Source of the DNA: an uncultured Pelagibacteraceae bacterium
GTDB taxonomy: Bacteria; Pseudomonadota; Alphaproteobacteria; Pelagibacterales; Pelagibacteraceae
Direction of reading: 5' to 3'
NCBI GenBank assembly: GCA_902525625.1
Contig: CABZHM010000002.1
Coordinates: 1-64,000 of the forward strand
Length of the DNA stretch: 64,000 nucleotides
Positions 1-64,000 of the stretch are shown in pieces; the first letter of the stretch is position 1, and the number at the start of each line of letters is the position of its first letter. The translations under genes were made by a program, and so were the position numbers. The notes beneath the pieces are model-generated. The model ran no database searches and had not been told where the DNA came from. It worked only from the letters and a program-made list of their open reading frames with translations.

Positions 1-675
1 AAAAAATTATTAACAATCTCAACATCCATTGAAAGCTTTTCCAGAGTAAAAGAAATAGTAAATAATGATGAAATTATATTTGGTACAATTGGTATACACC
101 CACATGAAGCAGATAAAAATAATGTTGACTCAGATTTTTTTACAAAAAATTTAAATGAGAATAAAAAAATTATTGGAGTAGGGGAAACTGGTCTTGATTT
201 TTATTATGACAATTCAGATAGAGATAAACAAATAGAAAGTTTCAAGATGCATATTAAAGCCGCATTGAGAGCAAATATACCATTAATTATTCATTCAAGA
301 AATGCTGAAGAAAAAACTTATGAAGTATTAAATGAGTATAAAGATGAGAAGTTAAAAATTTTGATGCATTGTTTCACAGGATCTCAAAAATTTGCAGAAA
401 AGCTTTTAAAATTTAATTCTCATTTTTCTGCAAGTGGTATTATTACTTTTAAAAATTCTGTTGACCTTCAGAATACATTTAAGTTTCTTCCATTAGATAG
501 AATTCTTATTGAAACAGATAGTCCCTTTTTAACTCCAGCACCAAATCGAGGAAAAAAAAATGAACCAGCATTCATAGATTTTACTGCAGCCAAACTTGCA
601 GAAATAAAGGGTATTGAAAAATCTGAACTCATCAAAATCACTACTAATAATTTTAATAACCTTTTTTTTAAGTAA
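1..675 (+). CDS. tatD: TatD family hydrolase/DNase, 5' truncated by window edge
   Basis: Frame 1 is open from base 1 (…TIGIHPHEAD…GVGETGLDFYYD…LIETDSPFLTPAPNRGKKNEP); TatD motifs. Confidence 0.9.
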   Translation, partial: KKLLTISTSIESFSRVKEIVNNDEIIFGTIGIHPHEADKNNVDSDFFTKNLNENKKIIGVGETGLDFYYDNSDRDKQIESFKMHIKAALRANIPLIIHSRNAEEKTYEVLNEYKDEKLKILMHCFTGSQKFAEKLLKFNSHFSASGIITFKNSVDLQNTFKFLPLDRILIETDSPFLTPAPNRGKKNEPAFIDFTAAKLAEIKGIEKSELIKITTNNFNNLFFK

Positions 676-681
676 AATTAT

Positions 682-1452
682 ATGAAGTTTATAATACTTG
701 GTTGTGGTAGTTCAATGGGTGTACCAAGGCCAGATGGTTTTTTTGGTAATTGTGATCCTAAAATTAAAAGAAATTATAGAACACGATGTTCGGCACTATT
801 AAAAACCTCTAATCAAAATATTTTAATTGATACCTCGCCTGATTTACGTCAACAATTATTAAGACATAAGATAAAAAAAATAGATAAAGTGCTTTTTTCA
901 CATATGCATGGTGATCAAACACATGGAATTAATGATTTAAGATCATTTTATATAAGTAGCAAAAATCAAATCAATGTATATGCAGATTCATATACTTCTA
1001 ATTATTTGAAAAATAGTTTTTCATATATATTCAAAAGTTATTCTAGAGAGTATCCTGCTACATTAAAATTGCATAAATTACCTAAAACTTTTTTTACATC
1101 TAATAATAAGAAAAAAATTGCAGTTAAATCAATTAAAGTTGAACACGGAGAAGTTAAATCTAATTGCTTTATTATTGATAAAAAATTGGCGTACATTAGT
1201 GATGTGAGTAAAATTTACAGTAAAGATTTTAGATATTTCAAAAATTTGAGGTTTTTAGTTATAGATTGTCTTTGGTATAATTTCCATCCCTCACATTTTA
1301 ATTTAGAGACTTCTCTTTCTATGATAAAAAAATTTAAACCTAAAAAAGCTATTTTAACTAATTTATCTCCAGTATTAGATTACAAAGTTCTAAAGAAAAT
1401 TTTACCAAAAAATACAATACCTGCTTTCGATGGACTTACTCTAAATCTATAA
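682..1452 (+). CDS. MBL-fold metallo-hydrolase (PhnP-like)
   Basis: ILGCGSSMGVPRPD, SHMHGDQTHGI metal-binding motif. Confidence 0.88.
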   Translation: MKFIILGCGSSMGVPRPDGFFGNCDPKIKRNYRTRCSALLKTSNQNILIDTSPDLRQQLLRHKIKKIDKVLFSHMHGDQTHGINDLRSFYISSKNQINVYADSYTSNYLKNSFSYIFKSYSREYPATLKLHKLPKTFFTSNNKKKIAVKSIKVEHGEVKSNCFIIDKKLAYISDVSKIYSKDFRYFKNLRFLVIDCLWYNFHPSHFNLETSLSMIKKFKPKKAILTNLSPVLDYKVLKKILPKNTIPAFDGLTLNL

Positions 1453-1992
1453 AATACTCTCTATTTTATTAATTATTTTATTAGATAACGGCTTAGTGAA
1501 AGAGGAAAATGTGTCCTCAATTTTTCCTTCTTTGTTAATTAAAATTTTATGAAAATTCCACTTTGGTACTGCTGAGCTACCATGATTAGTTTTAGCCCAT
1601 TTAAATAACTCATGTGCATTATTTCCTTTTACCTCAGTAATAGCTGAAAGTGGAAAGGTAATATTAAAATTTACCTCACAAAATTTTTTAACTTCAGAAT
1701 TTTTTTTCTTTTCTTGGTTGAATGAATTTGATGGAACCCCAAGAACAATTAATCCTTTTTTATTATATTTAACCCATAGATCCTGGAGATCTTCATATTG
1801 TTTAGTAAAACCACAATAGCTTGCTGTGTTTACAACTAGAACTACTTTATCTTTAAAATCCCTGAAGTTAATGGTTTCTCCTGATATTGCTTCGATATTT
1901 AAATCATAAAAAATCTTTTCATAATTTGCTAAAGCTGAGTTATTAAAAAAAAACATTATTATTCCTAACCATAAGATAAATTTATTTTTCAT
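1447..1992 (-). CDS. Glutathione peroxidase family protein, predicted exported
   Basis: VLVVNTASYCGFTKQYEDLQDLW, WNFHKILINKEG motifs; N-terminal signal-like helix. Confidence 0.9.
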   Translation of the reverse strand: MKNKFILWLGIIMFFFNNSALANYEKIFYDLNIEAISGETINFRDFKDKVVLVVNTASYCGFTKQYEDLQDLWVKYNKKGLIVLGVPSNSFNQEKKKNSEVKKFCEVNFNITFPLSAITEVKGNNAHELFKWAKTNHGSSAVPKWNFHKILINKEGKIEDTFSSFTKPLSNKIINKIESIL

Positions 1993-3161
1993 TTATTAGG
2001 TGTAAGTAATATTAAGAAGTATCCAAATAAAGTGGATAAAAGTGACCCAGTTAGCACACCTATTTTAACACCATCCATATATTGCATGTTTTCGGCAAAA
2101 GCTAAATTTCCAACGAATAAACTCATTGTAAAACCAATACCAGTTAATACACCAACTCCATAAAAATTATACCAATTTGAGTTATTTGGCATTTGAGCTA
2201 TTTTTGTCTTTATTGATATATAGGAAAATAGAAATACACCCAATTGTTTCCCAACAAATAACCCCAACACAATACCAAGTGGAACTTTATCTAAAAGAGA
2301 GTTTAAGGATAAACCTTCAAGTGATACCCCGGCATTTGCAAATGCAAATAAAGGCATAATACCAAAAGCTACATATGGACTGATGGCATGCTCAACTTTA
2401 ATTAATAGAGAAAAATCTTTTTCTTTTTTTCTATGTGGAATCGTCATAGCCAAAAGAACTCCAGCGATCGTGGCGTGAATTCCTGAATTGTGAGTGAAGT
2501 CCCAAAGAAAAATACCTATGACTAAATATGGTAAAAATTTCTTAATATCAAATTTGTTAATTACTAATAGAAGAATAAAAGCTAATAACATCAATGATAA
2601 ATATTTTATACTCAAATCTCCAGAGTAAAATAATGCAATGATTACAATTGCACCTAAATCATCAATTATTGCTAGAGCTGTCAAAAAAACTTTTAAAGAT
2701 AATGGGACTCTTTTTCCTAATAAAGATAGAACACCTAGCGAAAACGCTATATCTGTGGCTGAAGGGATCGCCCATCCATTAAGTGTTTCGCTATCACCAA
2801 AGTTTATAAAAATATAAAATAAAGCTGGAATAAGCATTCCACCAACTGCTGCAATTATTGGTAATAATGCTTGTTTAATATTTGAGAGTTCCCCTTGTAA
2901 AAATTCTCTTTTTATTTCAAGAGTTACAAAAAAGAAAAATATTGCCATTAAGGCATCATTAATCCAGTGTAAAACACTTAATTTAATACCAAATTTATTT
3001 ATACCTATAAAAATGTACTTATCTAAAGTAGAAAAATATAGTGCAGAAAAATTTGAGTTACTTATAATTAAGGCTATCACAGCTGCAAATAAAAGAACTA
3101 ATCCACTAGCTGCTTCCAATCTAAAAAACCATTTAAAAGGTTTTGAAATATAATTAATCAT
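1989..3161 (-). CDS. nhaA: Na+/H+ antiporter NhaA
   Basis: Multi-TM, GWAIPSATDIAFSLGVLSLLGKRVP, ALAIIDDLGAI motifs. Confidence 0.95.
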   Translation of the reverse strand: MINYISKPFKWFFRLEAASGLVLLFAAVIALIISNSNFSALYFSTLDKYIFIGINKFGIKLSVLHWINDALMAIFFFFVTLEIKREFLQGELSNIKQALLPIIAAVGGMLIPALFYIFINFGDSETLNGWAIPSATDIAFSLGVLSLLGKRVPLSLKVFLTALAIIDDLGAIVIIALFYSGDLSIKYLSLMLLAFILLLVINKFDIKKFLPYLVIGIFLWDFTHNSGIHATIAGVLLAMTIPHRKKEKDFSLLIKVEHAISPYVAFGIMPLFAFANAGVSLEGLSLNSLLDKVPLGIVLGLFVGKQLGVFLFSYISIKTKIAQMPNNSNWYNFYGVGVLTGIGFTMSLFVGNLAFAENMQYMDGVKIGVLTGSLLSTLFGYFLILLTPNK

Positions 3162-3162
3162 A

Positions 3163-3627
3163 TTACCTAATTAAATCTCTTAAAAATAAGAAAATATCCC
3201 TTATTGTTTCATATAAATTATATAATAATAATTCAAGATTAGGAAAACTAGATGATAATTGAATTTGAAAGGTATCTAGCAGAAGTATTAGCGCAATAAA
3301 AGACAAAATTGAAACTACCATATAACCAATTAAATTAGTTAGTGTAACTTTTGATTCTTTCTCGTATTTAATCAGGGCTTTATCTTTATTGTTAATAATT
3401 TCATTCGATAAGTTTTTTTTAATAACATCTATCTTTTTATTGACTTTTTTATCACTTTCTATTTCATTATTGGAAATAATTTCTGTTTTTAATTCTAAAT
3501 TCTTCTTTTCATTTTTAAAAAACCAAACGTGACTGCATGACCCACATTTTAAATTTCTGCCCTCAATTGGAATTAATGAACCATCAATTTGAAAGCTTTT
3601 TTTGCAAGACGGGCAAGAAATTATCAT
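3163..3627 (-). CDS. Zinc-ribbon (MJ0042-type) single-TM protein
   Basis: MIISCPSCKKSFQID…LKCGSCSHVWF plus C-terminal TM. Confidence 0.75.
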   Translation of the reverse strand: MIISCPSCKKSFQIDGSLIPIEGRNLKCGSCSHVWFFKNEKKNLELKTEIISNNEIESDKKVNKKIDVIKKNLSNEIINNKDKALIKYEKESKVTLTNLIGYMVVSILSFIALILLLDTFQIQLSSSFPNLELLLYNLYETIRDIFLFLRDLIR

Positions 3628-3721
3628 GTGTCTGTATATAACAGATTTTTATTAAAATTCTTTATTTTTGGTAGCTTTATCCCTTTTAAAAAACTGATAA
3701 CTACTGTATTAGTACATCATT

Positions 3722-3798
<77 letters not shown>

Positions 3799-3805
3799 CC
3801 AATTT

Positions 3806-4087
3806 ATGAAAAAAGCAAAAATTTATATACCTAATAAAAGTGCAATGCAATCTGGATTAGGAAAATCAGTCAAATGGATATTAGAATTTGAAACTAAAGA
3901 TCCTACAAAAAACCCTTTAATGGGCTGGGAAAGCTCATCTGATACATTAAGTGAATTAAGATTAGAATTTTCGACTAAAGATAATGCGATTAACTATGCA
4001 AAAAAGAAAAAAATCGATTTTGAAATTATCGAACCAAAAAAAAGAAAAGTTGTTAAAAAATCATATTCAGATAATTTTTTAAAATAA
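3806..4087 (+). CDS. NDUFS4-like complex I accessory subunit (ETC complex I subunit family)
   Basis: MKKAKIYIPNKSAMQSGLGKSVKWILEFE…NPLMGWESSSDT; ATG placed after the tRNA (ORF track start at 3755 lies inside the tRNA). Confidence 0.88.
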   Translation: MKKAKIYIPNKSAMQSGLGKSVKWILEFETKDPTKNPLMGWESSSDTLSELRLEFSTKDNAINYAKKKKIDFEIIEPKKRKVVKKSYSDNFLK

Positions 4088-5080
4088 ATGTTTAAATTTT
4101 TTACACAGAAAAAATGGTATAATTGGAGTATTGGTGGAACAATATTGATTTTATTGGCTACATGGTATCAAGTACAACTAGATGTAAGAATTAATGAATG
4201 GTTTGGTGAATTTTATGATACTTTGCAGAAGGCTCTTACTGAACCTAATTCTGTTACAGAGAAAGAATTTATCTCATATCTATTTACATTCGCGAAAATT
4301 GCCGCTGTTTACATTCTTGTAGTAATTTTTAGTGACTATTTTACAAGTCATTGGACATTTAGATGGAGAACAGCTATGGCTGATTTTTACCATGATAAAT
4401 GGAATGATGCTTCATCCATAGAAGGGGCGTCTCAAAGAGTCCAAGAAGATACTCTAAAGTTTGCAAGAATTATGGAAGGGCTTGGTGCTGAATTATTGAG
4501 AAGCGTGATGACCTTAATTGCTTTTACTCCTATATTATGGGGACTATCAAAAAGTATTACTATACTACCATGGATTGGTGAAGTTGATCATGCTTTAGTA
4601 TGGGTAGCAATTATTTCAGCACTTGGTGGAACATTAATACTCGCTAGCGTTGGAATAAAACTTCCTGGCATTGAATATGATATTCAAAAAGAAGAGGCAG
4701 CTTATAGAAAAGAATTAGTTTTAGGTGAAGATTTTAAAGAAAGCGCGAAGCCTGAAAAAATAACAGATCTTTATGGTGGTGTAAGAAAAATTCATTATAA
4801 AATGTATTTTCATTATTTGTATTTTAATGCTGTAAAATGGAGCTATTTACAAGGAATGGTTATAGTGCCTTACTTAGCTTTAGCTCCAACAATTGTTACA
4901 GGAGCAATTACTCTAGGTTTTGTTCAACAAATTATCAGAGCATTTGGAAGAGTTGAAACTTCACTACAATATTTGGTTAGAAGTTGGCCAATTATAGTCG
5001 AATTAATTTCTGTATGGAAAAGATTAAGAGAATTTGAGGCAAAATTAGAAAAAAATGTTTCTTTAGAAACTATCAAATAA
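4088..5080 (+). CDS. SbmA/BacA-like membrane transporter
   Basis: VQLDVRINEWFGEFYDTLQKAL, WRTAMADFYHDKW, SRVEGASQRVQEDT-like signature. Confidence 0.85.
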   Translation: MFKFFTQKKWYNWSIGGTILILLATWYQVQLDVRINEWFGEFYDTLQKALTEPNSVTEKEFISYLFTFAKIAAVYILVVIFSDYFTSHWTFRWRTAMADFYHDKWNDASSIEGASQRVQEDTLKFARIMEGLGAELLRSVMTLIAFTPILWGLSKSITILPWIGEVDHALVWVAIISALGGTLILASVGIKLPGIEYDIQKEEAAYRKELVLGEDFKESAKPEKITDLYGGVRKIHYKMYFHYLYFNAVKWSYLQGMVIVPYLALAPTIVTGAITLGFVQQIIRAFGRVETSLQYLVRSWPIIVELISVWKRLREFEAKLEKNVSLETIK

Positions 5081-6021
5081 TGGTTTTAGATAAAAAGTTT
5101 GAAGAACTATTTTTAGACGTATCGTGTCGAGCAGCTTTGTCTGCATATTTTTTAGTTGGAAAAAAAGATAAAATTGCTGCTGATAAATCAGCGGTAGACT
5201 CAATGAGAAATGAATTAAATAAAATTAATATGGATGGAAAAATTGTAATTGGGGAGGGGGAGCTTGATGAAGCTCCAATGTTATTTATAGGTGAAAAAGT
5301 TGGAACTAAAAATGGACCAAAATTAGATATAGCTGTTGATCCATTGGAAGGAACTAATTTTGTAGCTAATAACTTACCCGGGGCATTATCTGTTATAGCC
5401 GTCTCAAATAAATCCAATTTACTTCATGCTCCTGAAACTTATATGAATAAAATATCGATTAATTGTCAAAATCCTGGTGTAGTTGATTTAGACTACTCTA
5501 TTAAAAAAAATATTTATAATTTAGCTGAATTTAAGAACAAAAAGCCTGAAAATCTTACTGCTTGTATTTTAGATAGACCAAGACATAAAGATACAATAGA
5601 TGAATTAAAAGAACTTAAAGTTGGACTAAAATTAATATCAGATGGAGATGTAGCTGGTGCCTTAATGGTGATTGATGAAAAATATTCCGTTGATATTTTT
5701 TTGGGTATAGGAGGTGGTCCAGAGGGTGTTTTAGCAGCATGTGCGCTAGACGCATATGATTGCACTTTTCAGGGAAGATTTTTATTTGATTCTAAAGAAG
5801 AAAAGGATCGTGCAAAAAAAATGGGTATAAATGATTTCAACAAAAAATATGAATTAAATGAAATAGTAACTGGCGACTCTATATTTTGTGCTACTGGGAT
5901 AACATCAGGTGATTTAGTTTCTGGAATTGAAATAAATAACAACAAATTTATTTCTGAGACACTTATTACACATAAATCTACAGGATTAAAAAAAATTATA
6001 AAAACTCAACAAATTATATGA
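5080..6021 (+). CDS. glpX: Class II fructose-1,6-bisphosphatase
   Basis: VIGEGELDEAPMLFIGEKVG, DPLEGTN, GIGGGPEGVLAA motifs. Confidence 0.95.
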   Translation: MVLDKKFEELFLDVSCRAALSAYFLVGKKDKIAADKSAVDSMRNELNKINMDGKIVIGEGELDEAPMLFIGEKVGTKNGPKLDIAVDPLEGTNFVANNLPGALSVIAVSNKSNLLHAPETYMNKISINCQNPGVVDLDYSIKKNIYNLAEFKNKKPENLTACILDRPRHKDTIDELKELKVGLKLISDGDVAGALMVIDEKYSVDIFLGIGGGPEGVLAACALDAYDCTFQGRFLFDSKEEKDRAKKMGINDFNKKYELNEIVTGDSIFCATGITSGDLVSGIEINNNKFISETLITHKSTGLKKIIKTQQII

Positions 6022-6080
6022 CGATTGAACATTATAAGGACTTGATAAATAACTTTTTTTACAATAAAAAACAGCTTTTT

Positions 6081-6155
6081 GGTCCCTTCGTCTATCGGTT
6101 AGGACACGTGGTTTTCATCCTCGAAAGAGGGGTTCGATTCCCCTAGGGACCGCCA
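6081..6155 (+). tRNA. tRNA-Glu (anticodon TTC)
   Basis: GGTCCCT/AGGGACC acceptor, AGGGG-TTCGATT-CCCCT T-arm, TTTTCAT anticodon loop, CCA encoded; one T-T mismatch in anticodon stem. Confidence 0.93.
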
Positions 6156-6158
6156 TAA

Positions 6159-6410
6159 ATGTCCTATTTTGTGTATTTAATTGTCTCAAATCTTAAAAAA
6201 AACAAAAAAATTTCATACGTTGGCTACACCAATAACTTAAAAAAAAGAATAGGTTTACATAATTCAGGTAAAGGAGCAAAGTTTACCAGAGGAAAAAAAT
6301 GGAAGTTAGTTTACTATAGAAAGTATGATTCGAGATCATTAGCTATGAAAAATGAATATATTTTAAAAAAAGATTATAAATTAAGAAATAAGATACTTAA
6401 AAAAAAATGA
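6159..6410 (+). CDS. GIY-YIG nuclease family protein (UPF0213-like)
   Basis: YFVYLIVSN…SYVGYTNNLKKRIGLHNSGKGAKFTRGKKWKLVYY. Confidence 0.9.
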   Translation: MSYFVYLIVSNLKKNKKISYVGYTNNLKKRIGLHNSGKGAKFTRGKKWKLVYYRKYDSRSLAMKNEYILKKDYKLRNKILKKK

Positions 6411-8536
6411 AAATCTCAATTTTGTTACCTTTAAAAGAAAATTTTTCACCTGTATATGCTGGTGCTGTATCGTTATTTATTAATGATACATTGGAATATA
6501 GTAAATTTAAAAAAAATGTAACTGTTTTTGGTCAAACTGAATTTAAAGAAACATTTAATAAGAAATACTTTAATATCAATACAAATAAATCTTTATTTCA
6601 GAGTCAAAATAAAGATTATGTTAAACAATTTATCAAAAAGGAAAAACAACTAAATTCACAAGTCATTGAATTACACAATAGACCAATTTATGTCAAATAT
6701 TTGGTGAAAGAATTAAAAAACAGAAATTATATCTTATATTTTCATAATGATCCTTTAACGATGTCTGGGTCAAAGAGTATTAGTGATAGATCATATTTAT
6801 TAAATAATTGTTATAGAATAATATTCAATAGTAACTGGTCTAAAAAAAGATTCTTACAAAATATGAAAATAGACGCTGTTAATAGTGAAAAATTAATTGT
6901 TATAAATCAATCAGCGTCAAAAAATAAAATTAATTTCAGAAATAAAAAAAATATTATCACTTTTGTAGGAAAACTAAATAGATCAAAAGGTTATGATCTT
7001 TTTGGAAATGCTGTAATTAAAATTTTAAAAAAATATAAAAATTGGATGGCATATGTTGTTGGTGATGAACCAAGAGATAAATTATTTTTTAAACATGAGA
7101 GACTTAAAAATTTGGGTTTTAAAGAACATAAAGAGGTAATTAAGATTTATAAAAAAACTAACATTGCAGTAGTTTGTTCTAGATGGGACGAACCTTTTGG
7201 AAGAACCAGTTTAGAGGCTGCTGCCAATGGATGTGCTGTGATAATTAGTAATAGAGGTGGACTTCCAGAAACTATTACTAATGGAAGAATATTAAAGAAT
7301 TTAACTGTAAAAGATATTTACAAAAATATAGAAGACTTAATATTAAATCCAAAAATAAGGAAAAAATATCAAAAATTATCTCTTAAAAATTTTTATTTAT
7401 CTCATCAATACGTTTCACGTCTAATTGACAATATTCGTTTTAATTTTTTAAAAATAAATAAACCATATATTTCAAACTCTAAATCTAATTTAAGAATTTT
7501 ACATATTACAAATTTTAACGAAAAGCATAATGGTAGATTATTCTTTAATACAGGAAGAAGATTAAATAATGGGTTTATAAGATTAGGACATAGTGTATTA
7601 GAATTTAGCGATCGAGATATTGTAAGCAGAGGTAGGTCAATTAAGGATTTTTCAGGATCTACCACACTTAATGATAAATTATTAAAGACTTGTAATCATT
7701 TTAAACCAGATATGATTGTTTTGGGACATGCAGATATGATATCAAAAGATATTTTGCATGATCTTAAAAGAAATTATTCTGATTTGAAAATAGCCCAATG
7801 GTTCCTAGATCCTTTAAATAAAAATGGACCTGATTTTTTGAAGAATAAAAATAGAATACTTGATAAATCTGATGTCTTAGATGCAAATTTTTTAACTACT
7901 TCTCCTGAAGCTGTTAGTTTGCTATCTGGAAAAGTTAATAATTATTTTATTCCAAATCCATCGGATAGTTCCATGGAGACATTGGACAATTACAAAAAAG
8001 ATTGCTCTAATGATGTTTTTTTTGCATTAAGCCATGGTGTACATAGGGGTCAATTAAAAAATAGGTCATCTGATGATAGAGAAAATTTTATTAAGGATTT
8101 AGTATCAAAATGTAAAAATATTAAATTTGATTTATTTGGTATGAACAATATTCAGCCTATATGGGCTGATCAATATTTTAAAAACATTTCAAATTCAAAA
8201 ATGGGTCTCAATTTAAGTAGAGGAACACCAATTAAATACTACAGTAGTGATAGAATTACTCAAATTGTAGGAAATGGTTTAGTCACACTAATTGATGAAA
8301 AAACATGTTATAATGATTTTTTTGATAATTCAGAAATGGTTTTCTACAAAAATATTTCAGATTTATCAGAAAAAATTGAAAAAATTTCTGAAGATGAAAA
8401 ATTAAGAAAATCAATAGGTCGAAAAGGTAAGACTAAATATATGAAATATTTCAATTCAAACCTAGTAGCTGATTTTATAATAAAAAAAACTTTAAATTTA
8501 AAAGATAAAAAAAAATATTTATGGAATAAACCATAA
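6407..8536 (+). CDS. Two-domain glycosyltransferase: GT4-like N-half fused to CgeB/DUF3880-like C-half
   Basis: N-half: VGKLNRSKGYDLF, RWDEPFGRTSLEAAANGCAVIISNRGGLPE. C-half: LRILHITNFNEKHNGR…GLNLSRGTPIKYYSSDRITQIVGNG. Confidence 0.82.
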   Translation: MKISILLPLKENFSPVYAGAVSLFINDTLEYSKFKKNVTVFGQTEFKETFNKKYFNINTNKSLFQSQNKDYVKQFIKKEKQLNSQVIELHNRPIYVKYLVKELKNRNYILYFHNDPLTMSGSKSISDRSYLLNNCYRIIFNSNWSKKRFLQNMKIDAVNSEKLIVINQSASKNKINFRNKKNIITFVGKLNRSKGYDLFGNAVIKILKKYKNWMAYVVGDEPRDKLFFKHERLKNLGFKEHKEVIKIYKKTNIAVVCSRWDEPFGRTSLEAAANGCAVIISNRGGLPETITNGRILKNLTVKDIYKNIEDLILNPKIRKKYQKLSLKNFYLSHQYVSRLIDNIRFNFLKINKPYISNSKSNLRILHITNFNEKHNGRLFFNTGRRLNNGFIRLGHSVLEFSDRDIVSRGRSIKDFSGSTTLNDKLLKTCNHFKPDMIVLGHADMISKDILHDLKRNYSDLKIAQWFLDPLNKNGPDFLKNKNRILDKSDVLDANFLTTSPEAVSLLSGKVNNYFIPNPSDSSMETLDNYKKDCSNDVFFALSHGVHRGQLKNRSSDDRENFIKDLVSKCKNIKFDLFGMNNIQPIWADQYFKNISNSKMGLNLSRGTPIKYYSSDRITQIVGNGLVTLIDEKTCYNDFFDNSEMVFYKNISDLSEKIEKISEDEKLRKSIGRKGKTKYMKYFNSNLVADFIIKKTLNLKDKKKYLWNKP

Positions 8537-8571
8537 GATGATCTCTGTTATAGTTCTTAAATTAAATAATA

Positions 8572-9315
8572 ATGAAAATTGAAGAAAAAATTAAAAATAA
8601 ATATTTATATTCGAAAAAAACTAACATTTTTAAATTTTTTTATTTTCATTTCCAGTTTTTAAAGGCCAAATTTAAACCAAGGCTAGCTTATTCGCACTGG
8701 GGAGTGGATCTAATAATAACAAAATTATTAAATTCAAAAAATAAAGGAATATATATTGATGTAGGTTGTCACCATCCATTTCTAAATAACCACTCCTATT
8801 TATTATACAAATCAGGTTGGGAGGGTATAAATATCGACATAGATTATAACTCTATTGATATGTTTAATTTTTTTAGAAAAAGTGATGTTAATATACAAAC
8901 TGCTGTAACAGATCATAAAGGTGAGGTTGATTTATTTTTTTATCATAATAGAGCAGCAAAAAATACAATTTCAAAAGAATTTGGTTCAGATGCAAAAGAA
9001 AAAAAAAAAATAAATTCAGATACTTTAAATAATATTATTGAAAATAGTAAATTTAAAAATTCAAAAATTGATTTTGTTTCTATTGATGTAGAAGGAAATG
9101 AAATGAATGTGCTTAACGGTTTTAATTTAAAAAAATATAAACCTAAACTTATTTTATTAGAGTTTATACTACCAAATAAAAAAGAATTTTATGAAAAAGA
9201 TATCAATGAAATTACTAACTCAGAGGTATATAAATTTTTGATTAAAAATGAATATAAATTAATTAATTGGAATCATGATGATTTGCTCTTTATGAGTCTG
9301 GATTATAGTAAATAA
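8572..9315 (+). CDS. FkbM family methyltransferase
   Basis: YIDVGCHHPFLNNHSYLLYKSGWEGINID, DFVSIDVEGNEMNVLNGFN. Confidence 0.88.
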   Translation: MKIEEKIKNKYLYSKKTNIFKFFYFHFQFLKAKFKPRLAYSHWGVDLIITKLLNSKNKGIYIDVGCHHPFLNNHSYLLYKSGWEGINIDIDYNSIDMFNFFRKSDVNIQTAVTDHKGEVDLFFYHNRAAKNTISKEFGSDAKEKKKINSDTLNNIIENSKFKNSKIDFVSIDVEGNEMNVLNGFNLKKYKPKLILLEFILPNKKEFYEKDINEITNSEVYKFLIKNEYKLINWNHDDLLFMSLDYSK

Positions 9316-10262
9316 TGTCTAGCACATTAATTTATTACAATAGTAAAGAAAATTTAAAAAAAAAAAATCTTGGTGGTATAGAGACACTAAATTTAAACTT
9401 ATTTAAAAAGTTAAAAAAAAGTAAAATTAATTGCCAAATAAGTAATAAAATTACAAAGAAAATATCAAAAAAAAAATGGAAGAATATTATTAGTTCAAAT
9501 GATGCGAGAATTTTCAATAAAATAAGTTCCGAAAATAATTATTTATGGTTACATAATAAATTACAAATAGAGAAAGCATTCAGAAAAAGACAATTTTTTT
9601 CAATTTTTAAAAATAAAATTAACGCTATTTATAATAGTAAGTACTTATATAATAATACTTCAAAACTATACTATTTTAAAAAAAATTTCATAATTCCAAA
9701 TTTTTTAAGTAAAGAATTTGAAAATGTATCAGTTAATTATAATAGAAAACCTTTTTTTGTATGGTCTGTTCAAAGAAATAAAGGATTAGATAAAATAATT
9801 GATATATGGATAAATGATATATATTCAAAAAATAAAAAATTTAAGTTATTCATTTTTGGAATTAGTAAAAGTAATTTAGAAAGATATGACCTTAAAAATT
9901 TATCAAATTATAATGTTTATTATAAGGGCAGGGTAAATAAACAAACTTTAATAGGTTTTTATAGAAAATCTTTAGCCATGATTTGTTTAGGTTATGATGA
10001 GACTTTTTGTTTAAATGCGATAGAATCATTTGCCTGTGGATTGCCCATTATAACATTTGGACATACTGCTGTAGCCGAGATTTCTAACAAAAAAAATAGT
10101 TTTAAATTGTTTAATTATAATGATATCTCCAAATGTATAATACAAATTGCAAATATGAATTTGAGATCTAGGAAAAAGTTAATTAATAACTGTATTAAAT
10201 TTTCTCAAAGTTATCATTTAGATTTAATAATTAATAAATGGCTAAAATTAATAAGTAAATAA
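9315..10262 (+). CDS. Glycosyltransferase, GT4-like
   Basis: NLGGIETLNLNLFKKL, VWSVQRNKGLDKIID, DETFCLNAIESFACGLPIITFG. Confidence 0.82.
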   Translation: MSSTLIYYNSKENLKKKNLGGIETLNLNLFKKLKKSKINCQISNKITKKISKKKWKNIISSNDARIFNKISSENNYLWLHNKLQIEKAFRKRQFFSIFKNKINAIYNSKYLYNNTSKLYYFKKNFIIPNFLSKEFENVSVNYNRKPFFVWSVQRNKGLDKIIDIWINDIYSKNKKFKLFIFGISKSNLERYDLKNLSNYNVYYKGRVNKQTLIGFYRKSLAMICLGYDETFCLNAIESFACGLPIITFGHTAVAEISNKKNSFKLFNYNDISKCIIQIANMNLRSRKKLINNCIKFSQSYHLDLIINKWLKLISK

Positions 10263-10266
10263 CTTT

Positions 10267-11016
10267 ATGTTTCATAAATTATTATCAAAATTTATTATTT
10301 TTTTAAAAAAGTCATTGCCAGTTTCATTTAAAATAAATCATAAATATCAAAATCGTAACCAAGTGACTAATTTAGATATAATTATCACCTCTTTAAAGAA
10401 TAAAAATTTTAACCCAGATTATATAGTAGATGTTGGATGTTTTAGGGGGATTTGGACAAAAAAAATATTAAAATTCTTTCCAAAATCAAAATATATTTTG
10501 TTTGATGCAGATGAAAAAAATATCGAATATTTAGAAAAGATTAAATCTAATAATAGAAATGTAGATTATAAAATCAAATTACTTTCTGATGATGAAAAAG
10601 ATTATGATTTCTTTTCGATGGCCTCAGGTTCATCAATTTTTGAGGAACAGACAAATTATTCTAGAGAAATAAAGAAAATAAAATCATTTCTTCTATGTAA
10701 TGAACTTCCTAATGAAATAAGAAATACTAGATCGAATTTAATTAAACTTGATGTTCAAGGCGCAGAATTAAAAATTATAACTGGCCTTAAGGAATTAATT
10801 AATAATTTTGAAGTTATTATTCTTGAAGTTTCCCTTCATAAATATAACAAAGGTTCCCCCTTGTTTTATGAGGTTATTTCTTACATGCAAAATAAAAAAT
10901 ATATTTTATATGATATTTATGATTTAAAAAGATTGGGGGATCGAGATTCCTATTTATTACAATTTGATTGTGTTTTTTTAAGAGCAGATTCTATTCTTTT
11001 AAAAGTTAAATTTTGA
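10267..11016 (+). CDS. FkbM family methyltransferase
   Basis: DYIVDVGCFRGIWTKKIL, NLIKLDVQGAELKIITGL. Confidence 0.88.
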   Translation: MFHKLLSKFIIFLKKSLPVSFKINHKYQNRNQVTNLDIIITSLKNKNFNPDYIVDVGCFRGIWTKKILKFFPKSKYILFDADEKNIEYLEKIKSNNRNVDYKIKLLSDDEKDYDFFSMASGSSIFEEQTNYSREIKKIKSFLLCNELPNEIRNTRSNLIKLDVQGAELKIITGLKELINNFEVIILEVSLHKYNKGSPLFYEVISYMQNKKYILYDIYDLKRLGDRDSYLLQFDCVFLRADSILLKVKF

Positions 11017-11037
11017 ATTTCATTATTTATTTTAAAA

Positions 11038-11991
11038 TCATAATTTTACTTTATTAAGTGCATTATTTTTGAAAATATTTGCTTCTCTTATATATCTTCT
11101 AACCATCTGAGTTGTTTTGTGACCAGTCATTGCCATTATACTACGTTCATCAGCACCAGAATCTGCAGCGACAGTTGCAAAACCAGATCTTAAACTATGA
11201 CCCGCAAAATTTTTATTTTCTATACCCGCTAAATTCAAATATTCTTTCATTAATAAAACTACTGATTGATCAGTTAGTCTTTTGTCAGTTAATGATGAAC
11301 CTTTTGAAAATCTTCTAAAAATTGGTCCAGATTTAATTTTAGAAATTTCTAACCATTTTTTAAGATTAACAATTGGACAATAATTGTCATTAGTGAAGTA
11401 AGGCAGTCCTTTAATCATCCCTTCTCCAAATTGATCAGTTTTTGATCTTTTAATAGTGATTTTGAGTCCTTCAGGTACAAATTCTAAATCTTCATGATCA
11501 ATTGAAATTAGCTCAGTTCGTCTAAAACCACCACCAAAGCCTACTAAGATAATTGTCTTGTCTCTATACTTCTTTATGTCTTCAATTTTTTGTTCATCTA
11601 TTACATTAATTATTGATTTTAAATGATTGATTAATAGAGGTTTTTTACCTTTCTGAATGCTTCCTTTTTTCCTTTTTATTCCCATTAAATTTTCAACAAT
11701 AATTGGGTGTTTTGTATCTAAATAATGTCCCTTAAGTTTATGCACCATGCTTATGGACACTAATCTTCTCCTTAACGTACTGATTTTTGAATTTTTAGAA
11801 AGATGGGTTAGGTATAAAGAGACTATTTTTGGTTCTGATGGTAAGGAATTTAAACCATGTTTAGCACAAAAAGCTCCAAAATCTTTAAAGTCAGACTTGT
11901 ATGCTCTTAAAGTGTTATCTGCTTTAGAGCTTTTGAGGTTATTAAGTGTTGCCTCGTGAAGGGATTTTAGGTCTGTCGTTAGTTCATTCAT
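11038..11991 (-). CDS. Tyrosine recombinase / site-specific integrase
   Basis: GFGGGFRRTELISIDHEDLE (catalytic R), HSLRSGFATVAADSGA (HxxR), GHKTTQMVRRYIRE (H…Y); N-terminal SAM-like core-binding domain. Confidence 0.94.
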   Translation of the reverse strand: MNELTTDLKSLHEATLNNLKSSKADNTLRAYKSDFKDFGAFCAKHGLNSLPSEPKIVSLYLTHLSKNSKISTLRRRLVSISMVHKLKGHYLDTKHPIIVENLMGIKRKKGSIQKGKKPLLINHLKSIINVIDEQKIEDIKKYRDKTIILVGFGGGFRRTELISIDHEDLEFVPEGLKITIKRSKTDQFGEGMIKGLPYFTNDNYCPIVNLKKWLEISKIKSGPIFRRFSKGSSLTDKRLTDQSVVLLMKEYLNLAGIENKNFAGHSLRSGFATVAADSGADERSIMAMTGHKTTQMVRRYIREANIFKNNALNKVKL

Positions 11992-11994
11992 ATA

Positions 11995-12029
11995 ATTACT
12001 ATTGATAACAATTAATTATCATTAGTAAT
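11995..12029. repeat. 35-bp imperfect dyad, 14-bp arms with 7-bp spacer, adjacent to the integrase start; possible recombination site or operator
   Basis: ATTACTATTGATAA-CAATTAA-TTATCATTAGTAAT, one mismatch between arms. Confidence 0.6.
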
Positions 12030-12036
12030 ATATCAA

Positions 12037-12246
12037 GTGATTTTTAATGTCAATAGTTTAAATTACAAATATATGGGTTCAATTGATGGAGAAATTCCTG
12101 CGGTATGGTTTTTAATAAGTTCAATTGGATTTATTATTTTAAGTGTTATTCAGTATAAAAATACTGGTAAAAGTATAAATACAATATTTCTATCAAGTAT
12201 GGCGATTATATTTTTTGCCAGTTACCTAATATTGCTTACAAAATAG
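12037..12246 (+). CDS. Small hypothetical membrane protein, 2 predicted TM helices (start could be ATG 12073)
   Basis: AVWFLISSIGFIILSVIQY and TIFLSSMAIIFFASYLILL hydrophobic segments. Confidence 0.5.
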   Translation: MIFNVNSLNYKYMGSIDGEIPAVWFLISSIGFIILSVIQYKNTGKSINTIFLSSMAIIFFASYLILLTK

Positions 12247-12301
12247 AAGTTATCCCCGAAATTCACAGAAAAATCATTTAATTATGAAAAACAACTAATT
12301 A

Positions 12302-12329
12302 GTGATAACAATTTAAATTTCAGTATGGT
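12302..12329 (+). promoter_or_regulatory. Candidate sigma70-type promoter for the structured RNA
   Basis: GTGATA-N16-TATGGT, with predicted TSS a few nt before the first hairpin. Confidence 0.35.
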
Positions 12330-12335
12330 AAGTTA

Positions 12336-12529
12336 TTTTTAACTTAAGAGGCAACTCTTAACTGGCCAGCCAGAGAAAGGCCGAGAGGTTTAAGTCTGGA
12401 GGGCAGAAAACCCTGTAAAGCAGCGCTAAACATACAGGGTGGTCGGTTCGGCGGTAGCGCATAAAACGACGAGCCATAAAATTCTGATCTTTGCACTGTA
12501 AAAAGTGTAAAGAATCAGGGTTTTTTTTT
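12336..12529 (+). ncRNA. Structured RNA of unknown class (sRNA or ogt leader) with pseudoknot and intrinsic terminator
   Basis: Hairpin TTAAGAG-GCAA-CTCTTAA (12344-12361); 8-bp stem ACCCTGTA 12410-12417/TACAGGGT 12433-12440; its loop GCGCTA 12423-12428 pairs TAGCGC 12455-12460; terminator 12484-12529. Locally G/C-rich against an AT-rich background. Confidence 0.72.
12484..12529 (+). terminator. Intrinsic terminator ending directly at the ogt start codon
   Basis: CTGATCTTTGCACT…AGTGTAAAGAATCAG stem (one bulge) then GG-T9, ATG at 12530. Confidence 0.75.
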
Positions 12530-12808
12530 ATGAAATCCTTACTTGGAACAAAATTTCAGATAAAAGTTTGGAAATATCTTATTTCTATCCCTAAAGGAAG
12601 CATAAGAACATATAAACAAGTTGCAATCGCCATTAAATGCCCCAAAGCAGCCCGCGCAGTAGCAAATGCTTGTGCTAAAAACCCACATGCTCCAAAAATA
12701 CCCTGTCATAGAGTGATTAGGTCTGATGGAGCTCTTGGAGGTTATTCTGGGAGAGGTGGAATTAGGCAAAAGCTCAAATTACTTAGATCTGAAAAAGTAT
12801 CAATTTAG
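12530..12808 (+). CDS. Methylated-DNA-protein cysteine methyltransferase domain protein (Ogt/MGMT C-terminal domain only)
   Basis: MKSLLGTKFQIKVWKYLISIPKGSIRTYKQVA…KIPCHRVIRSDGALGGYSGR; PCHR active site. Confidence 0.9.
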   Translation: MKSLLGTKFQIKVWKYLISIPKGSIRTYKQVAIAIKCPKAARAVANACAKNPHAPKIPCHRVIRSDGALGGYSGRGGIRQKLKLLRSEKVSI

Positions 12809-12958
12809 AAATATTTTAACCTTTTTTAAGTTAAAAAAGTAATTAAAATCAACCTTTTTTTACTCTTTTAGGTGATTTCTTCCAAAATAACATATTCACC
12901 CTTTAGTTGTACCATATACTAGCCTATACTTAAAATAGACCCCTCTACGGGCGTTTAA

Positions 12959-13135
12959 ATGGTATATTCAATAAGTGCATCGCTCTACTATTCAACTAGA
13001 TCAATGCTTTTAGACTGTACTAATTTTAGGGAATTTTCATTACCTCAATCTGAAAAAAATCGCTATTTTAAACAACTATTTGATATTTTTCATAATTTGC
13101 TTAAAATCCCCACTCTTGCTCAGCATATGAAGTAA
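12959..13135 (+). CDS. Possible 58-aa ORF in an otherwise empty intergenic region
   Basis: MVYSISASLYYSTRSMLLDCTNFREFSLPQSEKNRYFKQLFDIFHNLLKIPTLAQHMK; below the ORF-track size cutoff; no recognised family. Confidence 0.2.
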   Translation: MVYSISASLYYSTRSMLLDCTNFREFSLPQSEKNRYFKQLFDIFHNLLKIPTLAQHMK

Positions 13136-13213
13136 ATTTTTGAATTAAATTATCCAAAGTATTCAAAAAATTATATTATTTATATTATTAATAAAATACA
13201 ATAAATACAATGG

Positions 13214-13255
13214 TTTACTATTAATACTTAATTAAATACTTTAGATAATAGTAAA
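13214..13255. repeat. Perfect 10-bp inverted repeat with 22-bp spacer
   Basis: TTTACTATTA…TAATAGTAAA. Confidence 0.5.
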
Positions 13256-13273
13256 TAAATTATACCTATTATT

Positions 13274-14119
13274 TTACTTTTTTACTAAGTTCTCTCTTCT
13301 TGAGATGTAGATACCACTTAATACAATAATAGATAAACCTAAGAAAGTCCAATTATCGGGGAAATCACTAAAGAAGTAATAGCCTATAATTATGTTTGTA
13401 ATAATTTCAAAGTAACTAAATGGAGCTAATTTAGAAGCATCAGCGTATTTAAGAGACAATATAAGAAAAAAATGGCCTAAACATGCAAAAATACCTATCC
13501 CAGCCATGATAGACCACTGATTAAAATTAGGTTTAACCCAAACAAATGGCATCACAAAAGATATGATTATGGCCCCTACTACACCAGTTAATAATAAAGT
13601 TAATAAAGGATTGTCTGACGTGCTCAATTTACGAGTAATAATTAAATAAAACCCATACATTACACCTGTTCCAAGCGCAGCAATACTTGCTAAATTTATT
13701 TCAACATAACCAGGCCTTATAACTACTAATGAACCTATAAACCCAATAATAACTGCAGACCATCTCCTAAATCCAACTCTCTCACCTAAAAAAATTGGAG
13801 AAAAAGCAGTCACAATTAAAGGAGCAACAAAAGCCAAAGTTAGTGCTTTAGCTAAAGAAATTATAGAAATTGCGTAAAAGAAACAAATATTAGCTGTTAA
13901 AAGAATTATCCCTCTTATAATTTGTAATTTTGGTTTATCAGTCCACACAAGATTATTTCTAAAAAATAAGAACATAATTGGAAAAGTAAATGCAACGGTA
14001 AAAAAATATCTTGCCCAAGTTATTTGTAAGACTGGAAGATCAGCACTTAGATATTTTGCAAATCCATCCATTATTGGAAGCATTACCCAGGCCAATAGAT
14101 TAAAAGTTATAGCCTTCAT
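13274..14119 (-). CDS. EamA/DMT family transporter
   Basis: 10-TM pattern, FVAPLIVTAFSPIFLGERVGFRRWSAVIIGFIGSLVVIRPG. Confidence 0.88.
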   Translation of the reverse strand: MKAITFNLLAWVMLPIMDGFAKYLSADLPVLQITWARYFFTVAFTFPIMFLFFRNNLVWTDKPKLQIIRGIILLTANICFFYAISIISLAKALTLAFVAPLIVTAFSPIFLGERVGFRRWSAVIIGFIGSLVVIRPGYVEINLASIAALGTGVMYGFYLIITRKLSTSDNPLLTLLLTGVVGAIIISFVMPFVWVKPNFNQWSIMAGIGIFACLGHFFLILSLKYADASKLAPFSYFEIITNIIIGYYFFSDFPDNWTFLGLSIIVLSGIYISRRENLVKK

Positions 14120-14137
14120 CTACTAAGAAGATATATA

Positions 14138-15040
14138 TTAATTAAAGTATTTTAAAGCAAAGAATACTACTATTGGAACGGTTATAAATGACATCAATGT
14201 CGAAACAACAATAGTACTAGCGACACTATCGATAATCTTTTTAGGAGAATATATAGAAGCAACAAGATAATTTAGAACTGCACTTGGCATAGAACATTGA
14301 ATTAATAAAACTCCCGCTGCAAATCCCTCTAGATTAAAATATAAAATCAAAAAGTATCCAATTATAGGACCAATAATTACTCGTCCTATAGAGGAAAATA
14401 TTGCTTTATTAAGTGAAAAGACCTTCAGTCTTGTTAGAGCAATTCCTAAAGACATTAAAATCAAAAATATTGTAGCATACATTAATAGAAAGGTAGTATT
14501 TTCAACAAACCCCGGAAGTTCTAAATCATAATAAAGCAAAAAAACAGAAATTATTATTGCGTAAAATGGAGGGCTTTTAAGTATAACGTGTAAACTAAAT
14601 TTTCTATCAGCAAGAAATACACCTAGGGTAAAGTGGCATAAGATAATCAGAGCAGATATTGCAGCTGAAACTCCAAGTCCTTGTGAACCATAGGCAAATA
14701 AACATATGGGTAAACCCATATTTCCAGTGTTTGGCATTGTTAGTGGGGGTAATTCTCTTATAATATCTTTAGTATTTAGAAGATATAGTATTATTATTCC
14801 AGTAATCATAAAACCGACAATAGCTAGTGCGTAATACCAAAAAAAATTTAAAAAAATATTAAAAGAAATATTCACTGGATTTAAAGCATAAATAATCATT
14901 GCTGGGGTTCCAACGTTAGCAGCAAAATTAGTAATAAAAGTTGTATCTATTTTAGGATTTTTTTTACCTAAGTAATATCCAATACCAACTACAGAGAAAA
15001 CAGGGAATAAAACCTCGAAAAGTTTTATGTAAATATCCAT
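14138..15040 (-). CDS. AEC family transporter (auxin efflux carrier fold)
   Basis: PNTGNMGLPICLFAYG, multi-TM. Confidence 0.85.
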   Translation of the reverse strand: MDIYIKLFEVLFPVFSVVGIGYYLGKKNPKIDTTFITNFAANVGTPAMIIYALNPVNISFNIFLNFFWYYALAIVGFMITGIIILYLLNTKDIIRELPPLTMPNTGNMGLPICLFAYGSQGLGVSAAISALIILCHFTLGVFLADRKFSLHVILKSPPFYAIIISVFLLYYDLELPGFVENTTFLLMYATIFLILMSLGIALTRLKVFSLNKAIFSSIGRVIIGPIIGYFLILYFNLEGFAAGVLLIQCSMPSAVLNYLVASIYSPKKIIDSVASTIVVSTLMSFITVPIVVFFALKYFN

Positions 15041-16332
15041 TAATTATATAATCTTATTAATGTTGGAGATTTAAGAATATTCTTATTTTTTCCAAAAATA
15101 GATAAGCAATTGCTAGCATTTTTCTCATAAGTTTTATGGGTAATGATGACTATTGTCGCCCTCTTGTTTTTTTTATCTGGTGTTTGAATTATTCTTTTTA
15201 CAGAAATTTTATATTTAGCTAATCTGTTTGTTATAAGAGAAAGAACACCCTGTTTGTCGTTAACTTCAAATCTAAGATATAAAGAATTAGTATAATTATC
15301 ATTGTTAAATGATTTGAGAGATTTTCTTTTTTTTGAGGATAAACCAAAAGGATATTTAATATTTCCTCTCAAAATTGATAGCAAATCAGACAATAAAGAA
15401 GATGAGGTTGGTCCCGGACCAGCACCCTCGCCTTGTAAAACACTCTCACCTATTGGTTTGCCCTCTATAATAACTGCATTCATAACGCCATTAACATTAC
15501 CAATATACGTGTTCTTACCAACTAAACATGGATGCACAGTTTCAAATAATCTATTTTTAATTATTTGAGAAATACCAAGAAGTTTAACTCTTAATCCTAA
15601 TTGACTAGCAATTTTAATATCCTTTAAATCGATATTTTCAATACCTTGCATTATGCAATTATGTTTAGAAATTTGTGTATTAAAGGAAAGTGCAGATAAG
15701 ATTCTCACTTTTGCAAACGCATCAAATCCATTTAAATCAAGTTTTGGATTGCCCGGCTCAGCATAACCAAGTTGTTGAGCTTTTTGTAAAACTTTTTTAA
15801 AATTTTCGTTACTACTTTCCATTTCAGATAAAATATAATTTGTTGTTCCATTTAAAATTCCATAAACTTTATTAATTTTATTTGTAGCCAAACCTTCTTT
15901 AATTGTTCTTAAAATAGGAATCCCTCCTGCAACAGAGGCTTCAAATTCTAAATTTACTTTATTTATTTCAGCAAGTTCTGCTAAACTATCACCATGTTTA
16001 GCTATTAGAGCTTTGTTAGGTGTTATAACGTGTATTTTATTTTTAAGAGCAGTTTCGACTATTTTTTTTGATATACCATCAGACAATCCTATACACTCAA
16101 ATAGTATATCTATTTTTTTGTCTTTAAAAATTTGAAGTGGTTTTTTAAAGAAAATATTTTTTTGAATTTGAAATTTTCGTTTTTTATTCTTATTTTTTGC
16201 TGAAATAGCAGTAATAATAATTTTTTTTCCAGTTTTTCTCTCAATTTCTTTTTTTTTTGATCTAAGCTCGTTGTAAAGATAAATACCTATTTGTCCTAAG
16301 CCTATGATTGCAATATTTACTGAATTTTTCAT
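15040..16332 (-). CDS. hom: Homoserine dehydrogenase with ACT domain
   Basis: IGLGQIGIYLYNEL, VITPNKALIAKHG, EASVAGGIPILRTIKEGL, GILNGTTNYIL. Confidence 0.95.
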   Translation of the reverse strand: MKNSVNIAIIGLGQIGIYLYNELRSKKKEIERKTGKKIIITAISAKNKNKKRKFQIQKNIFFKKPLQIFKDKKIDILFECIGLSDGISKKIVETALKNKIHVITPNKALIAKHGDSLAELAEINKVNLEFEASVAGGIPILRTIKEGLATNKINKVYGILNGTTNYILSEMESSNENFKKVLQKAQQLGYAEPGNPKLDLNGFDAFAKVRILSALSFNTQISKHNCIMQGIENIDLKDIKIASQLGLRVKLLGISQIIKNRLFETVHPCLVGKNTYIGNVNGVMNAVIIEGKPIGESVLQGEGAGPGPTSSSLLSDLLSILRGNIKYPFGLSSKKRKSLKSFNNDNYTNSLYLRFEVNDKQGVLSLITNRLAKYKISVKRIIQTPDKKNKRATIVIITHKTYEKNASNCLSIFGKNKNILKSPTLIRLYN

Positions 16333-16359
16333 TGTGTTAAATCAGGATATTTACTTTTT

Positions 16360-17382
16360 TCATATAAGTCCAGTTGTTAAAGGAAATCCAAATTTTAAAT
16401 TCATATTTTGTACACCCTGACCGGATCCGCCTTTTATAAGATTGTCAATAATGGAAAGAATGATAAAATTATTTCTATTTTTCGTCTTGCATACTGAAAT
16501 ATGGCATCTGTTTGTATTAATCACATCGTTTGTGCTTATAAAACTATTGTTTTTTAAAATTTTAATGAAAATATCGTTTTTATAATAATCAGTTAAAACT
16601 TTTTTAATTTCGTTTTGAGAAACATTCTTTTTAACCTCTATATAAATTGTACTCAAAATTCCTCTAAACATTGGTGTTAAATGTGGAGTAAAATTAAATA
16701 CAATTTTCTTTTTTGAATATTTTTTTAAAGTTTGCTCTATTTCTGAATTATGTCTATGAAACCCAACTCCATAAGCACTGATTGACTCGTATAAATTTTG
16801 ATATTTATATTTTTTGTGAACACTTCTGCCAGCTCCTGAATAACCTGATTTTGAATCAATTATAATGTTTTTTAGGTTAATTAGTTTTTTTTGTACCAAT
16901 GGAATTAAAGGTAACAAAATTGAGGTTGGGTAACATCCAGGACATGCAATTATATTAAACTTTTTAACTTCATGTTTTGAAATTTCTGGTAATGAATAAA
17001 TACTTTTTTTAATATTTTTAATTGATTTGTGTTTCTGTTTATACCACTTAAGATAATCAGAGGCTTTTTTTAGTCTAAAATCGGCAGCTAAATCAATTAA
17101 TACATTATTAGCTTTTAAATAATTTGAAATTTCTTGAGCTTCACCATTAGGAAGTGCTGTAAAAATTATGTCAATTTCATTAAGATATTTTTTATTGAAT
17201 TTCACAATTTTTGGTAATTTTTTACTAGTCAAAGATTTATCAAAATATGTAATCTTTTTTCCCACTGAAGTGTTTCCACAAAGATATTTAATTTTTACAT
17301 ATTTATGTTTGACTAACAATTTTACTAATTGAATACCAATATATCCAGTAGATCCAGAAACTAATACATTAAGCTTGGGCAT
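16360..17382 (-). CDS. argC: N-acetyl-gamma-glutamyl-phosphate reductase
   Basis: VSGSTGYIGIQLVKLL, IACPGCYPTSILLPL, KSGYSGAGR. Confidence 0.95.
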   Translation of the reverse strand: MPKLNVLVSGSTGYIGIQLVKLLVKHKYVKIKYLCGNTSVGKKITYFDKSLTSKKLPKIVKFNKKYLNEIDIIFTALPNGEAQEISNYLKANNVLIDLAADFRLKKASDYLKWYKQKHKSIKNIKKSIYSLPEISKHEVKKFNIIACPGCYPTSILLPLIPLVQKKLINLKNIIIDSKSGYSGAGRSVHKKYKYQNLYESISAYGVGFHRHNSEIEQTLKKYSKKKIVFNFTPHLTPMFRGILSTIYIEVKKNVSQNEIKKVLTDYYKNDIFIKILKNNSFISTNDVINTNRCHISVCKTKNRNNFIILSIIDNLIKGGSGQGVQNMNLKFGFPLTTGLI

Positions 17383-17415
17383 TTTTTATTATAACAGTTA
17401 ATTATTAAAAGAAAA

Positions 17416-17853
17416 TTATCTTTTAGAAAACTGAAAGCTTCTTCTAGCCTTTTTTCTTCCAGGTTTTTTTCTTTCAACAGCACGAGAATCACGCGTAGTT
17501 AATTTTTCAATTCTAAGTGATGTTTTAAAATTTTCATCAAATAAAACTAAGGCTTTAGAAATTCCATGAACCATTGCTCCAGCTTGACCAGTTGGTCCAC
17601 CACCCTTTACATTACATCTAACGTCAAAATCAGTAGGTTGTTTTATCAATTCAAAAGGTTTTGTTATTTGCATTTTATGATTATCGCTAGAAAAATAATC
17701 ACTATAAAGTTTTCCATTAACATAAATTTTACCAGATCCTTTTTTAAGCCAAACTTTTGCAATTGAAGTTTTTCTTCTTCCAGTAGCATATTTGCTATCT
17801 TTGAAATCTAATTTTATCTTTATTTTTTTTTGATTTTGTTGAACACTTTCCAT
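17416..17853 (-). CDS. rpsI: 30S ribosomal protein S9
   Basis: YATGRRKTSIAKVWL…ERKKPGRKKARRSFQFSKR. Confidence 0.98.
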   Translation of the reverse strand: MESVQQNQKKIKIKLDFKDSKYATGRRKTSIAKVWLKKGSGKIYVNGKLYSDYFSSDNHKMQITKPFELIKQPTDFDVRCNVKGGGPTGQAGAMVHGISKALVLFDENFKTSLRIEKLTTRDSRAVERKKPGRKKARRSFQFSKR

Positions 17854-17854
17854 A

Positions 17855-18313
17855 TTAATTTCTTACAATATTTTTATTATTCAGTTTATTTAATTCTATT
17901 ACTTTAGGATTTTGAGCTGTATGTGGATGACTGTCACCACTGTAAATTTTCAACTTAGAAAGCTGTTCTCTACCTAATACTCCTGTGGGTAGCATTCTTT
18001 TTACAGCTAGTTTTAAAATCTCTCCTGGTTTTTTTTCTTTCAACTTTTCAGGGGTAGTTTCTTTGATTCCGCCAGGATGACCTGTGTGTTTATAGTATTT
18101 TTTATTTTGAAACTTTTTTCCTGTGAATTTTATTTGTTCAATATTTTTAACAACAACAAAGTCCCCACTATTCATATGTGGTGTGTAAGTAGCTTTATTC
18201 TTGCCTCTAATTATCTTAGATATTACTGTAGCCAGTCTTCCAACAACCGCATTAGTTGCATCAATTTCATACCATGATGGTGATAATTGTTCTTTTTTGA
18301 TAAATTTAGTCAT
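17855..18313 (-). CDS. rplM: 50S ribosomal protein L13
   Basis: WYEIDATNAVVGRLATVISKIIRGKNK…HTGHPGGIK. Confidence 0.98.
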   Translation of the reverse strand: MTKFIKKEQLSPSWYEIDATNAVVGRLATVISKIIRGKNKATYTPHMNSGDFVVVKNIEQIKFTGKKFQNKKYYKHTGHPGGIKETTPEKLKEKKPGEILKLAVKRMLPTGVLGREQLSKLKIYSGDSHPHTAQNPKVIELNKLNNKNIVRN

Positions 18314-18404
18314 GAATTGCGGGATTAATACTGATAAATGTTATATTGTCAATTTATATTAATATTGATACTTAAATATTAATATTTAAAAATAAGGATA
18401 ATTT

Positions 18405-19739
18405 ATGAAAGATAAAAAAAATAAAACTATCTCTGCAAAAACATACAAATTTGATACATTAAGTCTCCACGCTGGATATCAACCACATAAAAATGCTGGT
18501 TCTAGACAAGTCCCTATTTACCAAACAACTTCGTATTTATTTGATGACGTTGATCATGCTGCTGCACTATTTAATCTTGAAAGAGGTGGTCACATATATA
18601 GTAGAATTTCAAATCCAACAGTTGCAGTTCTTGAGGAAAGAGTTGCATCATTGGAGGGTGGTACGGCAGCCTTAGCTACATCATCTGGAATGAGTGCTAT
18701 ATTTTTAGCTGTAATGACACTTTGTGAAGCTGGGGACCATTTAGTTGTATCATCACAACTCTATGGTGGCACTGTGAATCTCTTTAGACTTACTCTACCG
18801 AAATTTGGAATTAAAACTACATTTGTAAAACCAAGAGATACTGAGGGTTTTAAGAAAGCGATACAAAAAAATACTAAAGGAATTTTTGGAGAACTTGTCG
18901 GTAATCCTGGAAACGAATTAATGGATATGCCTGCAGTAGCCAATATTGCTCATGAGGCAGGTATCCCATTGATGATTGATGCAACTTATCAGACACCTTA
19001 CCTATGTCGCCCTATTGAACATGGTGCTGATATAGTGGTTCACTCTTTAACAAAATGGATGGCTGGTCATGGATCTTCCATGGCAGGAATAATTGTTGAA
19101 GGTGGAAAATTTGATTGGATGCAAAATGATAAATTTCCAACAATGACACAACCTTATGAGGGTTATCATGGTTTATCTTTTGCTGAAGAATTTGGACCTA
19201 CTGCATTTACAATGAAATCAAGAGCTGAAGGTATGAGAGATTTTGGTCCTTGCTTAAGTCCACAAAATGCATGGAATGTTTTACAGGGCATTGAAACTTT
19301 ATCTGTTAGAATGCAAAAACATTGTTCTAATGCTGAAAAGATGGTTAAGTACTTATTAGGACATGAAAGTGTTGCTTGGGTTTCACATCCAAGTGTTCCA
19401 GATCATCCTGATCATGATTTAGCGAATAAGTTATTACCAAATGGCAAGGGTTCAATGATAGCCTTTGGTATTAAAGGTGGTAAAGAAGCTGGTGAAGCTT
19501 TTATTAATAATGTAAAATTAGCTTCTCATTTAGCAAATGTGGGTGATACCAGAACGTTGGTTATTCATCCAGCCTCAGCAACACATTCTCAAATGGATGA
19601 GGCTACTTTAAAATTTGCTGGATTATCTCATGACATGATAAGACTATCAGTAGGTATTGAAGATATTGATGATATTAAAAATGACTTTGAAAATGGATTT
19701 AGAGCAGCTAGAAAACCTAGGCTCGTATCCAATCAATGA
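18405..19739 (+). CDS. Cys/Met metabolism PLP-dependent enzyme (O-acetylhomoserine sulfhydrylase / cystathionine gamma-synthase family)
   Basis: DTLSLHAGYQPHKNAGSRQVPIYQTTSYLFDDVDHAA, VVHSLTKWMAGHGSSMAGIIV. Confidence 0.92.
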   Translation: MKDKKNKTISAKTYKFDTLSLHAGYQPHKNAGSRQVPIYQTTSYLFDDVDHAAALFNLERGGHIYSRISNPTVAVLEERVASLEGGTAALATSSGMSAIFLAVMTLCEAGDHLVVSSQLYGGTVNLFRLTLPKFGIKTTFVKPRDTEGFKKAIQKNTKGIFGELVGNPGNELMDMPAVANIAHEAGIPLMIDATYQTPYLCRPIEHGADIVVHSLTKWMAGHGSSMAGIIVEGGKFDWMQNDKFPTMTQPYEGYHGLSFAEEFGPTAFTMKSRAEGMRDFGPCLSPQNAWNVLQGIETLSVRMQKHCSNAEKMVKYLLGHESVAWVSHPSVPDHPDHDLANKLLPNGKGSMIAFGIKGGKEAGEAFINNVKLASHLANVGDTRTLVIHPASATHSQMDEATLKFAGLSHDMIRLSVGIEDIDDIKNDFENGFRAARKPRLVSNQ

Positions 19740-20551
19740 AGTTTAAAGTAAATAACAACGAAGTTTATGCTTCAACTGGTGGAAGACCCTTTGATGATAA
19801 TAAACCTTTAATTGTTTTTGTTCATGGTAGTGGTTTAACTCATATGACTTGGGTATTACAGACAAGATATTTTGCTTTTCATGGATACAGTATTCTTGCA
19901 ATAGACATGCCTGGGCATGGTCTATCAGGTGGGGAAAGTTTAAAATCTATTGAGTCGATGGCAGATTGGATTAATGACGTCATAGATGCTGTCGGATACA
20001 AAGAGGCTTCACTAGTTGGACATTCACAGGGATGTTTAGTGACAGTCGAGTGCACAGCAAGATATCCTGAAAAAATAAAAACTTTAAGTCTAATGGGTGG
20101 TGCAGGGGCAATACCAATGAATCCTGAATTGTTATCTCTAGCAGAAAACAATGATCCTAAAGCAGTAGAATTGATGATGGATTGGGCTCATGGGCCTGCA
20201 GGTCACTTTGGAGGACACCCGGTTCCAGGTCTCTACCATATAAATACTGGTTCAATGCTTGCAAAAACAAGAACAATAAAAAATACTTTAGGTGTTGATT
20301 TTAGAGCGTGCGATAACTACAAAAATGGATTTGAAGCTGCAAAAAAAATTAAGATCCCTACTCTCTCTATACTTGCTACAGATGATAAAATGTGTCCTGT
20401 AAAAGAAGGAAAAAAACTAGCTGATTTAATTGAGGGAAGTCAAATAGATATTATAGATAATTGCGGACACATGATGTTGTTAGAAGAAGCCGATAGAGTT
20501 TTAAAAGTTCTAAAAAAATTCATTATAACAAATTATCCCGCGAATAAGTAA
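19736..20551 (+). CDS. Alpha/beta fold hydrolase
   Basis: VFVHGSGLTHMTW, LVGHSQGCLVTVE, NCGHMMLLEEAD. Confidence 0.9.
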   Translation: MKFKVNNNEVYASTGGRPFDDNKPLIVFVHGSGLTHMTWVLQTRYFAFHGYSILAIDMPGHGLSGGESLKSIESMADWINDVIDAVGYKEASLVGHSQGCLVTVECTARYPEKIKTLSLMGGAGAIPMNPELLSLAENNDPKAVELMMDWAHGPAGHFGGHPVPGLYHINTGSMLAKTRTIKNTLGVDFRACDNYKNGFEAAKKIKIPTLSILATDDKMCPVKEGKKLADLIEGSQIDIIDNCGHMMLLEEADRVLKVLKKFIITNYPANK

Positions 20552-20567
20552 ATTATTGTTTGTGATT

Positions 20568-21677
20568 ATGAAGAAAAATTTTAGATTTTTTGATAATAGA
20601 CAAAAATATTTACTTTTTGTAACAACTACAAATGAAAAAAATAAAATTGCAGATGCTTTAAAACCAATTATTCATAATTTAAAACCCAAATTCCCTGCAT
20701 TAAAAATCTTTGACGCAGGAATGGGCGATGGATCATTATTGATGAGTGTAATGAGGCAGTGTCACCAAAAAATGCCACACATTCCTCTACTAGTAGCTAC
20801 TAAAGAAATAAGTTTAGAGGATGTAAGATTGGGACTTGAAAAACTTCCTGATAGATTCGTAGAACATAAAAATACAGTTTTTGTAATATCTAATCTAAAT
20901 TACGTTGAATCTACATCATTAAAATCGAACAATAAGATTAAACAAAAAAAAATGAATTGGAAAACTGTAAAGCTTAAAGGAAAATCATCCTTAGATTTTT
21001 CTGATCAACTACGAAAACTTAATCATAGTTTTTTAAATAAAAAATGGCAAATTGAAAGAAATCCAATTAATGGCAATCCGACCTATAAAGAGCCCTCTGT
21101 GCTTATAATCTATAGAAAAGACCAAGAATTTTCCTTAAAAAATATTATTCCAAAGAAAGATAATGGTAAAAATTATTATGATTTAATTATAGCTTCACAA
21201 CCATATAGATCGAGAATATCTGTTGAAAAGAAAGTAAAATATGTGATTGATCCAATGATTAAATCATTAGAAAAAAAAGGAAAACTTGCTGTCATTCATG
21301 CCTGTGGAAATGATCCAGGTAATAAAATAATTAAAAAAATTTGGCCAAACGAAAAACCCTTCCCCTCATTATATAAATCGATTTTGAGATATATAAAAAG
21401 TAATACTGATAAGGATATTATCAAAAATTTAAAATTTCATAGAAAAACAAACGTAAAATATATATTGAGAGCTTTACCAAACGAAATTAGTAGCGGAATA
21501 GCAACATCATTAATATTTTCGGCCTGGAATGCTTCAATATATGTAAATCAAATATCTGATGAACAAATTTTAAAAGCTGAAAGAAAAAAAAATTATCAAA
21601 AAATTGTTCAACAGATACTCAATAAATATAAAGGTTTGTATTTCAATAATGAATTATTTATAATTGAGAGAAAATAA
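20568..21677 (+). CDS. Putative class I SAM-dependent methyltransferase-like protein
   Basis: ALKIFDAGMGDGSLLMSVMRQ resembles motif I; YDLIIASQPYRS; internal ATG preferred over the 20556 start. Confidence 0.55.
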   Translation: MKKNFRFFDNRQKYLLFVTTTNEKNKIADALKPIIHNLKPKFPALKIFDAGMGDGSLLMSVMRQCHQKMPHIPLLVATKEISLEDVRLGLEKLPDRFVEHKNTVFVISNLNYVESTSLKSNNKIKQKKMNWKTVKLKGKSSLDFSDQLRKLNHSFLNKKWQIERNPINGNPTYKEPSVLIIYRKDQEFSLKNIIPKKDNGKNYYDLIIASQPYRSRISVEKKVKYVIDPMIKSLEKKGKLAVIHACGNDPGNKIIKKIWPNEKPFPSLYKSILRYIKSNTDKDIIKNLKFHRKTNVKYILRALPNEISSGIATSLIFSAWNASIYVNQISDEQILKAERKKNYQKIVQQILNKYKGLYFNNELFIIERK

Positions 21678-22697
21678 TTTGTAATTAAACATATTTTTAT
21701 ACAAAATAAACAAAGAGGATGTCATTAATAAAATAGAGCTAAATTGATGTAGAGATGATATTAAAATATTCGCACCACTCAAAATTGTAAAAATACCTAG
21801 GATAATTTGTAAGAAAATAACTAAACCTAAAATTATCATAGGTTTGAACAATAACTCAATTTTTTTTTTATAAACTATAAAAGTCATTATTAAGTACACA
21901 GCTAATATTAAGTATGCCATATTTCGATGTAAATACTGAACTAAAGAAGGATCACTGAATACAGTAAGTTTAAATAAATTTGTTATAGTATTGTCATTTG
22001 GAAAATATGAACTGCCCATCATTGGCCAAGTATTATAAATTTTACCTGCATCCATTCCTGAAACAAAAGCTCCAAGTATAATTTGTAAAAAAATTAAAAA
22101 TATAAAAATTTCTGGTAAATAATTTTTCATCTTTCTTTCTTTTTCTTTCAAATACACCAAATCCAAATAGTTCCAGAAAATCAAAGATAAAATTATAAAA
22201 GCAAATAAGAGGTGAATTGATAATCTAAAATGACTAACATCAATATTATTTATGAGTCCACTTTTAACCATATACCACCCTAAAAAACCTTGAAAACATA
22301 TTAATAAAAAAATCAAATGTAAATTTGTAAGTTTTTTAAAACCAACTTTTATACTAAAAAAAATTAATGGAATTAAAAAAGTTAATCCTATTATTCTACC
22401 AAAAAATCTGTGTGCCCATTCCCACCAAAAAATAAATTTAAATTCACTTAAGGTCATTGAGAAATTTTGCAATTTAAATTCAGGAATTTTTTTGTATGAA
22501 TTAAAATATGCATTCCATGTTTCGTTATTTAATGGTGGAAAAAATCCTTTAAAAAATTCCCATTTTGTGATCGATAATCCTGAATCTGTTAGTCTTGTTA
22601 AACCACCGATAACAATCATGGTTGACACTAAAAAAAACATCAAAATCAACCAATTCGACATATACAATCGGTATTTACTATTTATTTCGGTATACAT
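21654..22697 (-). CDS. ctaA: Heme A synthase (CtaA/COX15)
   Basis: VSTMIVIGGLTRLTDSGLSITKW, EWAHRFFGRIIGL, HRNMAYL. Confidence 0.95.
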   Translation of the reverse strand: MYTEINSKYRLYMSNWLILMFFLVSTMIVIGGLTRLTDSGLSITKWEFFKGFFPPLNNETWNAYFNSYKKIPEFKLQNFSMTLSEFKFIFWWEWAHRFFGRIIGLTFLIPLIFFSIKVGFKKLTNLHLIFLLICFQGFLGWYMVKSGLINNIDVSHFRLSIHLLFAFIILSLIFWNYLDLVYLKEKERKMKNYLPEIFIFLIFLQIILGAFVSGMDAGKIYNTWPMMGSSYFPNDNTITNLFKLTVFSDPSLVQYLHRNMAYLILAVYLIMTFIVYKKKIELLFKPMIILGLVIFLQIILGIFTILSGANILISSLHQFSSILLMTSSLFILYKNMFNYKLFSLNYK

Positions 22698-22740
22698 ATT
22701 TATTTAAATATAATATTTATTAATAATTCCAATTGATCAA

Positions 22741-23031
22741 ATGTCGCCGGATAACAAAAAAAAATTAAATAAACTAAGAAAAAAGCTAGATACTCTTGAT
22801 AATAAACTAATTAAATTAGTTAAAGTTAGAACAAATATTGTGAATGATGTTCTCAAACTTAAAACTTATAAGAATGAAATTGTAGACAAAAAAAGAATAT
22901 CCAAAATTCTTAAAAATATAAAAAATAAATCGATAAAAAATAAAATCGACCCAAAAATTACCAATCAAATATGGAAAAAAATGATTTATGCTTATATCGA
23001 TTATGAAAGGAGAAACTTCAAAAAAAAGTAG
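22741..23031 (+). CDS. Chorismate mutase family protein
   Basis: LRKKLDTLDNKLIKLVKVRTNIVNDVLKLK…IDPKITNQIWKKMI. Confidence 0.8.
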   Translation: MSPDNKKKLNKLRKKLDTLDNKLIKLVKVRTNIVNDVLKLKTYKNEIVDKKRISKILKNIKNKSIKNKIDPKITNQIWKKMIYAYIDYERRNFKKK

Positions 23032-23223
23032 TTATTTACTATGTGGTGGAAGTTTTTTCTCCACAAAGATCTCATGTTTTCGAGTATCAGGATTGTATTT
23101 TTTTGCTTTAAGTTTAATTTTAGCTTTTTCTCCACCAGCCGGTTTTTTAACATAGTAAAAAAATGAGCTATCTGGTTTAGATTCAGGAACAAGTCTTACT
23201 TTTACATGAGTTTTTTTAGCCAT
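23032..23223 (-). CDS. rpmG: 50S ribosomal protein L33
   Basis: MAKKTHVKVRLVPESKPDSSFFYYVKKP…KKYNPDTRKHEIFVEKKLP. Confidence 0.85.
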   Translation of the reverse strand: MAKKTHVKVRLVPESKPDSSFFYYVKKPAGGEKAKIKLKAKKYNPDTRKHEIFVEKKLPPHSK

Positions 23224-23230
23224 ATTATTT

Positions 23231-23596
23231 TTAATCTTTTAAATTTCTAATTATATTAGATATTTTAACTAACTTACTTTTTATATCGTATGTCTTTATA
23301 GATTTATTTAAATTTACGTCAAGTTTTAAAGTATCAACATTATTTAAAATTTTTTTTACACCCTTTATTGTCATTCCTTGATCTTTTAAAAGAAAATGAA
23401 CTTTTTTGATTAAATCTATATTTTTTTTGTCGTAATACCGTCTATTACCATTTAGGACTTTAGGCTTTATTTGTTTAAATTCTTTTTCCCAATATCGTAT
23501 TGTATGTGTGGGAGGCGTACCGCCTCTTTTAGACTTCAAACCAATAATTTTAACTACCTCACCTATGGTTTTATAAGCACTTTCAAATTTACTCAT
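23231..23596 (-). CDS. MerR family transcriptional regulator
   Basis: TIGEVVKIIG…PTHTIRYWEKEFKQIKPKVLNGNRRYYDKKNIDLIKKV. Confidence 0.92.
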   Translation of the reverse strand: MSKFESAYKTIGEVVKIIGLKSKRGGTPPTHTIRYWEKEFKQIKPKVLNGNRRYYDKKNIDLIKKVHFLLKDQGMTIKGVKKILNNVDTLKLDVNLNKSIKTYDIKSKLVKISNIIRNLKD

Positions 23597-23885
23597 TCTT
23601 TGAATTTATAAATTCCTTAAATTCTCTAGAAGGTTTAAATAGAACTACGTTTCTCTCAGAAATGATTTTGTTTTCTTTTGTTTTAGGATTTCTACCAACT
23701 CTAGATTTTTTTAATCTAATATAAAACGTACCAAATTTAGTTAGTTTTAATTTTTTTTCCTTTTTTAGATTAAGCGTTATTAGAGAAAAAAACTCATCTA
23801 TTAAATGCTCTGAAATTTGTTTGGAAAAACCTACTTGCATGTAAATAATATTAACTAATTCTTTTTTAGTTAAGTTTGTTCTCAT
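23589..23885 (-). CDS. ihfA: Integration host factor alpha / HU family protein
   Basis: LTKKELVNIIY…KLTKFGTFYIRLKKSRVGRNPKTKENKIISERNVVLFKPSREFK. Confidence 0.88.
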   Translation of the reverse strand: MRTNLTKKELVNIIYMQVGFSKQISEHLIDEFFSLITLNLKKEKKLKLTKFGTFYIRLKKSRVGRNPKTKENKIISERNVVLFKPSREFKEFINSKNE

Positions 23886-24890
23886 TTATTTAATATTTTC
23901 TTTAATTTTTCTTATCAAATTTCCTTTAATTATTCTATTACAAACATCTAAAGAGTTTGAGAAACCAATATAATCTATTCCACCATGACTTTTAACAACA
24001 GGCGTGTCCAAACCAACAAATATTGCTCCATTATATAATCTAGGATCTAATCTTTCTTTTAATTTTCTTAAATTTGAAATATTGAGTAGAGAGGATATTT
24101 TTCCAAGAAATGATCCACTTAAAGCTTTCTTTAACTCACCTGTAATAAAATTGGCAGTACCCTCAGCTGTTTTTAAAGCAACATTTCCAGTAAAACCATC
24201 TGAAACAATAACATTTACTTTACCATTCATTAATTCATTACCTTCTATATACCCTTCAAAATCAAAATTTTGATTTTTTCTATCATTTAATAACTGATAA
24301 GTTTCTTTTATTATTTCATTTCCTTTCAATTCCTCAGAACCTATATTTAGCAAAGCTACTTTTGAAATATCATTAGGATATAAAGATTTATACAACGAAG
24401 CTCCCATAATGGCAAAATCTATTAAATTTTTTGAACTACACTCAATATTAGCACCAAGATCCAGAACAACACTCATCCCTTTTTTATTAGGCCACAAAGC
24501 TGATAATGCGGGTCTATCAATATTTTCAAGCATTTTTAAATTTAATTTTGCAATTACCAATAAAGCTCCAGTATTACCTGCAGAAATCACAATATCAGTT
24601 TCTTTGTTCTTAACGCTTTCAATTGAAAGCCACATACTTGTCTTTTTACCTCTCTTTGCCGCTTCTAATGGACTATCTGTGCTTTTCACAACATCATTGG
24701 TATGTACTATTTCATAAAAACTTTCATTAATCTTATTACCTATTTGCTTTAAAATTTTATCCTTATCTCCAAAAATTTTAAAAAAGTTTTCTTTGTTTTT
24801 TTTGTGATTATGAATAATTCCATCAATCACTTTCCTTGGGGAATTATCTCCACCCATTGCATCTACTGCAATTTTAATCAATTTCGTCAT
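23886..24890 (-). CDS. plsX: Phosphate acyltransferase PlsX
   Basis: IAVDAMGGDNSPRKVIDG, VISAGNTGALL. Confidence 0.97.
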   Translation of the reverse strand: MTKLIKIAVDAMGGDNSPRKVIDGIIHNHKKNKENFFKIFGDKDKILKQIGNKINESFYEIVHTNDVVKSTDSPLEAAKRGKKTSMWLSIESVKNKETDIVISAGNTGALLVIAKLNLKMLENIDRPALSALWPNKKGMSVVLDLGANIECSSKNLIDFAIMGASLYKSLYPNDISKVALLNIGSEELKGNEIIKETYQLLNDRKNQNFDFEGYIEGNELMNGKVNVIVSDGFTGNVALKTAEGTANFITGELKKALSGSFLGKISSLLNISNLRKLKERLDPRLYNGAIFVGLDTPVVKSHGGIDYIGFSNSLDVCNRIIKGNLIRKIKENIK

Positions 24891-24906
24891 CTTTAAATCT
24901 TAAAAA

Positions 24907-25089
24907 TTAATCTTTAGGGTCTAGAACTTGTCTTCCTTTATACATTCCAGTTTTTAAATCTAAATGATGTGATAATCTAAACTCACCCGTTTTCTTATCT
25001 TCAACAACGTTTTTTGATGAAAATTTCATATTCTGAGATCTTCTCATACGAGTTCTAGATGGTGTTTGTTTTCGTTTAGGGACTGCCAT
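24907..25089 (-). CDS. rpmF: 50S ribosomal protein L32
   Basis: [19 protein letters not shown]. Confidence 0.98.
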
Positions 25090-25091
25090 AA

Positions 25092-25559
25092 TTAAGAGTT
25101 AATTACACCTTTTGTTAAATAATTCAAATTTTTTTTTGATAATTTCTCTCTAAAAACTTCAAAATAATCAACAAATTCGTCTATATTTTTAAAATCCTCT
25201 AAAAATATTGATAATTTTTCAATTTTTTTTTCTCTATTTAAATCATCCCAAAAATGAATTTCACTCACCATTGAATGAAATAAATTTATATATACCTTCA
25301 TCTTTTTGTTAATTGACTGATCGCCATAACCAATTTCCCTTATACTTAATTCTAATTGCCGAAAGTTGAAATCATATATTTCTTGAAGAATCTCTTTATT
25401 TTCCTCATTTTTGAAATTTTTCAAAAAAAAAGCAAAATGTAATAAAAAAAGTGTTAATCTATCGGAAAAATTATCATTTCTATTTAATGATCTGTATAAA
25501 TCTTTATTTCTGGTGTAATTAATTAGATTATTATAAATACTAATATAATTTTTACGCAT
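25092..25559 (-). CDS. Ubiquinol-cytochrome c chaperone (CBP3/UQCC1-like)
   Basis: [31 protein letters not shown]…[13 protein letters not shown]…[23 protein letters not shown]; start moved to 25559 at the CATG shared with bamE. Confidence 0.72.
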
Positions 25560-26043
25560 GAAAAATATATTATATCTATTTATCTTATCATTAATAGTCA
25601 CAAATTGCTCTTTCGATAAAGTTGTTAGACACCATGGTGTGTCTTTTCTTGAAAAAAAACAAAAAAATCTAATAATAAACAAGACAAATAAAAATGAAAT
25701 TATTGATGTATTAGGAAAACCTTCAACCAAAAGTAAATTTAATAATGATGTATGGATATATATTGAAAGAAAACAAACTCAATCTCAATTCAAAAATTTA
25801 GGTAAGATGAAAATTTACAAAAACGACGTACTAGTTCTTGAAATTGATAATTATGGATTGCTAAAGAAAAAAAACTTCTACAACATAAATGATATGAAAA
25901 AAATAGATATTGTTAAAAAAACAACAGAGGGAAATATTACAAAAAACTCCTTTATTTATGACTTTATGTCTAGCTTAAGACAAAAAATTAACGATCCTCT
26001 AGGCGTAAGAGCCAAGAAAAGAGAAGAAATTAACCAGCGATAA
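25558..26043 (+). CDS. bamE: Outer membrane assembly factor BamE (SmpA/OmlA) lipoprotein
   Basis: [61 protein letters not shown]. Confidence 0.85.
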
Positions 26044-28135
26044 CTGCTAATAAGAGTAACGCAACTATATTTGTTATCTTAATCATGGGATTTACAGCTG
26101 GTCCTGCAGTATCTTTATAGGGGTCTCCTACGGTATCTCCGGTTACTGCAGCTTTGTGCGCTTCAGAACCTTTTCCACCATGATTACCATCTTCGATGTA
26201 TTTTTTTGCATTATCCCATGCACCACCACCAGCTGTCATTGAAACAGCAACAAATAAACCAGTAATTATCACTCCTAAGAGCATTGCTCCAACAGAGGCC
26301 AGAGCAGCCACTTGACCTCCAATCGCAAATATTGCGAAGTATAAGACGATTGGTGAAAGTACTGGAAGCAAAGATGGAATAATCATCTCTTTAATTGCAG
26401 CCACAGTTAGTAAATCAACTAATTTAGCATAGTCTGGTTTTTGTTTTCTTTTCATAATTCCAGGATATTTTTTGAATTGTCTTCTAACTTCAATAACAAC
26501 AGCTCCACCCGCTCTACCAACAGCTTGCATGCCCATTGAGCCAAATAAGTAAGGAAGCATTCCCCCTATTAATAAACCGACAACTATATAAGGATTAGAT
26601 AAATCAAATGTTACTACAATACCCTCTAAATTTGATCCGACCTCTTTAGAAAAATGTTTAATATCCTCTGTATAAGCTGCAAAAAGAACCAAAGCACCTA
26701 ACCCGGCTGAACCTATAGCATAACCTTTTGTTACAGCTTTAGTTGTATTTCCAACAGCATCTAAAGCATCTGTTGTTTTCCTCACTTTTTTTGGTAACTT
26801 AGACATTTCTGCAATACCACCTGCATTATCTGTAACAGGTCCATAAGCATCTAAAGCCACAACCATCCCAGCTAAAGCCAACATTGTTGTTACTGCTATA
26901 GCAATCCCATATAGCCCAGCGATGTGATTTGTGAGTAAAATACCTGCTACTATTATTAACGCCGGAATAGCAGTTGCCTCCAATGAGATAGCCAAACCTT
27001 GAATTACATTAGTGCCATGTCCAGTTGTTGACGAATTTGCAACACTTCTAACTGGTCTATAATTTGTTCCTGTATAATATTCAGTTACCCAGATTAATAA
27101 GCCCGTAATAATTAATCCAATTGTTCCACAATAATATAAACTCATACCAGTAAAAGATCTATTATTTAAATCATAGGAATTTTCTAAACCCAAAACAAAA
27201 TCAGTAACTGGATATAGAATTATTAATGAAGTTAGTGCAGAAACAACAAATCCTTTATATAAAGCTCCCATGACATTTTTACTTTTTCCAAGTTTTACAA
27301 AAAAAGTACCAATTATTGATGTTATAATACATGCTCCACCTATTGTTAGAGGATAAATCATCATAGATAAATCACCAGGGAAAAATATTGAGGATAAAAC
27401 CATTGTTGCAACAATTGTTACAGCATAAGTTTCAAATAAATCAGCAGCCATTCCTGCACAATCACCAACGTTATCACCAACATTGTCGGCTATTACAGCA
27501 GGATTCCTTGGATCATCTTCTGGTATTCCAGCCTCTACTTTACCAACTAGATCAGCTCCAACATCTGCACCTTTTGTAAAAATCCCTCCACCTAATCTTG
27601 CAAAAATAGATATTAATGAAGCACCAAAACCAAGTGCAACAAGAGCATTGACAATTTCTCTTTCTTCAACGTTAAATTTTAATAATAAATAGTAATAAAC
27701 AGCAATTGATAATAAGGCCAAACCAGCAACAAGCATACCTGTTACCGCACCAGATTTAAAAGCCACAGAAAGACCTTCAGCTAACCCTTTTCTTGATGCT
27801 TCTGCTGTTCTAACATTTGCTTGAACAGAAACTAACATTCCAACGTACCCAGCTATTCCAGATAATGTTGCGCCAATTAGATAACCTAATCCAACAAGTA
27901 TACTAAAAGCAAAACTTACAATGACCAATACTACAACGCCAACGATTGCAATTGTCTTATACTGTCTTGCAAGATAAGCCTTCGCACCAATTTGAATAGC
28001 AGATGCAATTTCTTGCATCTTTGAGTTTCCTGCACTTGAATTAAAAATACTTTTTCCTGTAAAATATCCATAAACAATTGACAATAATCCTGCTCCTATT
28101 GTGTATAAAAGAATAGTCTCTGTAGTTGAATTCAT
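26030..28135 (-). CDS. hppA: H+-translocating membrane pyrophosphatase, K+-independent signature
   Basis: [61 protein letters not shown] (Lys at the K+-independence position). Confidence 0.97.
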
Positions 28136-28216
28136 ATAAACCTAAATTAAGTTGTTACTAATTAATTATAAAAGGCGGACAATACAAAAAAGTCTATAAA
28201 AGGCAATAAATAACTT

Positions 28217-29176
28217 CTAAAATTTGTGTAAATAGCCCTCGTTTTTTATGTTAATTTTATTCCCTTTTTCATCAATAATTTGTGATTTTTGATTACCTGA
28301 ACAAATTTTTCCAATTTTTGAAATTTTTATCCCTAAAGATTTAAAAGTTCTTTCAACGATTCTAGCCTTTTTTTTAGATGCGGTAAATAATATTTGATAA
28401 TCATCTCCTCTCGATATGAAGTCAATTTTTTTTAGTTTTTTTAGTAAGATAATGTTTTTAAGTTTTTTCGATATTGGAATATCAATTAAGCTTATTTTGT
28501 AGGAAAGTTTCTGTTTATTAATCAATTTATCTAAATCAGCAAAAAGGCCATCAGAAATATCTATAGACGTATTTGCAAAATTAAGTAATTTTTTCGCCAA
28601 ATCTATATGCAATTCAGGAAGATAATATTTCATGATAAAATATTTACTCAAAGTTTTGTTTAATGAAATATCTTTTTTTAAAATCTTTAAACCTGCGTAA
28701 CTATCTCCCAAATTACCTGATACATAAATATTATCATTTATTTTCGCATTATTCCTAAATATTATATTATTAGAAAAACCAACAGAAATAATTGTAAAGC
28801 TTAATTTACTAGAAAAAACTGTATCCCCACCGGACAAATAAATCCCAAACTTTTTTTGTTCCTGTTTAAGTGAAAGGGAAATCTTTTTTAAATTTAATTT
28901 TGTGAATGTTTTTTTATTTCCCGAACCTGAAATAAAATAATATTTTGGTTTGACACCTTTACAAATTAAATCTGAGATAGATGATCTAATAATTTTTTTA
29001 ATAACTAAATTAGGTTCTTTGAAATCAAAAAAATGAGACTTATCTATATATGTATCTACAGAAATGACTAATCTTTTTGATCTATCAAAAAAAACGTCAT
29101 CATTTAAATCAAGTGAATTTTTATTACTAAAAGATAATTTAGAAAAGTATTTTTTAATTAGATCAAATTCATGCAT
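28217..29176 (-). CDS. thiL: Thiamine-monophosphate kinase
   Basis: HEFDLIKKYF, SVDTYIDKSHF, SIDISDGLFADLDKL, ISRGDDYQILFT. Confidence 0.92.
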   Translation of the reverse strand: MHEFDLIKKYFSKLSFSNKNSLDLNDDVFFDRSKRLVISVDTYIDKSHFFDFKEPNLVIKKIIRSSISDLICKGVKPKYYFISGSGNKKTFTKLNLKKISLSLKQEQKKFGIYLSGGDTVFSSKLSFTIISVGFSNNIIFRNNAKINDNIYVSGNLGDSYAGLKILKKDISLNKTLSKYFIMKYYLPELHIDLAKKLLNFANTSIDISDGLFADLDKLINKQKLSYKISLIDIPISKKLKNIILLKKLKKIDFISRGDDYQILFTASKKKARIVERTFKSLGIKISKIGKICSGNQKSQIIDEKGNKINIKNEGYLHKF

Positions 29177-29573
29177 TTGAATATCTTAATTTTTTAGCTA
29201 TACTGTCTAGCAAAGCATTTAGGTATTTTATTTGAGAATTATTTAAAAAAAAATTAGATGCATTAAGATATTCTTTAATGATTATCCTTATTGAGACATT
29301 CGGTTTATATAAAATTTCATATGTTGCTGATTTTAAAATAACTTGAAATATTTTATCTAATTTAAATAGATCAAAATCTACACCAAGGTTTTTGTCTAAC
29401 TCTTCTATGATAATATCATTTCGTTCAATTGTCCCAAGGACAATGTCTTTGATAAATTTTTTAAACCTATGTTTTGGAAATTCAATTTTGTCATTATTAT
29501 TATATAAAACGCTATATAATTTTTGAATAATTATAACTCTCGAATTATTTTTTTTACTGTACTTTAGTCTCAT
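29169..29573 (-). CDS. nusB: Transcription antitermination factor NusB
   Basis: NusB C-terminal pattern VSIRIIIKEYLNASNFF…YLNALLDSIAKKLR; position next to ribH. Confidence 0.82.
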   Translation of the reverse strand: MRLKYSKKNNSRVIIIQKLYSVLYNNNDKIEFPKHRFKKFIKDIVLGTIERNDIIIEELDKNLGVDFDLFKLDKIFQVILKSATYEILYKPNVSIRIIIKEYLNASNFFLNNSQIKYLNALLDSIAKKLRYSNA

Positions 29574-29959
29574 TTTTGAGATAACACTGAAACAATAGCT
29601 TTTGCTGCTTCAGCACCCTTTTTTTTTCTTTCTTTTGCTTGACTCATATTAAGACAAGTAAGAATTCCATTTCCTATTGGTTTTTTTGAATTTACCGCTA
29701 AATCCATAATGGCATTAGTTGAAGATTGTGAAATAAAATCAAAATGTGGAGTTTTGCCTTTGATGACACAGCCGAGAGCAATAAAACCATCAAATTTTTT
29801 TTGATATTTCGATATAGTAATTGGTATTTCAAAAACACCAGGAACTTTTATTATCTCTATTTCAAAAGTTTTTGGAAGATTTTTTTTTGCACTATCTAAT
29901 AAGCCTAAAGAAATTTTTTTGTAATAATCAGCTATAACAATTAATATTTTTCTTTTCAT
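29570..29959 (-). CDS. ribH: 6,7-dimethyl-8-ribityllumazine synthase
   Basis: VPGVFEIPITISKY, FIALGCVIKGKTPHFDFI, IGNGILTCLNMSQA. Confidence 0.95.
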   Translation of the reverse strand: MKRKILIVIADYYKKISLGLLDSAKKNLPKTFEIEIIKVPGVFEIPITISKYQKKFDGFIALGCVIKGKTPHFDFISQSSTNAIMDLAVNSKKPIGNGILTCLNMSQAKERKKKGAEAAKAIVSVLSQK

Positions 29960-31062
29960 TAAATTAATTCTTGTTTGGTAATTTTAATATTAAAACCCTC
30001 AAGTCCAACAACTTTTTTTGGAGTTTTTGTGATCAATATCATTTTGTTTATTTTTAAGTCTTTAATGATTTGTGCACCTATACCATAGTTTCTTATAAGG
30101 TTATCTTTTCCTTTTCTTTTTTCAAAATTTTTATTTTTAAAACTTTTTAATGTTTGTGTAACAGATTTTAAGTTAGTGTCTTTAATAAATATTAATACAC
30201 AATTAGTGTATTTTCTAAAATAATTAATAGTTTTATCAAATGAATTGGGTAGTTTTTGATTTATTAAATAATTGTAAACAACATTTGAGGAAATAACTCT
30301 AACTCTCGGAATAATGGATTTTTTTAGATTACCTTTGATGAGTGCAAAATGTTCAGACCCATCTAATGAATTTTCATATATTTTAATTTTATATTTTTGT
30401 TTTTTAATCTTAATTTCTGATGTTTTTTTGAGTTTTACTAATTTTTCTTTTTTTAAACGATAAGAAATAAGATCCTCAATTTTTCCAATCTTAAGTTTAT
30501 GTTTTTGTGCAAAATTTAAAAGCTTTTGACCCTTAGCCATAGTTCCGTCTTCATTCATTATTTCACAAATCACTGCTGAGTTATTTTTTCTGGCTAGTTT
30601 TGAGATATCAACTGAGGCCTCAGTGTGGCCAGCCCTGACAAGAACACCACCATCTTGAGCAATAATTGGAAATACATGTCCTGGTGATACAATGTCTTTT
30701 TTACTTACATTTTTTTTTGATGCGATCTTAATAGTTCTAGCCCTATCCTTAGCTGAAATGCCAGTTGTAATTCCCTTTTTCGCTTCAATTGAAATTGTAA
30801 ATGCTGTTTGATTTCTAGATTGATTTACCGGAGACATTAAAGATAGATTTAGTCTTTTAGCTTGAAGACTATCTAGTGCTAAACAGATTAAACCTCTTCC
30901 ATATTTAGCCATAAAATTAATGTTCCTAGCATTAGTATCAGAAGTTGACATGACCAAATCGCCTTCGTTTTCTCTTTTTTCATCGTCAACTAAAATGTAC
31001 ATGCCTCCTTTTCTTGCAACATTTATTATTGTTTCAATTGATGAATAATTATTTTTTTTCAT
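29959..31062 (-). CDS. ribB: DHBP synthase (RibB) fused to a degenerate GTP cyclohydrolase II domain
   Basis: RibB: GGMYILVDDEKRENEGDLVMS, RAGHTEASVDISKLA; C-half NYGIGAQIIKDL…PKKVVGLEGF is RibA-like but lacks the Cys/GRGIGL motifs. Confidence 0.93.
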   Translation of the reverse strand: MKKNNYSSIETIINVARKGGMYILVDDEKRENEGDLVMSTSDTNARNINFMAKYGRGLICLALDSLQAKRLNLSLMSPVNQSRNQTAFTISIEAKKGITTGISAKDRARTIKIASKKNVSKKDIVSPGHVFPIIAQDGGVLVRAGHTEASVDISKLARKNNSAVICEIMNEDGTMAKGQKLLNFAQKHKLKIGKIEDLISYRLKKEKLVKLKKTSEIKIKKQKYKIKIYENSLDGSEHFALIKGNLKKSIIPRVRVISSNVVYNYLINQKLPNSFDKTINYFRKYTNCVLIFIKDTNLKSVTQTLKSFKNKNFEKRKGKDNLIRNYGIGAQIIKDLKINKMILITKTPKKVVGLEGFNIKITKQELI

Positions 31063-31642
31063 AAAAATAATTCCTAACGTATTTTGAGAGAATATCTATC
31101 TCAACGTTAACTAAACTTCCTTTTTTAAGAGATGATAAATTTGTTAATTTATATGTGTGAGGAATAATCCAGATTTGAAAACCTTTATTTGTTACTTTTG
31201 AAATTGTTAGAGAAATACCATTTATACTAATTGAAGCTTTTTCAATAATATTTTTTCTCTCTTTTTTATTAATTTTAAAATCAAATAAGTAAGATTTATC
31301 AATTTTTTTTATACTTAATATTTTCCCAACAGTGTCAACATGACCCTGACAAATATGACCTGAAATTTTTTGACCATATTTAAGAGGAAGTTCTAGATTA
31401 ATTTTATCCTTTAATTTTATATAATTGAATTTAGAGCGATTTATCGTTTCATCTGAAAGATAGAACTCCATAATCTTATTTTTGATTGATATAAGAGTAA
31501 GACAAACTCCATCACAAGCTACAGAAACACCTATTTCCTTCATACTTAATTTTAAATCTGATTTTATAAATATGTTAATACCTTTAGGCCTTTTAAGTAT
31601 CTTAGTTATTAAACCTTTGTTGAATATAATTCCGTTAAACAT
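31049..31642 (-). CDS. ribE: Riboflavin synthase alpha chain
   Basis: MFNGIIFNKGLI, GVSVACDGVCLTL, GHICQGHVDTVGK. Confidence 0.95.
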   Translation of the reverse strand: MFNGIIFNKGLITKILKRPKGINIFIKSDLKLSMKEIGVSVACDGVCLTLISIKNKIMEFYLSDETINRSKFNYIKLKDKINLELPLKYGQKISGHICQGHVDTVGKILSIKKIDKSYLFDFKINKKERKNIIEKASISINGISLTISKVTNKGFQIWIIPHTYKLTNLSSLKKGSLVNVEIDILSKYVRNYFYEKK

Positions 31643-31643
31643 C

Positions 31644-32747
31644 TTAATTTTTATAAATTGTTATCTTATCAGTGCCTAATTTAAAATTTGTTTTATATTT
31701 ATTATATTTTGTATCTAAAATACCAAAAGATGTAAAATTTACATATTTGTTTCCTTTTAATAAATTTTTTGAACTTTTAAACATATAAAATTCATTAAAC
31801 ATTTTTTTTTGAAGAAAGCTTTTTGTTAATTCATCACCACCCTCTACCAAAAGATTTTTAATTCCATTCATGTATAACTTTTTAAGAATTATCTTTAAAT
31901 CAAAATTCTTATGATTATGAGTAGATTGTTTTATTAAAATAGCTCCTTTTTTTGTTAAAAAATTGTTTTTAATTTTATTATTTGAATTGTGGAAAATAAT
32001 AGTGTTCTTATTTTTTATCGACTTAACAATATAACTTTTTAAATCAATTTTTAAATTTTTATCTAAAATAATTCTTTTTGGAGATAATTTCGTATACCCC
32101 TCTAGCCTACAATTAAGTTTTGGATTATCTATATTTAATGTCTTACTTGTAATTAAAATACCGTCACTTTTAAATCTTAAATAATGAGTTAATTTATCAG
32201 ATATTTCATTGGTAATTCTTTTTGTTGTGTCACTATAAATAATCTTATTTTTTGATAATGCTATTTTTCCAATTACATAAGGTAATTTTTTTTTTCTGTT
32301 AATGTAATATGAATTATATAAATTTAATGCTTCTTTTCTTAAAAGACCTTTTTTAACTTTAATATTACTATTTTCTAAAATCAAAGAACTTTTTCCTTTC
32401 ACCTTTAAGTCAATATCTTCAATTGGATAATAAACTTCACGAATTTGATTTTTTATTATATTCTTAGTACATGGAGGAGTTTTTCCATAATGATTGCATG
32501 GCTCTAAAGTAATATACATTTTAGAGTCTTTTGGATCTTCAAAACAATTTGAAATAGCATTATGTTCAGCATGAGGTCTGCCTCCATACCCAGTTTGACC
32601 TATAGAAATGATCTCTCCTTTTTTAACAATTACACATCCAACAGATGGATTATCACCAGTTAGACCTTTTCTAGCCCTTGCTAGATCTAAAGCAAGTTTC
32701 ATAAATTTCTTATCTTTTGGTGTAAAATTATCTTTTTTTGTAGACAT
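31644..32747 (-). CDS. ribD: Bifunctional riboflavin deaminase/reductase RibD
   Basis: [42 protein letters not shown]. Confidence 0.95.
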
Positions 32748-33186
32748 CTATCTTGTCCACAAATTGTATAAAATCTTTTTCTTCTCTGAAATTTCTATAA
32801 ACAGATGCAAATCTAACATATGCAACTGGGTCCAGTTCTTTTAGTCCCTCCATAACCATTGTTCCAATGGTGCTTGAGGATATTTCACTTTGGCCCATTT
32901 CCTCTAAAGATCTAGATATACGGCTTATAAATTTTTCGATTGTTTCAACATCAATTGGTCTTTTTTTTAAGGCAATAAAAATTGATTTAGCTAATTTATC
33001 TCTGTCAAATGCAGATTTTCTTCCATTCTTCTTTACAACCATGATTTCTCTAAATTGGACTCTTTCGAATGTTGTAAATCTAGCTCCACAAACGCAAAGC
33101 CTTCTTCTTCTAATAGCAGTTCCATCTTCAGTGGGACGAGAATCTACAACCGAAGTTTCACCCTTCTTGCATATGGAGCAAATCAT
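32728..33186 (-). CDS. nrdR: Transcriptional repressor NrdR
   Basis: [35 protein letters not shown]-cone. Confidence 0.96.
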
Positions 33187-34496
33187 CTATTGAGATTTTT
33201 GTAAATTGGGAAATTAGAGCACAAGTCTATAACCTCGTTTCTAACTTCTTCCTCAATCTTACTATTGTCCTCAGGGTTTTTTGATAAACCTTCTATTACT
33301 TTTGTGATTAAATTACCAACTTTCTCAAATTCTTTTAAACCAAATCCTCTTGTTGTTGCCGCTTGAGAACCAAGCCTAATGCCTGATGTGATCATAGGTT
33401 TTTCTGTATCAAAAGGAATTCCGTTTTTGTTACATGTAATGTTTGCTCTACACAGGCTTTCAGAGGCTACGTTACCCTTTACATTGAATGGTCTTAGATC
33501 AACTAACATTAAATGAGTATCTGTGCCGCCAGAATAAATTTTAAATCCATTATTTTTTAAAGTTTCAGCTAACATCTTAGCATTAGCTAAAACGTTTTTT
33601 ATGTAAACTTGAAATTCTGGTTTAAGCGCTTCAAAAAACCCTGCTGCTTTTGCAGCAATTATGTGCATTAGTGGTCCACCTTGGTAGCCAGGAAACACTG
33701 CAGTATCAAATTTTTTTCCTAGATCAAGATCATTTGATAAAATTATACCGCCTCTTGCACTTCTGAAAACTTTGTGAGTTGTTGAAGTAACAACATGAGC
33801 ATAATCACATGGGTTTGGATATCCCTTACCTGCAACAAGACCAGAAAAATGAGCCATATCAACCATCAAGTATGCACCAACCTTATCTGCTATTTCACGA
33901 AATCTTTTAAAATCAATTACTCGTGAGTATGCACTTCCTCCAGCAATAATTAATTTAGGTTTATGTTCTAAAGCTAATCTCTCTACATTTTCATAATCTA
34001 TTAGCTCTGATTTTTTATCTACGTCATAACTTATTGCATTAAACCACTTACCAGACATTGAAATTTTTAAGCCGTGAGTAATATGACCTCCAGAATTTAA
34101 ACTCATACCCATAAATGTATCATTAGGTTTGAGAAGGGCTAAAAACACAGCTCCATTTGCTTGTGCACCAGAATGTGGTTGTACATTTGCATACTTACAA
34201 TTAAAAAGTTTTTTGATTCTTTCTAAAGCTAATTTTTCAGCTACATCTACATGCTCACATCCATTGTAATATCTCTTGCCCGGGTATCCCTCAGCATATT
34301 TATTTGTTAGCACTGAACCTTGTGCTTCTAAAACTGCCTGAGAAACAATATTTTCAGATGCTATAAGTTCAATATGATTTTGTTGTCTAACTAATTCATC
34401 ATTAATAGCTTTGAATAAATCTGGGTCAGATTGAGATAAACTTTTTTCAAAAAAATCTCGATAATCTGAATTTATATACTTAGTTTCACTTGACAT
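33183..34496 (-). CDS. glyA: Serine hydroxymethyltransferase
   Basis: [40 protein letters not shown]. Confidence 0.98.
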
Positions 34497-34502
34497 AATA
34501 AT

Positions 34503-34928
34503 CTATATTTTGTTTACCCTTTTTTTGTGTCTTCCGCCTTCAAAATTTGTATCAAAAAACACAGATATACATTTAAATGCTGTATCTTTTTTTGTCAATC
34601 TAGAACCTAATGTAATTATATTTGCATTGTTATGTAATCTGGATAATTTCGTGTTTTTTACTGAATAACACACTGCTGCTCTTATTTTCTTGTGTTTATT
34701 GGCTGCCATTGACATTCCAATGCCCGATCCACACACTAATATTCCCATATTCTTATGATTTTTACTTACTTTTTTACAAAGACTATGAGCATAATCAGGA
34801 TAATTTACAGAATTTTTTGAATCATATGTTCCAAGATCTTCAAAAATAAATTTTTTAGAAAATTTCTTTTTAATTTGTTCCTTCAGCTGATATCCGGCAT
34901 GATCTGAAGAAATAAATACTTTTTTCAA
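34503..34928 (-). CDS. rpiB: Ribose-5-phosphate isomerase B (probable TTG start)
   Basis: KKVFISSDHAGYQLKEQI, GILVCGSGIGMSMAANKHKKIRAA; in-frame TTG at 34928 gives the canonical N-terminus. Confidence 0.92.
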   Translation of the reverse strand: MKKVFISSDHAGYQLKEQIKKKFSKKFIFEDLGTYDSKNSVNYPDYAHSLCKKVSKNHKNMGILVCGSGIGMSMAANKHKKIRAAVCYSVKNTKLSRLHNNANIITLGSRLTKKDTAFKCISVFFDTNFEGGRHKKRVNKI

Positions 34929-34929
34929 A

Positions 34930-35520
34930 TTAATTAAATTTATAATCCAAAACACAAGCTACCAAGTGGATTCTATCTTCCTCTCCACCATTAAAGGCGT
35001 TATGATATTTTGTATTGTTAGTAATCCAAACAGAACCATCAGCTGGCATATGTTTAGCAACATTGTCTATAACCATTATAGAACCGGGATTTGTTATAAT
35101 TGGAATATGCAGTCTTGGTTCTGGGTCTCTATGCCAACTTAATGTTGATCTGGGCTCCTTTAATAAAACTCTAACTCTTCCAAGTTTGTATTTTGATGAA
35201 AGTACGTCAAAGACTTCTTTAAAATAAGTATTTTTATAATCATGAATAAATTCAGAATAAGCCACTTCATCTATCATTTCATCTCTTCTTGCCTCTTTTC
35301 CACTAGAGTCTGGTTTTGTCCAAAACACACCTCTTGCCTTGTTACCTTTTATAGAATCTGGATCTCCTGGAATTTGAGTTAATGATATTGCTCCGAAATT
35401 TGATACCCCATTAACACCTGTAAAACCCTTTATTGACAAAACTTGTTTGTAAGCCTCCTGAAGTTTGTTAATGTCAAACTTTAAATCCTGTTTTTGAAAG
35501 TCATTAAAATTTAAATTCAT
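34930..35520 (-). CDS. Aspartyl/asparaginyl beta-hydroxylase-like protein
   Basis: STLSWHRDPEPRLHIPIITNPGSIMVIDN…HMPADGSVWITNNTKYHNAFNGG. Confidence 0.78.
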   Translation of the reverse strand: MNLNFNDFQKQDLKFDINKLQEAYKQVLSIKGFTGVNGVSNFGAISLTQIPGDPDSIKGNKARGVFWTKPDSSGKEARRDEMIDEVAYSEFIHDYKNTYFKEVFDVLSSKYKLGRVRVLLKEPRSTLSWHRDPEPRLHIPIITNPGSIMVIDNVAKHMPADGSVWITNNTKYHNAFNGGEEDRIHLVACVLDYKFN

Positions 35521-35611
35521 TGTAGCTTATTGTCTCCTGATGTTGTTTAATATCTTTTTTAAGATATATTTGTATATAACATTTGTCGCACATTATAAAT
35601 ATAATTTAAGT

Positions 35612-36601
35612 ATGATTACAGGTAATTTTCCTAATTTGAGACTGAGAAGAAATCGTAAAAATGATTGGTCTAGAAGATTAATAACTGAGAATAATCTGAC
35701 TCCTAGTGATTTTATACTTCCAGTATTTCTCACAGATGGAAAAAATAAAAAGCAAAGTATAGATTCTATGCCAGGCGTATATCGTTATTCATTAGATAAA
35801 TTAGGCTTAGTAGTTGATAAAGCACTCAAATTAAAACTGCCAATGATTGCTTTATTTCCTTATACTAGTAAAAAAGATAAAGATAAATTTGGTACTGAAG
35901 CTTTAAACGAAGACAATTTAGTTTGTAAAGCTTTACGATTAATTAAAAAAAAATATCGAAACGAAATCGGAATTATGTGTGATGTTGCGCTGGATCCATA
36001 TACTTCGCATGGACAGGATGGATTAGTGAATAATAGATATGTTCTGAATGATGAAACAGTAGAAATTTTAATAAAACAATCATTGTTACAAGCTCAAATG
36101 GGATGCGATGTCATAGCACCATCCGACATGATGGACGGAAGAATAGGCAGAATTAGAAAATCACTAGACAAAAATGGTTATAAAATGACACAAATTTTAT
36201 CTTATGCAATCAAATATGCCTCAAATTTCTATGGTCCTTTTCGAGATGCAGTTGGCTCTAAAAATATCTTGAAAGGCAATAAAAAAAATTATCAGATGGA
36301 TTTTAGAAATAGTGATGAAGCTTTAAGGGAAGTTGCTTTAGACATTAAAGAAGGTGCAGATATGGTAATGGTTAAACCAGGCATGCCTTATTTAGATATT
36401 ATAAAATCAGTAAAAGAGAAATTTAAGATACCCGTATTTGCCTATCAAGTATCAGGTGAGTATACTTTATTATCGAATGGTATTTACAAAGGCTATATAA
36501 ATAAGGATGCTGTCTTAGAGAGTCTTATTTCATTCAAACGATCAGGTGCTAACGCAATTATTACTTATTATGCAGATAGAATTGATAAAATATTAGATTG
36601 A
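35612..36601 (+). CDS. hemB: Delta-aminolevulinic acid dehydratase
   Basis: LRLRRNRKNDWSRRLI, MCDVALDPYTSHGQDGLV, DMVMVKPGMPYLDII. Confidence 0.96.
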   Translation: MITGNFPNLRLRRNRKNDWSRRLITENNLTPSDFILPVFLTDGKNKKQSIDSMPGVYRYSLDKLGLVVDKALKLKLPMIALFPYTSKKDKDKFGTEALNEDNLVCKALRLIKKKYRNEIGIMCDVALDPYTSHGQDGLVNNRYVLNDETVEILIKQSLLQAQMGCDVIAPSDMMDGRIGRIRKSLDKNGYKMTQILSYAIKYASNFYGPFRDAVGSKNILKGNKKNYQMDFRNSDEALREVALDIKEGADMVMVKPGMPYLDIIKSVKEKFKIPVFAYQVSGEYTLLSNGIYKGYINKDAVLESLISFKRSGANAIITYYADRIDKILD

Positions 36602-37282
36602 TTGTTTGAATGTATTTAAAAATCTTAATCTATTTAATGGGTAATTGATATTGTTGGGTTTTAATATACTTTTTTCTAAATAATCACCAACTAATCTTAA
36701 TCCATCAATCAAAATTTCCTCGTTTAGAAAATCTTGATTATTATCAATTAAGAAATTTGGAACAATTTTGTTCTCATTTGTAGATTTTACTAAATACTTA
36801 ACTTCATTATTAATAAGTTCTTTTCTTACTAAATTTTTTAACTCAAGGTCATAACCAATGACTTTGAAAAAGTCTAACTCCCAAAAAATATAATTTTTTA
36901 TCCAATTTTCTTTTTTTAACAAAATATAAAAGTTTTCAATTAGACTATAAATCTTAAAATTTTTTTGAGACTCAGCAGTTAAAATTTTGATTAATTGAAA
37001 AGCAGAAAAAATACATAATAATTTCCTATAATTATCAAAAAAAATAGGAGTATAAGCATTAAGTATTTCAATTTTAAAATTACCAATCTTATTTTCTGTT
37101 TTAGACGAATAATTTACATGTAATTGATTTCCCAACTGAAGATAATTCTTAATTTTTCTTGAAGTTCCTCCAAAAATAATACCTGAAGTTTTTCCATGAT
37201 TTTTGGTAAAAATTTCAACAATTAATGAATTTTCATTATATTTATTTTTTGAAATTAAAAAGCCTTCATCATCCCAAGTCAT
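36593..37282 (-). CDS. recO: DNA repair protein RecO
   Basis: MTWDDEGFLISKNKYNENSLIVEIFTKNHGKTSGIIFGG. Confidence 0.85.
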   Translation of the reverse strand: MTWDDEGFLISKNKYNENSLIVEIFTKNHGKTSGIIFGGTSRKIKNYLQLGNQLHVNYSSKTENKIGNFKIEILNAYTPIFFDNYRKLLCIFSAFQLIKILTAESQKNFKIYSLIENFYILLKKENWIKNYIFWELDFFKVIGYDLELKNLVRKELINNEVKYLVKSTNENKIVPNFLIDNNQDFLNEEILIDGLRLVGDYLEKSILKPNNINYPLNRLRFLNTFKQSI

Positions 37283-37284
37283 AA

Positions 37285-37947
37285 TTAAATAATATTCTTT
37301 AAACAAAGTATTGCTGCATTTTGTTCAGCGTCTTTTTTTGATCTACCTTCAGATATAAATAACTTTGTGTTAAATAATTTTACACCAACCTTAAATAGAG
37401 GTTTGTGTCTTGGACCAGTATTAGATATTAACTTATAAATTGGTAATTTTTTAAATTTTTTAAGAGACAATTCTTGTAATTTTGTTTTTGCGTCAATTTC
37501 TGTTATCACACTTCTTTCTAAATGTTTTTTCCATAAATTAAGAATAGTTTTTTCTACAGCTGTAAAACCTCTATCTAAATAAATGGCACCTATTAAAGCT
37601 TCACAGCTATCGGCGACAACTTTATCCTCAATGATTGTTTTTTTATTTTTAGGTCTAAAAATTAATATATATTTTTCTAATTCAATTTCATTCGCAATTT
37701 GTAAACAAGTTCTTCTGTTAACAAGTGATGCAAATTTTTTATCTAACACACCCTCTTTCTCATTTGGGTAAATTTCTAAAAGTTTTTTAGCAATAATCAA
37801 ACCCAAAACTCTGTCTCCCAAAAATTCGATTTTTTCATTGTTATGCTGGCTATCAAAACTTTTATGTGTCAATGATTTTACCAAAAGATTCTTATCTTTA
37901 AAATTTAGACCTAATTTTTTTTCAAGACTGGTGTGGAGTGTTTTCAT
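37285..37947 (-). CDS. rnc: Ribonuclease III
   Basis: LTHKSFDSQHNNEKIEFLGDRVLGL; C-terminal dsRBD. Confidence 0.96.
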   Translation of the reverse strand: MKTLHTSLEKKLGLNFKDKNLLVKSLTHKSFDSQHNNEKIEFLGDRVLGLIIAKKLLEIYPNEKEGVLDKKFASLVNRRTCLQIANEIELEKYILIFRPKNKKTIIEDKVVADSCEALIGAIYLDRGFTAVEKTILNLWKKHLERSVITEIDAKTKLQELSLKKFKKLPIYKLISNTGPRHKPLFKVGVKLFNTKLFISEGRSKKDAEQNAAILCLKNII

Positions 37948-38681
37948 TATCTAATCTTTCTAAAAAATCTATCAAGTCTAATAGACTGATTCCATTTCCA
38001 GAAATAGAAAATACTTCCTAAAGATCTATCTGAAGAAAAGAAAATAAACTGTGCCTTGCCTACTAGATTATCTTTATGTACATAACCTACGCTTGATAAA
38101 TATCTACTATCTTTTGAGCAGTCTCTATTGTCTCCTAAAAAAAAGTAATTATCTTTGGGTACAACAAAAATATCAGAATTTTTAAAAGATCCTTTCTTAA
38201 AATAAACTGTTTTATAATCATAACCATTAGGCAATTTTTCTTCAAAAGAAAAGACATCCACTTTTTTTTTTCCACAAAAAATTTTATCTTTATCTGATGT
38301 TTTATTTCTAAAAATTAAATTATTATTTATGTACAATTCTGAATTTATAAACTGAATTTTATCTCCTGGAATACCAATTAATCTTTTTATATAATCAGTT
38401 CTGTTATCTGCTGGAGTTTTAAAAACAACTACATCACCTCTTTCAGGCTGATTAAAAAAAATTCTTCCTTTAAAGATGGGTGGACTAAATGGGAATGAGT
38501 GTTTACTGTAACCAAAAGAATATTTAGTAACAAATAATCTGTCACCAACCAAAAGATTAGGTTCCATAGATGAGGACGGTATATAAAATGGTTGAATAAT
38601 GATAGATCTAATAAAAACAGCTATTATTAATGCATAAAACAAAGTTTTAGTGTTTTCTATTAAAAAATTTTTATTGAACAT
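37947..38681 (-). CDS. lepB: Signal peptidase I
   Basis: IQPFYIPSSSMEPNLLVGDRLFVTKYSFGYS, YIKRLIGIPGD, FFLGDNRDCSKDSR. Confidence 0.97.
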   Translation of the reverse strand: MFNKNFLIENTKTLFYALIIAVFIRSIIIQPFYIPSSSMEPNLLVGDRLFVTKYSFGYSKHSFPFSPPIFKGRIFFNQPERGDVVVFKTPADNRTDYIKRLIGIPGDKIQFINSELYINNNLIFRNKTSDKDKIFCGKKKVDVFSFEEKLPNGYDYKTVYFKKGSFKNSDIFVVPKDNYFFLGDNRDCSKDSRYLSSVGYVHKDNLVGKAQFIFFSSDRSLGSIFYFWKWNQSIRLDRFFRKIR

Positions 38682-39067
38682 TATTGTTTTTGAATAATTG
38701 TAAATGCTATTGAATAGTCTTTTTCATCGGAAATTGAAAGATACAAATTATACTTTTTAGCTTTAAATTTTTTATAAATAAGATTGTTAATTTTTTTTGT
38801 TTTTCGAAAATAAGGTTTACCGAATTTATCATTTAGTATCTCAATATCTTTAAAGTTAAGATCGTCTCTAATTCCAGTACCTAAGGATTTAGAAAAAGAC
38901 TCTTTCGCAGCAAATCTCTTTGCTAAAAAGAGTATGTTCTTATTTTTTTTTTTAGAAAAGTTTATTTCATTATTACTAAAAGTTCGAAGGATAAAATTTT
39001 TTTTACGTGTTAGAAGTTTAAATCTATTATTTTTAATTATGTCTACTCCTACACCCAAAATCTTCAT
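38681..39067 (-). CDS. acpS: Holo-[acyl-carrier-protein] synthase
   Basis: GVGVDIIKNNRF, LAKRFAAKESFSKSLGTGIR. Confidence 0.93.
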   Translation of the reverse strand: MKILGVGVDIIKNNRFKLLTRKKNFILRTFSNNEINFSKKKNKNILFLAKRFAAKESFSKSLGTGIRDDLNFKDIEILNDKFGKPYFRKTKKINNLIYKKFKAKKYNLYLSISDEKDYSIAFTIIQKQ

Positions 39068-39068
39068 G

Positions 39069-39785
39069 CTACTTAATTATAGTTTTAAATTTTTTAACTA
39101 CATTTTTTAAGCCCAAAAAAATTGACTCTCCTATTATAAAATGTCCAATATTAAACTCCTTAATCTCTTTTATACTAGTTAAGATTTTTGTTGTTTTGTA
39201 GTCAAGGCCATGTCCAGCATGAACCTCTATTCCTAAATCATTTGCATGAAAAGAACACTTTTTAATTCTCTTTAATTCATTTGAAAAATTTTTTCCTTTT
39301 TTGACTAAACTAGATAATTTGCCTGTATGAATTTCAACACAATCAGCATTAATTGCTTTTGATACTCTAATATCTTTCAAGGAAGGGTTAACAAAAAGAC
39401 TTGTTCTTATATTCAATTTTTTAAATTTTTTTATTATATTTTTTATTTTAGTTTTATTTTTAATTAAATCTAAACCACCTTCAGTAGTTATTTCTTTTCT
39501 CTTTTCGGGCACAATACAAATAAAATTAGGCTTTATCTTTATTGCATTTTTTACAATATCTGAATTTGTTGAAATCTCTAAATTTACTAATAACCCTTTT
39601 ATAGAACATATTCTTTTAGCATCATTGTCATTAATATGTCTTCTATCTTCTCTTAAATGAATCGTAATTGAGTCTGCTCCAGATTTTTTTGCAAATTTAG
39701 CAGAATAAACCGGATCTGGATGAATTTCACCTCTTGCATTTCTCAAAGTAGCTACATGGTCAATATTTACTCCTAAACGTTTCAT
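39069..39785 (-). CDS. pdxJ: Pyridoxine 5'-phosphate synthase
   Basis: LGVNIDHVATLRNARGEIHPDP, ITIHLREDRRHIND. Confidence 0.97.
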   Translation of the reverse strand: MKRLGVNIDHVATLRNARGEIHPDPVYSAKFAKKSGADSITIHLREDRRHINDNDAKRICSIKGLLVNLEISTNSDIVKNAIKIKPNFICIVPEKRKEITTEGGLDLIKNKTKIKNIIKKFKKLNIRTSLFVNPSLKDIRVSKAINADCVEIHTGKLSSLVKKGKNFSNELKRIKKCSFHANDLGIEVHAGHGLDYKTTKILTSIKEIKEFNIGHFIIGESIFLGLKNVVKKFKTIIK

Positions 39786-40369
39786 TTTGTAAATCTACTT
39801 CCTGGTATAGTTATAGGAATAAGTTTTAAACTATCTGGTATTTGTTTTTTATTAAATACTGGCACATCTATTTTTAGATGAGAAATAATTTTATTTTTTA
39901 TTTTAAGATTTCTTTTATTAGACCTGTCAATTATAGAGGCAAATCCTACTAATTTTGCTTTAGCTTTTTTTACTAATTTAACACATTCGATGCTAGACTT
40001 TCCTGTCGTAATCACATCTTCAATAATTAAAACCTTTGAACCTTTTCTTATCTTAAATCCTCTTCTAAGTGTAAATTTACCTCTTACTCTTTCACAAAAA
40101 ATACTTTCTTTCTTTAAAATTCTACCTATTTCATAACCAATTATTATACCTCCAATTGCTGGAGATAAGATGAGATCAAATTTAATGAAATTTTTTTTGA
40201 TCTTTCTTGCTAAAGATTTGCATATTTTTTCTGCTAAATGAGGATAACTTAGAAGTTTTGCACATTGAATATATTTTGAGGAATGGAAACCGGATGATAA
40301 TACAAAATGTCCCTCTAAAAGTGCATCAGTTTTTCTTAAAATATTTAAGGATTTTTTGTGTGAAAGCAT
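39782..40369 (-). CDS. pyrE: Orotate phosphoribosyltransferase
   Basis: LSSGFHSSKYIQC, VLIIEDVITTGKS PRPP motif. Confidence 0.93.
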   Translation of the reverse strand: MLSHKKSLNILRKTDALLEGHFVLSSGFHSSKYIQCAKLLSYPHLAEKICKSLARKIKKNFIKFDLILSPAIGGIIIGYEIGRILKKESIFCERVRGKFTLRRGFKIRKGSKVLIIEDVITTGKSSIECVKLVKKAKAKLVGFASIIDRSNKRNLKIKNKIISHLKIDVPVFNKKQIPDSLKLIPITIPGSRFTK

Positions 40370-42071
40370 TTCTTTTATCTTCGTGTCTAATTATCTTAAA
40401 TTTTATACCTTTTTGTTTAAGCTCTGCAATAAAATTAGTAAAATTTTTTAGATCTCTAATTATAAGTTGAAACTTAAAATTTATATAATTAGGGTTTTTA
40501 CCAGCCATTTCGAGGTTTGATATATTTAATTTATGTTGTCCTATAAGTGAACTAACATTACCTAATTGACCTGGTTTATCAGGTAAAGAAATCCAAAGAA
40601 TTGTATTGTATTTTTTTACTCTTTCTTGTTTTTTTTCTCCCTTATCATGCCAATACTTTCTAATAGCGGATCTTGCCTTACCTGTTTTTGTAATTGGTAT
40701 CCAATGAAGTGATGGTGAATTATTTTTGGATGTTATTATTTTTACTGTATCCCCATTTCTCAAAATACTTTGTAATTCTCCTTTGTTGCCGTTAATCTCA
40801 CAACCAACTGCCGTATCACCTATTTTTGTATGCACAGCATAGGCAAAATCAATTGGAGTTGCATTTTTTGGTAACTTAATTACAGATCCTTTGGGCGTAA
40901 AACAAAATACATTTTCTTGAAACATTTGCATTTTAGTATACTCGTACGAATGTTCTGGATTTTCATTTTTTTCTATAATTTCAACTAAATCTTTTAACCA
41001 ATCATATTCTTTCCAAGTTAAAGAGTTAAATTTTTCAGAGGACTTATATTGCCAATGTGATGCAATCCCACGCTCAGCAAAATCATGCATCTTTTTTGTT
41101 CTTATTTGTATTTCTATTGGTTTTTTATAAGAACCAATTACTGCAGTGTGTATCGACTTATATCCATTAATTTTTGGTGATGATATATAATCTTTAAATT
41201 TTCCTGGAATACAATTCCATTCCTTATGAACAATTCCCAAAGTTTTATAACAATCATCTACATTATCCAGAATAATTCTAAATCCTATTATATCTGTAAT
41301 TTGTTCTAACGAGACTCTTTTTTTTTGGACTTTTCTCCAAATTGAAAAAGGAGTTTTTCCTCTGCCAAAAATTTCTGACCGTATGTCACTTTTTGTTAAT
41401 AATTTGCTAATTTCATTTGATAAGTTTTCAAAAATATCTTTTTTATCTAATTTTATTTTATCTAATCGTTTTTGAATTAATGACCTTGCATCATTATTTA
41501 GAATCTCAAAAGATAAATCTTCTAATTCATCTCTAATTCTGTGCATACCCATTCTATCAGCAAGAGGCGCATATATCTCCATTGTTTCCTGGGCTATTCT
41601 TTGTCTTTTATCCTCTTTTTTAATTGCTTTTATAGTTCTCATATTGTGAAGGCGATCAGCAATTTTGACTAACAATACTCTTATATCTTTAGATGTAGCT
41701 AAAATTAATTTTCTAAAATTTTCTGCTTTTGAGTTTGGTGAGGCGGTATTTTCAAGCACAGAAATCTTTGTAACTCCATCGACCAAATCAGCTACTTCAA
41801 TTCCAAATTCACCTTTAATCGTTTCATATGTTGCATGCGTATCCTCAATAGTATCGTGTAATAAACCAGTTGTTATTGTTGCACTGTCTAACTTTAAATC
41901 TGTTAAAATATTTGCTACTTCAATTGGATGAACCGAATATGGATCGCCTGATGCTCTTTTTTGGTTTTCATGCGCTTTAACTGCAAAATCATAAGCTTTA
42001 TTTAGTTTTTCTGGATTAAAAAATTTATTATAATTTTTGACTTTATTTATAAGTTCTTCAGAATTCAGCAT
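40326..42071 (-). CDS. RelA/SpoT-like (p)ppGpp synthetase/hydrolase
   Basis: HPIEVANILTDL, TTGLLHDTIEDTHAT, YKSIHTAVIG, TGS and ACT domains. Confidence 0.95.
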   Translation of the reverse strand: MLNSEELINKVKNYNKFFNPEKLNKAYDFAVKAHENQKRASGDPYSVHPIEVANILTDLKLDSATITTGLLHDTIEDTHATYETIKGEFGIEVADLVDGVTKISVLENTASPNSKAENFRKLILATSKDIRVLLVKIADRLHNMRTIKAIKKEDKRQRIAQETMEIYAPLADRMGMHRIRDELEDLSFEILNNDARSLIQKRLDKIKLDKKDIFENLSNEISKLLTKSDIRSEIFGRGKTPFSIWRKVQKKRVSLEQITDIIGFRIILDNVDDCYKTLGIVHKEWNCIPGKFKDYISSPKINGYKSIHTAVIGSYKKPIEIQIRTKKMHDFAERGIASHWQYKSSEKFNSLTWKEYDWLKDLVEIIEKNENPEHSYEYTKMQMFQENVFCFTPKGSVIKLPKNATPIDFAYAVHTKIGDTAVGCEINGNKGELQSILRNGDTVKIITSKNNSPSLHWIPITKTGKARSAIRKYWHDKGEKKQERVKKYNTILWISLPDKPGQLGNVSSLIGQHKLNISNLEMAGKNPNYINFKFQLIIRDLKNFTNFIAELKQKGIKFKIIRHEDKRNAFTQKILKYFKKN

Positions 42072-42090
42072 TATTAATTATACCATTAAT

Positions 42091-42588
42091 TTAAACAAGT
42101 TTAATAGATCTAATGTCACTATTTGATAAAGAAAAAATAAGATTTTTTATATATCGTTTAGAATTTGGGTATTTCCAAGTTTTTTCTATTTCGAATAAGG
42201 GTATTAATACAAAATTTCTAAGGTGCATTCTTGGATGAGGAACATTTATTCCGTTTGCACTAATTTTTTGATTATAATCAATAATATCAATATCACATGT
42301 ACGTGGTGAATTTTTTGGAGCTTTTTTTCTTCCCAAAGATATTTCTATCTGCTTACAAATTTTTAATAATTCTATCATTTTTAGATTTGATGAAACTTTT
42401 AAGACAATATTGTAAAATTTTGGATTTTTTGGATTTGGCCAGGATAAAGTTTCGTAATAATTTGAGAATTTAATTATATTAATACCCTTGGAATATAATT
42501 CGAATTTAGTTTTTTCTATATTTTTTTTTCTATTTCCAAGATTTGAACCAACACTCAAATAAATAATTTTAGCTCGTTTTTCTGACAT
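42091..42588 (-). CDS. folK: 2-amino-4-hydroxy-6-hydroxymethyldihydropteridine pyrophosphokinase
   Basis: [42 protein letters not shown]; later ATG preferred. Confidence 0.93.
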
Positions 42589-43039
42589 ATCTTGCTTTAT
42601 CACGATTCCAATCTCTTTTTTTAATCGCAGCTCTCTTATCAAATTGTTTTTTTCCTTTAGCAACAGCTAGCTCAATTTTGGCTTTACCTTTTTTAAAATA
42701 CATTTTTGTAGGAATTACCGTGAAACCTTCTTTTTGCATTTTACCTATAAGTTTATTTATTTCTCTTTTATTTAGTAAAAGTTTTCTTTCATCTAGTGGT
42801 TTGTGATTTATGTAACTTGCCTGTTTATAAGATGCTATATGGGAATTAATCAAAATGATTTCTCCATTTTTTTCAACAGCATAAGAATCCGCGATATTAA
42901 CTTTACCTTGCCTTAAGGATTTAATCTCCGAACCTTTTAAAACGACCCCAGCCTCCAAGAGGCTTTCAAAAAAATAATTAAAACTAGCTTTCCTATTTAA
43001 ACAGATTATTTTTAAACCTTTATTGGTTTTGTTTATCAT
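42569..43039 (-). CDS. smpB: SsrA-binding protein SmpB
   Basis: [40 protein letters not shown]. Confidence 0.97.
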
Positions 43040-43920
43040 TAAATCAATTTAGATAAGTGAAGGGCCTTTTCTACAATATCTTTTGTTTTTTCTGTAACTT
43101 TAACCAGCGGAAGTCTAACATCGTCAGTACAAAGATTTAATAATTTTGCAGCATATTTAACTGGACTCGGATTACTCTCAACAAACATTGCACTATGCAA
43201 AGGCTGCAATATTTTATCCAATTTTGCAGTTTCTTTAATTGACTTATCGTCATCTTTTAAAGAACTCTCTTGAAATTGAGAACATAATTTGGGTGCTATA
43301 TTAGCTGTAACGCTTATAGCTCCAACGCCCCCTTTTTTATTAAATTCCATTGCATTGTCGTCATTTCCAGTTAGTTGAATAAATTCTTTTCCCATTTTTT
43401 CTAATGTTTGATTTACCCTATTTAAGTCTCCTGTAGCATCTTTTACACCAACGATATTTTTTAATTCAAATAATCTTGCCATAGTGTCTACAGACATATC
43501 AATTACAGATCTTCCTGGAATATTATAAATCAAGATTGGTATCCCACAATTATCATTTATAGCCTTATAATGTTGATACAATCCTTCTTGAGTTGGTTTA
43601 TTATAATATGGAGTAACAATAAGAGCTCCATTTGCCCCTATTTTTTCAGCATGTTTTGTTAAAGAAATTGCTTCTTCTGTGGAATTGGATCCAGTTCCTG
43701 CAATTACAGGTAATTTACCACTACTTTCTTTTACGCACAATTCAATTACTTTTTGATGCTCTCCATGACTTAAAGTTGGGGACTCACCTGTTGTACCAGC
43801 GGGTACTAGACCTTTGGTACCATTTTCGATATGAAAATGTATTAACTTGATATAACTTTCTTCATCAAGTTGATTATTTTTAAATGGGGTGACTAAAGCA
43901 ACATTTGAACCTTTAAACAT
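43039..43920 (-). CDS. dapA: 4-hydroxy-tetrahydrodipicolinate synthase
   Basis: [41 protein letters not shown]. Confidence 0.97.
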
Positions 43921-43963
43921 AAATACTTATAACATAGTTTAAAGATTCATATAGTAAAAGAAT

Positions 43964-46183
43964 ATGTTTAAAAAATTCTTATTAATTATTGGTTTGTTTA
44001 TAATTTTTAATCAATCTGTTGAAACTTTTGCAGAAATAATCCCATTGAAGAAGCCTGTTCTAAGTATAAAGGAGAAAGAGCAAAAGTTATTAATAGATGT
44101 TTTAAAACCGTTACAAAAACCGTCAACTAAAAAAGTCATCAAAAACTCACAAAAACAGCCTAATTACAAAAAGGTCACAGATAAAAAGAGTAATATAGGA
44201 ATAATTTTACCTAAAAAAAAACCTTTAATTGCAGGAGCAAAAAAAGAGGATCCTGTTAAAAAATCAAAATATTACAGTAAAAAAGATTTTGCATTAGCAA
44301 AAAAAGCTTTAAATGAAATGAAACAAGCAAAGTGGACTTCTGCATTAAAAACTTCAAAAAGAGTTAGGGATAAATCAATTTACAATTTCATACAATGGAG
44401 ACACCTTTTAACAAAGGGAAATACAGCCTCATATTATGATTATAAAGCATTTATTGATGCAAACGAGGATTATCCAAGAATAGGTAGAATCAAATATTTA
44501 GCAGAACATAAGCTTTCAACAGATACTGTGTCTCCAAAAAAGATTATTAATTGGTTTGAAACTAACGAATCGTTGAGTGGTTTTGGGAAAATGATATTAG
44601 GTGAAAGCTATATTTTACTAGGTAATAAGCAAAAGGGAATATCTTTAGTTAAAGAAGGATGGATAACAGCTGAACTTAATAGATCTGAACTTAAATTTTA
44701 TAGAAAAAAATTTAAAAAATATCTAAATTTTGATGATTATATCAAAAGAGCAGATTACCTTGCCTGGAATAATAAATATTGGGATTTAAAAAGACTTTTG
44801 AGATATTTACCAAAAGATTACCAGCTTTTATACACAGCAAGGCAACTTTTGATGAGTAAGTCATACGGCGTAGATAATGCTATTGCAAAAGTACCCACAA
44901 AATTTAAAAATGATGCAGGATTAAATTACGACAGGTTAAAATGGAGACGAAAAAGAGGTAGAGTTGACAGTTCTCTGGAAATTTTATTAAACATTAATAA
45001 TACAAAAGATTATTTAGTTCGACCTGACAAATGGTGGATAGAGAGAGAAATTATTTCGAGATCGCTTATTTATAAAAAAAAGTTTGAATTAGCTTATAAA
45101 GTGTCAAGTAATCATGCATTGACTGAAGGCCCTGAATATGCGGCAGCTGAATGGATGAGTGGATGGATAGCGCTAAGCTTTTTAAACGATCCATTGTTAG
45201 CAAAAGATCATTTTGAAAACTTTTATAATAATGTAGGCTATCCTATAAGTGTATCCCGTGGTGCTTATTGGTTGGGAAAGACATACCAAAAACTTGGAGA
45301 AAAAGACTTAGCTATTGAGTGGCTTCAAAAGGCTGCAAAATTTTTGACTACTTATTATGGTCAATTAGCATTTATGGAACTAAATCCTGATAAAACTTTT
45401 GAACTTCCAAAAGATTTAGAAGTATCCACAGATTATAAAAATTATTTTTTTAAAAAAGAATTGGTAAAAACAATTTATCTTCTCGATGAACTCAATAATG
45501 ACAAATACACTAAACACATTCTTCGACATCTAGCTAATGATAATATCGAGAATGGAAGCGAAATTTTAGCAGCACAGCTAGCAACTAGCATTGATAGATT
45601 TGATTTTGCTATTCAAATTGCAAAAATTGCTTCCTATGAAAAAAGATTTCATAATAAATTTAATTATCCAATTATAAGTACACCCAAACACATCAACGGA
45701 AGAAAAATTCCAGAAACTGCTTTTATTTTGTCAATTATCAGACAAGAAAGTGAATTTGATTTAAGCGCCAATAGTCATGCAGGTGCTAAAGGTTTAATGC
45801 AACTAATGCCGTACACTGCAAAAGTAGTTGCCAAACAAGCAAAGCTGCCCTATTCAAAATCAAGGCTAACAAAGGATGCGGAGTACAATATAAATCTTGG
45901 ATCACATTATATAGCAGGTCTAATTCTTGATTATGATGGAGCTTATCCTTTTGCTATTGCAGCTTATAATGCTGGACCCAAAAGAGTTAAATATTGGAAA
46001 AAAATAAATAAAAATCCTCAAAAAAAACAAATTGATTATATTAACTGGATTGAGCTAATAAAATTTAAAGAAACTAGAAATTATGTGCAAAGAGTTTTAG
46101 AAAATTATAATGTCTACCGTTATATTTTAGAGCAGAAACCGATAAAAATGAAAAATTTTTTTAAAGATGACCCTCTTTACTAA
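43964..46183 (+). CDS. Soluble lytic murein transglycosylase
   Basis: ILSIIRQESEFDLSANSHAGAKGLMQLMPYTAK; IAAYNAGPKRV. Confidence 0.94.
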   Translation: MFKKFLLIIGLFIIFNQSVETFAEIIPLKKPVLSIKEKEQKLLIDVLKPLQKPSTKKVIKNSQKQPNYKKVTDKKSNIGIILPKKKPLIAGAKKEDPVKKSKYYSKKDFALAKKALNEMKQAKWTSALKTSKRVRDKSIYNFIQWRHLLTKGNTASYYDYKAFIDANEDYPRIGRIKYLAEHKLSTDTVSPKKIINWFETNESLSGFGKMILGESYILLGNKQKGISLVKEGWITAELNRSELKFYRKKFKKYLNFDDYIKRADYLAWNNKYWDLKRLLRYLPKDYQLLYTARQLLMSKSYGVDNAIAKVPTKFKNDAGLNYDRLKWRRKRGRVDSSLEILLNINNTKDYLVRPDKWWIEREIISRSLIYKKKFELAYKVSSNHALTEGPEYAAAEWMSGWIALSFLNDPLLAKDHFENFYNNVGYPISVSRGAYWLGKTYQKLGEKDLAIEWLQKAAKFLTTYYGQLAFMELNPDKTFELPKDLEVSTDYKNYFFKKELVKTIYLLDELNNDKYTKHILRHLANDNIENGSEILAAQLATSIDRFDFAIQIAKIASYEKRFHNKFNYPIISTPKHINGRKIPETAFILSIIRQESEFDLSANSHAGAKGLMQLMPYTAKVVAKQAKLPYSKSRLTKDAEYNINLGSHYIAGLILDYDGAYPFAIAAYNAGPKRVKYWKKINKNPQKKQIDYINWIELIKFKETRNYVQRVLENYNVYRYILEQKPIKMKNFFKDDPLY

Positions 46184-46185
46184 AT

Positions 46186-47780
46186 ATGGAATTTAATCAA
46201 TCTTTTTTTCAGCAAAAATTGAAATCTGGAATAGAATTTTTCAATAAAAATCAACTAAACAAAGCTATTGAGTGTTTTAAATTTCTACAAAATGAAAAAT
46301 CGACTCAAACAATAGCTTTTTTATATTTGGGAATAATAGAAATAAAAAAAAATAATAATGAAAATGCAAAAAAATATTTTTTTAAAATTCTTGAAATAGA
46401 TAAAAATCATGAATTTGCAAATTTAAATTTAGGGCTTCTTTCTTTCCAGGTAAAAGATATAAAAAGAGCAATAGATTATTTCAATAAAACACTAAACATA
46501 AATAGAAAAAATTTGTTAGCTAAATATCATCTTGGATTAATTGAGATAATTAATAAGGAGTATGAAAAAGCTAAAAAAAAATTCGAGGAAATTCTGTTAA
46601 AGGAGCCAAAAAATTTGAATGCTCTTAATAATCTTGGGATCTGTCATTCAAAACAAATAAATTTTAAGAAAGCAATTAATATATTTAAAGATTGTCTTAA
46701 TATAAACAATAACCACAAACAAGCTATTCTAAATCTAGCTAACTGTTTTTTTCAAATAAAAGATTTTGAAAACTCAATTATTAATTATAACAAAGTTTTA
46801 GAAATAGAGAAAAATCACACAATTGCTAAAATAGGCTTAAGCAAATGTTATTTTGCTTTACATAATTATGAAAAGGCTTTTTATTTTTTTGAAGCAAGAA
46901 AAAAACACAATTAGATAATTTAAAAATTGCTAATAAATTAGTTAAAGATTTTAATTGTAAAGAATGGTTCAAGGAAAAAATAGATAATAAAAAAATTTTG
47001 ATTCTTAGTGAACAAGGTATTGGTGATAATTTACAATTCGCTAGATATATCTTTTGGTTAAAAGAAAAATTTAATTGTGATATAATTTTTTATATTAATA
47101 AAAAAATTTCTCATCTTTTTAAAAACTGTCCATGTAAAATTATAAATGATTTAGATCAGGTTGATAAGATTGACTTTTATCAGTATTTATTATCTTTACC
47201 ATACATCTACTATAAAAGAGAGAATAAATTTAAAAAATGTATTTCTTTTATATCAGATGATACCTCTAATAACTTAAACTGGAAAAAAAAACTTGAAAAT
47301 TTTAAAAAACCACTTATTGCAATACAATGGAAAGGAAATGAAAAATTTCTAGACGATCAGCAAAGATCTGTTCCTATAAAATTTTTTAGTAATTTAATTA
47401 AAAATAAAGATTACTCTTTTATTAGTCTACAGAAAGACAATTTTTCCTCAGATATTAAATCTAATAACCTACAAGAATTTATTACAGATTTCTCAGAACA
47501 AATCGATATCGGAGATAAGAGTTTTGTTGATACTATCTCTATTCTGAATAGTATAGATTTGTTGATTTCAGTTGACACATCAATGACCCATCTCGCATCT
47601 ACGATGGGTATTAAGACTTTACTATTACTTAACTATAACCCTGATTGGCGTTGGCATATAGAACTCAAGGAAAATTGTTTTTATGACAATCTAGAAATGA
47701 TAAAAGCTGATAGAATAAATGATTGGGAGTCAGTCTCTTTTAGGATTAATGATAAATTGAAAGAATTATTTAAAAGATAA
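46186..47780 (+). pseudogene. TPR-repeat glycosyltransferase (GT9/GT41-like C-domain) split by a -1 frame change at A7 46899-46905; frameshift, sequencing error or programmed slippage
   Basis: ORF 46186-46914 carries TPRs. Re-reading one A gives …ARKKTQLDNLKIANKLVKDFNCKEWFKEKIDNKKILILSEQGIGDNLQFARY… continuous to 47780. Confidence 0.82.
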
Positions 47781-47794
47781 ATTTTCCTCAAAAA

Positions 47795-47886
47795 TGGCGG
47801 AAAGGGAGGGATTCGAACCCTCGGTACAAGTTTCCCCGCACGGTCATTTAGCAAACGACTGGTTTAAGCCTCTCACCCACCTTTCC
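47795..47886 (-). tRNA. tRNA-Ser (anticodon GCT)
   Basis: GGAAAGG…CGTTTGCTAAATGACCG…long variable arm…GGTTCGAATCC…CCTTTCCGCCA on minus strand. Confidence 0.95.
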
Positions 47887-47948
47887 TTTAACAAGTGTGT
47901 AACTTGAAATCATTGAATATTCAATATTAATCAAGTATTTATTGCAAA

Positions 47949-49202
47949 ATGAAAAATAAATATTCAATAATTTCTCTTATTAAGAATTCTTTTTCATATC
48001 ATGAAAATTGGCAAAAAGCTTGGGGTAATCCTGAACCAAAAAAAGAATATGATATTATAATAGTCGGTGGCGGAGGTCATGGTTTGGCTACAGCTTATTA
48101 TCTTGCAAAAAAACATAATATTAAAAATGTTGCTGTAATAGAAAAAGGCTGGATTGGCGGGGGTAACACTGGGAGAAATACTACAATAATTAGATCTAAC
48201 TATTTGTGGGATGCAAGTGCAGGTTTGTATGATCATGCTTTAAAAATTTGGGAAAAACTATCTCAAGAATTAAATTACAATGTTATGTTTAGTCAACGAG
48301 GAGTGATGAATCTAGCTCATAATTTACAAGATGTAAGAGATCTTAAAAGAAGGACTCATGCTAACAGATTGAATGGTATCGATGCAGTTTATCTTAATAC
48401 AGAGCAAGTAAAAAAATTTTGTCCAATTATAAACACCTCTCCAGATATTAGATATCCAGTATTAGGGGGAACTCTCCAGCGTAGAGCTGGTACGGCACGT
48501 CATGACGCTGTAGCTTGGGGTTATGCAAGAGGTGCTGATGAAATGGGTGTTGATATAATTCAAAATTGTGAAGTTAAAGGAATTAAAAGAAGTGGTGAGA
48601 GTGTTGATGGAGTTGAAACAACAAAAGGTTTTATCAAAACAAAAAAAATTGGTGTTGTTGCTGCTGGTCACTCAAGTGTAATAGCAAATATGGCAGGCTT
48701 GAAGTTACCTTTGGAAAGTAAACCTCTTCAAGCATTAGTGTCAGAGCCAGTAAAACCTATTATTGATACAGTAGTTATGTCTAATGCTGTACATGCTTAC
48801 GTTAGTCAGTCTGATAAGGGTGAGCTGGTAATTGGAGCTGGGACAGATGACTACGTTTCTTATTCTCAAAAAGGAAGTCATGAGATTGTAGAAGGAACTT
48901 TAAATGCTATTTTAGAATTATATCCAATATTTAGCCGAATGAGAATGTTAAGACAATGGGGTGGTATTGTAGATATATGTCCTGATGCGAGTCCTATTGT
49001 TAGTAAGACACCAATTAAAGGTTTATATTTTAATTGCGGTTGGGGAACTGGAGGATTTAAAGCAACACCAGGTTCAGGAGATTTATTTGCACATACAATA
49101 GCAAATGATGAACCTCATAAATTAAATGCTGCATTTAATCTTAATAGATTTGTGAGTGGAGATCTTGTTGATGAACACGGTGCGGCTGCTGTAGCACACT
49201 AA
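47949..49202 (+). CDS. soxB: Sarcosine oxidase subunit beta
   Basis: [46 protein letters not shown]. Confidence 0.96.
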
Positions 49203-49483
49203 TGTTTTTGATTCATTGTCCTTATTGTGGTGAAAGAGAACAAAGTGAGTTTAAAGCTGGAGGTGAGGCTCATATAGTTAGACCCAAACAACCAACTGAA
49301 TTAAGTGATGATCAGTGGGCAGAATATCTTTTCATGAGAAAAAATATTAAAGGTGTCCAGTTCGAAAGATGGGTTCATACCCATGGATGTAGAAAATGGT
49401 TCAACATGGTTAGAGACACATCTAATGATGAAATTAAAGCAATTTATAAAATGGGTGAAAAACCTCCAACAAAATATAAATGA
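49202..49483 (+). CDS. soxD: Sarcosine oxidase subunit delta
   Basis: [28 protein letters not shown]. Confidence 0.96.
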   Translation: MFLIHCPYCGEREQSEFKAGGEAHIVRPKQPTELSDDQWAEYLFMRKNIKGVQFERWVHTHGCRKWFNMVRDTSNDEIKAIYKMGEKPPTKYK

Positions 49484-52400
49484 CAGACAATTTAAGAGTT
49501 AAATCAAGTAAGTTTATAGATGAGACATATAAAATTTCATTTAAGTTTAATAGTAAAACTTATTATGGTTATAAGGGAGACACATTAGCATCTGCACTTT
49601 TAGCTAATAATATCCATTTAGTCGGAAGAAGTTTTAAATACCATAGACCAAGAGGAATAATGACTGCTGGTTCAGAAGAGCCTAATGCTATTGTTCAACT
49701 TCATAAAGATACATCTAGGACAGAACCAAATGTTAGAGCAACAGAAATAGAAATTTATGAAGGACTTGAAGCTTCAAGTCAAAATTGTTGGCCAAGTGTT
49801 AACTTTGATTTAGGAGGTATAAATAATTTTTTAAGTCCAGTTCTTCCAGCAGGTTTTTATTATAAAACTTTCATGTGGCCAGCAAGTTTTTGGGAAAAAT
49901 ATGAGTATTTTATAAGAAAATCTGCCGGTTTAGGTAAATCACCTTCGGAGCCTGATCCTGATATATATGAGCATAAATATATACACTGTGATGTGTTAAT
50001 CATTGGTGCTGGTATTTCAGGTATCATCGCAGCAAAAACTTCTGCAAAAAATGGTTTTAAAACATTATTAGTAGATGAAAAACCTTATCTTGGTGGTTCA
50101 ACAATTTACCAGAATTCAGAGCATTTCAAGATCAATAATCAAATTTCAAGCTCATGGTTGGAAAAGGAAATAAATGAAATCAAAAAAATTGATAATTTAG
50201 AAATAAAAATAAGAACAAGTGTAGCTGCATTCCATGGTTATAACTTTTTATTGGCTCGAGAAAGCCTGACCGATCATTTACCTTTACATCAAAGAGATGA
50301 GAAAGTTAGACATAGACTACTTAAGATAAGAGCAAAAAAAGTCATTAGTGCGACTGGATCTTTAGAAAGGCCTTTAATATTTGATAATAATGATCGACCA
50401 GGAATTTTGTTATCCTCTGCAATAGAAAAGTATTCAAATTTTTTTGGTGTTGCGTGTGGTCAAAAAAATGTTCTTTTTACCAATAATGACAGTGCCTATG
50501 AGACAGCAATGAGTTTATTTCAAAAAGGAATTAATATTAAAGCTATCATTGATAATAGAGAAGAAGTTGATTCAAAATTAGTAAAAGAAATAGAAAAAAA
50601 TAATATAAAAGTTTACAAAGGATATACAGTTGTTGACACATTTGGATACAAAAAGATTAATAAGATATCAATAATGCAACTTTCCAAAGATGGTCAAAAA
50701 GTTATTGGTTCTAAGATATCTATAGATTGTGATTGCCTTGGTATGTCAGGAGGATGGACTCCAGCTGTACATCTTTTTACTCAATCTGGAGGAAAATTAA
50801 GATTCAGAGATGACGATCAAGTATTTATTCCGGGAATATATCCTTCAGATCAAATAAGTATAGGTTCTTGTAATGGAGATTTTACATTAGATGAAATTTT
50901 AATTGGTATTTCAAAAAAACTTAAAGATTTTTTAGATATTAAGAAAACTGACTATGAAAATCTTGAGATCCAATCTCATTTCAACAAAACTAAAAGAAAT
51001 ATATGGTTACTACCATCTAATAAAATAATTGGTAAAACAAAACCATTTGTTGATTATCAAAATGATGCTACAGCAAAAGATATTAAATTAGCTTTAAGAG
51101 AAGGTTTCCGATCAATTGAACATGTAAAGAGGTATACAACAACCGGCATGGGAACTGATCAAGGTAAACTTGGTAATATGCATGCGTTAGGAATTATCTC
51201 TGAAACTGCTGGCTCTAAAATGGGTGAGCTTGGTACAACAACATTTAGACCACCCTACACTCCTCTTACTTTTGGCACAATTGTCGGAAGAAATGTAGGA
51301 GAATATTTCGATGTTTTCAGGAAAACTCCAATCCATGATTGGCATGTTGAAAATAAAGCGAAATTTGAAAATGTAGGACAATGGAAAAGAGCTTGGTTTT
51401 ATCCTAGAAAAAATGAAGGCATGCATGAAGCTGTACAAAGAGAAAGTAAAGCTGCAAGAGATAGTGCAGGTATATTAGATGCTTCAACATTAGGTAAGAT
51501 TGATATTCAAGGTACAGATGCCTCGGAATTTTTAAATAGAGTTTATACTAATGCATGGTCAAAACTAGCTATTGGAAAATGTCGATATGGGTTGATGCTT
51601 AATGAGGATGGTATGGTTTATGACGACGGTGTAACAACACGCCTAGATGAAAATCACTATATTATGACCACAACAACCGGTGGAGCGGCAACCGTTTTAG
51701 GCAAATTGGAAGATTACCTCCAAACAGAGTGGCCAGAATTAGATGTATACTTAACTTCAGTGACTGATCATTATGCAACAATTAGTGTTTGTGGTCCAAA
51801 CAGTAAAAAAATTATTTCAAAAGTAATTCCTGATATAGATTTATCTGATGAAAAATTTCCACATATGTCTTTTAAAAACACTAAGATTGGCAAAGTTAAA
51901 TGTAGGGTAATGAGAATAAGTTTTACCGGTGAACAAAGTTACGAGATTAATGTTCAGGCCAACTATGGAAGATCTGTATGGGAAAGGTGTATGCAGGCAG
52001 GAAAAGAATTTAACATAACACCTTATGGAACTGAAACGATGCATTTACTAAGAGCAGAAAAAGGATTTATAATTGTAGGACAAGACACAGATGCAACCAT
52101 GACACCAATCGATCTACAAATGGATTGGATAGTTAGTAAAAAGAAATATGACTTTATTGGTAAAAGATCTTTATATAGATCAGATACAATCAGAGAGGAT
52201 AGAAAACAGTTAATTGGTTTAGTTACAGAAAATCCAAAAGAAGTTTTGGAAGAAGGTGCCCAAATTGTTGAGGATGCAAGCAAGTCACCAGTTGAAATGT
52301 TGGGCCATGTAACTTCAAGTTACTATAGTCCAAATTTAGAAAAATCTATCGCTTTAGGGGTTGTTAAAGGTGGAAAAAATATGATGGGTCAAAAACTAAT

Positions 52401-52485
52401 TATCCCAATGGAAAATAAACAAATCAACGTGACAGTTACTGATCCAGTTTTTTTAGATAAGGAGAATAAAAGATTAAATGCTTAA
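49480..52485 (+). CDS. soxA: Sarcosine oxidase subunit alpha
   Basis: GDTLASALLANNIHLVGRSFKYHRPRGIMTAGSEEPNA; C-terminal GcvT-like domain. Confidence 0.96.
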   Translation: MTDNLRVKSSKFIDETYKISFKFNSKTYYGYKGDTLASALLANNIHLVGRSFKYHRPRGIMTAGSEEPNAIVQLHKDTSRTEPNVRATEIEIYEGLEASSQNCWPSVNFDLGGINNFLSPVLPAGFYYKTFMWPASFWEKYEYFIRKSAGLGKSPSEPDPDIYEHKYIHCDVLIIGAGISGIIAAKTSAKNGFKTLLVDEKPYLGGSTIYQNSEHFKINNQISSSWLEKEINEIKKIDNLEIKIRTSVAAFHGYNFLLARESLTDHLPLHQRDEKVRHRLLKIRAKKVISATGSLERPLIFDNNDRPGILLSSAIEKYSNFFGVACGQKNVLFTNNDSAYETAMSLFQKGINIKAIIDNREEVDSKLVKEIEKNNIKVYKGYTVVDTFGYKKINKISIMQLSKDGQKVIGSKISIDCDCLGMSGGWTPAVHLFTQSGGKLRFRDDDQVFIPGIYPSDQISIGSCNGDFTLDEILIGISKKLKDFLDIKKTDYENLEIQSHFNKTKRNIWLLPSNKIIGKTKPFVDYQNDATAKDIKLALREGFRSIEHVKRYTTTGMGTDQGKLGNMHALGIISETAGSKMGELGTTTFRPPYTPLTFGTIVGRNVGEYFDVFRKTPIHDWHVENKAKFENVGQWKRAWFYPRKNEGMHEAVQRESKAARDSAGILDASTLGKIDIQGTDASEFLNRVYTNAWSKLAIGKCRYGLMLNEDGMVYDDGVTTRLDENHYIMTTTTGGAATVLGKLEDYLQTEWPELDVYLTSVTDHYATISVCGPNSKKIISKVIPDIDLSDEKFPHMSFKNTKIGKVKCRVMRISFTGEQSYEINVQANYGRSVWERCMQAGKEFNITPYGTETMHLLRAEKGFIIVGQDTDATMTPIDLQMDWIVSKKKYDFIGKRSLYRSDTIREDRKQLIGLVTENPKEVLEEGAQIVEDASKSPVEMLGHVTSSYYSPNLEKSIALGVVKGGKNMMGQKLIIPMENKQINVTVTDPVFLDKENKRLNA

Positions 52486-53041
52486 TTATTCAAACGCAAT
52501 TACAGAAGAAATGTCTTATTCAGGATTACAAATAAGTGAAGTTAAACCTATAATGAAACTGATTGTAAGAGGGAAAAAAAGAGAATTTTTATCTGCAGTT
52601 GGTAAATCACTAAATTTGATATTACCAGCCGAGGCAAATACATTTACTAAAAGTGATAAATTAACAGCACTTTGGCTAAGTCCTGATGAATGGATGATTT
52701 TTTCAAACGAGGTTTCTAATATTGATAGCAACGATTATGAAACAGAAAATTTACTCAATAAAAATATTATTAAAACAAATTTAGGAGCTGTCACAAATGT
52801 TACTGACCAATTTGTCTTAATTAATTTTAAAGGTGACAAAATTTATGAATTATTTGAAACTGGATCACCATTTAATTTCAACGATTTTAGAAAAAAAAGG
52901 GGCTCTGTCACACAAACAATATTGGCAAAAATTGATGTGATTATACAACACGAAAGTCAAAATGAGGTGAATCTTTTTGTAAGACGCTCCTTTTCACAAC
53001 ATTTATTTTCTTGGATGAATGATAGTGCGTCAAGATTATAG
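52478..53041 (+). CDS. soxG: Sarcosine oxidase subunit gamma
   Basis: Position plus ALWLSPDEWMIFS, VTDQFVLINFKG, LFVRRSFSQHLFSWM. Confidence 0.88.
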   Translation: MLNYSNAITEEMSYSGLQISEVKPIMKLIVRGKKREFLSAVGKSLNLILPAEANTFTKSDKLTALWLSPDEWMIFSNEVSNIDSNDYETENLLNKNIIKTNLGAVTNVTDQFVLINFKGDKIYELFETGSPFNFNDFRKKRGSVTQTILAKIDVIIQHESQNEVNLFVRRSFSQHLFSWMNDSASRL

Positions 53042-53074
53042 TCTCATTTTTTTTTAGATTTGTTAGAAAGGTGT

Positions 53075-53842
53075 ATGAAAAAATTAATCTATCTAGCAAT
53101 TTTTGCTCTTTTACCCTTTAATTTAAATGCAGACTCAAACTTAGACAAAATTTTATCATCAGGTGTCTTAAAAGTTGGAACAACTGGTGACTGGGATCCT
53201 ATGACTATTAAGGATCCAGCGACTAACAAATATAAAGGATTTGATATCGACGTAATGAGTGAACTGGCTAAGGACATGGGTGTTAAAATTGAATTCGTAC
53301 CAGCTGAGTGGAAAACTATCGTCTCTGGAATAACTTCTGAAAGATATGATATATCAACGAGTGTAACAAAAACCCCAAAAAGAGCTGAAGTGGCTGGATT
53401 TACTGACACTTACTATAAATATGGAACTGTACCACTTGTTCTAAAAAAGAATTTAAGCAAATTTTCGACCTGGGACTCTCTTAATAATTCAAATGTAACT
53501 ATTGCAACTACCCTTGGCACTTCACAAGAGGAAAAGGCAAAAGAATTTTTTCCTAAATCAAAATTAAATTCTGTAGAAGCCCCTGCTAGAGATTTTCAAG
53601 AGGTATTAGCTGGAAGAGCGGACGGAAATATAACAAGTTCAACAGAGGCAAATAAGTTAGTTATTAAATATCCACAATTAGCTATCGTTCCTGATGGTGA
53701 AAAAAATCCTGCTTTTTTAGCAATGATGGTTCCTAAAGGTGACAATAAATGGAATAGTTACGTCAATGACTGGATAAAAAAGAAAAAAACTTCAGGCTTC
53801 TTTACCACGTTATTAGCTAAATACAATTTAAAGAGTTTATAA
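53075..53842 (+). CDS. Periplasmic amino-acid-type ABC transporter substrate-binding protein
   Basis: Signal peptide; [46 protein letters not shown]. Confidence 0.9.
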
Positions 53843-53882
53843 TAGGTTAGTATTTACTGCTTAATACCTTATAAATTAGGGG

Positions 53883-54614
53883 GTGAGAAATTTATTTTTT
53901 TTACTTCTAATTATCCCTTTAACTTCATGTAATAAAGGCGAACTTAATTGGCTAATCTTATCACCAAACAATATTGAAGGTTTAACAAATTTAAAGTTTT
54001 TGTTAAGTGGTTTAACCACTACAATTTATATTTCTTTAGTTTCAATTATTATCTCAATCTTCGTTGGATTAATTGTAGCCATACCATCATTAGCTAAAAA
54101 TAAATTTTTAACTTATATCAACATTGGCTATGTTGAGATTGTCAGGGCAATACCATTATTAGTATTAATATTATGGATCTATTATGGACTGCCCATAATG
54201 ACGGGTATTAGCTTTAGTCCATTTGTATCTGGCATTGTTGCACTATCTATAAGTGAAAGTGCGTTTCAAGCAGAAATCTTTAGAGCGGGCATAAACTCTA
54301 TTAAAAAGTCCCAATGGGAAGCTGGAAGTTCATTGGGATTAAATTTTTTCAAAAAATTAAAGCTTGTTATTCTTCCTCAGGCTATCAAAAATATTCTACC
54401 TGCAATAGGAAATCAATTTGTCTATGTCTTAAAAATGTCTTCTTTAGTTTCAATTATAGGTATTGGTGATTTGACAAGAAAAGCTAACGAACTTGTTGTT
54501 ACAACTTATCGCCCTCTTGAAATATATACGTTTTTAATTCTTGAATACTTAGTTTTAATATTGATTGTCTCATATCTAGTCAGAAAATTTGAAAAAAAAT
54601 TACAAAAAGATTAA
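53883..54614 (+). CDS. Polar amino acid-type ABC transporter permease with lipobox-like N-terminus
   Basis: EIVRAIPLLVLILWIYYGLP, ESAFQAEIFRAGINSIKKSQWEAGSSLGL; N-term FFLLLIIPLTSCNKG. Confidence 0.9.
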   Translation: MRNLFFLLLIIPLTSCNKGELNWLILSPNNIEGLTNLKFLLSGLTTTIYISLVSIIISIFVGLIVAIPSLAKNKFLTYINIGYVEIVRAIPLLVLILWIYYGLPIMTGISFSPFVSGIVALSISESAFQAEIFRAGINSIKKSQWEAGSSLGLNFFKKLKLVILPQAIKNILPAIGNQFVYVLKMSSLVSIIGIGDLTRKANELVVTTYRPLEIYTFLILEYLVLILIVSYLVRKFEKKLQKD

Positions 54615-55138
54615 TTTTTTTTTCTATAATCCCAAGGCATTTCAAAAGCACCAGACCATAAACCTAATTTGTCCTTTCTTGCTATATCTTCATGTGCAAC
54701 ATACTTTTTTGAGTATTTTCTATATGCAACAGCATAACCATATCGAACCATCCAAGCGTTAATATTAGTCTTATCCTTAAAACATTCTGCGATAAGTCTT
54801 TTATATCTATCTTTATTTTTCCATTTGCAGCTCATAAATTGATTGTTAATTTTTTTTTTGAGCTTATTGGTAGAAACTTCCCCACAAAAATAATCTTTAT
54901 TAAATGAAATGAAAGAAATCGTTAGCCATATTTTTTGACATTTTTGATCCTGTTCTGGGGCATCAATTCCAAAAAGACGAATTTTTTTTTTATTTATTGA
55001 AATTGTGTCACCATCAATAACTTTTGCAATACCAGTTATAGTTTTTAACTCCTTTGCTTTCAAATTTTCTTGAGTAATAAAAAAAATAACTATATGTATA
55101 CTAATTAGTAAAAAGACTCTTATTTTGTTTAAAAACAT
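54611..55138 (-). CDS. Thermonuclease (SNase) family protein, predicted exported
   Basis: AKVIDGDTISINKKKIRLFGIDAPEQDQ, YGYAVAYRKYSKKYVAHEDIARKDKLGLWSG. Confidence 0.92.
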   Translation of the reverse strand: MFLNKIRVFLLISIHIVIFFITQENLKAKELKTITGIAKVIDGDTISINKKKIRLFGIDAPEQDQKCQKIWLTISFISFNKDYFCGEVSTNKLKKKINNQFMSCKWKNKDRYKRLIAECFKDKTNINAWMVRYGYAVAYRKYSKKYVAHEDIARKDKLGLWSGAFEMPWDYRKKN

Positions 55139-56471
55139 TATTTAAGAAATATCCAATAAACATCAAAACTGCAATTCCCATTAACCAATTTGTTACAAAT
55201 ATAGTGTAAAAAATATCCTCATAATCGCCTCCCCTAATATTAATTACATACCATAAACTAAAAAAAGGAAGAGCTGTTAATCGTAAAACACTCATGTAAA
55301 GACTATAAAGAGGTTTTTTGACTGCTTGAAATACTGCAGTTGTAATAAAGAATACTGGGTAAATTGGACCAATCAATGCTGCAACTTTTAGGTAAATTGC
55401 ACCATGTTTTACTGCCTCTAAATTGTCTGTAAATAATGAAACTAAAAATTCTGCTCCAATAAAAATTATTATTCCTGCACAAATCATGAAAGATGAGCCA
55501 AATAGTAAAGCTTTTTTATATAGTTCTCTAAGACGATCATAATTTTTTGCCCCAAAGTTTTGTCCACCAATAGATAAAACAGCTGTATTCAAACCTATAA
55601 CGGGTAGTAAAAAAACTTGTTCAATTCTTAGAGCGGCACCATAACCAGCGGTTGCGAGATCTCCAAATTGTCCAATGAAATAAAGAATATTAAATAAACC
55701 CACACCAATTAATAACATACTAAACATAACAGGTATGGTTTGGTAAACTAACTCACCCAAAAGATTAAATTTAGGAATAAAACATTCTAGTTTTAGGTAT
55801 TGTTTTAACTCACAACAATATACCTTATGGGCTAGGTAAAGCAGACCAGTAAATTGAGCAACAACTGTTGCTATTGCTAGACCTGCTATACCAAAAGCAG
55901 GAACAAATCCATATCCAAAAATAAATAAAGGATTTAAAAAAATATTTAAAAAGAAAGTAAATATTAATACATTTCTATAACTTTTAGTATCTCCTTGAGC
56001 ATTTAGAGTCCCATTTAATGAAATTTGTATTAAAACAATGATTGTTCCATAAAAAATAATATCTAAATATTCTCTTGATAAAATAATTCCATCTGGGTCA
56101 GACCCCATTAATGATAATAAGAAATCTGAAACATTTAAACCAAAGAAGGTGACAAGCACAGATAAAAAAATTGCAAAAATTATAGATTGAGCAATAAATA
56201 ATGAAGCTTTTTTTTTGTCATTAGCTCCTAAATTATTACCTATTAATGTATTTGTACCAGCTGTTAAACCAACACCTATGGCAATTATAGAAAAGTAAAT
56301 TGGAAAAGATTTTGCAATTGCTGCTATTGCTTCAGCTGATATTCTTCCTGCAAACCATGTGTCAACTAAATTATAAAAAGTTTGAAATAATGAACCTACA
56401 CTTGCTGGTATTGTGACCTTCCTTAATAAAAACCATATTGGGTCCTTTGTAAGTTTAAAAGATTGTGGCAA
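55101..56471 (-). CDS. MATE family efflux transporter
   Basis: TIPASVGSLFQTFYNLVDTWFAGRISAEAIAAIA; 12-TM. Confidence 0.92.
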   Translation of the reverse strand: MPQSFKLTKDPIWFLLRKVTIPASVGSLFQTFYNLVDTWFAGRISAEAIAAIAKSFPIYFSIIAIGVGLTAGTNTLIGNNLGANDKKKASLFIAQSIIFAIFLSVLVTFFGLNVSDFLLSLMGSDPDGIILSREYLDIIFYGTIIVLIQISLNGTLNAQGDTKSYRNVLIFTFFLNIFLNPLFIFGYGFVPAFGIAGLAIATVVAQFTGLLYLAHKVYCCELKQYLKLECFIPKFNLLGELVYQTIPVMFSMLLIGVGLFNILYFIGQFGDLATAGYGAALRIEQVFLLPVIGLNTAVLSIGGQNFGAKNYDRLRELYKKALLFGSSFMICAGIIIFIGAEFLVSLFTDNLEAVKHGAIYLKVAALIGPIYPVFFITTAVFQAVKKPLYSLYMSVLRLTALPFFSLWYVINIRGGDYEDIFYTIFVTNWLMGIAVLMFIGYFLNNVFKQNKSLFTN

Positions 56472-56482
56472 ATTAATTCCTA

Positions 56483-57388
56483 CTAATATTCTTTTTGAAA
56501 ATTATATCTTTTTCCTGATAACTTAGCTTTATATATCTGACTTTGCCTCATTCTGAAACGAGATTTTTGTTTTTTAGTGAGTTTGTTATAACAACTTGGA
56601 CAAGATACACCTTCTTCATACATTTTGGATTTTCTATCTTTTAATGAAATTGGTTCTCTGCACCCACTACATACCGAATAAGAACCTTGTAATAAGCTAT
56701 GTTTTAAACTTACTCTGTTATCAAAAACAAAGCACTCCCCTTTCCATAAACTATCCTTTTTTTTGATTTTCTTTAAGTAATTTAGTATGCCTCCTTTTAA
56801 TTGATAAACATTTTCAAAACCTTTTTTTTTTAAAAATACAGAAGCTTTTTCACACCTAATACCTCCAGTGCAAAACATAGCGATAGGCTGTTGTTTTTTT
56901 AATCGTTTTAAATATTTGGGAAAATCTCTAAAATTATTTACATTAGGATTTAAAGCATTTTTGAAAGATCCTACTTTGTTTTCAAAAGGTTTTCTCACAT
57001 CTAGTATAAATGTTTCTTTATTTTTAATTAGTTTATTCCATTTATTTGGTTCTATATGATTATCATTTTTTTGAATTCCATTTTTTATATTTAAGCTCAT
57101 AGGTACTAACTCTTTTTTGATTTTTATTTTTGGCTTATGAAAAGGTTGAAATTTACTATTTGACTTGTTAAAGCAATTAAACTCTTTAAATTTTAAAATA
57201 ATCTTAATTTTTCTAATTGTTTCATTTAAGTCTTTATTTTTTCCAGACAATGATCCATTGACTCCTTCTCTGGAAATTATAATTGTTCCTCTAATATTTT
57301 TTTTAAAAAGAAGATTGTTTAATAATTTCTTATTTCTCTTTAAATTATTAATCTGTTGAAATTTATAAAAACCAAATATTGAAAACAT
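56483..57388 (-). CDS. trhO: tRNA uridine hydroxylase / rhodanese-domain protein (TrhO/YceA family)
   Basis: IIISREGVNGSLSG, DVRKPFENKVGSF, MFCTGGIRCEKAS; C-terminal Cys cluster. Confidence 0.92.
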   Translation of the reverse strand: MFSIFGFYKFQQINNLKRNKKLLNNLLFKKNIRGTIIISREGVNGSLSGKNKDLNETIRKIKIILKFKEFNCFNKSNSKFQPFHKPKIKIKKELVPMSLNIKNGIQKNDNHIEPNKWNKLIKNKETFILDVRKPFENKVGSFKNALNPNVNNFRDFPKYLKRLKKQQPIAMFCTGGIRCEKASVFLKKKGFENVYQLKGGILNYLKKIKKKDSLWKGECFVFDNRVSLKHSLLQGSYSVCSGCREPISLKDRKSKMYEEGVSCPSCYNKLTKKQKSRFRMRQSQIYKAKLSGKRYNFQKEY

Positions 57389-58034
57389 TAAACTTTCCTA
57401 CAAACGCTCATTCCATCACCAAAAGGCACAATTACTTTTTCAATTCTTTTATCATTGGATATAAATCTATTTAATTCCCTTATATTATTAGTAAATTTAT
57501 CATTTATTCTTTTATCAACTACCTCTGCCATAATACATTATCAATTATAACTAAACCTCCTTTATTTAATAAATCTAAAGAAATTTCATAATATTTTTTG
57601 TAATTCATTTTGTCTGCATCTATAAAAACTAAATCAAACTTTTTATTTCTAATTTTTATTAAAGTTTCTAAAGCTGGCTTTATTATTGTTTTTATTTTAT
57701 GATTTTGTTCCGCCTTTTTAAAAAAATTTACAGCAATTTTATTTGTTTCTTTATTTTTATCTAAAGCAATAATTTCTCCGTTATTAGGTAAAGCTAATGC
57801 CATAGACAATGTGCTTAAGCCAGTAAAGGTTCCGATCTCTAATACTTTCTTAATTTTGGAAACTTTAATAATTAAATGAAGAAATTGACATTGTGATATT
57901 GATATTTGCATTCTTTTAATATCACCTAATCTCAAATTATAATTTATTATTTCCTTTTGTACCGGATGAAGTTTTAAACCGTGTTTTAGTATATAATCTT
58001 GTAGATGTTTTGTAATATTGAGGTCAGAACCCAT
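57388..58034 (-). pseudogene. SAM-dependent O-methyltransferase (class I, CCoAOMT-like) interrupted by a 1-nt frameshift near 57522-57528
   Basis: ORF 57519-58034 ends …IIDNVLWQR*; the next frame continues EVVDKRINDKFTNNIRELNRFISNDKRIEKVIVPFGDGMSVCRKV* to 57388. Confidence 0.85.
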
Positions 58035-58039
58035 AACCC

Positions 58040-59515
58040 TTATAATTTTTTCTTTAAGATCTCATTAATTAATTGAGGATTTGCTTTTCCACCAGAAGCT
58101 TTCATAGCTTGACCTACAAAAAAACCAAAAAGTTTTTCTTTGCCTTGCTTGTATTCAATGGCTTTTTCTCTATTGTTATTAATTATCTTATCTATCAATT
58201 CCTCTAATGCTTTTGGATTGCTTTGTTGTTTTAAGTCATTTTCCTCCACAATTTTTTGAGGATCTTCGTCATTCTTTAACATAAGTTCAAAAACTGTTTT
58301 AGCAATTTTTCCTGAAATTGTTCCATTCTTAATTAAATTTACTAATATTGCCAAATTTTTTGCACTTACAGGGCTTTGAGTAATTTCTAAATTTTTACTA
58401 TTTAAAACAGCAAAAAGCTCTCCTGTAATCCAATTGACTGCAAGTTTAATATCTTTATTCTTGCCCATTTTTGCTACTACTTCTTCAAAATATTTTGCTA
58501 TTTCTATGTCAGAAACTAAAATTGTTGCTTCATAAGCTGATAACTTAAATTCATTAATAAATCTTTTCTTCTTATCATCAGGTAACTCCGGAATTTCACT
58601 TTTAAGTTTGTTCACAAATTCGTCTGAGATTTGTAATGGTAATAAATCTGGATCAGGGAAATATCTATAGTCATGAGCATCTTCTTTCGATCTCATTGAT
58701 CTTGTCTCATTTTTCTTAATATCAAATAATCTAGTCTCCTGATCAATTGTTTTACCTTCTTCAATTAGATCAACTTGTCTATTAGCCTCATATTCTATAG
58801 CCATTTGCATAAATTTAATCGAGTTTACATTTTTAATTTCACATCTTGTTCCAAACTCTTTTGACCCTTTTTCCCTCACGGATACATTAACATCTGCTCT
58901 TAATGATCCTTCTTGCATATTTCCATCACAAGTTCCTAGATATCGCATGATTGATCTCAATTTTTTTATATATATGCTTACTTCATCTGGGGATCTAAGG
59001 TCTGGTTTACTTACAATTTCCATTAAAGCTACTCCGGATCTATTCAAATCAACAAAAGTATTTTGAGGATCTAAATCATGTATACTTTTTCCTGCATCTT
59101 GTTCTAAATGTAATCTTTCTATACCTACTTCTTTATGACCGTCAGGCAAATCTATAATAACTTTACCCTCACCCACTATTGGATCTTTAAATTGTGAAAT
59201 TTGATATCCTTGTGGTAAATCTGCATAAAAATAATTTTTTCTATCAAAAACTGAGCGTTTATTTATTTTTGCATTAAGACCTATACCGGTTTTTATTGCT
59301 TGTTTAACACAAAATTCATTTATTACTGGTAGCATACCTGGAAAAGCTGCATCAACTAAACTTACTTGAGTATTAGGTTCAGCACCAAATTTTGTAGCAG
59401 AAGTAGAAAATAATTTTGACTCGGATAATACTTGAGCATGAACTTCTAAACCTATTACAACTTCATATTGATTATCTCTACGATTAATCAAGTATTCTCG
59501 ACTCTTTTTACTCAT
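58040..59515 (-). CDS. gatB: Asp/Glu-tRNA amidotransferase subunit B
   Basis: [38 protein letters not shown]. Confidence 0.98.
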
Positions 59516-60972
59516 TTAATCCACCAATCAGTAATTTTATTTTTAAAATTTATTTTTTCTTCTATTGCAAATGCAATATTCAATATATTTTGTTCATCGA
59601 AGGCTTTGCCAATTATTTGTAAACCAAGAGGATAACCTTTTGCGTCATGTCCTGCAGGAATTGAGATACCTGGTAATCCAGCTAAATTAACAGGCACTGT
59701 AAATATATCGTTAAGATACATGGAAACAGGATCATTTGTTTTTTCACCAATTTTGAAAGCTGAACTAGGCGTAGATGGTGTTAAAATTGCGTCTACTTTT
59801 TTATATGCTTCATCAAAATCATTTTTAATTAATCTTCTAACCTTTTGAGCTTTTAAATAATATGCATCATAATACCCTGAAGATAGAACATAAGTTCCAA
59901 TCATAATCCTTCTTTGAACTTCCACACCAAAACCTTCCGACCTAGTTTTTTCATACATATCAATTAAATTTTCACCATTTGCTCTATATCCATACTTAAC
60001 ACCGTCATATCTTGCTAAATTTGAAGATGCTTCGGCTGGAGCAACTATATAATAAGTTGGCAGAGCATAACTAGTATGCGGAAGTGAAATGTTTATAATT
60101 TCTGCACCACAATTTCTTACATATTCAATACCTTTTTGCCAGAGATCCTCAATTTCTTTTGGCATACCATCAACTCTATATTCTTTTGGTATTCCAATTT
60201 TTTTTCCTTTAATATTATTAGTAAGATCTTTACTGTAATGACTTCTTTTAAAATTTATTGAAGTTGAATCTTTCGCATCAAAACTACTGATTACTTCCTG
60301 AAGTAAAGCACAATCTTTAACATTTTGTGCCATTGGTCCTGCTTGATCTAAGGAAGATGCAAAAGCAACAATTCCATATCTTGAACAACTACCATAAGTT
60401 GGTTTTAAACCAACTGTTCCCGTGAAAGAAGCTGGCTGTCTGATTGATCCACCGGTATCTGTACCAATTGTAATCGGTGTTAATTGTCCAGCAACAGCTG
60501 ATGCAGATCCTCCAGAGGAACCGCCTGGTACTAAATTTTTGTCAATAGGATTTTGGACATTGCCGAAAAAACTAGTCTCATTCGAGGAGCCCATTGCAAA
60601 CTCATCACAGTTTAACTTACCCAAAAGAATTGCACCTTCGCTCCAAATATTTTCTGTTACAGTTGACTCGTATGTTGGCACAAAATTATTTAAAATCTTG
60701 CTACCAGCGGTTGTTTTAACATTCTTTGTACAAAATAAATCTTTAACAGCCATTGGAATACCAGGTAATTTTAAATCTAAATTGGGTTTTTGATCAAATT
60801 TTTTTGCTTTATCTAAAGCGGATGTGAAGTCTTCAGTAATAAAAGCATTAAGCACTTTTGATTTTTCAGATCTTTCAATAAAGGCTTTCGTAACTTCTGA
60901 TGAAGAAAGTTTTTTATTTTTAATACTTTCAACTAATTCTGTTAGAGATTGTTTAGTTATATCTGACATCAC
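59512..60972 (-). CDS. gatA: Asp/Glu-tRNA amidotransferase subunit A
   Basis: [46 protein letters not shown]. Confidence 0.98.
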
Positions 60973-61256
60973 TCAATAACCTTAGGTACAACAAAATAAT
61001 CTTCATTATCTTGAGGAGAATTCTTAATTATTTGTTCTCTGATATTTTTACTTTGAACCTCATCAGACCTTAATTTTAATGTTGTTTCTGCTATAGAAGT
61101 TAAGGGTTTAACATTTTCTGTTTTTAATTCATTAAGCTTTTCAATAAAATCAAAAATTGAATTTAAATCACCAACTAATTTTTTAGCCCTTTGGTCATCA
61201 ACTGAAATTCTTGATAATTTAGAAATATGTTTTATTGTTTTAAGATCTATGCTCAT
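60969..61256 (-). CDS. gatC: Asp/Glu-tRNA amidotransferase subunit C
   Basis: [12 protein letters not shown]…[14 protein letters not shown]…LRSDEV. Confidence 0.95.
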
Positions 61257-61306
61257 ATGCTATTTAATTACGACGAAAACTATCACTTAAGTTTAAATTA
61301 TACAAT

Positions 61307-61762
61307 ATGGTGACATTAGATGAATTCAAAAAAAAACACTCAGATAAGTGTAGATTAATAGGATTAGACCTTGGTTCTAAAAGAATCGGCGTTTCAATAT
61401 GTGATGAGAAGCAATTAATTGCAACACCATTTAGAACTATTGTCAAAACTTCATCTGAAAAACTAATAATAGAATTAAAGGAAATTATTAAGGAAAATAA
61501 TATAGGAGGTATCATAATTGGAAATCCTCTTAATATGGATGGTTCATCGGGCAGATCAACTCAGTCAATTAAAGACGTGTCTAAGAACATAGAAAAGAGT
61601 ATTAATATACCTGTTTGTTTATGGGATGAAAGGTTATCAACAGTTGGGGCTTTTAATTTGTCAAGCCAATTGGACGTGAATGTTACAAAAAGGGAAAAAA
61701 AAATTGATGAGAATGCAGCCGCATTTATATTACAGGGTGCAATTGATTTTTTAAATAATTAA
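61307..61762 (+). CDS. ruvX: Holliday junction resolvase-like RuvX/YqgF
   Basis: LIGLDLGSKRIGVSICDE, IIIGNPLNMDGSSG, WDERLSTVGA. Confidence 0.95.
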   Translation: MVTLDEFKKKHSDKCRLIGLDLGSKRIGVSICDEKQLIATPFRTIVKTSSEKLIIELKEIIKENNIGGIIIGNPLNMDGSSGRSTQSIKDVSKNIEKSINIPVCLWDERLSTVGAFNLSSQLDVNVTKREKKIDENAAAFILQGAIDFLNN

Positions 61763-61804
61763 TACTTGCTATTGTAAAGAATTATAGTTATAGAGTTGGC
61801 TTTA

Positions 61805-62746
61805 ATGGCAATACCAACTAATAAAGCTATTAAAATTTCCCAAAAACATTTGTTAGGAATCCAAGACTTATCAATAAATGATGTAAATTTAATACTTGAT
61901 GAAGCTAAAGACTTTATAAAGGTTAATCAAAGTAAAAATAAAAAAATAGATGTGCTAAAAGGTAAAACTCAAATAAATTTATTTTTTGAGCCATCCACAA
62001 GAACACAAAGTTCTTTTGAACTTGCAGGAAAAAGACTTGGAGCTGATGTCATGTCTATGAACATTAGCAATTCAGCCATAAAAAAAGGTGAAACGTTAAT
62101 TGATACTGCAATGACATTAAACGCAATGCATCCAGATATTATTGTCATTAGACATCAAGATTCTGGTGCATGTAATTTACTTTCACAAAAAGTTAATTGT
62201 GCGGTTTTAAATGCAGGTGATGGTAGGCGTGAGCATCCAACACAAGCTTTACTTGATGCTTTAACAATCATTAACCGAAAGAAAAAAATAGAGGGTTTAA
62301 AAATAGCAATTTGCGGAGATATATTACATTCTAGAGTGGCTAGATCAAATATCTATTTACTAAATATGCTTGGAGCCGAGGTAAATATTATTGCACCAAC
62401 TAATTTAATGCCTAAAGAAATAGATAGATTTGGCGTGAACCCTTTTACTGATATGAAAAAAGGATTAAAAGATTGTGACATCGTTATGATGTTAAGATTA
62501 CAAAATGAAAGAATGAGTAGTTCATATCTTTCATCAAACAGAGAATATTATGAATATTTTGGACTAACACCTGATAAATTAGAATATGCAAAATCAGATG
62601 CTTTAATAATGCATCCAGGTCCAATGAATAGAGGTATCGAAATAGATACAATTCTTGCAGATGATATTAATAAAAGTGTAATTAAAGAACAAGTTGAACT
62701 TGGCGTTGCGGTAAGAATGGCTTGCTTAAAAATATTTTGTACATAA
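61805..62746 (+). CDS. pyrB: Aspartate carbamoyltransferase catalytic subunit
   Basis: [42 protein letters not shown]. Confidence 0.97.
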
Positions 62747-64000
62747 TGAAAAAACAATATTTTATAAATGCAAATATAGTTGACCCTCATAATTCTATTA
62801 ATGAAGTTGGTGGTTTAATTATTGGAGAAGATGGTAAAATTGAGGCTGTAGGAAAAAAAGTAAATACAAATAATCTTCCAACTCGCGAAAAGCCAGTGGA
62901 TTTAAAAGGAAAACACCTTTTTCCAGGATTAGTTGATATGAGGGTTTTTGTTGGTGAACCTGGTTTTGAGTACAAAGAAAACTTTAGAACACTTAGTGAT
63001 GCAGCCCTTTCAGGTGGAGTAACCTCAGTAGTCACCATGCCTAATACTAATCCAATTATTGATAACGTATCAATAGTTGATTTTTTAAAAAGGAGAGGAA
63101 GAGATAAATCTAAAATTAATATTTTTCCATGTGCATCACTGACAAAAAACATTGAGGGTTCTAACATGACTGAATTCGGTCTCTTACAAAAAAAAGGGAT
63201 TATTGCATTTACAGATGGAATTAGGACAATCCAAAATCCAAGATTAATGTCGAGAATTATGAATTCTGCAAAAGACCTTGGCTGTTTAATTATGCAACAT
63301 GCTGAGGATTATGAACTTGCTAAAAATGGAATGATAAATTCGGGTATAATTGCAACAAAATTAGGTTTGTCAGGTATACCAGAAATAGCTGAGAGAGTTT
63401 TAATAGAAAGAGATTTAACTTTGTTGGAAAAAGTTAAATGTAGATATCATATTTCACAACTTTCATCAGAAAAATCAGTTGAAGTGCTTAAGCATAGAAA
63501 AGAAATTGTTAAATTTTCTTCCGGTGTATCAATCAATAATCTTTCATTGAATGAGAATGATATTGGTGACTTTAGAACTTTTTTAAAACTCTCACCACCT
63601 TTAAGAAGAGAGGAAGACAGATTAGCTCTAATTCAAGGATTAAAAAGCGAATTGATAGATGTAATCGTATCTGATCACAAACCTGAGGATGAAGAGTCAA
63701 AAAGACTTACTTTTGCGCAAGCAGCAACTGGTGCGTCAGGAATTGAGACTCTGTTATCGTTAAGTTTAGAATTATATCATAATGGGTCACTTAAATTAGA
63801 AACTATAATTAAAGCTATGACTTCAAACCCAGCAAAAATTCTTAAAATTGATAAAGGTAAACTGTCAATTGGTAATGATGCCGACTTTTGTATTGTCAAC
63901 TTAGATAAACCCTGGATTGTAAAAAAAGAAAAACTAATATCGAAATCAAAGAATACATCAATAGAAGGTAAAAAGCTTCAAGGTAAAGTTACAAATACAT
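62746..64000 (+). CDS. Dihydroorotase-like protein (probable non-catalytic PyrC'/PyrX type), truncated by window end
   Basis: ATG overlaps pyrB stop; FINANIVDPHNSINEVGGLIIGEDGKI…LFPGLVDMRVFVGEPGFEYKE…SDHKPEDEESK; not in the ORF track because it runs off the edge. Confidence 0.88.
   Translation, partial: MKKQYFINANIVDPHNSINEVGGLIIGEDGKIEAVGKKVNTNNLPTREKPVDLKGKHLFPGLVDMRVFVGEPGFEYKENFRTLSDAALSGGVTSVVTMPNTNPIIDNVSIVDFLKRRGRDKSKINIFPCASLTKNIEGSNMTEFGLLQKKGIIAFTDGIRTIQNPRLMSRIMNSAKDLGCLIMQHAEDYELAKNGMINSGIIATKLGLSGIPEIAERVLIERDLTLLEKVKCRYHISQLSSEKSVEVLKHRKEIVKFSSGVSINNLSLNENDIGDFRTFLKLSPPLRREEDRLALIQGLKSELIDVIVSDHKPEDEESKRLTFAQAATGASGIETLLSLSLELYHNGSLKLETIIKAMTSNPAKILKIDKGKLSIGNDADFCIVNLDKPWIVKKEKLISKSKNTSIEGKKLQGKVTNT

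Follow-up and report, generated by a model that had tools for sequence, protein, structure and literature searches.

We report here a site that is very probably the dif of a single-recombinase Xer system of SAR11 (Pelagibacteraceae), at which chromosome dimers would be resolved by recombination. It lies in the 64,000-nucleotide stretch of Pelagibacteraceae DNA analyzed in this work (the window), as a dyad immediately beside the gene for a tyrosine recombinase. A 2009 survey of proteobacteria considered that P. ubique has no dif/Xer, the system having been lost through genome streamlining in a free-living organism (PMC2731167). No description of a single-recombinase Xer/dif in SAR11 was found in the literature searched, which covered few subscription papers. 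Few bacterial groups on Earth are as abundant as SAR11. If true, our reading overturns the published absence of dif/Xer in P. ubique, adds an Xer type that has one recombinase and a 7-bp centre, and provides an exact landmark for the SAR11 terminus.

The arms of the dyad pair at 13 of 14 positions, and its edge is 3 bp from the recombinase start codon (Table 1). A first-pass annotation had described a 14-7-14 dyad with one arm mismatch and a 7-bp asymmetric core, three bp upstream of the minus-strand start codon; sequence and coordinates proved exact, and the ATG at 11991 confirms the distance. No other 14-N(5-8)-14 dyad with one mismatch or none exists in the 64-kb window, where a first-order Markov model of the window DNA predicts 0.48 by chance, and no second copy of the 35-mer is present there with up to 3 mismatches. 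Since 0.48 dyads are expected by chance in such AT-rich DNA, geometry alone is weak evidence. The dyad was judged real because it is conserved beside orthologous recombinases.

Table 1. Coordinates of the putative dif site, the recombinase gene and neighbouring features in the window.
Feature	Position	Strand	Remarks
Xer-like tyrosine recombinase, 317 aa	11038..11991	minus	catalytic residues R157, K184, H265, R268, H291, Y300
Putative SAR11 dif, class A, TATTACTAAT-GATAATTAATTGTTATC-AATAGTAAT	11995..12030	minus	near-invariant, single-copy, beside recombinase, terminus position
Left arm ATTACTATTGATAA	11995-12008	not assigned	14 bp, proximal to recombinase gene
Centre CAATTAA (TTAATTG on minus strand)	12009-12015		7 bp, asymmetric; presumed strand-exchange region
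Right arm TTATCATTAGTAAT	12016-12029	not assigned	14 bp, distal to recombinase gene
Putative -10-like hexamer TATTAC	12025..12030	minus	overlaps outer end of dif arm; 17-bp spacing read from sequence and alignment
-35-like box TTGACA, recombinase promoter	12048..12053	minus	alignment of class-A sites
Variable glycosyltransferase/FkbM block	6081-11016		between tRNA-Glu and recombinase
Reading frame of 69 aa	12037-12246	plus	GTG start, hydrophobic stretches; reads away from site
IMES-2 RNA (RF02035, 150 bits)	12337-12477	plus	about 310 bp from site
Genes on opposite side of site	12530-16332		conserved in most relatives

Of 212 orthologue loci, 211 have the dyad next to the start of the recombinase gene, the exception being a truncated gene, and the exact 17-bp core GATAATTAATNGTTATC is present in 204 of them; the set includes some duplicate genomes and holds 196 full-length proteins, 177 of them different. 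The first-pass annotation had proposed a Cre/Xer-type core site paired with the adjacent recombinase, and had counted a lack of conservation next to orthologous integrases as part of what would refute it. The dyad is conserved there, and the pairing is supported. When the upstream regions of 19 orthologues were aligned, the dyad appeared as a conserved block between divergent flanks. The information content is 1.95-1.97 bits per base in the core compared to 0.34-0.42 farther upstream. In nearly all the relatives listed, the centre reads TTAATTG or TTAATGG. Of 121 congeneric genomes, 71 have the full class-A motif (see below), always as a single copy; among the rest, some have a class-B site, which the class-A pattern misses, and many are incomplete. 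The site was found to be intergenic, AT-rich, palindromic and located at a switch of GC skew.

The recombinase matches PF00589 (5.9e-18), its six catalytic residues are invariant across 18 orthologues, and the named Pelagibacteraceae relatives of the window have recombinases 90-97% identical. Scores against the NCBIfam models stay far below the respective cut-offs: 71.5 bits for XerD (cut-off 329.6), 62.5 for XerC (335.15), 69.1 for the archaeal XerA equivalog (220) and 44.1 for the XerS equivalog (267). Sequence similarity to XerH chains is weak (E 0.0017). An AlphaFold model of the protein (mean pLDDT 80, pTM 0.58) matched Cre best, followed by XerH, an integron integrase and XerA, at 15-18% identity. 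On this evidence, the recombinase probably works like an Xer but is outside the Xer families with tested cut-offs (XerC, XerD, XerA and XerS).

All 10 sampled genera of Pelagibacteraceae have the gene, as do 167 of 198 family genomes and every one of the 11 single-contig genomes. Most of the family's genomes encode a single PF00589 protein, while a few carry an extra, unrelated integrase, and no XerC/XerD-like proteins were detected in the Pelagibacteraceae genomes examined. The most complete assemblies of the sister family contain two strong PF00589 proteins per genome, as would be expected of XerC and XerD. The pattern in Pelagibacteraceae, one ubiquitous tyrosine recombinase and no XerC/XerD pair, is that of a single-recombinase Xer system. 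Two observations count against a dif: 18 of 141 genomes of the order, all at least 90% complete, have no recombinase match, and 19 drafts of the family that lack the gene also lack the site core. This joint absence looks like an assembly gap beside a variable region, and real loss of gene and site may have occurred in those drafts.

The position of the site agrees with the replication terminus. In G012, a single contig of 1,343,202 bp, the maximum of the cumulative GC skew is at 615,774 and the site, 1.8 kb away, occupies 617,601-617,636; the skew minimum, at 1,290,841, is nearly opposite the maximum. The local skew maximum is 2.8 kb from the site in G156, which is probably P. ubique HTCC1062, and about 1 kb from it in G097. 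As a marker of the origin, dnaA was rejected because some 92 kb separate it from the skew minimum of G012; hemC, which is beside that minimum, was used instead. By the shorter arc, hemC and the recombinase are separated by 0.44-0.50 of the chromosome in 9 of 11 single-contig genomes. Because hemC is close to the recombinase in both genomes of genus g11, one of them, G144, which has class-B arms, was checked by its own skew, and this flips from +0.087 to -0.102 at the site. Among draft loci with enough flank, the skew across the module of gene and site passes from plus to minus in 45 of 54 and in the reverse direction in none, so the orientation of the module is conserved too. An FtsK with a gamma domain is encoded. 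The motif GGNAGGG, which is close to the E. coli FtsK-orienting sequence GGGNAGGG, is distributed 44:10 between leading and lagging strands in G012.

Two classes of arms surround the same core. Class A, found in most relatives of the window, has arms of the form TATTACTAA..TAGTAAT, or TATTACTAAY..RATAGTAAT when a longer stretch is considered; class B, TTTCC..GGAAA, is found in more distant relatives. In both classes 7 bp separate the symmetric arms, a distance that describes the symmetry and not mapped cut positions. Both arms differ together between the classes, as would be expected if one protein bound the site as two copies. On a tree of 76 recombinases a single branch (support 98/96) carries the only change of site class, and arm class and recombinase class go together; since the switch occurred only once, the correlation is suggestive and not proof. 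Residue 242, near an insertion found only in class-A proteins, is Q in 38 of 38 class-A proteins and K in 38 of 38 class-B proteins. By our own motif-based reading, this residue presumably falls in the helix equivalent to that of Cre R259, which contacts loxP. Both site classes occur within each of genera g1, g5, g7 and g11, and for this reason the recombinase gene has probably been exchanged between lineages together with its site. Within g11, L303 (G144) is class B and L300 (G152) is class A, and the recombinase class matches each on the tree. If the dif module is true, the two classes would be a naturally occurring pair with different recombinase specificities.

The site also overlaps a conserved promoter. 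In 146 of 149 class-A sites the core is preceded by a TTGAC box that begins at a distance of 33 bp, and the arrangement TTGACA-N17-TATTAC confirms in part an alternative raised by the first-pass annotation, an operator or promoter at the dyad; the overlap stands, while the direction has to be corrected, because the promoter reads on the minus strand toward the recombinase and not toward 12037. Given this overlap, binding of the recombinase to the site probably also tunes or dampens its own transcription. G156 carries the recombinase and a class-A site, and since it has just one PF00589 protein, SAR11_1019, annotated as xerD, is presumably the orthologue of the window recombinase. Its mRNA rose 8.5-fold in sulfur-limited cells and 7.6-fold in control cells in stationary phase, conditions under which recA mRNA increased 7.3-fold and 3.1-fold, respectively (PMC5069961). 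Expression of both xerD and recA in SAR11 also increases in light (PMC3090418).

Sites of the same kind are found in phages. A scan of viral contigs with the 17-bp core gave 29 contigs, many with class-A or class-B arms, and together with a second scan, based on class-B arms, 44 viral sites with the core and good arms were obtained. At the variable base, 21 of them have C, 19 have T and 4 have A; none of the host sites listed has C. Scans for the arms alone, with the spacer left free, detected at least 120 contigs with class-B and 36 with class-A arms. In the pooled viral loci, the spacer of class-B matches is 7 bp in 106 of 131, out of a permitted range of 5-9. A terL relative is found no more than 1.5 kb from 64 class-B matches and 23 class-A matches. 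For 66 of the 131 class-B matches there is no terL relative on the available contig stretch, and those with unrelated spacers may be due to chance. Wherever both terminase genes could be read, the phage site is between them, terS being assigned by position and sequence. Of 60 phage class-B sites, 10 (16.7%) have an exact class-A half-site no more than 45 bp away, compared to 0.5% of placements made at random on these contigs. One site-bearing contig has a terL 84% identical to that of the isolate HTVC106P (L430). The corresponding position in the HTVC106P record holds a similar site that is one base shorter, and no integrase is listed there. HTVC100P (L431) has class-B-like and class-A-like sites in tandem; no convincing site was seen in the stretches of HTVC010P that were read. 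Pelagiphage-like contigs of IMG/VR with class-A and class-B sites between the terminase genes, in some cases arranged in tandem, include L264, L267, L278, L407 and L425.

The dif reading of the host site gains support from the phage sites, because these show both arm classes at places other than beside the host gene. It is possible, at somewhat less than an even chance, that pelagiphages related to HTVC106P and HTVC010P carry both host classes so that a host Xer recombinase of either class acts on the phage genome, either for integration at dif, as IMEX elements do, or for multimer resolution. If true, this would be a route for abundant pelagiphages to use a host recombinase. No phage genes were found in the flanks of host sites, and no integration of this phage group at a host dif was seen. 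A terL relative (44-46% identity) is present in 7 of 397 genomes of the family; in G208, the one genome so compared, it is about 180 kb from the recombinase on the same contig. Among the viral contigs, relatives of the recombinase were limited to one partial match of 41 residues. The papers searched contained no link between pelagiphages and a dif site.

According to the proposed mechanism, two protomers of the adjacent recombinase would bind the two inverted arms, and in a dimeric chromosome two dif sites would synapse at the replication terminus. Four protomers would then exchange strands across the 7-bp asymmetric centre and produce monomers, probably at the septum and with FtsK.

The dyad could instead be only an autoregulatory operator, with the target of the recombinase elsewhere. 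The promoter overlap and the start codon 3 bp away are compatible with such a role, but it leaves unexplained why the site is at the GC-skew maximum and why the asymmetric centre, and not just the arms, is invariant, the two arm classes are found in phage contigs away from the gene, and no other conserved target was found. We consider an operator alone improbable.

Two readings of the first-pass annotation are disfavoured. An att core of a genomic island would make the recombinase the integrase of the glycosyltransferase block (6159-11016) beside tRNA-Glu. That block does vary between genomes and the integrase gene does border it, but the recombinase is a family-wide gene at the terminus with varying neighbour genes, each genome has one site, and the end of tRNA-Glu is not repeated near the recombinase. 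The patchy distribution and att repeats flanking an element that mark a mobile integrase were not found, and this reading is very improbable. Still less credible is an inversion site for a phase switch. The Cre/Xer-type geometry beside a promoter would fit, and the protein has a weak match, far below cut-off, to a tyrosine DNA invertase model; however, the second site that inversion requires is absent from the window (up to 3 mismatches) and from 121 genomes, and the module keeps a constant orientation relative to replication (45 loci versus 0).

The putative SAR11 dif can be compared with several known systems. Cre, whose structures are the closest solved ones to the predicted recombinase model (about 17% identity), acts as one recombinase on a near-symmetric site, as the SAR11 protein would; the SAR11 system is chromosomal and family-wide. 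The loxP centre has 8 bp. XerC/XerD-dif shares with SAR11 a terminus site, an FtsK gamma domain and inner arm ends ATAA..TTAT. It uses two recombinases and a 6-bp centre (PMC2731167), in contrast to one recombinase and 7 bp in SAR11; the 7-bp centre, compared to the 6 bp reported for proteobacterial dif sites, counts against the dif reading. Single-recombinase systems are known as XerS in streptococci, XerH in epsilonproteobacteria and XerA in archaea (PMC5357621), and XerL in Legionellales (PMC9765430). XerS/difSL of streptococci and lactococci resembles SAR11 in having one recombinase and a site immediately by the gene, at the terminus, and the left arm of difSL, TTTCCGAAAA, given in a review (PMC5357621), differs by one base from the SAR11 class-B arm TTTCCGATAA. 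XerS, however, has 356 aa and an 11-bp centre (PMC5357621). XerH/difH of Helicobacter and Campylobacter also has one recombinase and a site near the gene at the terminus (PMC2731167), and XerH structures match the predicted SAR11 model, while XerH has 353-363 aa (PMC2731167) compared to 317 aa. XerL/dif, likened here by its description, has one recombinase and long symmetric arms; it was found in a group said to lack dif/Xer and is used by a mobile element (PMC9765430). Over 400 kb separate dif from xerL in L. pneumophila (PMC9765430), whereas in SAR11 the site and the gene are adjacent.

The surroundings of the site differ among relatives. The glycosyltransferase/FkbM block is present in differing versions. 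Frames similar to the 69-aa reading frame, which had no match in Pfam or PHROGs, are found upstream in only some relatives. The IMES-2 RNA lies near the recombinase gene in 14 of 20 sampled SAR11 loci.
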